36,908 nucleotides of DNA. It comes from Spirochaetaceae bacterium (GTDB taxonomy: Bacteria > Spirochaetota > Spirochaetia > Treponematales > Treponemataceae). Location: positions 1-36,908 of the forward strand of contig JAGAAX010000044.1 of NCBI GenBank assembly GCA_017614995.1, given 5' to 3'. Both the position numbers and the translations under genes were made by a program. Position 1 is the first letter of the stretch. Each line of letters begins with the position of its first letter. Shown here piece by piece: positions 1-36,908 of this stretch. The notes under the pieces are model-generated. The model saw only the letters and a program-made list of their open reading frames with translations. It was not told where the DNA came from and did no database searches.

Positions 1-35
1 ACTTGGTACTTGGTACTTGGTACTTGGGGATATAC
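1..35. repeat. ACTTGGT heptanucleotide tandem repeat at left edge
   Basis: The window opens with four tandem copies of the 7-bp unit ACTTGGT, the last ending in G instead of T. The array may continue left of the window. The unit length is not a multiple of three, so a copy-number change would shift any reading frame that crosses it. Confidence 0.8.
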
Positions 36-126
36 CTGCAGCGCAGTTTGTGTCAAGTAGTTTGGCACAATTTCTTGAGAAAATCTCATATTTTTCTGCA
101 AAAGCTGCAAGTTTCTTATAAAGCAT
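1..126 (-). CDS. Possible partial gene, N-terminal 42 codons, leaderless
   Basis: An ATG at 126 on the minus strand opens a frame with no stop before the left edge. It begins MLYKKLAAFAEKYEIF and then crosses the ACTTGGT repeat. No family is recognised. Support comes from the promoter: TTGCGT (156-161), a 17-nt spacer and TAAAAT (133-138, preceded by TGC as an extended -10), ending 6 nt before the ATG, the same geometry as other starts in this window. There is no Shine-Dalgarno. The repeat might lie inside the coding frame, or the gene may be a short or broken remnant. Only the first ~32 residues look protein-like; after that the repeat dictates the sequence. Confidence 0.4.
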   Translation of the reverse strand, partial: MLYKKLAAFAEKYEIFSRNCAKLLDTNCAAGISPSTKYQVPS

Positions 127-132
127 GTTTAT

Positions 133-161
133 ATTTTAGCACAGCATTTTGCATTACGCAA
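133..161 (-). promoter_or_regulatory. Sigma-70-type promoter for the leftmost gene
   Basis: On the minus strand TTGCGT lies at 161-156 and extended -10 TGC-TAAAAT at 141-133, with a 17-nt spacer. The -10 ends 6 nt before the ATG at 126, so transcription should begin at or next to the start codon. Confidence 0.5.
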
Positions 162-296
162 TAAAAATATTTAAAATCTCTAATTTTTAGGCTACTTCCA
201 CCGCGTAAAGCAAGCGCACAATAGAACATTTACCTATTTTGCTTTCGGCTGTTGTGTGTCATAATTCCGGCATCACTAAATATCAGGAAGGATTCA

Positions 297-1562
297 ATGA
301 AAAACAAATTTCTTATTGTTTCATGTCTTTTGTACATTGCGGCGTTGCAGTGCGTAAGCTGCAGCGGAAAAAAAGAGACGGCAAAACAGAATGCCAAGAA
401 CGCACAGAATCAGGCAGAAAAAACGGAGGAAGAAACTGTTCCAATGAAACCGCTTTACGAGCTTGCCGCGCAGTACGGCTTTAAGATGGGCGGCGCAATC
501 GGCTACGAACAGATTGACAATGCAAAGCATAAAAAAATGCTTACAGATGATTTCAATTCTGTAACATTTACAAACGAGCTTAAGGCTTATTCGCTTTTAG
601 ACTGGGGCGTGCGCCAGAAAGACGGAATGCCGGCGCTCAATTTTACAAAAGCAGACAAAATGATGGACTTTGCGCAGAGTGCAGGTCTTAAAGTGCGCGG
701 TCATGTGCTTGTCTGGGACGCATACATGACTGAATGGTTTTTCTACGAGGACTATAAGAACAAGACTTTTGCATCAAAAGAGGTTATGCTCAAGCGGCTT
801 AAAAACTACATCGAGCAGGTCATCACTCACTTTGAGACAAAATACCCGGGCGTTATCTACGCATGGGACGTTGTAAACGAAGCTGTGGGCGACGGCGGCG
901 ACTTTAAGACTGACGACAAATGCCACATAAGAACCACAAGGGGCGGAACAAAAAACCTGTTTTACGAAACAATGGGCCGCGATTACGTCAAATACGCATT
1001 TAAATATGCTTATGACTGCGTTAAAAAGAACGGCTACGACATTACGCTCTTCTATAACGACTACAACACATTTCAGCCCGGCAAAAGAACCGCAATCTGC
1101 AACTTAATTGACGAGCTCAACGCCAAAGACAAGATTAACCCGGACGGCAGCAAGCTGTGTCAGGGCATTGGAATGCAGTGCTACGTCGGCGGCTACGGCA
1201 CACAGAACGGCTGCATGAACCCAAGCGACGTCCGCTCAATAAAAGAGTCAATCGAAACTTACGCGCAAAAAGGAATGCAGGTGCAGATTACCGAAATGGC
1301 TGTAAGAAACTATCAGAAAGACAATTATTCTGTAATCACACATGCCGAATTCTACGGAAAGCTTGCCAATATGATTAAAGACATCAACAGCACTTGTGAC
1401 GGCAGCTTTACATGCTGGGCAATATGGGGACTTCTCGACAACCCTTCTCTGCCTGAATCAGACTATTCTTATAAGATGAACGGCCCTTACTGCGGTCTTT
1501 TCACATGGGACTATAAAAAGAAGGACGCTTACAAGAAGGTAAACGAGGCGCTTGCAAACTAA
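297..1562 (+). CDS. GH10 endo-1,4-beta-xylanase, lipoprotein
   Basis: A glycoside hydrolase family 10 enzyme, expected to cut the beta-1,4-xylan backbone by a retaining mechanism. The acid/base Glu is in WDVVNEA (E195) and the nucleophile in QITEMA (E333). The GH10 hallmark WHVLVWD-like strand appears as RGHVLVWD, and the C-terminal domain ends with a CW-IWGL stretch. The start at 297 was chosen over an upstream ATG at 252 because AGGAAGG (285-291) sits 5 nt ahead of it and the protein then begins with a typical lipoprotein signal (MKNK, hydrophobic stretch, lipid Cys at 19 or 22). The 421-residue product should be tethered to the cell envelope, fitting a plant-fibre-degrading gut habitat. 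No xylan-binding module is visible. The neighbouring sugar ABC ATPase has its own promoter. Confidence 0.93.
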   Translation: MKNKFLIVSCLLYIAALQCVSCSGKKETAKQNAKNAQNQAEKTEEETVPMKPLYELAAQYGFKMGGAIGYEQIDNAKHKKMLTDDFNSVTFTNELKAYSLLDWGVRQKDGMPALNFTKADKMMDFAQSAGLKVRGHVLVWDAYMTEWFFYEDYKNKTFASKEVMLKRLKNYIEQVITHFETKYPGVIYAWDVVNEAVGDGGDFKTDDKCHIRTTRGGTKNLFYETMGRDYVKYAFKYAYDCVKKNGYDITLFYNDYNTFQPGKRTAICNLIDELNAKDKINPDGSKLCQGIGMQCYVGGYGTQNGCMNPSDVRSIKESIETYAQKGMQVQITEMAVRNYQKDNYSVITHAEFYGKLANMIKDINSTCDGSFTCWAIWGLLDNPSLPESDYSYKMNGPYCGLFTWDYKKKDAYKKVNEALAN

Positions 1563-1620
1563 TTTTTTTCTGAATATGCGAAAAACTTTAGCGAAATTTC
1601 AGCAAATTGATAAAATTTGT

Positions 1621-1649
1621 TTGACAGCTGATTTTTTATAGCATAGAAT
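1621..1649 (+). promoter_or_regulatory. Strong consensus promoter for the ABC ATPase
   Basis: TTGACA (1621-1626), 17-nt spacer, TAGAAT (1644-1649). This is the closest match to the vegetative consensus in the window and predicts a leader of about 25 nt containing AAGGAG (1668-1673). Confidence 0.8.
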
Positions 1650-1680
1650 AGAAAACATAAAATAATTAAGGAGTCCTTAA

Positions 1681-2793
1681 GTGGCAAAAGTAGAACTTAA
1701 AGGAATCGGAAAAGTCTACGACGGCAATGTCCGCGCTGTTGACAACGCGAACATCACGATTGAAGACCGTGAATTTGTCGTATTCGTTGGACCTTCTGGT
1801 TGTGGTAAGTCTACAACCCTGCGCATGGTTGCAGGTCTTGAAGACATTACTGAAGGTGAACTTTACATCGACGGCGAGTTGATGAACGATGTTCCACCAA
1901 AAGATCGTAACATTGCAATGGTTTTCCAGAACTATGCATTGTATCCGCACATGACCGTTTACGACAACATGGCATTCGGTCTTAAAATCCGCAAGGTTGA
2001 TAAAGCTGAAATCGAAAGACGTGTACGCGAAGCTGCACGTATCCTCGATATTGAAAAGCTTCTTGATAGAAAACCAAAGGCACTTTCCGGCGGTCAGCGC
2101 CAGCGTGTTGCTGTAGGACGTGCAATCGTTCGTAATCCAAAAGTATTCCTTTTCGACGAACCATTGTCAAACCTCGATGCTAAGCTCCGCGTTCAGATGC
2201 GTGCTGAAATCGCTGATTTGCACCACCGCTTGAACGCTACAATGATTTACGTTACACATGACCAGGTTGAAGCTATGACCATGGGTGACAAAATCGTTGT
2301 TATGAAAGACGGTAAAGTACAGCAGATTGGTTCACCACTCTATTTGTACAACCACCCTGTAAACAAATTTGTTGCAGGCTTCATCGGTTCGCCTCCAATG
2401 AACTTCCTCACAGTAAAGATTGTCGAGAAAGGCGGTCAGCTGCTTGCTGATGAAGGTACATTTGAAGTTGTTCCTACACCAGAACAGGCACAGGCTTTGA
2501 AGGCTTATATCGGTAAAGAAGTTTACTTCGGTATCCGCCCAGAAGACCTTACATACAACAAGACACCTGCAGCATCTAACAATATGCAGATGAAAGTTTC
2601 AGTTATCGAACCTCTTGGTGCTGAAACAAACTTGTTCTTGACAACAAAGTCTCAGTCAATTACTGCACGTTGTTCTCCAGACAACAAGTACACAATCGGC
2701 GAAACAGTAAACTTCACACCGATTATGGAAAAGAGCAAGTTCTTTGACAAAGACACAGAACTTAACATCTGCGAACAGGTTACATCTGCTTAA
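1681..2793 (+). CDS. msmK: Carbohydrate ABC importer ATP-binding protein (MsmK/UgpC/MalK type)
   Basis: Hydrolyses ATP on the cytoplasmic side to drive a sugar importer. It shows Walker A GPSGCGKST, signature LSGGQRQR, Walker B VFLFDEP, the H-loop VTHD, and a C-terminal regulatory TOBE-like domain from about residue 240 (GIRPED motif). At 370 aa it has the usual length. Translation starts at GTG 1681, 7 nt after AAGGAG. No permease or binding protein is adjacent, so, as known for MsmK-type proteins, it may energise several importers encoded elsewhere; this is inference. Codon choice and the near-consensus promoter suggest strong expression. A bidirectional terminator follows. MsmK, UgpC and MalK cannot be separated by sequence reading alone. 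Confidence 0.9.
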   Translation: MAKVELKGIGKVYDGNVRAVDNANITIEDREFVVFVGPSGCGKSTTLRMVAGLEDITEGELYIDGELMNDVPPKDRNIAMVFQNYALYPHMTVYDNMAFGLKIRKVDKAEIERRVREAARILDIEKLLDRKPKALSGGQRQRVAVGRAIVRNPKVFLFDEPLSNLDAKLRVQMRAEIADLHHRLNATMIYVTHDQVEAMTMGDKIVVMKDGKVQQIGSPLYLYNHPVNKFVAGFIGSPPMNFLTVKIVEKGGQLLADEGTFEVVPTPEQAQALKAYIGKEVYFGIRPEDLTYNKTPAASNNMQMKVSVIEPLGAETNLFLTTKSQSITARCSPDNKYTIGETVNFTPIMEKSKFFDKDTELNICEQVTSA

Positions 2794-2814
2794 GCAGCAG
2801 GCTTAACTTGCAGC

Positions 2815-2847
2815 AAAAAGGCTGTCCAAACCGGACAGCCTTTTTTT
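2815..2847. terminator. Bidirectional intrinsic terminator between convergent genes
   Basis: An 11-bp stem AAAGGCTGTCC / GGACAGCCTTT with a 5-nt loop AAACC, followed by T7 on the plus strand and by T5 when read on the minus strand. It lies between the ABC ATPase and the convergent RNase gene and can serve both. Confidence 0.85.
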
Positions 2848-2853
2848 GTGCCT

Positions 2854-4767
2854 TTATTTTTGTGCCTTTATTTTGAATGAAACGAGCTGTTTTGGAATAT
2901 CAATATTAGCCGGAACTACACTTAGTTCCTGATTGAGCGCAGCACCAGAAGGACAATTAACCTGGGTTTCCAAAGCCAGTTCAGGGATAAGCACAACAGC
3001 TTTATTGTCTTTTAATTCAACTATAACGCCAGTACCCACCCACTCCGGGTTCTGCTTTAGATAGCAGAGCGTCCAGTGCAGATTGCTTTTGCGCTCCGCT
3101 TTTACAGCGGCTGAAGCTGCTGCGTCACCGGCAGAAATGCGCTCAAGTACAGTATCTTTGTCCAAAAGCTTTTTGCCGTCTATAAAAGCCCTAAGCTGCT
3201 GGTGCGCCACTAAATCGCTGTAACGGCGCAGGGGGCTTGTTACCTGGCTGTACATGCCGAGCCCAAGCCCTGCATGATTAGCCGGCGTAATGCCCACGCT
3301 TCTTGAGCGCATTGAACGGCGCAGTCTGTACTGCCCTGCAAGCCCGTCAGGCAAATCTTTCGGAATATTCGGCTCGTCCTGGCTTACAAATGGGAACGGT
3401 ATGCTGTTCTTAAAGGCGAAACGCGCCGCGCCCTCACCTGCTAAAAGCATCATCTCCCTAACCATTGCAGAAGCCTTTGTCTGCAAAACCCTGTTGACTG
3501 AAATTTCAGGCTCAGCTTTGTCCGGGGCCTGTTTAACTGAAAGATGAACTTCCGGCAGCTCGATGAAAACGGCAGAATTAGCCTTTCTTCTTGCTACATT
3601 CCGCTCTGCAATGGCAAAAAGCGGTGCAAGTTCAGGCGAATCACAAAGTGTGTCTGCTTCTGTGTATGTAAGACGCTTAACCTTAATGCTTGTCTTTAAA
3701 ACCGCGGTCTCTTTTACGGCGCCGTTTTCGTCAAGCAAGATTCTGAACGACAGCGCATTTGACCATTCTTTTAAGCCGAGCGCATAGTCTTCAAGCGATT
3801 CTTCGGCAAGCATACGCGCCGCACCTTCCGGAATATAAAGCGTTGCACCACGGTTTCTTGCCGAAATGTCGATTGCAGAATCCGGCAGCACCGTGCTTGC
3901 CGGGTCTGCGATATGCACCCAAAGATATTTACCGTCAAAGCAGACAGCGTCATCAGGGTCTGCGCTCCATGCGTTGTCAATTGCATAAGCTACGGTCTCA
4001 AGCTTAAGGCGCTCTTCAACCGGCGGATGGCTTAAACGCTGCGTTGCAGACTGCATAGAAACGCCCCACCGCGACGGAAACGGATTGCGGTAATAAGGCC
4101 AAAAGCCTGTGTCTATAAGCAGCTTATGGGCATTCTCGTCAGTTTCTGCAAAACCGGCTTCTTTTAAGAACCGCGATTTTGTGCTTTTGCCCAAAGCGAA
4201 AGCCTCGATTTCCTGCATGAATTTTGCGTCATCTGGCAGATTAATCTTTTTAGTTTTAAGCCGCTGAATAAAGGCGGACCGCACAGCGGCCTCGTTATCT
4301 TTTTCAGATTTTTTCCGCATTATTTCAGCAGCTTCTTCTTCGCTCCGGCATGTATACCAGATTCCGTCTTGGTTTATAGTCTCTGCGAACAAAGGCGAAT
4401 TATGAAAATAATTGTAGATTCCCCATGAATTTTCAGGGGCGTAACTGCCAAAAACAAGCTCTGAAAGCTCGGCTATTGCTGTAGGCGCGTTGCCGTCAGA
4501 TATTAGAAGCTCTGCAACTTCTTTTGCAGAATCAAAATAAGTTTCAGATTTTTCGATAAAAGCTTCCGCATTTGCAAGCAGCTCTTTCGGCTGCACCGAA
4601 GAGTTTGCAGACTTATCACAGAGAAGCACAAAGTCTTTTTGTCTTACACTCTGCGTTGCATTCTGAAGTTTCGGGCCAGAAGCAAATTGAATAGTATATT
4701 TTTCACCGCTTTCAATAATTATGGCAGGCTGATTTTTGTAAATAACAATAGAACCGTTAGAAATCAT
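2854..4767 (-). CDS. RNase II/RNase R family 3'-5' exoribonuclease
   Basis: Predicted processive 3'-5' RNA exonuclease with an RNB catalytic domain. The Mg-binding cluster is in AIDNAWSADPDDAV (D264, D270, D272, D273); the downstream family signature reads YSQVTSPLRRYSDL with the RNA-contacting Arg residues. An OB-like N-terminus (residues ~1-60), a ~200-residue middle, RNB from ~255 and a short S1/OB-like C-terminus give 637 aa, close to the organellar/cyanobacterial RNase II type rather than E. coli RNase R. The ATG at 4767 has no Shine-Dalgarno; TATAAT ends 5 nt upstream, so the mRNA is predicted leaderless. It is divergent from parE and shares a short promoter region with it. Confidence 0.85.
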   Translation of the reverse strand: MISNGSIVIYKNQPAIIIESGEKYTIQFASGPKLQNATQSVRQKDFVLLCDKSANSSVQPKELLANAEAFIEKSETYFDSAKEVAELLISDGNAPTAIAELSELVFGSYAPENSWGIYNYFHNSPLFAETINQDGIWYTCRSEEEAAEIMRKKSEKDNEAAVRSAFIQRLKTKKINLPDDAKFMQEIEAFALGKSTKSRFLKEAGFAETDENAHKLLIDTGFWPYYRNPFPSRWGVSMQSATQRLSHPPVEERLKLETVAYAIDNAWSADPDDAVCFDGKYLWVHIADPASTVLPDSAIDISARNRGATLYIPEGAARMLAEESLEDYALGLKEWSNALSFRILLDENGAVKETAVLKTSIKVKRLTYTEADTLCDSPELAPLFAIAERNVARRKANSAVFIELPEVHLSVKQAPDKAEPEISVNRVLQTKASAMVREMMLLAGEGAARFAFKNSIPFPFVSQDEPNIPKDLPDGLAGQYRLRRSMRSRSVGITPANHAGLGLGMYSQVTSPLRRYSDLVAHQQLRAFIDGKKLLDKDTVLERISAGDAAASAAVKAERKSNLHWTLCYLKQNPEWVGTGVIVELKDNKAVVLIPELALETQVNCPSGAALNQELSVVPANIDIPKQLVSFKIKAQK

Positions 4768-4772
4768 GTCTC

Positions 4773-4801
4773 ATTATAGATAATAAAGCCCAAACCGTAA
4801 A
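4773..4801 (-). promoter_or_regulatory. Promoter of the RNase gene, leaderless geometry
   Basis: On the minus strand TTTACG (4801-4796), 17-nt spacer, perfect TATAAT (4778-4773), then only GAGAC before ATG 4767. Confidence 0.7.
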
Positions 4802-4813
4802 GACCGCTTTGGG
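4789..4813. promoter_or_regulatory. Inverted repeat between divergent -35 boxes
   Basis: CCCAAA (4789-4794) and TTTGGG (4808-4813), 13 nt apart, flank the RNase -35 box and abut the parE -35 box. It could be an operator that coordinates the two divergent promoters, or chance. Confidence 0.3.
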
Positions 4814-4843
4814 TTTACACATAAATCAAAAGTGTGTTACAAT
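4814..4843 (+). promoter_or_regulatory. Promoter of parE, leaderless geometry
   Basis: TTTACA (4814-4819), 18-nt spacer, TACAAT (4838-4843), then 7 nt to ATG 4851. The expected transcription start coincides with the start codon. Confidence 0.65.
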
Positions 4844-4850
4844 AATACAC

Positions 4851-6677
4851 ATGGGTGGAAAAACAGCTAATTACGACGAATCAAAAATCAAGACGCTTAG
4901 TTCTCTTGAGCATATCCGTCTGCGCTCCGGCATGTACATCGGCCGCATAGGCGACGGCTCAAACCAGAACGACGGCATTTATATTCTTTTAAAAGAAGTA
5001 ATCGACAACGCCGTTGACGAATTCATAATGGGCAACGGCACTTCAATAGACATAGAAGTTAAAGACCGCCGCGTGCGTGTACGCGACTACGGACGCGGAA
5101 TTCCGCTCGGCAAGCTGGTCGAGTGTGTTTCTGTAATCAACACCGGCGCAAAATACAATGACGAAGTCTTTCAGTTTTCAGTCGGCTTAAATGGCGTAGG
5201 CACAAAAGCCGTAAACGCGCTTTCAAGCTATTTTAAGGTTATTGCAATCCGCGATGGCAAATGCGCAGAAGCCGTTTTTGAGCGCGGTGTGCTTAAAAGC
5301 GAGAAAAAAGGCAGCGTAAAGCCGGGCGTAAAAGACGGAACTTACGTTGAATTTGAGCCTGACACAGAAGTTTTCGGCGAATATGCATTCAACATGGAAT
5401 TTCTTGAAAAGCGCATCTGGAACTACGCATATCTGAACGCCGGGCTGACGCTCAATTTTAACGGTCAGAGCTTTGTAAGCGAAAACGGACTTTTGGATTT
5501 GCTGAACAAAGAAATCGAGGACGATTCGATTTATCCTTTGGGCTATTACCGCGGAAAGCAGCTTGAATTCTCTTTTACGCACACAAACGCTTACGGCGAG
5601 AACTACTTTTCTTTTGTAAACGGACAGTATACAAGCGACGGCGGCACTCACCTTTCAGCATTTAAAGAAGGCTTCTTAAAAGGCGTCAACGACTTTTTTC
5701 AGAAAAACTACAAAAGCGAAGACATACGCGAAGGCATGACCGCCGCAATTACGGTAAAAGTGCAGGCACCTGTCTTTGAGAGCCAGACAAAGAACAAGCT
5801 CGGCAACACAGACGTGCGCGCATGGATTGTGCCCGAAACAAAAGCTGCTGTAGACAACTGGCTCAGGCGCAACAGCGAGGCAGCAAAACAGCTTCAGCAG
5901 AAAATCGAATCTAACGAGAAACTGCGCACAGAGCTTAATTCTGTCAAAAAAGAAGCAAAAGAAGCGGCAAAGCGCATAAGCATAAGAATCCCGAAGCTTA
6001 AAGACTGCAAATATCATGTGCAAGACGGCAAAAAAGGCGAAAACTCGATGATTTTCATCACAGAGGGCGATTCTGCATCGGGCACAATGACACATTCAAG
6101 AGATGCAAACTATCAGGCGATTTTCAGTCTGCGCGGCAAACCAGAAAACATGTACGGCCGCAAGAAAAGCGACATCTACAAGAATGACGAGCTTTATCAG
6201 CTTATGATGGCTTTGGGAATTGAAACAGACGTTGAGAATCTTAAATATTCCAAGATTGTAATTGCAACCGATGCCGATAACGACGGCTTTCATATTAGAA
6301 ATCTAGTTCTTACGTTCTTCCTCGGCTATTTCGAAGAGCTTGTTACAAGTGGCCGCGTTTTCATTCTTGAAACTCCGCTTTTCCGCGTAAGAAACAAAAA
6401 AGAAAACGTGTACTGCTATTCAGAAGACGAACGCGACAAGGCGCAGAAAAAGCTCGGCGCATCTTGCGAGACCACACGCTTCAAAGGTCTTGGTGAAATA
6501 AGTCCTTCAGAATTCAAAGACTTTATATCGCAAGACTCGATTCATCTTACGCCGGTTGAGATAAGCCAGCTGAAACTTGTACCGCAGCTTCTTGCCTTTT
6601 ACATGGGCAAAAACACACCTGACCGCCGTACATTTATAGAAGAGCATCTGCTGAGCAATGCAGACATTGACGTTTAA
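4851..6677 (+). CDS. parE: Topoisomerase IV subunit B (ParE)
   Basis: ATPase subunit of a type IIA topoisomerase that separates daughter chromosomes. The GHKL ATPase motifs are visible (EVIDNAVDE, DYGRGIP, GLNGVGTKAVNAL), followed by the transducer and a TOPRIM domain with FITEGDSASG and ATDADNDG. At 608 aa it lacks the long insert of many GyrB proteins, and it is directly followed 9 nt later by the A subunit, which lacks a GyrA box, so topo IV is preferred over gyrase. The start at 4851 is chosen over a TTG at 4809 because the -10 box overlaps the upstream region; no Shine-Dalgarno exists, so the message is probably leaderless. Confidence 0.88.
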   Translation: MGGKTANYDESKIKTLSSLEHIRLRSGMYIGRIGDGSNQNDGIYILLKEVIDNAVDEFIMGNGTSIDIEVKDRRVRVRDYGRGIPLGKLVECVSVINTGAKYNDEVFQFSVGLNGVGTKAVNALSSYFKVIAIRDGKCAEAVFERGVLKSEKKGSVKPGVKDGTYVEFEPDTEVFGEYAFNMEFLEKRIWNYAYLNAGLTLNFNGQSFVSENGLLDLLNKEIEDDSIYPLGYYRGKQLEFSFTHTNAYGENYFSFVNGQYTSDGGTHLSAFKEGFLKGVNDFFQKNYKSEDIREGMTAAITVKVQAPVFESQTKNKLGNTDVRAWIVPETKAAVDNWLRRNSEAAKQLQQKIESNEKLRTELNSVKKEAKEAAKRISIRIPKLKDCKYHVQDGKKGENSMIFITEGDSASGTMTHSRDANYQAIFSLRGKPENMYGRKKSDIYKNDELYQLMMALGIETDVENLKYSKIVIATDADNDGFHIRNLVLTFFLGYFEELVTSGRVFILETPLFRVRNKKENVYCYSEDERDKAQKKLGASCETTRFKGLGEISPSEFKDFISQDSIHLTPVEISQLKLVPQLLAFYMGKNTPDRRTFIEEHLLSNADIDV

Positions 6678-6686
6678 GGAAAATCT

Positions 6687-9020
6687 ATGGCATTTGTAAA
6701 AAACATTTTCGATAAAAACTTCATTGAATACGCAAGCTACGTTATTAGAAGCCGCGCAATTCCAGACCTTGAAGACGGCTTAAAGCCTGTTCAGCGGCGC
6801 ATTCTGCACACGCTTTTTCAGATTGACGACGGCCGCATGCACAAGGTTGCAGGCGTTGTCGGCGACTGTATGAAATACCACCCGCACGGCGATTTGTCTA
6901 TTGGTGCGGCGCTTGTTGTGCTTGCAAACAAGGGCATCTTTATCGAGCGGCAGGGCAACTTCGGCAACGTCTTTACTGGTGACGGCGCATCAGCTTCGCG
7001 CTATATCGAATGTTGTATTCACCCGTTGGCAAAAAATTTCTTGTACAACCCGAATATCACAGAATATATTCCAAGCTATGACGGCAGAAGCAAAGAGCCT
7101 GTCGTTTTTAGGGCGAAACTGCCGGTTGTGCTTCTTGGCGGTGCTGAAGGAATCGCCGTCGGCATGTCAACTAAGATTCTGCCGTACAACCTCAAAGAAG
7201 TTATTGACGCTGAAATCAAAGCACTCAAAGGCGAGCCTTTTGAGATTTATCCAGATGTGCCTACAGGCGGCTTGATTGACGTTTCAAACTATAACGACGG
7301 AAACGGCAAAATTATCACACGCGCCAAGCTTGACATGAGCGACGAAAAGCGCATTGTAATTACAGAACTGCCAGTTGATACAAACTCAAAGGAACTTCTC
7401 GACTCAATAGACAACGCCTATAAAAACGGAAAAATCAAAATAAGCTCTGTCGAGGACTTTACGACAGACCACTGCGAAATTGAGATAAAGCTTCCGCGCG
7501 GCGTTTATGCAAAAGATGTAGAGAAAGCGCTTTACGCCTGCACTGCATGTGAAAAATCAATTGCATGTCAGATGCTCGTTATAAAAGACAATATGCCTGT
7601 TGCAATGACCGCAACAGAAATCATTAAGTATTATGCGCAGAAACTTACGGGCATTATCAAAGACGAGCTTGAATACGAGCGCGGCGCACTTACAGAGCAG
7701 CTTCATCTTAGAACGCTTGAGAGAATCTTTATCGAAGAGCGCATTTACAAGTCGATTGAGCAGATGAAGACAGCCGAAACTGTAGTAAAAGCCGTAAAAG
7801 ACGGTTTTATTCCATTTAGAAGCGAACTTCTGCGTGACATAACCGACGATGACGTTGACCATCTTTTGAAGATTCCGATTAGAAGAATTTCGCTTTTTGA
7901 CATAAACAAGAACCGCGAGCAGGTCAAAGAAATAAACGCAAGGCTCAAAGAAATTGCACGCCGCTTAAAGCATTTGACTGAATGTGCTATCGAATATCTT
8001 GAGGGAATGCTTGACGAAATTAAGGGCTTTACCAAGCTTGACAGCAAAAAAGACCCACGCGCGGTAGACCCAAAACTGCTTGTGCGCCAGACCAAAATCA
8101 CAAAATTCGGCAAAATTGACGTAAAAGACGCTATAAGCCACGACCTTTCGCTCCGCTACGACGACAATTCGGGCTATTTGGGTCTTAACGTAAGCGGCGG
8201 CCGCGAAATAATGAAAGTCGGCCCATACGACCGCATTTTTGCCCTACGGCGCACCGGCGTATACACAGTTTTTGATGTTCCGCAGAAAGTGTTTGTTGAC
8301 AAAGACATGTGGTACTGCGGTCTTGCCGACAAAGAAAAGCTCAGCAAGGTCTTGTTTACAATCTTGTATAGAGACCCAGAGACAAAATTTGTGTACATCA
8401 AAAGATGCCGCGTTGAGCAGTACATCATAAACCGAGACTATGTAATTGTTCCGGACGGAATGGAACTGCTGCACGTTGACACACGCGAAAAATTCAATAT
8501 TACGCTGAATTACGAACCTAAGCCACGCCTTAAGATTTTGAAAGAAACCTTTAAGGCACAGTCTTTTGAAGAGAAAGGCTTAAAAGCGCAGGGCGTGCGT
8601 CTTGCCTCAAAAGAAACTGCTTCAATAGAGATAGATGCCTCAAAATCGTCGGGCTTTATTCAGGGCGAGCTTGATTTGGACACAAAGCCGGCAAAGGCAG
8701 AGCCTGAACCGGCAAAATCTGCGCTTGCTACAATGGAACTGAAAAAAGCCGCTAAACCGGCAGCAAAAGCGGCTGCTACCAAAGCCGCTGCCACAAAAGC
8801 TGCGCCTGCAAAAGCCGCGAAGCCTGCCGCTAAAGCTGCTAAGGCAAAACCAGCTTCAAAAGCTTCTGACGTCGCGAAGGCTTCACCTAAAAAAGCAAAG
8901 TCTGCGCTTGCAACAATGGAAACAAAACCAAAAGCAGACGAAAAGCCTGTAAAGAAAAGCCTTACAGCAAGGGCAGAAGCATTAAAGAACGCCAAAAAAG
9001 ACGGCGGCAAAAAGAAATAG
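6687..9020 (+). CDS. parC: Topoisomerase IV subunit A (ParC) with histone-H1-like tail
   Basis: DNA breakage-reunion subunit partnering ParE. The winged-helix core is clear: DGLKPVQRRIL, YHPHGD and the catalytic Tyr in ASASRYIE. No GyrA box (QRRGGKG) is seen in the C-terminal region, supporting ParC. The start at 6687 follows AAGGA (6677-6681) and the gene lies 9 nt after parE, so they form an operon. From about residue 668 (base ~8691) the protein turns into an Ala/Lys/Pro-rich tail of ~110 residues, full of KPAAKAA-like units, that contains the sequence KSALATME twice. This resembles eukaryotic histone H1 or bacterial Hc1/AlgP tails and is probably a non-specific DNA-binding extension; that function is inferred. 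Confidence 0.9.
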   Translation: MAFVKNIFDKNFIEYASYVIRSRAIPDLEDGLKPVQRRILHTLFQIDDGRMHKVAGVVGDCMKYHPHGDLSIGAALVVLANKGIFIERQGNFGNVFTGDGASASRYIECCIHPLAKNFLYNPNITEYIPSYDGRSKEPVVFRAKLPVVLLGGAEGIAVGMSTKILPYNLKEVIDAEIKALKGEPFEIYPDVPTGGLIDVSNYNDGNGKIITRAKLDMSDEKRIVITELPVDTNSKELLDSIDNAYKNGKIKISSVEDFTTDHCEIEIKLPRGVYAKDVEKALYACTACEKSIACQMLVIKDNMPVAMTATEIIKYYAQKLTGIIKDELEYERGALTEQLHLRTLERIFIEERIYKSIEQMKTAETVVKAVKDGFIPFRSELLRDITDDDVDHLLKIPIRRISLFDINKNREQVKEINARLKEIARRLKHLTECAIEYLEGMLDEIKGFTKLDSKKDPRAVDPKLLVRQTKITKFGKIDVKDAISHDLSLRYDDNSGYLGLNVSGGREIMKVGPYDRIFALRRTGVYTVFDVPQKVFVDKDMWYCGLADKEKLSKVLFTILYRDPETKFVYIKRCRVEQYIINRDYVIVPDGMELLHVDTREKFNITLNYEPKPRLKILKETFKAQSFEEKGLKAQGVRLASKETASIEIDASKSSGFIQGELDLDTKPAKAEPEPAKSALATMELKKAAKPAAKAAATKAAATKAAPAKAAKPAAKAAKAKPASKASDVAKASPKKAKSALATMETKPKADEKPVKKSLTARAEALKNAKKDGGKKK

Positions 9021-9034
9021 CAAAGGAACTGTAA

Positions 9035-9835
9035 TTGACAACAAAAGAACGGGTTAAATTCTGTGCAGAAATACAGAAAAAGCATGGACAAAAAATTGTT
9101 TTTGCAGTTATATCTCTTTTTATTATAATTCAGTTCGGCGGTTCTGCTGTCTGCGCTGTAATTCTTTTCTGTCTTAGTGCTTTGGGAGACATCGGTTCTT
9201 TAGCGGCAATAGTTATTGCATTTCTATTATATATTGGAATTTATGCGCTGCCTTTCCGTAATTTTAAGCGCACAGCAAAGACAAGCCTGCCGTTTCTGCT
9301 CTCTATTCTGGTAACAAGCGTTTCAGCATTTATTGTGCTTATCTCAAGCGGAACTATTGAAGAACTAAGTACAATTATGCAGCAGATAATGCAGGAAAAC
9401 AGTCAGCTACAGGCTCAGACAGATCCAAGCGCCGTCATACTGACCCTTTCGCTTATATTAGGCGGTTTCATTCTTATTACGCTGCTCTTAAATCTTCCGC
9501 TGATTTATCTTCCGTTTTTTGACTTTGACATGCAGAAAAAACCGCCAAAAGAAGTTAGAAAAACTGCTTTTGCGCTTTTCAAAGAAAGCTTTAAGAAGCT
9601 GTTTGCAGGCTGCTTCTTCTTTGCAGGAAGGAACATAGCGGCGTTTCTTGTTTTTTATGGAATTAAGCTTTTGAACATAAAAGTTCTAAGCGATATTGCA
9701 GCTTTCTTTTCTTCGATATTTCTGTTCTTTGCCTATGCGTCGGTTATGCTGATGGCAGCGTGCATCTTTCAAGATTACACACAGCCTGAAGCAGAATTTG
9801 AGGTTTTGGCAATTGAGGACAGCAATAACGAATAA
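9035..9835 (+). CDS. Unrecognised integral membrane protein
   Basis: A 266-residue protein of unknown function. It begins with a short basic cytoplasmic segment and has about six hydrophobic segments (roughly residues 20-45, 50-75, 83-105, 130-160, 195-215, 220-245), with a charged loop KKPPKEVRK between the fourth and fifth. The start is TTG at 9035, 7 nt after AAAGGA (9022-9027). It follows parC by 14 nt and is probably co-transcribed, but no link to topoisomerase is evident. The next gene has its own promoter. Confidence 0.75.
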   Translation: MTTKERVKFCAEIQKKHGQKIVFAVISLFIIIQFGGSAVCAVILFCLSALGDIGSLAAIVIAFLLYIGIYALPFRNFKRTAKTSLPFLLSILVTSVSAFIVLISSGTIEELSTIMQQIMQENSQLQAQTDPSAVILTLSLILGGFILITLLLNLPLIYLPFFDFDMQKKPPKEVRKTAFALFKESFKKLFAGCFFFAGRNIAAFLVFYGIKLLNIKVLSDIAAFFSSIFLFFAYASVMLMAACIFQDYTQPEAEFEVLAIEDSNNE

Positions 9836-9840
9836 ACCTT

Positions 9841-9870
9841 TTGTAAATTCCATCAAGTATATGTTATAAT
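9841..9870 (+). promoter_or_regulatory. Promoter of the CHASE2 cyclase gene
   Basis: TTGTAA (9841-9846), 18-nt spacer, perfect TATAAT (9865-9870). It gives a ~32-nt leader with GGAG (9897-9900) before ATG 9910. Confidence 0.65.
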
Positions 9871-9909
9871 TGAACATCTCAAATTATTTTCACTTTGGAG
9901 TTTTTTCTT

Positions 9910-12723
9910 ATGGCAGAAAAAAAAGAAAATGCAAAACTCATTCTTGAAAAGTCAAAGCAGGTGGGAGAAAAAATAAAATCTTTCCTTTCTGAAAAACTTG
10001 AATACGTTATTGCATTTATCGTATGTGTTGTTATTTCTGCAGTTTCACTTTCAAGCGGATTCAAGTCACTTGAATTCAAATATTATGATACGTATCTCAA
10101 ACTGAAAGCTGAAATTCCGCAAAGCAAGGATATCATCATGGCGTTTGTTGACGACGATGCCATCGGTGAAATCGGCACTTATCCATGGAGCCGCGACATA
10201 TATGCGGATATGCTTATACGCCTTAGAGAAGTCGGTGCAAAGGCGGCTGTTTTCGATATTGAGTTTCTTGACAAATCTTCTATGGGCGTAAACCCTGATT
10301 ATGTTGCGAACAAGCTTCCGAAGGAATATTCATCAATGCAGAAAGAAGTAACATCTTCTGTAAATGATTTTTCTGCGGCTATTGCAAGCAAGTCTCTGCC
10401 AATAAGTCAGGCAAACGAAGTCGGTCAGGAAATCAACGACTATCTCTCGCCTATCATGGAAAATATGTATGATTCAATCAGGTCTAACATTTTCCGCGAC
10501 AACGATGAATATTTGAGCAAGGCATTACGGTATTTCGGCAACGCATTTTTGACAATCAATTATTGTAAATGCGTTACAGAAACAGAATTGTCAGATGCTT
10601 CTATTGAATATTCTTTTAACCACATACTTCACAAAAACGTAGAAGACCCTAAAGCTTACATCAAAAGAGACAACCTTACAGAGCGTAAAAACCTGCGTCA
10701 GGACTATGGTATTGGTCCTGCAATCTTTACTTTGATGCAGAACGCAGCAGGTGCAGGTTTCCCAAACGTAGTTGTAGACTCTGACGGTGTCCGCCGCCGC
10801 TACCAGCTCTTGTCTGAATATAAAGGCAGATATGTTGCAGAGCTTGTTTTTGAGCCGCTGCTTGCACAGATGCAGCCTGAAAAAATCATAAGAAAGAAAC
10901 ATTCGCTTATACTGAAAAACGCACTGCCCCCGGACGGTTCTTCAAACAAGCGCATAGACTTAAAGATTCCGCTTGACAGCCACGGCTGTATGCTTATCAA
11001 CTGGATTAAGACCCCGATTGAGACAAGCTTTAAGGCTGACTCAATTCTTTTCTTGTATGAAATTGACAGACGCGAAGAATCGATTATTTCAATTTTTTCT
11101 GACCTTGCAAAACTCAACTGGCCGTTTAATTTCTGCCAGATTTCAGAATATATAGTACAAGAATACAACAGCCTTGCTGAATATAAAGAGCAGCTTTTAA
11201 ACGGCGGCCGCAACGACTTTGATGAATATTTCCAAAGACGCAAAGATCTCTTCAACGACATGAATATTCTCAACGACGAGAATATTCAGAATGAAGTATT
11301 TGATTACTTTGCTTCAGTAAGGGAAGAAACCGGCGATGTAACTGCTTATCAGGATGTCGAGGCACTTGTAAGAAAATACTTTGAGACATTCGCAAGTGAC
11401 TACGATATTTACAACAGCAATTTTCAGCGTCTTGTAGACTTTTATGACGGAAGTTTCTGCCTTATCGGTAACAAGGCAACTGGTACAACCGATTTGGGTG
11501 TTACACCGTTCATGAACTATTACGCAAACGTCGGTACGCACGCCAACCTCTACAACACAATCGTGAACCAGTCTTTTATTACGCCGCTTCCAAGACTTTA
11601 TTCACTGATTATTATGCTTGTTTTGAGCTATCTGTTCTCGCTTTTGTTCAGACGCTTAAAGACACTCAACTCGCGATTCATCGTCGGTACAATTGTAGTA
11701 TCAGCCGTTATTGTTGTTCTGTATCTTGCTTTTGCAACATTCCAGCTTTATATCGAATCGCTCGCAATCATAACATCGCTGGTTTTAATTTTCATAAGCA
11801 TTACGGTTGCCAGATTTATTCTTTCTGAAAAAGACAAGAACTTCTTGCGCAAGGCTTTCTCTACATATCTTTCTGGCGACATTATCGATGAAATCGTTAA
11901 AGACCCGAAAAAGCTTGCTCTCGGTGGTCAGGAAAAGGAACTTACGGCAATCTTTACAGACGTCCGCTCGTTCTCTACTCTGTCTGAAAAAGTTACGCCT
12001 ACACAGCTTGTATATATCTTGAACATCTACCTTTCGCGCATGAGTGACATCGTTCTTGAAAACAAGGGAACAATCGACAAATTTGAAGGTGATGCTATCA
12101 TCGCTTTCTACGGTGCGCCTGTAGACAACGAACAGCACGCAAGATGTGCGCTTATGAGCGCAATCCGTATGAAACAGGCTGAAGTTGAAATCAACAAGTA
12201 TCTGCTTGACCGCGGCGAAGCGCCTAACGAGCTTCTTACACGTATCGGAATTAACTCTGGCCCTATGGTTGTTGGAAACATGGGTACGGAAGCTAAGATG
12301 AACTACACGATTATGGGCAACGACGTAAACCTTGCCGCGCGTCTTGAAGGTGTAAACAAAGTCTACGGCACATGGATTCTGGCTTCTGAATCTACCTTCA
12401 ACAAGGCAGGTCCGGGCTTTGTAGGACGCCGCCTTGACCGCGTACGCGTTATCGGTATCAACACACCTGTTCAGCTTTACAACATCATCGGTCTTGACGA
12501 AGAAACGCCTGACAACGTAAAAGAAGGCGTTGAGCTTTTCCATGACGCACTCGACACTTATCTTTCAAGAGATTTTGAAAGCGCAATGTCAAAATTCAAA
12601 AAGGTTTTGACCGTTCTGCCTGAAGACCCGCCAACACAGGTTTACATGGAAAGAGCGCGCAAGCTCATCATTACAGGCGTTCCAGATGAATGGGACGGCG
12701 TTGTAAACATGACTTCAAAATAA
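9910..12723 (+). CDS. CHASE2-domain class III adenylate/guanylate cyclase
   Basis: A membrane sensor that should make cAMP (or cGMP). After a short basic N-terminus and one membrane segment (~residues 28-50) comes a long periplasmic CHASE2 region (~55-550, with YDTYLKL and the FVDDDAIGEIG stretch), two or three membrane segments (~555-635), and a class III cyclase domain (~665-855). Metal-binding Asp residues are D684 (FTDVRS) and D728 (FEGDAI). The nucleotide-end set is D805, N807 and R811 in MGNDVNLAARLE, the pattern usual for adenylate rather than guanylate cyclases. A helical, TPR-like tail (FHDALDTYLSRDFESAMSKF) ends the protein. All catalytic positions are present. GGAG lies 9 nt before the chosen ATG. 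The stop overlaps the next start by one base. Confidence 0.9.
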   Translation: MAEKKENAKLILEKSKQVGEKIKSFLSEKLEYVIAFIVCVVISAVSLSSGFKSLEFKYYDTYLKLKAEIPQSKDIIMAFVDDDAIGEIGTYPWSRDIYADMLIRLREVGAKAAVFDIEFLDKSSMGVNPDYVANKLPKEYSSMQKEVTSSVNDFSAAIASKSLPISQANEVGQEINDYLSPIMENMYDSIRSNIFRDNDEYLSKALRYFGNAFLTINYCKCVTETELSDASIEYSFNHILHKNVEDPKAYIKRDNLTERKNLRQDYGIGPAIFTLMQNAAGAGFPNVVVDSDGVRRRYQLLSEYKGRYVAELVFEPLLAQMQPEKIIRKKHSLILKNALPPDGSSNKRIDLKIPLDSHGCMLINWIKTPIETSFKADSILFLYEIDRREESIISIFSDLAKLNWPFNFCQISEYIVQEYNSLAEYKEQLLNGGRNDFDEYFQRRKDLFNDMNILNDENIQNEVFDYFASVREETGDVTAYQDVEALVRKYFETFASDYDIYNSNFQRLVDFYDGSFCLIGNKATGTTDLGVTPFMNYYANVGTHANLYNTIVNQSFITPLPRLYSLIIMLVLSYLFSLLFRRLKTLNSRFIVGTIVVSAVIVVLYLAFATFQLYIESLAIITSLVLIFISITVARFILSEKDKNFLRKAFSTYLSGDIIDEIVKDPKKLALGGQEKELTAIFTDVRSFSTLSEKVTPTQLVYILNIYLSRMSDIVLENKGTIDKFEGDAIIAFYGAPVDNEQHARCALMSAIRMKQAEVEINKYLLDRGEAPNELLTRIGINSGPMVVGNMGTEAKMNYTIMGNDVNLAARLEGVNKVYGTWILASESTFNKAGPGFVGRRLDRVRVIGINTPVQLYNIIGLDEETPDNVKEGVELFHDALDTYLSRDFESAMSKFKKVLTVLPEDPPTQVYMERARKLIITGVPDEWDGVVNMTSK

Positions 12724-13310
12724 TGAGGATTCTGACTGAATATGCACAAACCTCGATTGAAGTGAAAAAATCGAGGTTTCTTGCAGAAGCTTTTGTAATC
12801 ACTTCGCAGGCAGAGGCGCGCGCACTGCTGCGTGAGCAGAAAGCCAAATTTCAAGACGCCACACATGTAATCCACGCCTTTATTTCGGGCTTAAACGCTG
12901 AAGTTTCCGGCTGTTCTGATGACGGCGAACCGTCTGGAACAGCAGGACGCCCGGTGCTTGAGGTGCTTAAAGGCAGAAACTGCACAAACATAATGCTTAC
13001 TGTTACGCGCTGGTTTGGCGGCACTTTGCTCGGTACAGGCGGTCTTGTAAAAGCTTACGGCGATGCGGCAAAAGCGGTCTTGGACATCTGCAAGATAGAA
13101 GAATACATTCCAAAAGTTCAGTTTCAATTTGACGCGCCATATTCTGTTTATGAGCAGATTAAGCTTATTTTAAAGCAGTATTCGGCGGAGAACATCACAG
13201 AAGAATTCGCTGAAAACATTCATATTGCAGGCTTAATACCAGAAGCCAATAAAGAAAAGCTTCAAAAGCATATCTTTGACTTTAGCAATGGCAAAATAAC
13301 ACTGATTTAG
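12723..13310 (+). CDS. yigZ: YigZ/IMPACT family protein
   Basis: A 195-residue member of the UPF0029/IMPACT family, with the N-terminal signature VTRWFGGTLLGTGGLVKAYG and the preceding DDGEPSGTAGRPVLE, then a small ferredoxin-like C-terminal domain. Family members relate to translation control in eukaryotes; the bacterial role is not settled. The ATG overlaps the cyclase stop as TAATG and lacks a good Shine-Dalgarno, so it is probably translated by coupling. A weak terminator follows. Confidence 0.88.
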   Translation: MRILTEYAQTSIEVKKSRFLAEAFVITSQAEARALLREQKAKFQDATHVIHAFISGLNAEVSGCSDDGEPSGTAGRPVLEVLKGRNCTNIMLTVTRWFGGTLLGTGGLVKAYGDAAKAVLDICKIEEYIPKVQFQFDAPYSVYEQIKLILKQYSAENITEEFAENIHIAGLIPEANKEKLQKHIFDFSNGKITLI

Positions 13311-13317
13311 GGGCGAC

Positions 13318-13349
13318 AAGAACCTCTACTCGTAAGCGGATTCTTTTTT
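13318..13349 (+). terminator. Probable intrinsic terminator after yigZ
   Basis: AAGAACC (13318-13324) pairs with GGATTCTT (13338-13345) with one bulged A, followed by a run of T. The loop is long, so it is a moderate candidate. Confidence 0.4.
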
Positions 13350-13403
13350 CCCTAAACTCCCTTATTTTGCACACATTCTCAGGATTTTTGAAAGCAATTT
13401 GAT

Positions 13404-13570
13404 TAAGCATAAAGACACGTGGCAGTGGTGCTACTGGTGGTTTCGACTCCGCTCAAGCACCGGCTGGTCACTGCGCTCAACCACAGGATATACAATGAGC
13501 TCAAGCACTTGCTGGTCACTGAGCGAAGCCGAAGTGACCACGTGTTCCATGCGGTTGGTTCGATTACGCT
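13404..13570. repeat. Dispersed GAGCGAAG-type repeats
   Basis: This part of the gap after yigZ has no plausible gene. It holds degenerate copies of a dispersed repeat with core CTGAGCGAAGYCGAAG flanked by short inverted arms. The best copy, 13514-13539, has GGTCA and TGACC as arms. Reverse-oriented partial copies (CGACTCCGCTCAAGCACC, TGCGCTCAACCAC) lie at about 13443-13485. A sister copy is at 20719-20744. Confidence 0.65.
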
Positions 13571-13576
13571 AAGCCC

Positions 13577-13790
13577 GTCATACTGAACTTGTTTCAGCAT
13601 CTCGGGTTTGCATTAAGTTTACTTAAAAACTAGTTTATTCAGCAAACCCTGCCAGTTTTCGTAAAACGAAAACTGGATTTAGTCTTTATAGTTTTTGCGG
13701 AAGCAGAAACTATGCGTTTCGCCAGCGGTAATTAAAAATCTAGATTAAGCCATCGCGAAACGCAGATTCCGAACCAAGTTCGGAATGACG
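13577..13790. repeat. Composite repeat block flanked by inverted 29-bp copies
   Basis: The block is bounded by two inverted copies of a repeat with core GAACTTG: 13577-13605 (plus) and 13763-13790 (minus), 22 of 29 positions alike by eye. Inside are two perfect or near-perfect hairpins, 13652-13676 (11-bp stem, loop AAA) and 13688-13713 (11 bp with one wobble, loop GGAA), and a 46-bp module 13716-13761 with TGCGTTTCGC / GCGAAACGCA ends. The right copy abuts the PilZ stop codon. No open reading frame in the block is credible. It could be a MITE-like or REP-like assembly. Confidence 0.6.
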
Positions 13791-14843
13791 CTAGTCAGCA
13801 GCAGGTTCTTCAGCAGCCAGTTCTTCATTTTCAGCCGGGGCGGATGCTTCTGATTCTGCCACAGGGCTTGCACTTTCAGCAGGCTTTTCTGCTTCAGTCG
13901 CCGGTTCTTCAGGTTTTGCAGCTTTTTCAGCTTCAGCCTTTTTGGCAGCTTTGGCATTATAAGCAGCAATATATTCCTCAGTTACTTCTTCAGCCTCTTC
14001 CGGTTCATCAAGAATATAAGAGCCGTTATTAGAAAGCGTGTAGTCTTTCTGATCTGGCATAGTGTCATGAGCCATTTTTGTAATTCTGCCCTGAAGGAAT
14101 GACTGCAAGTATTCTCTTATTGATTTGCGCACATTAAAGCTGATTGCCTGCGTAAAGACAATTACAACCGTAAGCTTATCATCGCCAGTTACAAAAGCCT
14201 TGAGGACGGCTGCACTGCATTTATAAGTCTCGTTATCAATAATAAGGGAAAATTCCCTTATGAGCATATTTATCTTAAAGAATTCCTGATACCTCAAAGA
14301 AACAATGCATGAAAGCCCGGCTGAACTTATGTCTTTAACCCTTGCAGTAAAGCGCTTTTCGCCAAAATCAAAGAAAATGCCGATACGCGTATCATCAAGA
14401 CAGTCTGCACGCACAAAGCGCCGTCTGCCCTTTGCACCGTTCAAGTCAAGAATGTTTCTTATCTGTTCAATTAAGTCATCATGCGGCTGGTTTAAGCCTA
14501 TAAAGCCTGCCGGAACAACTGACTGCATAAGAAAATGCATTTTCTGCGCATAACCCAGGGTCGAAGAAATAATTCCCAAGAAAATTGTGGAAAGCATCTC
14601 GTCATTCTCAAAGCTTTCCATAAAATTGAACCAGCCGTTAGGTGTCAAGGCATCATCTACATCAATAAAGCAAATTGAATCGGGGAAATTTTTAAGAACC
14701 GCTTTGGCGCGGCGGTAATCGTTTATTGTATAAACTTCGTATTCCTTGTTGAACAAGGCAGGTACTACCGTCTGCTGAAATTCATAAGTTGTATTGAGGA
14801 AAAATACTTTTCGTCCAAAATCAGTATTCTCATGCAGATTCAT
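13791..14843 (-). CDS. PilZ-domain c-di-GMP effector with receiver-like N-terminus
   Basis: A 350-residue cytosolic protein. Residues ~10-130 look like a response-regulator receiver fold without an evident phospho-acceptor arrangement. A PilZ domain follows at ~138-255 with both c-di-GMP motifs intact: R141-x3-R145 (in RRRFVRAD) and D171-x-S173-x2-G176 (DISSAG). From ~285 the protein becomes an acidic Ala/Glu/Pro-rich tail, probably disordered. It should bind c-di-GMP and pass the signal to an unknown partner. There is no convincing Shine-Dalgarno; TAAAAT ends 6 nt before the ATG, so the transcript is predicted leaderless. Confidence 0.85.
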   Translation of the reverse strand: MNLHENTDFGRKVFFLNTTYEFQQTVVPALFNKEYEVYTINDYRRAKAVLKNFPDSICFIDVDDALTPNGWFNFMESFENDEMLSTIFLGIISSTLGYAQKMHFLMQSVVPAGFIGLNQPHDDLIEQIRNILDLNGAKGRRRFVRADCLDDTRIGIFFDFGEKRFTARVKDISSAGLSCIVSLRYQEFFKINMLIREFSLIIDNETYKCSAAVLKAFVTGDDKLTVVIVFTQAISFNVRKSIREYLQSFLQGRITKMAHDTMPDQKDYTLSNNGSYILDEPEEAEEVTEEYIAAYNAKAAKKAEAEKAAKPEEPATEAEKPAESASPVAESEASAPAENEELAAEEPAAD

Positions 14844-14849
14844 ATCTCT

Positions 14850-14878
14850 ATTTTAAGGTCTCTTCGTCAAAAACACAA
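14850..14878 (-). promoter_or_regulatory. Promoter of the PilZ gene, leaderless geometry
   Basis: On the minus strand TTGTGT (14878-14873), 17-nt spacer, TAAAAT (14855-14850), then 6 nt to ATG 14843. Confidence 0.55.
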
Positions 14879-14953
14879 GCGAAAACTTCATAGTTAAATA
14901 TGAAAACACTGCAAACAGACTTGTAAATTATTGTAAAATAATTAGAGTAATTA

Positions 14954-14982
14954 GAGATTTTTCTAAAATCTCCAATTATAAT
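14954..14982 (+). promoter_or_regulatory. Palindrome beside the lipoprotein -10 box
   Basis: GAGATTTT (14954-14961) and AAAATCTC (14965-14972) form a perfect 8-bp inverted repeat with a 3-nt centre, 4 nt upstream of a perfect TATAAT (14977-14982). It occupies the -35 region, where no good -35 hexamer is seen, suggesting an activator or repressor site. Confidence 0.4.
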
Positions 14983-15056
14983 GCAGACAAGAATTGGTAC
15001 AAGGAAGTCTGATGTATTCAGATTTATTTCAGCTATTCATTTTAAGGATGGAACTT

Positions 15057-17522
15057 ATGTTAGATTTTACAAGAATTTATAAATATCTCAAACTTTTTGT
15101 AGTAGTGTCTCTTGTTTCTTTTATGCTCTCCTGCGGTGGTGGCGGAGGAGGAGGCGGTGGCGGCGGTGCTGCTTCCGGCCCAGCAGGAGACGGCGGCTCA
15201 TCATCAGGTGGAGGCAGTTCATCAGAAAGCGCACCGGAAGCCCCTGCTTCTGCAGATTCTTCAAATGCAGAAATTCTCACATTTGAATTTACACAGGCAA
15301 AGAACTCTTTTCTTACAGCAAATTTAACGGGTACACCAACCACAGTTAATGATGTTGCAACAGTAGACGTTTCATATCCATATAATTCACTGACAACAGA
15401 CCAGAAACAATCACTGATTCCTACTATCACAGTTTCTAGCGAAGCATCAATCTCGCCTTCTTCAGATACAGCACAGGATTTTAATGAACCTGTTACATAC
15501 ACCGTTACTGCACAAGACGGCACAACAAAAACTTGGACTGTAACTTTAACAGAAAGAAGCGCAACACAGCGTTATATTGAATATAAATTGGACGGTGGCG
15601 AATTAAAATGCACAGCACCCAATGTCTATAATACCGAAGACCCTGTATCACTTCCTGAAATGGGTGACGTAGTAAAAGATAATTATTACTTTGCAGGCTG
15701 GACAGATCAGTCAACAGGAACAGTTGTAACAGGCTGGGCTGCAAATACTCACACAACAGATGTTACACTTACTGCACATTGGGTACCGGCACCATATATA
15801 GAAACCAACAAAATATACGCAAACGGAAAGACTGTCACTGTAAAGAATCTCAACGGCAAGACTATGGTTTCTTTCCGAGGTGAAAATAACACTGAAATCA
15901 ACCTCTGCGATATAAACAAAGCTTCTGAATATCAGGATTTGTCGGGTTATACACTTTTTGCAGGAAAAGCAGGAAATGTAAACGCTACAAATATAACTGT
16001 AACAGACGGCTCAATCACAATGACAGGCGGAAACCTTGCTTCTATTTACGGATATAATGGAAACAACTCAAACCTTATTGGAGAAGTAACAATAGAGCTT
16101 AAAGGTGGAACTGTTACTAACGTTGTAGGCTTTAATATAAATGAACCAAGCAAACCAATAAATACAGAAGTAATTGTTTCCGGCAACCCGACTATTGGTA
16201 ATAAAACCAACAGCGGAATCTGGCTGAATTCGTTTACAAGTCCTTGTGTCACTATAAATGACAGTATAAGTTCTGCAAGTGCTGAAGCAATTACGCTCAT
16301 AGCAGCAGGCACTACACAAAACGGAACTCACGTTGCAGAAGCGGCTTCAAGCAGTAATGCCGATGCAGGTAAATTCAAGCTTTTGAACAGTAACCGAAAC
16401 AGTTCTCTCAATGTCGGTAAAAACGGCTCTTATGTTGTCGTAATTGGTTCTGTAAGTTTACCAGAAGTACCTATATGGGGCAGCGGAGATTCATTCACAT
16501 TAGGTGACGGTCATGTCTTGCAAGGCGGAACATATTTCAGCGTATTTGTAGACGGCGGTTATTTTACAGTTCCTTCTGCAAATCTGGCAGGTGCTCAATT
16601 TGATATGGCAATTCCATATACAACTGACGGTTCTGTAACATACAAAGATGCCGGAAAGGGTGAAACTCTAAGTACAAGTGAAAAGTACAGATATGTACAG
16701 TTCAAATCAACTTCTGCTGAAATTTCTTCGCAGAATGCAGATACATACCTAGCAGGCATCACTTTCCATGGTAACAACGTCAAAGTAAGTATAAACTTGC
16801 AGACTGTGCCTTTCAGCGAAATTACAGCAGCAGATGTTACCTACTTCAACGGAAGCTTCTACAAGATTGTAAACTTCCCTGGTAATGACAAGAGCTGGGA
16901 CACTGCATATAAAGCTGCAAAAGCAGAAAGCAATAAATTCAACGGTTTGCACGGTTATCTTATGACCATAACAAGCGATGTTGAGAACAAATTCATCTAT
17001 GACCGAGTTTATAAGAATAACGGCGTTGCACCTGCAAACGCAACAGGTTGGATTGGTGCTACACGCGGTATAAATAAATCCGGCAACTATGATGCTTCAA
17101 CATGGAGCTTTGCAAGCACGTTGACAGATGCTTCAGGCAATACGGATTCCAGCTCTCTTAGAGCCGCATGGTATTGGGCATGCGGACCAGAAGCAGGACA
17201 GAAATTCTACACAACAGCTAAATATGCATCGGGTACTGACAGCAGCAATGGAATGTATACATCATGGAACAATCCGACGGATTTTAGAAAAAACGGAATA
17301 GGTACAGGAGGCGGTGCTGAACCTAACAACAGCAATAAAGAGTATTGTGCCCAATATGTAGGTACGTATGTCTGGAACGATTTGTCACACAGCAAGTCTG
17401 GTACAGCCGGTACGTATGTTCCAGGTTCTTACATCGTGGAATATTCTGTTTACAAGAATGCTTACAACGAAGAAAAGGCTTCTAACACTGCCCTTTCTGA
17501 CAGTAAGACATATTCTCACTAA
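15057..17522 (+). CDS. Surface lipoprotein with poly-Gly, Listeria-Bacteroides repeat and C-type-lectin-like domain
   Basis: A large modular envelope protein. The signal peptide ends in FMLSC (C26), followed at once by 11 Gly and a Gly/Ser-rich linker. Then come a DUF5018-like beta domain (~65-165), a Listeria-Bacteroides repeat (~175-240; GWTDQSTGTVVTGW and LTAHW), a Thr/Asn/Gly-rich beta region (~245-590), and a C-terminal C-type-lectin-like domain (~595-800) with WIGA, a C-containing tail, the EPNN motif and YVWNDL. EPN motifs in lectins often bind mannose-type sugars; adhesion or glycan binding is inferred. The start at 15057 follows AAGGA by 8 nt and gives a clean lipoprotein signal; ATG 15012 with AAGGAAG is an alternative. 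A terminator follows. Confidence 0.8.
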   Translation: MLDFTRIYKYLKLFVVVSLVSFMLSCGGGGGGGGGGGAASGPAGDGGSSSGGGSSSESAPEAPASADSSNAEILTFEFTQAKNSFLTANLTGTPTTVNDVATVDVSYPYNSLTTDQKQSLIPTITVSSEASISPSSDTAQDFNEPVTYTVTAQDGTTKTWTVTLTERSATQRYIEYKLDGGELKCTAPNVYNTEDPVSLPEMGDVVKDNYYFAGWTDQSTGTVVTGWAANTHTTDVTLTAHWVPAPYIETNKIYANGKTVTVKNLNGKTMVSFRGENNTEINLCDINKASEYQDLSGYTLFAGKAGNVNATNITVTDGSITMTGGNLASIYGYNGNNSNLIGEVTIELKGGTVTNVVGFNINEPSKPINTEVIVSGNPTIGNKTNSGIWLNSFTSPCVTINDSISSASAEAITLIAAGTTQNGTHVAEAASSSNADAGKFKLLNSNRNSSLNVGKNGSYVVVIGSVSLPEVPIWGSGDSFTLGDGHVLQGGTYFSVFVDGGYFTVPSANLAGAQFDMAIPYTTDGSVTYKDAGKGETLSTSEKYRYVQFKSTSAEISSQNADTYLAGITFHGNNVKVSINLQTVPFSEITAADVTYFNGSFYKIVNFPGNDKSWDTAYKAAKAESNKFNGLHGYLMTITSDVENKFIYDRVYKNNGVAPANATGWIGATRGINKSGNYDASTWSFASTLTDASGNTDSSSLRAAWYWACGPEAGQKFYTTAKYASGTDSSNGMYTSWNNPTDFRKNGIGTGGGAEPNNSNKEYCAQYVGTYVWNDLSHSKSGTAGTYVPGSYIVEYSVYKNAYNEEKASNTALSDSKTYSH

Positions 17523-17541
17523 GTAGCGTATGTAAAAAAGA

Positions 17542-17573
17542 AAAGGGCTGTTCGAAAACGGACAGCCCTTTTT
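17542..17573. terminator. Bidirectional intrinsic terminator
   Basis: GGGCTGTTCG / CGGACAGCCC stem (10 bp, one wobble) with loop AAAA, A-run before and T5 after, so it works in both directions. It lies between the convergent lipoprotein and reductase genes. Confidence 0.85.
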
Positions 17574-17613
17574 GTTTCTATAAGCTAGAATTTCTGTAAA
17601 TCTACAAGAATAA

Positions 17614-19398
17614 TTACTTTCCGATATATTCCAATGCAGAATCGGCTGCAATCTTTCCGAAGATACAGATATCAGCTACAGCGTTGCCGCCTAAGCGGTT
17701 AGCACCATGAACACCACCTGTAACTTCGCCGGCAGCATAAAGGCCAGGTACTGATTTTCCGTCTTTTGTCTGAACTTCGGCTTTTGTATTGATTTTGATT
17801 CCGCCCATTGTGTGGTGAATTGCAGGAGCAATTTCGATTGCATAGAACGGATCTCTTACAATCTGGCAGTCTTCATCAATCTGCTTGCCTTCTGCGTTCT
17901 TATAAGAACGTGTAAAGCTGTTCGGGTTGCGGTCAAAGTCCGGGTCTTTTCCAGCTTTTACGTAGCCGTTGTATTGAGCGATTGTAGCCTCAAGGTCAGC
18001 AGCAGGAATGTTGAGTTTTTCAGCAAGTTCTGCAATTGTCGGGGCTTCTGTCGTAAGACCGTTCTTGACGTAGCCGTTGATTGCTTTAAGAGAATCACGC
18101 ACACCCTGGTCGAACAAAAGATAGGCTGTTTTGCCAGTCTGCTTAAGAACGGCAGCAGACATTACATCGCGAGTTGCCATTTCGTTGCCAAAGCGCTTAC
18201 CTTCGCGGTTTACAAGAATTGCACCGTTTCCGCGTACAGCTTCTGTAATCATTGTTCCGTTGTTTGGAACTACAGTCGGGTGTGTCTGAATCTGTTCAAT
18301 CTGAAACAAATCACCGTTGAATTTTTCAATCCAGGCGAATGCATCGCCGGTTGCGCCTTTATGGTTTGTTGTACCGAAACCTTCAAGACTTGGCTGATAT
18401 TTAACAACCATTTCTGAATTAGCACCAAAACCGCCAGTTGCAATAATAACTGCCTTAGCTTTGATTGTGTAATCTCCGCCTTCAGCACTTACTTTTACAC
18501 CGGCTGCCCTGCCGTTCTCTGAAATAACATCTGTAACTTTGTTGTTAAGACGGATTTCTGCGCCCTGCTTTTTGCAGGCTGCTTCAAGAAGAGGAACAAG
18601 GTGAGCACCGATTGCGCCGCCACCCTGCGGACGGTGAATACGCTTGTTTGTAGCACCACCGAAAAGACCGACGTCGCTAAGGTCTGCACCTACAATGTCG
18701 CTCTGGAGCCATTCTACAATATCAGCCGAATTTTCAACCATTGTGCGTACAAGTTCCGGGTCGTTGATGTTTTTTCCACCTTTCATTGTATCGTTGAAGA
18801 ATACATCTTTGCTGTCTTTGATTCCAAGTTTTTCCTGTTCTTTTGTATAAGAAGCGTTAAGACCGCCGGTTGAAGAAATTGTGTTTCCGCCGACTACGCC
18901 CATTTTTTCAAGGATGATAACTTTTGCACCCTTGTTTGCTGCTTCAATACCTGCAACCATACCGGCGCCACCTGCACCTACGATTACAATGTCACATTCT
19001 GTGTCAGCGTATTTTGAAGCTCCTACAGACTCGCCTTTTGAAGCGGCTACTGCTGCCTGAAGAGCCTGAATGATACCTTTTGAAGTGAGTGTTGCACCAG
19101 ACACTGCATCGAGATTATCTGCACTTCCAGTTTTTTTAGCCTGTTCAATAACACCTTCGATTGCCGGGTCAGAAATACCTGGGGTTTCTTCATGAGAAAC
19201 AACTTTTGCGTCAACAATTTTTCCATTGTTCATTGTTACTGAAACTTCAATTTTACCGTTGCGGCCTTCACCTGTGCCGGTAAATGTCTGCCCTGCTGAG
19301 CCTGCCGGCTTTTTTGAGCAGGCAATTGTTGCTATAATGGCTGCTGCTGAAACAACAAGAAATACGCCACATGCAATTTTGTTAAATTTATTTAACAT
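17614..19398 (-). CDS. Flavocytochrome-c-like FMN/FAD reductase lipoprotein (fumarate/urocanate reductase family)
   Basis: A periplasmic-side flavoprotein likely to reduce a small unsaturated acid (fumarate, urocanate or similar) in anaerobic respiration. It has a lipoprotein signal (IATIAC, C27), an FMN_bind domain (~43-118) with D97-x2-SGAT (T103 as the covalent FMN site attached by an ApbE-type transferase), and an FAD-binding reductase domain (~135-590) with GAGGAG, GGNTISSTGG and a C-terminal HGANRLGGNAVADI. There are no heme CxxCH motifs, so the architecture resembles UrdA and heme-free fumarate reductases. The substrate cannot be set by reading. AAGGAGA lies ahead of ATG 19398. The upstream gap on the same strand carries an extended -10. 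Confidence 0.88.
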   Translation of the reverse strand: MLNKFNKIACGVFLVVSAAAIIATIACSKKPAGSAGQTFTGTGEGRNGKIEVSVTMNNGKIVDAKVVSHEETPGISDPAIEGVIEQAKKTGSADNLDAVSGATLTSKGIIQALQAAVAASKGESVGASKYADTECDIVIVGAGGAGMVAGIEAANKGAKVIILEKMGVVGGNTISSTGGLNASYTKEQEKLGIKDSKDVFFNDTMKGGKNINDPELVRTMVENSADIVEWLQSDIVGADLSDVGLFGGATNKRIHRPQGGGAIGAHLVPLLEAACKKQGAEIRLNNKVTDVISENGRAAGVKVSAEGGDYTIKAKAVIIATGGFGANSEMVVKYQPSLEGFGTTNHKGATGDAFAWIEKFNGDLFQIEQIQTHPTVVPNNGTMITEAVRGNGAILVNREGKRFGNEMATRDVMSAAVLKQTGKTAYLLFDQGVRDSLKAINGYVKNGLTTEAPTIAELAEKLNIPAADLEATIAQYNGYVKAGKDPDFDRNPNSFTRSYKNAEGKQIDEDCQIVRDPFYAIEIAPAIHHTMGGIKINTKAEVQTKDGKSVPGLYAAGEVTGGVHGANRLGGNAVADICIFGKIAADSALEYIGK

Positions 19399-19457
19399 AT
19401 TTTTCTCCTTCTGGTTTTATCCAAAACATTTTGAGCTAAAAGTTAGCTTTTGCTTAC

Positions 19458-19466
19458 ATTATAGCA
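19458..19466 (-). promoter_or_regulatory. Extended -10 promoter of the reductase gene
   Basis: On the minus strand TGC-TATAAT (19466-19458). No strong -35 is visible. A 6-bp hairpin AGCTAA / TTAGCT lies in the ~60-nt leader. Confidence 0.5.
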
Positions 19467-19519
19467 TAATAAACAAATCATTAGTAGCCCCGGCAAGCTT
19501 TTGTTACAGCTTCAGCATA

Positions 19520-19800
19520 AAAAGTATTAGAATGAGATTTTGCTTGCGGAAATCCGTTCCTTGCGTCCGTCTCACTGCTCGCGTGGGATAATTGGTGGTC
19601 AGACTCGCTTTCGCTCGCTCCCACGAGGCAGTTCGCGTCCGCCAGTCTCTACTTTCCGCCAGAAAAAATACAATCTATAGCAATATGCACCAACAAGAAC
19701 CTGCCGGGTTTGCGTTTGGGCAAAACCAATAGAACAAAACTTATCTGGCAAACCTCTGCAAGTTTTCGCAAGCGAAAACTTGGGGGAACACTAGTTGCAC
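19520..19800. repeat. Repeat-rich gap between reductase and DUF6062-like gene
   Basis: No gene is evident. 19550-19670 contains degenerate GCTCGC/TCGCTTTCGCTCGC-type palindromic sequence. 19759-19782 is a perfect hairpin, CAAGTTTTCGC / GCGAAAACTTG with loop AA. The stretch 19718-19752, read in reverse, resembles the GTTTCGCCAGATAAG module found at 32562. Confidence 0.5.
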
Positions 19801-19904
19801 TAGATTTGTAGCACTGGCTAGATGTGTTCCCGGAATTCGCCGAGAGCAGGTTCTTACATGGTACAATTTCTAGATTTGTTTTTCATGCTGAAGCTCAGAA
19901 GCTT

Positions 19905-19933
19905 TTGCGAAAAGAAAGATTTTGCGCTATAAT
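19905..19933 (+). promoter_or_regulatory. Promoter of the DUF6062-like gene, leaderless geometry
   Basis: TTGCGA (19905-19910), 17-nt spacer, perfect TATAAT (19928-19933), then 7 nt to ATG 19941. Confidence 0.75.
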
Positions 19934-19940
19934 AACTTTT

Positions 19941-20612
19941 ATGGTAGACAAACACGTTAATTTTTTTGCGCTTCAAAAGGCATGTGAAAAGCCGGGCTGC
20001 CCGCTCTGCACAATTATCAACGAGCGCATTGACCGCTACATAGACGGAATGCTTTTTGAGCATATTTCAGACAGAACCTTCAGAGCGCAGTACAGAGCCG
20101 CTGGCGGTTTCTGCAACAGTCACGCAGAAGCTCTGCTTTCTTATAGAGACGGTCTTGCCGTTGCAATTCTTGGAAGAGACACGCTTCAAGATTATCTTGC
20201 AGACTTTAAAAAGAAGAAAATCCGCAAACGGAAGGAAATCTGCCCTGCCTGTGCCGAGCAGCTTAGAATAGAAAAAGAATTCTTAACATTTATTGCTGAA
20301 GCTGAAGACAGCAAGACCGCTAAGACTGAAACCGCAGGCAATAGCGAAGATATTCCACTGTCGGAGTTTTTCGTCAAAAGTCAGGGGCTCTGCATTCAGC
20401 ATTATGCAAAGCTTATAACATACGCCAAAAAAGTGCCAAAGTGGCTCAAGACATTTCAAGAAGACCGCTTTAAGGCACTTGAAGAGCGTACAAGCCGCTT
20501 TATAGAATATTCCGCTTGGGGCAGACAGCAGGACTTTGAGACTTTAAGCCCTGCCGATAAGGTTGTCTGGAAAGAACTCGCCGCCGCTCTCCGAGGCAAT
20601 GTTTCGCATTAG
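19941..20612 (+). CDS. DUF6062-like protein with paired Cys/His motifs
   Basis: A 223-residue cytosolic protein, tentatively assigned to the DUF6062 group of anaerobes, function unknown. Two similar halves each carry a CxxC and a Cx2H: C20-P-L-C23 and C58-N-S-H61 in the first, CPAC and CIQH in the second. This suggests two zinc sites, or an iron-type site. The start at 19941 is chosen because the promoter -10 ends 7 nt before it, which rules out the upstream frame extension; there is no Shine-Dalgarno. The last codons and stop (GTTTCGCATTAG) lie within a dispersed repeat module that continues to 20646. Confidence 0.7.
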   Translation: MVDKHVNFFALQKACEKPGCPLCTIINERIDRYIDGMLFEHISDRTFRAQYRAAGGFCNSHAEALLSYRDGLAVAILGRDTLQDYLADFKKKKIRKRKEICPACAEQLRIEKEFLTFIAEAEDSKTAKTETAGNSEDIPLSEFFVKSQGLCIQHYAKLITYAKKVPKWLKTFQEDRFKALEERTSRFIEYSAWGRQQDFETLSPADKVVWKELAAALRGNVSH

Positions 20613-20672
20613 CATTATCTACAGATTCAGTTTTATCAAGCGAAACGATGCAGTTTTCTTATGAAAACTGCA
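20601..20672. repeat. GTTTCGC...GCGAAAC module plus attached hairpin
   Basis: The 46-bp module 20601-20646 has GTTTCGC and GCGAAAC ends; read in reverse it contains TAGATAATGCTAATGCGAAA, a close match to the module at 32562-32605. A perfect hairpin TGCAGTTTTC / GAAAACTGCA (20649-20672, loop TTAT) follows. The module begins inside the preceding gene and supplies its stop codon. Confidence 0.6.
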
Positions 20673-20699
20673 AGGCGGAATGCAAAACGTTTTCTCTTC

Positions 20700-20800
20700 A
20701 ATCACGTTGCCGAAGCATGGTTGCTGAGCGAAGTCGAAGCAACCAAATATTATGCACATAATCCAATTAGACATGGTTCGGCTACGCTCACCAACCAATA
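20700..20800. repeat. Dispersed CTGAGCGAAGTCGAAG repeat
   Basis: 20719-20744 has core CTGAGCGAAGTCGAAG between GGTTG and CAACC arms, the same family as 13514-13539. A reverse-type fragment, GGTTCGGCTACGCTCACC, follows near 20775. Confidence 0.6.
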
Positions 20801-20812
20801 ATCAGTGAAACT

Positions 20813-21907
20813 TTACAGAATGTGCTTCACCAGCGGAATCTTTTTGATGAGCCATGTAATTGCAAGACAGACGCAAATTACAGCGGCGCAATAAACAGCA
20901 TTTACAATAATGTTTGTGCACCATGCAATTTCAGCAAGCCGCTTGGTGAGAATATGCAGAAAAATCTCGTGAATAAGGTAAATGCCGAGCGTGTTTGCAC
21001 CTATAAAGCAGACGGCAGAAGCGGCAGCGCTACCCTCTTTCGGCTTATAATTCATTGCCAGCAAATAAATTGCAAGCACGTTTACAAGCGTAAAGATTGA
21101 ATCGTAGCTTGCAAAAACCATATCCCAGACAGCGTTCATCTTTTTGCTTTTGAGTACGCCGTAAACAGCAAGGCAGGCGCACGCGGCAATAATTGCGCCA
21201 AACGCTATAAGCTTTACGTTTAAGTGCTTTTCTTCGATTTTCTGCTTAATTTCATCTTGATAGAAACATGCAAGACCGCCGAGGCAGAAATACATAAATG
21301 AATAGGCAAGAAGCCCTGAAAACGGGTTGAACATTTTGAAATAGACGCCTGCCGCGTCATGCACAATGGCAGAGCAGACGCGCTCAATGCACATAATGCC
21401 GAGCGGAATTATGTACGCAATTACAGCCAGATAAAAAATGCTTGCCTTATTTGAATCAAACGCGCCTTTCAGCACAGGGAAAAGTATGTGAATGCACACA
21501 AGTGCGCCCATAAACCAAAGATAGCCAATCATATTCTGACGCATATCAAGAAAAGCCTTGAAAAACTCAAGCGGCGTAAAGCGCACGCCGTCTGTAAACA
21601 TCATTATGGCAATTGTGAGCAGAGCCCAGATTGTTGTAACAATCACAAGATGGATTGTCTTAAAAATGTGCTTTTTCAAATCAAGCGGCTTGTTGAACAG
21701 CAAAAAGCCGTTGCAGAAAAAGAACAGCGGCACGCCAGTTGAAAGAATCGAAATCACAAAAAAGTTGAAATAAGTCTCAAAAGACGGCTCAAGCAGAAAA
21801 TTCTGCTTAATAATCAGCCCATGGTAAAAAACCACAAAAAATATTGCAATTGTCTTCAATAAATCAATATTATGAAAACGCTCAGCTTTTACAGCATTAT
21901 CACTCAT
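20813..21907 (-). CDS. Acyltransferase 3 family membrane protein
   Basis: A 364-residue polytopic membrane protein (about ten segments) of the acyltransferase 3 family, which transfers acetyl or other acyl groups to cell-surface sugars. The family N-terminus is clear: RFHNIDLLKTIAIFFVVFYH, with the conserved His, and later LWFMGALVCIHILFP. The start at 21907 is chosen because GGAGA (minus strand, 21919-21915) precedes it by 7 nt; an upstream ATG at 21949 lacks one. It is divergent from argG. The acceptor is unknown; no polysaccharide cluster surrounds it. Confidence 0.85.
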   Translation of the reverse strand: MSDNAVKAERFHNIDLLKTIAIFFVVFYHGLIIKQNFLLEPSFETYFNFFVISILSTGVPLFFFCNGFLLFNKPLDLKKHIFKTIHLVIVTTIWALLTIAIMMFTDGVRFTPLEFFKAFLDMRQNMIGYLWFMGALVCIHILFPVLKGAFDSNKASIFYLAVIAYIIPLGIMCIERVCSAIVHDAAGVYFKMFNPFSGLLAYSFMYFCLGGLACFYQDEIKQKIEEKHLNVKLIAFGAIIAACACLAVYGVLKSKKMNAVWDMVFASYDSIFTLVNVLAIYLLAMNYKPKEGSAAASAVCFIGANTLGIYLIHEIFLHILTKRLAEIAWCTNIIVNAVYCAAVICVCLAITWLIKKIPLVKHIL

Positions 21908-21951
21908 ACTTTTATCTCCATTTGCCATAAAGTCTATCACGAAAATCAATC

Positions 21952-21980
21952 TTGTACAAATAGCCCCATTTGAGTATACT
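21952..21980 (+). promoter_or_regulatory. Promoter of argG
   Basis: TTGTAC (21952-21957), 17-nt spacer, TATACT (21975-21980). The leader holds a small CGGG/CCCG hairpin (22000-22012) directly before AAAGGA. Confidence 0.7.
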
Positions 21981-22025
21981 TCAGTTTGAGAATCTTAAAC
22001 GGGCTGGTCCCGAAAGGAATAAATA

Positions 22026-23291
22026 ATGGCAAAAGAAAAGGTTATCTTAGCTTATTCAGGCGGACTTGACACCACTGTAATCATTCCGTGGCTCAAAGAG
22101 AATTACGACTATGATGTTATCGCTGTTTGTATCGACGTTGGTCAGGGCGATGACTGGAAAAAAATAAAAGACCGCGCGCTCAAAACAGGTGCAAGCGCAT
22201 GTTATGTTGTTGACGCACGCAAAGAATATATCGAAGAATACATCTGGCCTGCTGTAAAAGCAAACTGCGTTTACGAAGACAAATATCTTCTCGGCACTTC
22301 TACAGCCCGCCCTCTCATCGGCAAAATTCTTGTTGAATATGCCCGCCAGGAAGGCGCAAAGGCTATCTGCCACGGTGCAACCGGTAAAGGCAACGACCAG
22401 ATCCGCTTTGAACTTGCAATCAAGGCATTTGCTCCAGATCTTCACGTTATTGCTGCATGGCGCGATGCAAAATGGAACATGGACAGCCGCGAAGCTGAAA
22501 TCAAATATCTTGAAGACCGCGGACTTGAAGTTCCAATGAAAAAAGACCAGTCTTACAGCCGCGACGAGAACATCTGGCATCTTTCTCACGAAGGTCTTGA
22601 ACTTGAAGAGACTGAAAACGAGCCGAACTGGAAGCACATGCTTCAGCTTACAACTGTACCTGAAGAAGCACCAGAATCTGGCGAATACGTTAAAATCGAA
22701 TTCGAGAAAGGCATTCCTGTTAGCGTAAACGGCAAAAAAATGGACGCTCTTCAGATTATGCTTGAGCTCAACAAAATTGGCGGAAGAAACGGCGTCGGTC
22801 TTGTAGACATCTGCGAAAACCGCTGCGTCGGCATGAAGAGCCGCGGCGTTTACGAAACACCGGGTGGAGCAATTCTCTATGCTGCACACGAAATGATGGA
22901 TCACCTCTGTCTTGACCGCGACACATACCACTACAAGCAGCAGGTAAGCCTCCGCATGAGCGAACTTATCTACGACGGCAAGTGGTTCACCACATTGATG
23001 GACGCTTGTATGGCTTTTGTAGACAAGACACAGGAAACTTGTACCGGCTGGGTAAACCTCAAACTCTACAAAGGTTCTATCCGCGGCGCTGGCAGCCACT
23101 CAAAATACAGTCTCTACAACGAAAGTATTGCTTCTTTCACAACAGGCGACTTGTATGACCACAAAGACGCACAGGGCTTCATCACATTATTCGGCCTTCC
23201 ATTAAAGGTAAGAGCAATGATGGAGCAGAAGGTCGGTGAAGGTCAGGCTGTTAAAGAAAGCAAAAACTTAAAGAAGAGACCAACCGAGTAA
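22026..23291 (+). CDS. argG: Argininosuccinate synthase
   Basis: Joins citrulline and aspartate with ATP to form argininosuccinate in arginine synthesis. The PP-loop is at the N-terminus (AYSGGLDTTVI, Ser/Gly/Asp of SGGLDT), and the conserved ATGKGNDQIRFE, SREAEIKYLE and MKSRGVYETPGG motifs follow. The 421-residue length and the ATG 22026, 7 nt after AAAGGA, are standard. It stands alone with its own promoter and terminator; argH is not adjacent. Confidence 0.96.
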   Translation: MAKEKVILAYSGGLDTTVIIPWLKENYDYDVIAVCIDVGQGDDWKKIKDRALKTGASACYVVDARKEYIEEYIWPAVKANCVYEDKYLLGTSTARPLIGKILVEYARQEGAKAICHGATGKGNDQIRFELAIKAFAPDLHVIAAWRDAKWNMDSREAEIKYLEDRGLEVPMKKDQSYSRDENIWHLSHEGLELEETENEPNWKHMLQLTTVPEEAPESGEYVKIEFEKGIPVSVNGKKMDALQIMLELNKIGGRNGVGLVDICENRCVGMKSRGVYETPGGAILYAAHEMMDHLCLDRDTYHYKQQVSLRMSELIYDGKWFTTLMDACMAFVDKTQETCTGWVNLKLYKGSIRGAGSHSKYSLYNESIASFTTGDLYDHKDAQGFITLFGLPLKVRAMMEQKVGEGQAVKESKNLKKRPTE

Positions 23292-23301
23292 TTGCACTAC
23301 A

Positions 23302-23333
23302 CGCCGGCTTATGAAAAAGCCGGCGATTTTTTT
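23302..23333 (+). terminator. Intrinsic terminator of argG
   Basis: A GC-rich 9-bp stem CGCCGGCTT / AAGCCGGCG with loop ATGAAA and a T7 tail (23327-23333). Confidence 0.9.
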
Positions 23334-23370
23334 GCCCATTTTTACATTCATAAATGTCGTGTTTTCAATC

Positions 23371-23398
23371 TTGATTTTAGCATAAACTGTGCTAAACT
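23371..23398 (+). promoter_or_regulatory. Promoter of the EAL gene, leaderless geometry
   Basis: TTGATT (23371-23376), 16-nt spacer, extended -10 TGC-TAAACT (23390-23398), then 7 nt to ATG 23406. Confidence 0.55.
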
Positions 23399-23405
23399 TA
23401 ATTTC

Positions 23406-25379
23406 ATGTTTAATTGCATTACTTACAACAACGATTTTGATATATGCGGCATTATCTTAGACATAATCCTAATTACATATATTCTTTTCTTAAAACACGA
23501 TAAGACACTCCGCGCAAGACTTTTTCTGGCTCTTGTTTTTACAGTTGTCACCGCCCAATTAATGAACATCATTACAGTTTATGCTGAATATTTTCTGCCG
23601 GTCAGTCTTGTAGATTTCAACAACTTTCTGGCTGTGCTTCATATTTTTGCGGTAAATGCCCAAGCACCGCTCTACTGCGTCTTTTTAATTGCAATGACAA
23701 CAACAAGAAAACAGCTTAACATACCGAAACTTGTTTTACTGTTTCTGCCTGCAACAATAGAAGCCATCTTCATTGTAACTTCGCCGTTCTTCCGCACGCT
23801 TATGTACTTTCTGCCGGACGGAACATATCATCATGGACCGTTGTGGAATTATCTTTATGTTGTAGCAGGCTTTTACGTACTTTACGGTCTTTTCTTCATT
23901 TTTTCAGAAAAAGACCAGTTCAGCAAATCGCAGATGCGGATTTCGCTGTCATATACGATTCTGACGCTTATCGGATTTGCCATTCAGATAGTATTCCCTA
24001 AAGTTTTTGCAGTCGGCTTTGCGGTTTCGGTTTCGCTTCTTTTGATTTTTCTTTCTATACGGAACCCTGCAAATTTTGTTGAGCCAAAGACAAAGCTTTT
24101 TAACACTGAAGCATTTATCGACAGGTTCAATGATTTGTCTACGCTTACATCAAAAGAGCACTACTTTTTGATTCTCCGTATACATAACATTGAAGACATG
24201 TTCGACCAGTTCGGCATTGAGCAGATTTTCCACATCGTAAAAGAATACGCTTACATGATAATGCGTATATGCAGCGACTGTTCGCTTTACAAGCTGTTCA
24301 ACGGCTGTGCGGTTTATTACTGCTCGTCAGAAAAAGAGCTTAACGCAAAGATTAAGGCATTAAAAGAATTCAGCTCAAAGCCGTTTTTTCCGTCAAAAAC
24401 AGACGGCACGCAGGACATAGAATATCCGTTTAAGCTGCAATTCTATATAATAAAAGACTATACAAAGCTCAAAGTCTTCAGCATGACAGACAATAAATCG
24501 ATTGACGACTTTTTGAACTTTTTGCGCTTTATATTTTTGCAGAACTACATTGAGGACAACCAGATTCTTGAGATTACAGACACTCTCGAAAAAGACTATC
24601 TTGAGTCGGTTATAATTCTGAATAAGGTTAAGCAGGCAATTGAAGAAGAAAGCTTTGAAGTTTTCATGCAGCCGATTTTCGACCTTAATTCAGGCTGCTT
24701 TACAAGCACAGAAGCATTGGTTCGCCTCAAAGACGGAAGCGGCAGCTATATTCCGCCGGTAAAATACATTCCGCAGGCTGAACAGAACGGCGACATCGTA
24801 AGAATCGGCGAGATTGTGCTTAAAAAGGCGTGTCTTTTTATAAAAGAGACCGGTCTTATAGAGCTTGGCATTTCAAAGGTAAACGTAAATCTTTCGATTA
24901 CCCAGTGTATGCAGGACAACATCGTGAACAGGCTGATTTCGATAATTGACTCGTATTCGCTGCCGCATGAACTTTTTAGATTTGAAATTACTGAATCGAT
25001 GATTGCCAAAAACGAGAAACTGCTTGTTTATGTCATGAACCAGTTTCACAGTCAGGGCTTTGAGCTTGCGCTTGACGACTACGGCACAGGCTATTCAAAT
25101 ACGGCAAGAATGATGCAGTACAATTATTCTGAAATAAAATTTGACAAGAGCCTTATTACTGAAATTGAAACCAACGAGTCAAAGCGGCTTATGGTCAAGC
25201 ACCACATTTCCATGCTGAAAGAAACCGGCAACACAACTGTTCTTGCCGAGGGTGTTGAAACCAAAGAGCTTGCCGAGCTTTTGCAAAAACTGAACTGCGA
25301 CTACATTCAGGGCTTCTACTATGCCCGCCCGATGAACTCCGCCCAGTTCAGCGAATTTTTCAGCAAGCTAAAGCACTAA
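23406..25379 (+). CDS. EAL-domain c-di-GMP phosphodiesterase with degenerate GGDEF
   Basis: Predicted to hydrolyse c-di-GMP to pGpG. The N-terminus holds about seven membrane segments (~residues 12-215). A degenerate GGDEF domain follows (~230-390): the GGDEF position reads FNGCAVYY (~296-303), so cyclase activity is not expected. The EAL domain (~405-657) keeps its catalytic set: E436 (TEALVRL), Asn in NVNLS, Glu in FEITES, D557-D558 (DDYGTGYS), Lys in KFDKSL and E615 (EGVET). The start at 23406 is preferred over the TTG at 23292, which would lie over the argG terminator. There is no Shine-Dalgarno; the -10 ends 7 nt upstream. The stop overlaps the convergent lipoprotein stop by a few bases. 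Confidence 0.88.
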   Translation: MFNCITYNNDFDICGIILDIILITYILFLKHDKTLRARLFLALVFTVVTAQLMNIITVYAEYFLPVSLVDFNNFLAVLHIFAVNAQAPLYCVFLIAMTTTRKQLNIPKLVLLFLPATIEAIFIVTSPFFRTLMYFLPDGTYHHGPLWNYLYVVAGFYVLYGLFFIFSEKDQFSKSQMRISLSYTILTLIGFAIQIVFPKVFAVGFAVSVSLLLIFLSIRNPANFVEPKTKLFNTEAFIDRFNDLSTLTSKEHYFLILRIHNIEDMFDQFGIEQIFHIVKEYAYMIMRICSDCSLYKLFNGCAVYYCSSEKELNAKIKALKEFSSKPFFPSKTDGTQDIEYPFKLQFYIIKDYTKLKVFSMTDNKSIDDFLNFLRFIFLQNYIEDNQILEITDTLEKDYLESVIILNKVKQAIEEESFEVFMQPIFDLNSGCFTSTEALVRLKDGSGSYIPPVKYIPQAEQNGDIVRIGEIVLKKACLFIKETGLIELGISKVNVNLSITQCMQDNIVNRLISIIDSYSLPHELFRFEITESMIAKNEKLLVYVMNQFHSQGFELALDDYGTGYSNTARMMQYNYSEIKFDKSLITEIETNESKRLMVKHHISMLKETGNTTVLAEGVETKELAELLQKLNCDYIQGFYYARPMNSAQFSEFFSKLKH

Positions 25380-26665
25380 TAATATTTCGGGTTGTCCATG
25401 TCTATTACAGTTTCTGCGCTTTTTCCCCCGATGCTGTAATAGATTTTCATTGCGCCGTCTTCTTTTTTAGTAGACTGAATTTTTACAGTTTCATTGTCTC
25501 CATGATGAATGCCATAGCTGTTTATATAGCTTTCTTCTGTTGTATTCATGCACCAGTGATTATCTTTAAAAAATATCAGATAAAACTGGTCTTTCCATGG
25601 AATGTTGTCGCCATAAAACTCTTTCTGCTCAAAATTCAGTTGCACTATAAAAGAAGATTCATCAATATCATAAATTTTGATGTTGTCTGCATTACAAGAA
25701 TAATAACCCCATGATTCAGAATCGCCATCAAAATAGATTTTAAGATATTCATCTTGATTCTTAAAATAAATGCGGTCTTCGCTGAGTGCCAGTTCATGAG
25801 TGCCAAACTGCTTTACTTCAACCGGCTTCTTCGGAACATAGGCTTTCATCTTATAAGACGGACGTTCATCTCTTTTATATTCATAAGCAGCTTCATCAAA
25901 AAGCAGAACAGAACGTCTGGGATAAGGTCTATAGTCTATTATAATTTCTTTCTCAGATTCACCAGAATTAAAAATAATACTTTCAGCAATATCATCAAAA
26001 TCCGGATCGCCATTAATAAAAACAGGCCAGTTTAAAATTTCTTTATACACAGAATCTTTTTTTTCAACGGCAATCATATCCCGGCTTCTAGAATTTTTTG
26101 CTACAAAAAGATAGTCGTCAATTCCGTTATTGTTTATATCTGCTGTAACAAGAGGCTTTTCTCTGTTCAAAAATTCATAAGGGCTTATCGGATTTTCGAT
26201 TTCTCCTATAAGGTAAATATCACAATTGAGTAGAAGAGTCTTATTTTGAGCTGAATCTGTAATATAAAAATCACAATTATAATAAGAACTGTATTTACCT
26301 TCTTCCTCTGATTTTACAGCAATTGAAATTGCAAAATCTTGAGCTCTTAAAAGTTCTGTTTCTTCGCCTATTGCCAGTTCAACTGTCTCTGGATAAAACA
26401 AAGTTTCTACAGCCTTAAACTGAGGAATTTCATCTTCAAATGTCAGAACCTGCTCATTTCCGTTATTTTCAGATTCAGCAGCAACAATCTCTTGAGAATT
26501 ATCTATATCTACAGAATCAATTTCTTGCTCTAAAGAAGTTTCTGTTTCAGCAAAATCTTCAACAATTTCGTCAGACTGAACAGATTCAGGCTGCTTTTCA
26601 GATTTTGCCTTGCAACCGGCAAACAGCACAAAACATGCAAAAGCGAGTATCAATAGTCTTTTCAT
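25376..26665 (-). CDS. Unrecognised lipoprotein
   Basis: A 429-residue envelope lipoprotein of unknown function. The signal ends in LFAGC (C18), followed by an acidic, probably flexible segment rich in Glu/Ser to ~residue 85. The rest is beta-rich; DINNNGIDDYLFVAKN resembles a calcium-binding FG-GAP/VCBS-like loop. Similar tail proteins are often found next to other hypothetical lipoproteins. AGGAGA precedes the ATG. It lies 25 bp after the ankyrin gene on the same strand and is probably co-transcribed. Its stop overlaps the EAL stop in a tail-to-tail arrangement. Confidence 0.75.
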   Translation of the reverse strand: MKRLLILAFACFVLFAGCKAKSEKQPESVQSDEIVEDFAETETSLEQEIDSVDIDNSQEIVAAESENNGNEQVLTFEDEIPQFKAVETLFYPETVELAIGEETELLRAQDFAISIAVKSEEEGKYSSYYNCDFYITDSAQNKTLLLNCDIYLIGEIENPISPYEFLNREKPLVTADINNNGIDDYLFVAKNSRSRDMIAVEKKDSVYKEILNWPVFINGDPDFDDIAESIIFNSGESEKEIIIDYRPYPRRSVLLFDEAAYEYKRDERPSYKMKAYVPKKPVEVKQFGTHELALSEDRIYFKNQDEYLKIYFDGDSESWGYYSCNADNIKIYDIDESSFIVQLNFEQKEFYGDNIPWKDQFYLIFFKDNHWCMNTTEESYINSYGIHHGDNETVKIQSTKKEDGAMKIYYSIGGKSAETVIDMDNPKYY

Positions 26666-26690
26666 TTTTTCTCCTCTTTTGACAGCACCT

Positions 26691-27914
26691 TTACTGCATC
26701 ATTGCGGCTAGTCTGGCGTAGCCGCGTTTTTGAGCCCAAGAAACTGGAGTGTTGCCGAAAACGTCTTTAGAAGCTGAATCTGCACCGTTTTCAAGCAGAA
26801 GCCTTACAGAAGAGGTGTTCTCAGAATTTGCGGCATAAAACAGCGCGTTCTTTTTCTGATAGTCAAGCTCATTGACTTTTGCGCCGTTTGAAAGCAGCGT
26901 TTTCTGCACTTCAAGATAATCTTTAGAAGCCGCGCACATAAGAGGCGTTAAACCTTTGTTTGTCTTAATGTTTGCGTCCGCACCGTAGCTCAAAAGCAGC
27001 TTAACCATTGCAGAAGAATTGCGGTTTGCGGCAAAAAGAAGCGCACTCTCGCCTTCTTTGTTTTTGGCGTTTACGTCCGCGCCAGATTTTGCAAGCAGCT
27101 CTACGGCAGCCATATCGTTCTGCGCGGCGGCAACCATAAGCACTGTGTAGCCTTCAGTGTCTTTTTTGTTAATGTCTTTACCCAACGGAATAAGCACTTC
27201 GGCGGCTTTTATGTCGCTCCGTACAATGCCGTAAATAAAACCGGCAGAGCTTTTCTGCTTTATCTGAATGGCTTTTTTTACACTCGCCTGCACTTCCTGC
27301 TTTTTTATAGAAAGCGGACTGTTAAAAAGCGTTAAAAGCTCTGTATTTCCTTTGTCTGCCGCAATTTGCGCAGGTGTCTTGCCGCGTGCATTTTTAATTG
27401 AATCATCTGCGCCAGAAGAAAGCAGAAGTTTGGTCATGTCTACATTGCCGTTTTCAACAGCGTAGTGAAGCGGCGTTGCCCCGGACTCGCCTTTAAGAGA
27501 AGCATTCGCCTTTGCCTTAAGCAGCAAATCAGCCATTATAATGTCGTTGTATTTTGCAGCATAACCCAAAGGAGAAAGCCCTTCGTAATTGTCAATTGCG
27601 TTTATTTCTGCACCGGCTTTTATCAAAAGCGCGGCGGCATCATAAGCGTGGTAGCGGGCAGCTCTTGTCAAAGGCTTAAAGCCCCAGCCGGTTTCACGTT
27701 TTAAGTCTATGCCTTTTGCGAGAATGCTGTTTATCTTAGAAATATCGTTATTTTCAATTGCCTGACCAAAAATTGCGTAGTCTTTTTCTTCTATAGTCTG
27801 AACGGCTGGCGCAGCTTGTGCCGGCGCAGCCTGTGCGTCCTCTGCATATAAACAAAGATTAAAGCTAAATAAACAAAGACAGCAAACTGCAAAGAAAGAA
27901 ACAACCTTTTTCAT
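26691..27914 (-). CDS. Exported ankyrin-repeat protein
   Basis: A 407-residue protein with a cleavable-type signal peptide (KK, hydrophobic core, LYAEDAQA) and about nine ankyrin repeats (typical units include GLSPLGYAAKYNDIIMADLL and GESALLFAANRNSSAMVKLL). A non-ankyrin linker near ~210-240 splits the array. Ankyrin arrays bind proteins, so a periplasmic or surface scaffold is plausible; the partner may be the lipoprotein encoded next. A GGTGGG lies just upstream of the ATG, with short spacing. It is 76 bp after the HD-GYP gene on the same strand. Confidence 0.85.
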   Translation of the reverse strand: MKKVVSFFAVCCLCLFSFNLCLYAEDAQAAPAQAAPAVQTIEEKDYAIFGQAIENNDISKINSILAKGIDLKRETGWGFKPLTRAARYHAYDAAALLIKAGAEINAIDNYEGLSPLGYAAKYNDIIMADLLLKAKANASLKGESGATPLHYAVENGNVDMTKLLLSSGADDSIKNARGKTPAQIAADKGNTELLTLFNSPLSIKKQEVQASVKKAIQIKQKSSAGFIYGIVRSDIKAAEVLIPLGKDINKKDTEGYTVLMVAAAQNDMAAVELLAKSGADVNAKNKEGESALLFAANRNSSAMVKLLLSYGADANIKTNKGLTPLMCAASKDYLEVQKTLLSNGAKVNELDYQKKNALFYAANSENTSSVRLLLENGADSASKDVFGNTPVSWAQKRGYARLAAMMQ

Positions 27915-27990
27915 AAACCCACCCGAATTGATAAACCTGATTATTTATCGGCTGAAACAATTTGCAGGTTAAGGCTTCTCTTATGCAAGT

Positions 27991-29262
27991 CTATTCAACT
28001 ACAGGCAGTTCTTTAATTGTTTCGTCTGCAAAAGAATTGCATATTTTGGCAATTTCGTCTTTTGAGGCAAGAATTGCTTCAACAATTGCCGGCTCAAGAC
28101 AGTTGCCGCTAAGCGTAGAAATAAAAGAGAACGATTCCTCAAGTGAATAGGCACGCTTGTAAGGGCGCTCGCTCAAAAGAGCGTCAAGAATATCTGCGGC
28201 AGTCATTATGCGCGCAACAAGCGGAATCTCTTCGCCGATAAGCCTGAACGGATAGCCCGAACCGTCCCAATGCTCGTGGTGAAAAAGCGCCATAAACCGC
28301 GCAATATCAATATATTCAAGATCTTCAATCAAGGACATATTTTCAGTTATAAGGCGCATACCCTCAATCGGGTGGTTCTGAATAATGCCATGCTCTCTGC
28401 GCGTAAGTCTGCCGGTTTTGCAAAGAATCGAGTCTGAAATGCTTATTTTGCCCAAATCGTGAAGAGGCGCGGCCGCAACAATAAGCTCAATTGTGTGCGC
28501 GTCAAGCTCTTCGGTGTAATAGCCAAGCCGTACAAGACTGTGGCAGATAACGCGAACATATTCGCTTGCACGCTTGACGTGCTTGCCGGTTGTCGGGTCT
28601 TTTGACTCAACAAGATTGGCAAAAGCGTTTATAACCCGATTTTGAATTGTGATTATATTCTTGTTCTGGTTTTTCGCCTCGTTAATAAAGGCAAGCGAAT
28701 GTTTTGCAATAATGTTTACAAAAATGACATTGGCAATATACTCAAGCGAAAGCCCTGTGGTGTAAGCCAGAATCCACTGCTTTCTTGAGATAATCTGCGA
28801 ATAATACGGATTGTTCAGTGTTGAACGGTAAATTATTGTGCCGACCATGCACAAATAGCAGAATAAAGCCACACGCTTTGAAAATTTCGGGTTAAAGTAA
28901 AAAAGGCTTATAAGCGGAACAGCCACATAAGTTATATAAAGTTCCAGGCCCGAATCAAGCGAAAGTATGGTTAGGAAAATTTCCATAACGGCAAGGCATA
29001 AATATTTTGTAAAAGGCTTGTCGCTGTAAAATTTTGTTACAACATAAAGTATAAGCACACAGAAAAGAGCAAATACAAAAAAAGCAAAAAAACGCTCATA
29101 ACTTGTGCCAGAATAGTATCCTAAGTATTTTCCGAGAAACAAAAAAGGAAAAATAGCCAGCACACACAATGAAATGCGGAACATCAGCAGGTTATTTTTA
29201 ATTTCATTTATTAATGGTAGCGAATTCGAATTTATATTATTAACTTTTTCCTGTTTTTTCAT
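27991..29262 (-). CDS. HD-GYP c-di-GMP phosphodiesterase, membrane-bound
   Basis: Predicted to hydrolyse c-di-GMP to GMP or pGpG. About six membrane segments (~residues 25-190) form an uncharacterised sensor, followed by the HD-GYP domain (~205-400). Key residues present: H228 region (TGKHV), HD at 268-269 (HDLGKIS), H297, and HHEHWDGSGYP at 328-338 with the GYP signature. The start at 29262 is chosen because TGT-TATAAT ends 7 nt upstream; a longer frame to 29301 would contain the promoter. There is no Shine-Dalgarno. It is divergent from the phosphoglucomutase gene and upstream of the ankyrin gene. Confidence 0.88.
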   Translation of the reverse strand: MKKQEKVNNINSNSLPLINEIKNNLLMFRISLCVLAIFPFLFLGKYLGYYSGTSYERFFAFFVFALFCVLILYVVTKFYSDKPFTKYLCLAVMEIFLTILSLDSGLELYITYVAVPLISLFYFNPKFSKRVALFCYLCMVGTIIYRSTLNNPYYSQIISRKQWILAYTTGLSLEYIANVIFVNIIAKHSLAFINEAKNQNKNIITIQNRVINAFANLVESKDPTTGKHVKRASEYVRVICHSLVRLGYYTEELDAHTIELIVAAAPLHDLGKISISDSILCKTGRLTRREHGIIQNHPIEGMRLITENMSLIEDLEYIDIARFMALFHHEHWDGSGYPFRLIGEEIPLVARIMTAADILDALLSERPYKRAYSLEESFSFISTLSGNCLEPAIVEAILASKDEIAKICNSFADETIKELPVVE

Positions 29263-29269
29263 AATTAGT

Positions 29270-29278
29270 ATTATAACA
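29270..29278 (-). promoter_or_regulatory. Extended -10 of the HD-GYP gene, leaderless geometry
   Basis: On the minus strand TGT-TATAAT (29278-29270), then 7 nt to ATG 29262. No good -35 is seen, consistent with an extended -10 promoter. Confidence 0.6.
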
Positions 29279-29394
29279 CAACTTTTTTTAATGTGCCACA
29301 AAATATTTTTCTAGTCTAAACAATAGTTTTTATGCTATAGTATTCTATAATTCAAACAAAAAATAAGTTGAATCAAAAGGAGATTCTGAACTAT

Positions 29395-31164
29395 ATGGAT
29401 AAAAATGAAATCCTTGAACGTGCAAAAGCATACATCAAAGATGAAAAAGACGCAGGTTTTGCAAAAGAAGTAACCGACTTAATCGCAAAAGAAGACTTTG
29501 CAGAACTTGAAGACCGTTTCTACCGCAACCTTGAATTTGGTACAGGCGGTCTCCGCGGTGTAATTGGTGGCGGCACAAACCGCATGAACACATTTGTCAT
29601 CAACAATGCAACACAAGGTCTTGCAAACTATTTTATCAAGACTTTCCCTGAAAAAGCAAAGGCAGGCAAACTTTCTGCTGTTGTTGCATTTGACTCAAGA
29701 CGCTACTCTGACGTTTTTGCAGAAGCAACCGCACTGATTTTTGCCGCCAACGGTTTCAAGACTTATCTTTTCACAAGTCTCCGCCCTACACCGGAACTTT
29801 CATTTGCTATCAGAAAATTGGGCTGCGACACAGGCGTTGTTGTTACAGCTTCGCACAACCCGCCGCAGTATAACGGCTACAAAGCATATTGGAACGACGG
29901 TGCACAGGTTATTGAGCCGCACGATGTCGGCATCATCAACGAAGTAAATTCTGTAACAAACGTAAAGACAATCAGCAAAGAAGAAGCCCTTAAAAGCGGC
30001 AAGCTCGTAATGATTGACAAAGAAATCGATGAGCCTTACTGGGCAATGGTAAAATCTCAGCTTTTCAGACCGGAACTCATTGCAAAGCTTGCAAAAGACG
30101 TAAAAGTTGTGTACACACCGCTTCATGGCACAGGCGCAATGCATGTTGAAAAAGTCTTGAGCAGCTTGGGCTTAAACGTAACCACAGTGCCGGAACAGCG
30201 CGAACCTGACGGCACATTCCACACAGTTGAAAAGCCAAACCCTGAAGAAGCTCCTGCTCTTAAAATGGCAGTTGAACTTGCAGAAAAGGTTAAAGCTGAC
30301 GTTGTAATGGCAACCGACCCGGACGCTGACCGTTTCGGCAGTGCAGTTTCAGGCAAAGACGGAAAATTCGTGCTTATTTCCGGCAACCAGATGGGCGTGC
30401 TTCTTACAGACTATATTCTCTGTTCACGCAAAGAACTTGGCAAAATGCCGAAGAATCCTGCAATGATCCGCTCAATTGTAACTTCTCCGATGGTTGACAA
30501 GATGGCAGCCGCAAACGGCGTTTATCTTTCAGAATGTCTTACAGGCTTTAAATGGATTGCTTCTGACATGGCGCGCTTTGAATCAACCGGCAGCCATTCG
30601 TATATTTTCGGTTTTGAAGAAAGCTACGGCTACAACGTAGAGACAGACGTGCGCGACAAGGACGGTGTTTCTGCCGCCGCAATGTGTGCCGAAATGACAC
30701 TTTACTGGAGAAGCAAGGGCAAATCTCTGCTTGAGCGTCTTGAAGAACTTTACAGCGAATACGGCTACTACGAAGACTGTGCTATTTCAAAGAACTTTGC
30801 CGGTGCATCTGGTGCAGAAACCATGAAAGGCATTATGGCAAAGCTTAGAAAAGACGGCTTCAAAGTTCTCGGCGGCAAAAAAGTTGTAAAAATCCGCGAC
30901 GTTCAGCAGAGCATTGTTTTTGACCCTGCCAACCCGTCAAAGACTGAAAAGCTCAACCTGCCGAAGAGCAACGTTCTTCAGTTCTTCCTTGAAGGCGGCA
31001 CAGTTGTAAGTGCCCGCCCGAGCGGCACAGAACCAAAGATTAAGTTCTACATCAACGCACAGGTGCCTGTAAAAGGCGGACTTGACGCTGCCAAAAAAGA
31101 AGCTGATTCACTTTGCGCCGCAATCAAGTCAGAGATAAACGCTGTTCTTGATGCCGCAAACTGA
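29395..31164 (+). CDS. Phosphoglucomutase/phosphomannomutase
   Basis: Interconverts hexose 1- and 6-phosphates, linking glycolysis with glycan and storage-sugar synthesis. The alpha-D-phosphohexomutase motifs are present in order: phosphoserine loop TASHNPPQYNGYK, metal loop DPDADRFG, sugar loop GFEESYGY and phosphate-binding RPSGTEPKIKFY. The ~589-residue length fits the PgcA/ManB-type subfamily. AAAAGGAG lies 12 nt before ATG 29395, a rather long spacing; a TTG at 29368 lacks any site. A TATAAT at 29346-29351 is the likely -10. The next gene overlaps its end. Confidence 0.92.
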   Translation: MDKNEILERAKAYIKDEKDAGFAKEVTDLIAKEDFAELEDRFYRNLEFGTGGLRGVIGGGTNRMNTFVINNATQGLANYFIKTFPEKAKAGKLSAVVAFDSRRYSDVFAEATALIFAANGFKTYLFTSLRPTPELSFAIRKLGCDTGVVVTASHNPPQYNGYKAYWNDGAQVIEPHDVGIINEVNSVTNVKTISKEEALKSGKLVMIDKEIDEPYWAMVKSQLFRPELIAKLAKDVKVVYTPLHGTGAMHVEKVLSSLGLNVTTVPEQREPDGTFHTVEKPNPEEAPALKMAVELAEKVKADVVMATDPDADRFGSAVSGKDGKFVLISGNQMGVLLTDYILCSRKELGKMPKNPAMIRSIVTSPMVDKMAAANGVYLSECLTGFKWIASDMARFESTGSHSYIFGFEESYGYNVETDVRDKDGVSAAAMCAEMTLYWRSKGKSLLERLEELYSEYGYYEDCAISKNFAGASGAETMKGIMAKLRKDGFKVLGGKKVVKIRDVQQSIVFDPANPSKTEKLNLPKSNVLQFFLEGGTVVSARPSGTEPKIKFYINAQVPVKGGLDAAKKEADSLCAAIKSEINAVLDAAN

Positions 31165-31771
31165 TAAAATGCTTGAAATTCAAGATTTGCTCCAGATGTA
31201 TGATTCTGGAGCAGTTTTTACCGCCTTTGATACCGAAACCACAGGTCTCAACCCCGAAGAAGAGAAGATTCTTGAAATCGGCGCTGTTTCATTTGACAGG
31301 CTCGGTATCAGGGCGCGCTACAATGTATTGATTAATCCTCAACGGAAGATTCTGCCCGAAATTACACGCGTAAACGGAATTGATGACGCTATGGTGAGCG
31401 GCAAACCGGTTTTTGCTGAAAACGCAGGGCATTTTCTTGATTTTATAAAAGGTTCAGTGCTTATTGCGCACAACGCGCCTTTTGATTTGGGCTTTGTGAA
31501 CACAGAGCTTAGCCGCATAAACATGCCGCCGCTTCAAAACGAAACAGCGGACACGCTCAAGCTTTCAAGAGACATGCTGCCGGATTTGGGCAAATACAAC
31601 TTGCAGTTTTTGGCAAAATATTTTGAGATCAACGTCGTAAACGCCCACCGCGCCGAAGATGATGCAAGAGTCTGCATGGAAGTTTTTCTAAAGCTTCTAG
31701 ATAAAATCAGACCCCCAAAACCTGAACCAACCGAGCCGCCGCCCGAACAAGCGCAGCCCAATCAGCAATAA
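31151..31771 (+). CDS. DnaQ-like DEDDh 3'-5' exonuclease
   Basis: A stand-alone exonuclease of the DNA polymerase III epsilon fold. ExoI reads FDTETTGL, ExoII HNAPFDLGF, ExoIII HRAEDDAR, giving a full DEDDh set. The product is ~206 residues with a Pro-rich tail (PPKPEPTEPPPEQAQ). The first ATG in frame (31151) overlaps the end of the phosphoglucomutase gene; ATG 31169, just after that stop, is an equally good start, and neither has a Shine-Dalgarno, so translational coupling is likely. Whether it acts in replication proofreading or in RNA/DNA turnover is not shown by context. Confidence 0.85.
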   Translation: MPQTDKMLEIQDLLQMYDSGAVFTAFDTETTGLNPEEEKILEIGAVSFDRLGIRARYNVLINPQRKILPEITRVNGIDDAMVSGKPVFAENAGHFLDFIKGSVLIAHNAPFDLGFVNTELSRINMPPLQNETADTLKLSRDMLPDLGKYNLQFLAKYFEINVVNAHRAEDDARVCMEVFLKLLDKIRPPKPEPTEPPPEQAQPNQQ

Positions 31772-31783
31772 TAGCTGAAAAAC

Positions 31784-31812
31784 TTGACACCGACAGATTT
31801 TTAGATTATCTT
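31784..31812 (+). promoter_or_regulatory. Promoter of the structured RNA
   Basis: Perfect TTGACA (31784-31789), 17-nt spacer, TATCTT (31807-31812). It sits just after the DnaQ-like gene and points into the structured RNA. Confidence 0.6.
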
Positions 31813-31818
31813 TTTTAT

Positions 31819-31910
31819 AGAAGGTCTCCATTAACCTGCGGTTAAAATCCGTAAAGAGATGAACTTTAAGAGAGACCGTCCTCTTCAATGTGGACGGTCT
31901 TATTTTTTTA
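31819..31910 (+). ncRNA. Unidentified three-way-junction RNA with overlapping terminator
   Basis: A ~90-nt transcript is predicted from its promoter to a strong terminator. P1 pairs GGTCTC (31823-31828) with GAGACC (31872-31877) and encloses two hairpins: TTAACC/GGTTAA (31831-31845, loop TGC) and TAAAG/CTTTA (31852-31868, 7-nt loop). The 3' strand of P1 is also the 5' strand of the terminator stem AGACCGTCC / GGACGGTCT, so the two folds exclude each other, as in transcription-controlling riboswitches. The T-box, purine, TPP and c-di-GMP signatures I know are absent. It may be a free small RNA or a leader for whatever lay downstream. Confidence 0.5.
31873..31910 (+). terminator. Strong intrinsic terminator
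   Basis: AGACCGTCC (31873-31881) pairs perfectly with GGACGGTCT (31892-31900), 10-nt loop, followed by a T-rich tract. Confidence 0.85.
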
Positions 31911-31919
31911 GGTGGATTT

Positions 31920-32048
31920 ATGTTTTATTTAAAAGAAAAACTTATATTTATCAACATAAATCAAGATTATCTAAAATATGCCCGCTTTGCATTTTTCAAT
32001 CGTCATGATGACGTTTGCTCCTTTTGCGAATTTCATAAAACGTCATAA
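31920..32048 (+). CDS. Doubtful 42-codon ORF after the structured RNA
   Basis: AGGTGG (31911-31916) lies 3 nt before an ATG that opens a 42-codon frame starting MFYLKEKLIFI. Its second half is encoded by the palindromic repeat array, so it is either a tiny leader-controlled gene, the stump of a gene destroyed by repeats, or chance. Confidence 0.2.
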   Translation: MFYLKEKLIFININQDYLKYARFAFFNRHDDVCSFCEFHKTS

Positions 32049-32214
32049 TGACGTTTGCTCACTTTGGCGAATTTCTCAAAACGTCATAATGACGTTTGCC
32101 CACTTTGGTGAATTTCTCAAAACGTCATAATAACGTTTGCTTACTTTGGCATTTTCTAAAAACGTCATCGTGACGTTTGTCGCTTTTGGTTTTCCAAAAC
32201 GTCATCATGACGAT
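31999..32214. repeat. Six palindromes CGTCA-N3-TGACG in 40-41 bp tandem array
   Basis: Palindromes start at 32001, 32041, 32082, 32123, 32163 and 32200, so spacings are 40, 41, 41, 40 and 37 bp. The best units read AACGTCATAATGACGTT. Copy 4 has one arm changed (TAACG). The ~27-bp inter-palindrome sequence (TTTGCTCACTTTGGCGAATT and so on) is also related between copies and decays toward the right. The spacing is close to four helical turns. Confidence 0.85.
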
Positions 32215-32224
32215 TGCTTTTCGG

Positions 32225-32520
32225 GTGCGCATAAGCTTGTTCTACGGAATAGGTTTTATTTAGCGCACCGCTGCAAGTTTGCGTTTTGCTTTTGGATTAA
32301 TCTTCAGTTTGAGCTTAATATGGCAAAACGCCCAGTTTGTGCTTTTACACAAACTGGTAACTGGTGCACAAGGGCACCAAACCTGTCATTACCCGGCTTG
32401 ACCGGGTAATCTCGCCGAAAGATTGTCGGGTCACGCCCGACAATGACACATGGATGCAGACTGCCGGTTTTGCGCTACACAAGCTGTCTGTTTTTGCTTT
32501 GCGAAAACAGACGCTTTTCG
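32225..32520. repeat. Dispersed palindromic repeats after the array
   Basis: No gene is seen here. 32225-32268 is a 44-bp module with GTGCGC/GCGCAC ends and internal ATAAGCTTGTT. 32332-32357 is a hairpin CCAGTTTGTG / CACAAACTGG. 32384-32448 is a 65-bp element with TGTCATT/AATGACA ends and two perfect 9-bp hairpins (ATTACCCGG/CCGGGTAAT; ATTGTCGGG/CCCGACAAT). 32486-32512 is a 12-bp hairpin GTCTGTTTTTGC / GCGAAAACAGAC with loop TTT. Confidence 0.75.
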
Positions 32521-32561
32521 CTGAATAATCTTTATTTGTAAATAAAGCTGTTGCGAAAAGA

Positions 32562-32605
32562 GTTTCGCCAGATAAGCCTTGTTTATAGATTAAGCTAGTG
32601 CGAAA
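32562..32605. repeat. GTTTCGCCAG...GCGAAA module overlapping a gene end
   Basis: This 44-bp module shares GTTTCGCCAG, TAGATTAAGC and GCGAAA with 13716-13761. Its right part encodes the last codons (F-S-H-stop) of the glycosyltransferase on the minus strand. Confidence 0.6.
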
Positions 32606-33794
32606 AGAGTTCAAGCGCGTGAAAAAGCCTTATGGTTTTCAGGCTGTCGAACCAGCAGTGAAAGGCTCTTAGAAGTGTCTTTGTGTTATTGCGGTTCTGC
32701 TTAAAAAGATTCTGCCAAACCGAGTCGAATTTTTCTTCTTTTAAGAAAGCGGCAAGCAAAGCTGATATTTTTGCGGCACGCTCAAGAAATTCTTCTGTAA
32801 GCGGCTCGCCCTGCTCTACGGCTTTTGCGCATATTTCTTCAGCAAGAGCAATAAAATCAGATAAAACCCTAAAAGACTCATCCGCAAAATCTTTGATTTT
32901 GTACGTTCCGTTTATAGTGCCTGAAATTGCCGCGCCTGTTCCAAAAGGCACGCGCCAAGAAACCCTCGGCGAAGGGTGAACAGAAGTCGGAATCTCTATA
33001 AAAGCTTTTTCGGTCGTGCTTTTAAGCAGAGCCTGAAGATAATAAAAGTCTTCGCCTGCAACGTGCCTGTTCATTCCGCCACAAGCAGCATATATTTCAG
33101 TGGTGCATATAAGCGTAGGACCAAGCGCAACATAAAACCAGGGCGATTTTGCTTTTTTAAGCTTTTCAGAGTGCCGCTTAAGATAAGCTTCATATTCTAC
33201 GATTATGCTGTTTTCCTGCGCTGTGCCGTCAAGCCGGTGCGAAAAATCTGTTACACCGGCGCGCGGTCTTTTCTTCAATTTCGGGCTGAAAAAAGCGTCA
33301 TCTATTGCGCAGAAATATCCGCAGTCTACAATGGTGTCGCTGTCCATGCAGCATAAAAGCGCGTCTGCTGTGCCGCCGCTTGAAATATACGCAAAGTCTA
33401 GCGCGATTTTTCTTGCAAGCCCTGCACCGTCTTTTTCGCTCATAGTTCTGCCGTCTGTGCAGGCGTCAATTGCTCTAAACCGCGACTGGTCGTAAGAGCC
33501 GAGCACTTCAAGAAGCTTCTGGTTGTTGGCTTTTACCTCTTCGCTGTGGCTTTCGCGGTTATTCACGTTTATCACGTAACAGATTTTCTTCGGCGCAAGA
33601 TTCTGCTCTTTGCAGCGCGCCTTGTAAAAGGCTTCGGCTTTTTCAAGTGATTCAATTGTTTTCAGTATAAGAGGATACTCATTTATAGCCGGAATACACA
33701 CAAAAATGTCGCCGTCAAGCGGCTCAAGCCCGGCAATATAAGGCTCTGTAATCTGCATCCGCTTTTTTCTGTAAGTTTCAGTCGAATGAATCAT
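32595..33794 (-). CDS. Family-2-like glycosyltransferase
   Basis: A 399-residue cytosolic protein resembling GT-A fold glycosyltransferases: an N-terminal IFVCIPAINEYPLILKTIESL strand-loop-helix, an LLCCMDSDTIVD stretch containing DxD, and a later GGMNRHVAGEDFYYLQ acceptor-side motif. It has no membrane segments. Donor and acceptor are unknown. It is the last gene of an rlmI-like > miaA > glycosyltransferase operon; its ATG overlaps the miaA stop as ATGA. The C-terminal FSH-stop is encoded by a dispersed repeat, so the native C-terminus may have been altered. Confidence 0.7.
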   Translation of the reverse strand: MIHSTETYRKKRMQITEPYIAGLEPLDGDIFVCIPAINEYPLILKTIESLEKAEAFYKARCKEQNLAPKKICYVINVNNRESHSEEVKANNQKLLEVLGSYDQSRFRAIDACTDGRTMSEKDGAGLARKIALDFAYISSGGTADALLCCMDSDTIVDCGYFCAIDDAFFSPKLKKRPRAGVTDFSHRLDGTAQENSIIVEYEAYLKRHSEKLKKAKSPWFYVALGPTLICTTEIYAACGGMNRHVAGEDFYYLQALLKSTTEKAFIEIPTSVHPSPRVSWRVPFGTGAAISGTINGTYKIKDFADESFRVLSDFIALAEEICAKAVEQGEPLTEEFLERAAKISALLAAFLKEEKFDSVWQNLFKQNRNNTKTLLRAFHCWFDSLKTIRLFHALELFSH

Positions 33795-34771
33795 AGTTGT
33801 ACGCCGTTTTTTTCGATTAGGGCTACGGCTTTTTGAAAAACTTCTTCTTTTGTTGTGTTTTCGTCTGTTTCAAGCCAGTTTATCCTGCAGCCTTTGCGCT
33901 CCATTCCGCGGAACCATGTTTCCTGGCGCTTTGCAAACTGCCCGATTGCAATATAAAGCTTGTCAACAAAAGCTTCATAACTTTCAAATTTGCCTTCAAG
34001 ATATTCAGAGCAGAAGCGATACTCAAGCCCGAGCCGCTCAAGCCGCTCGTAGCTTGCGCCTTCTTCGTGCAGACGCTTAACCTCGTCAAGCATACCTTCG
34101 TCAAGGCGGGCGATAAGCCGCTTATGTATGCCGTTGCGGAGTCTTGTGCGCGGAAATGTAAGTCCTATAACAAAATAATCAAGCTTTGGGCGCGGCTCCA
34201 TTTTGGCGCGCACAGCCTTTGCTTCAGACGAATTTTCGTATTCCGCGATTTCTATGGCGCGTATAAGCCTGTGCCGCTCGGTTAAGTCGGTTGTGTTGTG
34301 CACGCCGCCTTTAAGCGCAATAAGCCGCTCGGCAAGTTCCGCGTCGGGCACGCCGTTCAGAGAGTTGCGCAGGCTTACATTTGTCGGCACGTCAATCATG
34401 TCATAGCCGCGGAGCACAGCGTCAAGGTACATGCCTGTTCCGCCTACAAGCACAGCGCGCGCATTTCTGGCTGAAATGTCATTCAGCACCTTGTAAGCGT
34501 CTTTCTGGTAATTAAAGACCGAATACTCCGTAGTCAAATCCGTAATATCAATTAAATGATACGGGATATTGCGCACAGTTCCGTCCGGCTTTGGCAGGGC
34601 AAATTCGTTCAAGTCTTTACCCGAACCGATGTCGAGGCCGCGGTAAACCTGCCTTGAGTCGGCAGAAACAATTTCAGCATTGTATTTATCTGCAAGTGCA
34701 ACAGCCAGAGAAGTTTTTCCTGTCGCGGTCGGGCCTAAAACTACAAGGCAAGTCTTGTTTTTTGCGCCCAT
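33791..34771 (-). CDS. miaA: tRNA dimethylallyltransferase
   Basis: Adds dimethylallyl to A37 of tRNAs reading UNN codons. The P-loop GPTATGKTS (residues ~13-21), DSRQVYRGLDIGSGK, the GGTGMYLDAVLRG stretch and the C-terminal RQETWFRG are family hallmarks. The start at 34771 (MGAKN) is chosen because AGGG precedes it and it overlaps the upstream stop as TGATG; a longer frame to 34795 lies inside the previous gene. The ~326-residue length is typical. Confidence 0.95.
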   Translation of the reverse strand: MGAKNKTCLVVLGPTATGKTSLAVALADKYNAEIVSADSRQVYRGLDIGSGKDLNEFALPKPDGTVRNIPYHLIDITDLTTEYSVFNYQKDAYKVLNDISARNARAVLVGGTGMYLDAVLRGYDMIDVPTNVSLRNSLNGVPDAELAERLIALKGGVHNTTDLTERHRLIRAIEIAEYENSSEAKAVRAKMEPRPKLDYFVIGLTFPRTRLRNGIHKRLIARLDEGMLDEVKRLHEEGASYERLERLGLEYRFCSEYLEGKFESYEAFVDKLYIAIGQFAKRQETWFRGMERKGCRINWLETDENTTKEEVFQKAVALIEKNGVQL

Positions 34772-36021
34772 CACAAAACCCTGGCGATTACGCATTTAAG
34801 ATATTCAGACTTAGGGTAGCCGGTCAAAACCGGGTGGTCTGGGCCTGCACCGCGCTTTTCTAAAATCTGAAGCTGACGCTTTGCATCGTGCGCGGCATTT
34901 GCAAGCATTCCGTAGAAAGTGGGTGCGTCAAAAAAGTGAGAGCACGAGCATGTAACAAGAATTCCGCCTTTTTTCAAGATTTTCATTGCGCGGAGATTAA
35001 TCTCCTTGTAGCCGCCATAAGCTTTTTCTATCATACGCGCACTTTTTGTAAATGCAGGCGGGTCAAGAATAATTACGTCAAAAACTTCGCCGTTCTGCTC
35101 GTATTCTTTTAGAAGGTCAAAAACGTCGGCACAGCGGCTTTTCATCACCTTTTCTGCGCCGTTGAGCTTAATGTTTGCGTCAACTGTCTTGCATGCGTCC
35201 TCTGAAATGTCACAGGCAATTACATATTTTGCCCCGCCCTTCACCATGTTGAGCGCAAACGCGCCAGTGTGCGTAAACGTGTCTAAAACGCAGGCGTCTT
35301 TCGCAAACAAAGAAGCCGCCTTTCTGTTGAATTTCTGGTCTAGAAAATAGCCTGTCTTCTGCCCTTTTGCAAGGTCAACTTGAAGCAGAACGTCATTCTC
35401 TTTGATTACAATGAGCGGATCATGCTCGTCACCGAGCCAGCCTGCACATTCTTCTAAGCCTTCAAGCTTGCGCACAGAAGCATCGCCTCTTTCGTAGATT
35501 GCATAAGGGGCAATTACCTCGTAAAGCGCATCGATAATCTGCTTTCTAAAAACTTCAACGCCGAGCGTCAAAAACTGAACAACAAGGTAGAAATTGCCGT
35601 TTATGTCGCAGTATCTTTCGACAATCAGTCCGGGGAGAAAATCAGCTTCAGAGAAAATGAGCCTGTAAGAATCTTCTTTTTTGTAGTACAGCTTCCTTAT
35701 TTCAAGAGCCTGTCTGATTCGGTCTGCAAAAAATGCCGTACTGAAATATGAAATGCCTTCCGGCGTAGGTGTGCGTGTAAGAAGCCTTACTGTAATCTTA
35801 GAAGTGCGGTTCATTATGCCAGAACCGAGGCACATGCCGCCTTTTGTATAGACTTCAACCAATGTGCCGTCTTTTACATGGCAGTCTTTAAGCGGTGTCT
35901 GCTCTATTTTGCCGTTATTTTCAGCCTTTACAAAAGCAATCTCGTTGTCAAAAACCCAGGGAAAGCCCTGCAAAATCTCTTCTTCTTCTTTCTTATTCAA
36001 AAAAACGCGTGGATTTGTCAT
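34771..36021 (-). CDS. rlmI: RlmI-type class I SAM-dependent rRNA methyltransferase
   Basis: Probable 23S rRNA m5C methyltransferase. An N-terminal PUA-like domain (~1-75, with the FPWVFDNEI stretch), an EEHD domain, and a Rossmann methyltransferase domain with VLDTFTHTGAFAL, ILDPPAFTKS and a catalytic Cys in TCSCSHF. About 416 residues. The start at 36021 (MTNPRVF) is preferred over 36039 because TATTCT ends 6 nt before it with TTTACA 17 nt further up; the longer start would lie within the promoter. No Shine-Dalgarno, so leaderless. First gene of a three-gene overlapping operon. RlmI versus a paralogue such as RlmK-type cannot be proven here. Confidence 0.88.
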   Translation of the reverse strand: MTNPRVFLNKKEEEEILQGFPWVFDNEIAFVKAENNGKIEQTPLKDCHVKDGTLVEVYTKGGMCLGSGIMNRTSKITVRLLTRTPTPEGISYFSTAFFADRIRQALEIRKLYYKKEDSYRLIFSEADFLPGLIVERYCDINGNFYLVVQFLTLGVEVFRKQIIDALYEVIAPYAIYERGDASVRKLEGLEECAGWLGDEHDPLIVIKENDVLLQVDLAKGQKTGYFLDQKFNRKAASLFAKDACVLDTFTHTGAFALNMVKGGAKYVIACDISEDACKTVDANIKLNGAEKVMKSRCADVFDLLKEYEQNGEVFDVIILDPPAFTKSARMIEKAYGGYKEINLRAMKILKKGGILVTCSCSHFFDAPTFYGMLANAAHDAKRQLQILEKRGAGPDHPVLTGYPKSEYLKCVIARVL

Positions 36022-36027
36022 GAAATG

Positions 36028-36056
36028 AGAATACACCAAAGGGTTTTTGCTGTAAA
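36028..36056 (-). promoter_or_regulatory. Promoter of the rlmI-miaA operon, leaderless geometry
   Basis: On the minus strand TTTACA (36056-36051), 17-nt spacer, TATTCT (36033-36028), then 6 nt to ATG 36021. Confidence 0.65.
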
Positions 36057-36105
36057 GAGGAAGGAAAAAGCAACTTCAAAAGCGGGTTTTCGCGTTGACA
36101 AGCAC

Positions 36106-36384
36106 TTATTTTGCAGCAGGCATTTTCTCTAATTTTATCTGGTAGCCAAGACAACGAAGCACAGAAGTGAATGTTGTAAGATTAACTTTCAATGCATCTT
36201 TTGTCCGCAGTTTCTGAATCACTGTTGGTGAGACATCAGCCTGTTTTGCAAGTTCGCGGACAGAAATATGCTGTGCTTCCATCTGCTCAAGCATGAATTC
36301 CGAAAGCAGAAAATCATTGTATTCTTTATTGTAAATATCTTTCTGTTCTGGGTTTTCTTCAAAGAATTGTTCAAAAGTTGTCAT
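36106..36384 (-). CDS. HigA-like XRE-type antitoxin
   Basis: A 92-residue helix-turn-helix protein. The HTH lies at ~38-60 (ISVRELAKQADVSPTVIQKL), followed by the LTTFTSVLRCLGYQIKLE segment typical of HigA-type antitoxins. GAGGAGA precedes the ATG. A coding remnant on the same strand overlaps its start as ATGA, the usual toxin-before-antitoxin order, but the toxin is broken. The antitoxin itself appears intact and may still act as a DNA-binding regulator. Confidence 0.8.
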   Translation of the reverse strand: MTTFEQFFEENPEQKDIYNKEYNDFLLSEFMLEQMEAQHISVRELAKQADVSPTVIQKLRTKDALKVNLTTFTSVLRCLGYQIKLEKMPAAK

Positions 36385-36555
36385 TTTTGGTTCTCCTCTA
36401 TTTCTGGATTTCTGCTAAGATAATCAGCCAAAGCATAAGAAATTTTCGTTTTTGGCTCAAATTACATGATTCAAAATAATCATAAGGCTGACTGTATCCT
36501 TCAGAATCGTAATACCATTCAATTTGAAAGTTGTTACGATTAAATAATCCGAGTA
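36381..36555 (-). pseudogene. Broken HigB/RelE-like toxin remnant
   Basis: Two frames on the minus strand carry protein-like sequence. One frame reads FQIEWYYDSEGYSQPYDYF then continues to a TAG just before the antitoxin Shine-Dalgarno; this resembles the N-terminal part of Gp49/HigB-like toxins. Another frame reads KTKISYALADYLSRNPEIEE and ends in a TGA overlapping the antitoxin ATG. Neither has a start codon upstream, and the total is too short for a full toxin (~100 aa). A frameshift plus loss of the 5' end at the IS element boundary is the simplest reading. Confidence 0.5.
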
Positions 36556-36581
36556 AAGGTTGTACTCTAAGTTGACGGACT

Positions 36582-36740
36582 TGGAGAGCCGATGGAAGGC
36601 AGCGGGAGTTAGTGAGATTAAAAAGCTCGACCCTAAGTTTGTGTCAAAGCCGGCCACCGTATAACAAGGAGCGGCCTGGGGCCGATGCCCCAGTACCGCG
36701 AATAGGAGAACGGTGTTCAACGCACCCGGATTGCTCTCCA
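36582..36740 (+). ncRNA. Candidate IS110 bridge RNA
   Basis: TGGAGAGC (36582-36589) pairs perfectly with GCTCTCCA (36733-36740), closing a ~159-nt RNA directly upstream of the transposase. Inside is a weak first domain (GGG 36604-36606 with CCC 36631-36633; GAG 36614-36616 with CTC 36626-36628) and a strong second domain: CACCGT (36655-36660) with ACGGTG (36710-36715), a symmetric 10+10-nt internal loop, GCGG (36671-36674) with CCGC (36696-36699), and TGGGGC/GCCCCA (36677-36692, loop CGAT). Two internal-loop domains in the left end match the known bridge RNA plan of the IS110 group; guide pairing with target and donor is not testable here. Confidence 0.65.
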
Positions 36741-36770
36741 GTCCTCATTTTATATTAAAGGGGGACACTT

Positions 36771-36908
36771 ATGGAAGTGGCAGGAAACGCAGTCGGTTTG
36801 GATTTGGGGAAAAGGACTTATGAGATGTGCCTTATCACTAAAGGCAACGAAATCATCAGGACAGGAGGAAAAACAGATTTTTCAGGACTTGATAAACTGT
36901 GCATGAAA
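36771..36908 (+). CDS. IS110-family DEDD transposase, N-terminal 46 codons
   Basis: The frame starts MEVAGNAVGLDLGKRTYEMC and runs off the right edge. VGLDLGKRTYE is the first RuvC-like strand of IS110 transposases, with the first catalytic Asp of the DEDD set in GLDLGK. AAAGGGGG precedes the ATG. Known family members (for example IS621) use a bridge RNA to pair donor and target. Only the N-terminus is visible, so completeness and activity are unknown. Confidence 0.8.
   Translation, partial: MEVAGNAVGLDLGKRTYEMCLITKGNEIIRTGGKTDFSGLDKLCMK

What the first reader, a model, noticed from the sequence alone, without database searches (positions are those of the whole stretch)
31999..32214. Array of six palindromes spaced by four helical turns
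CGTCA-N3-TGACG palindromes recur every 40-41 bp (last interval 37), placing the sites on one face of the helix. The arms are better kept than the intervening sequence, especially in copies 5 and 6, suggesting selection on the palindromes. Candidates are a cooperative regulator site, an iteron-like or chromosome-organising protein site, or a tandem hairpin RNA.
Basis: seen in the sequence. Interest (0 to 1): 0.55.

Follow-up and report, generated by a model that had tools for sequence, protein, structure and literature searches.

The report
Scattered palindrome arrays with fixed pitch
Six mirror-image DNA sites spaced about 41 bases apart are one copy of a repeat that this spirochaete carries at several places between genes, and the spacing and mirror symmetry look better kept than the letters themselves.

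Summary
In detail: six palindromes at 32001-32212, intervals 40, 41, 41, 40, 37; full dyad AAWCGTMATNATKACGWTT. It is not a local operator. Such arrays sit at eight places in this genome and five in the related MAG Spiro_07 (13 arrays, 75 palindromes compiled); the orthologous window locus in Spiro_07 has none. In the own genome perfect symmetric cores occur only inside arrays, so no regulon of single sites shows. Arrays are polar: 10 of 13 end in a 37-bp interval.

Stretches sampled from five genomes of the genus show a wider class (four of five): arrays with quite different palindromes (AAATWTCA-NN-TGAWATTT, AACCTTATNATAAGGTT, TTCCTTA-N3-TAAGGAA, TTTAAATCA-N3-TGATTTAAA, TTCCGCA-N3-TGCGGAA) keep a 40-41-bp pitch, several with a 36-37-bp interval at one end. 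In three families centres flip as units (C/G, AA/TT, AAA/TTT), the mark of template switching at hairpins.

Best reading: a dispersed extragenic palindrome-array element, REP/BIME- or sopC-like in build, shown to be a member of neither. The A-type dyad equals the Gram-positive Zur box, but context and the genome's own likely Zur box speak against Zur. Function unproven. A DUF6261 gene lies downstream of an array in three species: a lead.

The parts
31979..31997 (+). partial spacer-like start of the array (no palindrome recognisable before it)
   Evidence: alignments with arrays of L006 (C34), L047 (S12), L019 (S19), L020 (S20) and L048 (S23) begin at window 31979
31998..32016 (.). palindrome 1, AATCGTCATGATGACGTTT (9-1-9)
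32017..32037 (+). spacer 1, 21 nt
32038..32056 (.). palindrome 2, AAACGTCATAATGACGTTT
32057..32078 (+). spacer 2, 22 nt (body type)
32079..32097 (.). palindrome 3, AAACGTCATAATGACGTTT
32098..32119 (+). spacer 3, 22 nt (body type)
32120..32138 (.). palindrome 4, AAACGTCATAATAACGTTT (one asymmetric pair)
32139..32159 (+). spacer 4, 21 nt (penultimate type)
   Evidence: identical spacer in array C48
32160..32178 (.). palindrome 5, AAACGTCATCGTGACGTTT (one asymmetric pair)
32179..32196 (+). spacer 5, 18 nt terminal type, gives the 37-bp last interval
   Evidence: last spacer is 18 nt in 10 of 13 arrays
32197..32215 (.). palindrome 6, AAACGTCATCATGACGATT
32119..32221 (+). block 95% identical over 105 alignment columns to the array upstream of mnmG (C48, L007 9993-10097), unrelated flanks
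31148..31771 (+). upstream neighbour: DnaQ-type exonuclease gene
   Evidence: NCBIfam TIGR00573, 149.4 bits against a cut-off of 71.5
31872..31909 (+). terminator-like hairpin plus T run between the exonuclease gene and the array
   Evidence: read; the stretch 31862-31912 folds at -20 kcal/mol, z -5.3; the consensus scan did not list it
32595..33794 (-). downstream neighbour, convergent, 399-aa ORF without Pfam or NCBIfam match

Best explanation
The array is one copy of a dispersed, non-coding, extragenic repeat element built from tandem units of about 41 bp, each holding one hairpin-capable dyad. Units multiply by tandem duplication in the middle of the array, while the array keeps a special end (usually 40, then 37 bp). 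Whole arrays or parts of them are copied to other intergenic places. Each dyad is kept symmetric partly by the dyad itself: when it folds as a hairpin during replication, template switching rewrites one arm from the other and flips the centre. Shown: dispersal, polarity, presence/absence, better-kept arms, unit-wise flipping of centres in three families, a pitch shared by families with different palindromes. Inferred: template switching as the cause, copying as the mode of spread, and the absence of a job for the neighbouring genes. It works like a REP/BIME-type extragenic palindrome cluster without meeting that family's definition.
For: Eight arrays in the own genome and five in Spiro_07. Window locus and mnmG locus: array in the own genome, absent from the corresponding DNA read from relatives. 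Window units 4-6 equal array C48 at 95% with unrelated flanks. Last spacer 18 nt in 10 of 13 arrays, shuffle mean 4.5, p 0.0001; in the 11 arrays with more than one spacer 8, mean 2.5, p 0.0004. Centres: between neighbouring family A units 17 of 28 centre changes are C/G, against 9 of 65 spacer changes, Fisher p 1e-5, units not independent; family B centres AA or TT in 21 of 21 units; family D of G001 C or G in 9 of 9; family C AAA or TTT in 6 of 6, its search pattern allowing only A and T there. Paired change at columns 7/13 (A-T to C-G) in 16 of 39 distinct family A units, covariation score 0.152 against 0.054 shuffled (0 of 500 shuffles as high) and at most 0.013 in slid registers; family B 0.115 against 0.060, 19 of 500 shuffles as high. 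Arm homogenisation and spacer inversion by template switching are described in PMC8604942 (abstract start in the listing) and PMC8794818 (passages). Neighbouring genes are convergent, tandem or divergent without an evident rule.
Against: The core letters are nearly invariant in 49 internal palindromes apart from columns 3, 7, 10, 13 and 17; pure hairpin upkeep would let letters drift further within a family. A constant 40-41-bp pitch across families with palindromes of 17 to 21 bp is not explained by hairpin upkeep unless the families share descent, which spacer similarity supports only weakly (A-B p 0.02, B-G p 0.005, 45 tests uncorrected). No mobilising enzyme was identified; the own genome lacks a Y1 transposase. 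Concordance at columns 7/13 inside dyads (70 of 75) is not significantly above that across spacers (52 of 62; p 0.10), and the two count measures (pairs changed on both sides, further pair types) do not exceed their shuffles. Centres do not simply flip in family F (CGG, CGG, TGG, GCG, CGC) or G (TTT, TTT, TTC, TTT).
Confidence: 0.48

Rival explanations
1. A docking array for a dimeric DNA-binding protein, sopC-like: each 41-bp unit offers one dimer site and the roughly four-turn pitch lets bound dimers assemble along the DNA, for chromosome partition, nucleoid organisation or titration of the protein. Letters drift together with the protein; dyad and pitch stay.
For: Dyad plus pitch kept while letters differ between families. 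A terminal 36-37-bp interval recurs with other palindromes (G004 D 41,40,40,37; G002 F 41,41,36,37; G000 C 37 at one end). Arms differ less than spacers between arrays C10 and S20 (2/108 against 9/103, p 0.03). The Christensenella MAG UBA941 has the same core at 41-44-bp pitch with spacers unlike the spirochaete's. F sopC is twelve 43-bp repeats each with a 16-bp inverted repeat bound by a ParB dimer (PMC9178275 passage).
Against: No parAB-like gene among the flanking genes that were profiled; the genome was not searched for parAB. Arrays at eight dispersed places and absent from orthologous places. The search pattern itself demanded the core and one 41-bp step in UBA941. An actin-like partition gene on one UBA941 contig gave no support: four relatives in phage records show no such arrays. 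Phase on the helix is only approximate.
Confidence: 0.3
2. The palindromes are Zur boxes of the Gram-positive type, arranged as a zinc-sensitive cluster or decoy.
For: The A-type dyad AATCGTAATNATTACGATT matches the Gram-positive Zur consensus TAAATCGTAATNATTACGATTTA at all 18 arm positions (consensus from passages of PMC2706843 and PMC545781). B. subtilis Zur needs a 9-1-9 repeat (PMC4324032 passage).
Against: Window copies are C-type, differing from that consensus at column 7/13. No zinc gene among the neighbours profiled. The only Fur-family match of the genome lies beside genes whose best-scoring families include ZigA and zinc substrate-binding proteins, all below the curated cut-offs; it has no such dyad upstream (best 12 of 18) but its start carries ATGCAACCATGTTGCAA, 1 mismatch from the Desulfovibrio Zur box ATGCAACNNNGTTGCAT and the only match that close in the genome. 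No perfect symmetric core outside arrays.
Confidence: 0.06
3. A neutral local tandem duplication whose palindrome is incidental.
For: Tandem structure with diverged units.
Against: Recurs at eight places with the same end structure; dyads kept better than spacers; other families with the same pitch.
Confidence: 0.08
4. A tandem-hairpin RNA.
For: The strand folds at -83.1 kcal/mol, z -7.6; single dyads fold as hairpins with 3-4-nt loops under DNA parameters.
Against: Low energy follows from palindromes pairing with each other; no Rfam family at gathering score and only matches far below gathering score; the upstream gene appears to end at a terminator before the array; no consistent orientation to genes.
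Confidence: 0.08

Closest known systems
REP / BIME clusters and CGTC- or GTAG-tagged extragenic palindromes
   Same: Short extragenic palindromes, several families per genome, clustered, dispersed, variable between relatives
   Different: Here units of an array point the same way at a fixed 41-bp pitch; no unpaired GTAG or CGTC tag (CGTC lies inside the stem); no Y1 transposase in the genome; 38 family A palindromes compiled in the own genome rather than hundreds
F plasmid sopC (parS of F) centromere array
   Same: Direct repeats of about 40-43 bp, each with one 16-19-bp inverted repeat in a less kept spacer
   Different: Many dispersed arrays, several palindrome families, no par gene among the neighbours profiled; protein binding unknown
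Gram-positive Zur box
   Same: A-type dyad identical over 9-1-9
   Different: Multi-copy arrays away from zinc genes in the loci examined; C-type copies; the genome's own Fur-family gene carries another box
CRISPR array
   Same: Regularly spaced palindromic units
   Different: Spacers are related to one another; repeat 19 bp; no cas family among the neighbours profiled

Membership tests
REP/BIME (RAYT-associated) | extragenic short palindromes, multi-copy and dispersed | tested here: met
REP/BIME (RAYT-associated) | unpaired GTAG or CGTC tag at one end of the palindrome | tested here: not met
   CGTC is paired with GACG inside the stem in five of six window copies; copy 4 reads AACG on the right; definition from PMC3733652 passages
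REP/BIME (RAYT-associated) | alternating orientation in BIMEs | tested here: not met
   units of each array are direct repeats by spacer orientation; definition from PMC2817692 passage
REP/BIME (RAYT-associated) | Y1 (RAYT-type) transposase in the genome | tested here: not met
   PF01797: 0 matches in the own genome (95% complete), 1 in G004, 1 in G002, 0 in the five other genomes of the genus
sopC-type centromere | tandem 40-43-bp repeats with one inverted repeat each | tested here: met
   definition
sopC-type centromere | parA/parB genes adjacent | tested here: not met
   both neighbours of the window array profiled without a par match; of the other arrays only some neighbours were profiled, and the whole genome was not searched for parAB
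sopC-type centromere | specific ParB-type protein binding | not testable with these tools
   needs binding assays
Zur operator | match to the Zur box of a Zur present in the organism | tested here: inconclusive
   A-type equals the Gram-positive consensus, but the own Fur-family gene carries a Desulfovibrio-type box
Zur operator | located at promoters of zinc genes | tested here: not met
   window array lies between convergent non-zinc genes; the zinc-type operon promoter lacks the dyad; other arrays' neighbours only partly profiled
CRISPR | unrelated spacers between identical repeats | tested here: not met
   spacers of one array and of different arrays are alike
CRISPR | cas genes nearby | not tested
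   only some immediate neighbours were profiled
Known structured RNA | Rfam match at gathering score | tested here: not met
   0 matches in the window

The most novel reading that the evidence does not exclude
A sequence-independent spacing code: in this spirochaete genus a class of extragenic arrays keeps dyad symmetry, a 41-bp pitch and a shortened terminal interval while the palindrome letters turn over, because a protein or complex reads dyad and pitch (a centromere- or nucleoid-organising scaffold), with the DUF6261 protein, encoded directly downstream of such arrays in three species, as its cognate partner or mobiliser.
Probability: 0.15. Interest if true: 0.8.

Novelty: new variant of a known kind. 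Interest (0 to 1): 0.52.

Why it matters
If the pitch and the dyad rather than the letters are selected, these arrays would be a natural experiment in what a palindrome cluster must keep to work, and would link REP-like repeats with sopC-like centromeres. If they are selfish, they are a palindrome repeat without a RAYT in its genome whose upkeep by template switching can be read from flipped centres. Either way there is now a defined family with unit types, ends and a candidate partner gene to test. Four paper searches of the open library listed no description of these arrays; only titles and abstract starts of their hits were seen apart from the papers named, and subscription papers were not covered.

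Tried and rejected
Zur cluster: taken seriously because of the exact A-type match, then lowered. Partition array in UBA941: contig L077 carries an actin-like partition gene and a small gene behind it; a viral-contig search with the small gene gave one weak relative, the plasmid search none, and four of the 18 phage records with a relative of the actin-like gene, fetched whole, have no palindrome arrays. Viral contigs: no array by three patterns. Plasmids and phages by DNA: no match. RAYT: none in the own genome. Rfam: none at gathering score. The sequence model R1 over 291 genomes of the order matched the own genome 29 times and five others once each at E 0.002-0.009, taken as chance; whether Spiro_07 was drawn into that sample is not shown.

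An unbiased scan for perfect dyads with arms of 7 or more, family A masked, gave few neighbour pairs at 40-41 bp: 4 in G000, 2 in G001, 1 in G004, 0 in G006, 4 in G002, against 0, 0, 0, 1 and 0 in one shuffle each. Seven of the eleven lie in arrays already named. Of six places read further, which include two 38-bp pairs in G004, five looked like chance pairs, four of them inside ORFs, and one (L117) lies beside another hairpin repeat. So the class rests on the tandem arrays, not on that scan. Not every 41-bp array shows a palindrome: the one at the end of L180 (G002) has none (arm 3, p 0.89), and in four other rows of 40-41-bp period (L098, two end pieces of family B, L048 first row) the TRF consensus alone gives no significant palindrome.

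DUF6261: one paper holds the name, not read; no solved relative (best E 0.26); no plasmid, phage or viral-contig relative; the single-sequence model is all-helical but poor, pLDDT 52, so no fold search was made. The lead is partly ascertained: two of its three loci were fetched because of their arrays.

Rows left out of the 75 palindromes: single perfect cores in L044 and L045 of G004, taken as remnants; the first C10 palindrome (L009 9638), cut off by an insertion; a degenerate one at L046 2912. Array C32 was first read in the wrong orientation and corrected; it adds nothing to the arm/spacer count, having two spacers of unequal length. Palindromes were found by matching the core with up to 2-3 mismatches, so decayed end units can be missing.

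Full report
WHAT IS THERE. The window holds six palindromes at 32001-32212 with intervals 40, 41, 41, 40 and 37. Four cores are perfect CGTCATNATGACG, two carry one change. The dyad reaches nine bases on each side of a one-base centre. Seven near matches in the window (one outside the array) were reached by none of 100 shuffles. The array lies between a DnaQ-type exonuclease gene (NCBIfam TIGR00573 above cut-off) and a convergent 399-aa ORF without family match. A hairpin with a T run (-20 kcal/mol, z -5.3) stands between the exonuclease gene and the array; the consensus scan, which takes loops of 3-8 only, did not list it.

DISPERSAL. In the own genome (3.05 Mb, 64 contigs) perfect CGTCATNATGACG or CGTAATNATTACG cores occur only inside arrays: C10, C21 (the window), C22, C34 (two arrays), C48, C52, and a decayed one on C32. 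At one mismatch, places outside arrays number 11 for the first pattern (reversed-pattern control 6) and 10 for the second (control 14); one of them, CGTCATAATTACG at C2:8957, is a perfect mixed core inside an ORF. Among 148 genomes (own and relatives) a two-palindrome pattern with a fixed 41-bp step, up to 2 mismatches, hit 2: the own genome and G004. The scan of GTDB species contigs with the exact pattern gave six stretches: four of Spirochaetales bacterium Spiro_07, whose contig lengths equal those of G004, and two of Christensenella sp. UBA941.

PRESENCE AND ABSENCE. In G004 the exonuclease gene and its convergent neighbour are kept with no array between them; in G006 the two genes nearly touch; in G001 another gene follows the exonuclease gene; in G003 one contig ends there and a second exonuclease copy is followed by the same extra gene; in G002 other DNA follows; G005 and G007 gave only distant homologues (34-38% identity). 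Around mnmG only the own genome has cores among the loci read from 8 genomes; for G005 and G007 my extraction of the upstream stretch printed nothing, but no core was found in their loci. Assemblies may break in arrays, so absence from a fragmented MAG is weak evidence; the G004 window locus is intact. Window units 4-6 and the mnmG array are 95% identical over 105 alignment columns, with unrelated flanks.

ANATOMY. I compiled 13 arrays, 75 palindromes and 62 spacers (exclusions in Tried and rejected). Intervals: 41 in 29, 40 in 17, 37 in 13, 38 in 2, 39 in 1. The last spacer is the 18-nt type in 10 of 13 arrays (shuffle mean 4.5, p 0.0001), the first in 4 of 13. So the array has a body of repeated units and a defined end. 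Within arrays arms differ at 78 of 1026 positions, spacers at 200 of 1240. Between the arrays C10 and S20, both upstream of a DUF6261 gene, arms differ at 2 of 108 positions and spacers at 9 of 103 plus 3 gap columns (p 0.03, units not independent). Column 7/13 switches between A-T and C-G on both arms in 16 of 39 distinct units, with a covariation score above all 500 shuffles and every slid register, while two other measures equal their shuffles. Related sequences can produce this too, and concordance inside dyads (70 of 75) is not significantly above that across spacers (52 of 62, p 0.10). Column 3/17 is not paired in 10 of 39 units.

A WIDER CLASS. Looking for other arrays I ran TRF on 0.98 Mb of the own genome (0.79 Mb of it taken without regard to arrays), 0.40 Mb of G001, 0.43 Mb of G004 (including loci fetched for their arrays), 0.15 Mb of G006 and 0.14 Mb of G002. 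Further families appeared: B, AAATWTCA(AA/TT)TGAWATTT, three arrays in the own genome, intervals 41 in 17 of 18 and 40 in one; C, TTCCTTA(AAA/TTT)TAAGGAA in the own genome; D, AACCTTATNATAAGGTT in G001 (41 in all 8 intervals) and G004; F, TTTAAATCA-N3-TGATTTAAA in G002; G, TTCCGCA-N3-TGCGGAA in G002 (41, 41, 40). Palindromes are 17 to 21 bp long, yet the pitch stays 40-41. G006 gave no array of 25-60-bp period. Other periods also occur (26, 27, 30, 32, 33, 39, 46, 47 and 50), and one 41-bp array in G002 (L180) shows no palindrome. Whether families are independent or descend from one array is open; spacer resemblance is weak (A-B p 0.02, A end-G p 0.008, B-G p 0.005, D of G004-G p 0.0005 in reverse orientation, out of 45 tests).

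FLIPPED CENTRES. In family A 17 of 28 centre changes between neighbouring units are C to G or back, against 9 of 65 in spacers (p 1e-5). In B the centre is AA or TT in 21 of 21 units, in D of G001 C or G in 9 of 9, in C AAA or TTT in 6 of 6 (the pattern allowed only A and T). F and G do not show it plainly. Unit-wise flipping is what template switching at a hairpin yields, and the same process makes arms alike (PMC8604942, abstract start in the listing; PMC8794818, passages). It offers a route to symmetry without selection on a protein site, but does not by itself explain the pitch. Family B shows a weaker covariation signal (19 of 500 shuffles as high).

WHAT IT MIGHT DO. The A-type dyad equals the Gram-positive Zur consensus (passages of PMC2706843 and PMC545781). 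Against Zur: no zinc gene among the neighbours profiled, and the only Fur-family match, in what looks like a zinc operon by sub-cut-off family matches, starts with a sequence one mismatch from the Desulfovibrio Zur box, the closest match in the genome. In build the array resembles F sopC, twelve 43-bp repeats each with a 16-bp inverted repeat (PMC9178275 and PMC6238139 passages), and REP/BIME clusters (PMC3733652: passages and the first part of the text; PMC2817692: passages), but fails tests for both. UBA941 shows two arrays (4 and 7 palindromes, two of them with one mismatch) with the same core, pitch 41-44 and spacers unlike the spirochaete's; as the pattern demanded the core and one 41-bp step, only the further copies and the second contig are independent evidence.

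A PARTNER LEAD. A DUF6261 gene lies directly downstream of an array in the own genome (C10), G004 and G001, the three distinct homologues in the DNA held when it was searched. In G001 the palindrome is another one and the stretch was sampled without regard to arrays. C10 and S20 share DNA from the array to the end of the gene (86% over 1038 columns), and no other ORF of 80 aa or more matched between the two loci. In G004 and G001 the gene lies within about 6 kb of the same three genes (gat operon by my own reading), but on opposite sides. Protein identity is 83% and 47%.

VERDICT. A real, recurrent, polar palindrome-array element, ordinary in being an extragenic repeat, unusual in its fixed pitch across different palindromes. 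I give 0.48 to a self-maintaining extragenic repeat, 0.30 to a docking array, the rest to Zur, neutral duplication and RNA.

Noticed in passing
window 32385-32446: Two short stem-loops, TGTCATTACCCGG...CCGGGTAAT and an inverted TGTCATTGTCGGG-type copy, resemble the CGTC-tagged REPs of PMC3733652 (tag TGTC). They lie downstream of the array. Read by eye, not tested.
   Followed up: no
window 32516-32609: Two 47-bp tandem copies (TTTCGC...GCGAAAAGAG, 77% alike); a 47-bp tandem repeat of the same kind recurs in G001 (L127, L138).
   Followed up: partly
L005 17745-18009 (G000 C22), L098 7324-7597 (C48), L120 3991-4262 (C60): Family B arrays: different palindrome, same 41-bp pitch, end spacers with TATATCCAA in two of the three.
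   Followed up: yes
L009 9638-10785; L020 3497-4563; L138 7058-8221: DUF6261 gene directly downstream of a palindrome array in three species, with a different palindrome in G001.
   Followed up: partly
L008 8155-9695: C52 carries a two-palindrome array and the DUF6261-type promoter region in front of a RhuM-family gene, with pieces matching the region around the MmeI-type gene of C10: a rearranged relative of that locus.
   Followed up: partly
L023 9573-9589: Start of the single Fur-family gene overlaps ATGCAACCATGTTGCAA, a Desulfovibrio-type Zur box: a possibly autoregulated Zur in this spirochaete.
   Followed up: partly
L182 1-142, L185 1-158, L180 7687-7772 (G002): Three contigs of G002 begin or end inside tandem arrays of 41-bp period (two with clear palindromes): assemblies seem to break there, so array counts may be lower bounds.
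   Followed up: no
L077, L078 (Christensenella sp. UBA941): Two arrays with the same core palindrome and a 41-44-bp pitch; L077 also holds an actin-like partition gene and a replication-initiator-like gene.
   Followed up: partly
L152 6380-6681, L117 100-305: Another hairpin repeat, TGACAGAAT-loop-ATTCTGTCA, in tandem with a period near 42 in G004 and present in several copies in the own genome.
   Followed up: no
window 1-27: 3.9 perfect copies of ACTTGGT at the very start of the contig.
   Followed up: no
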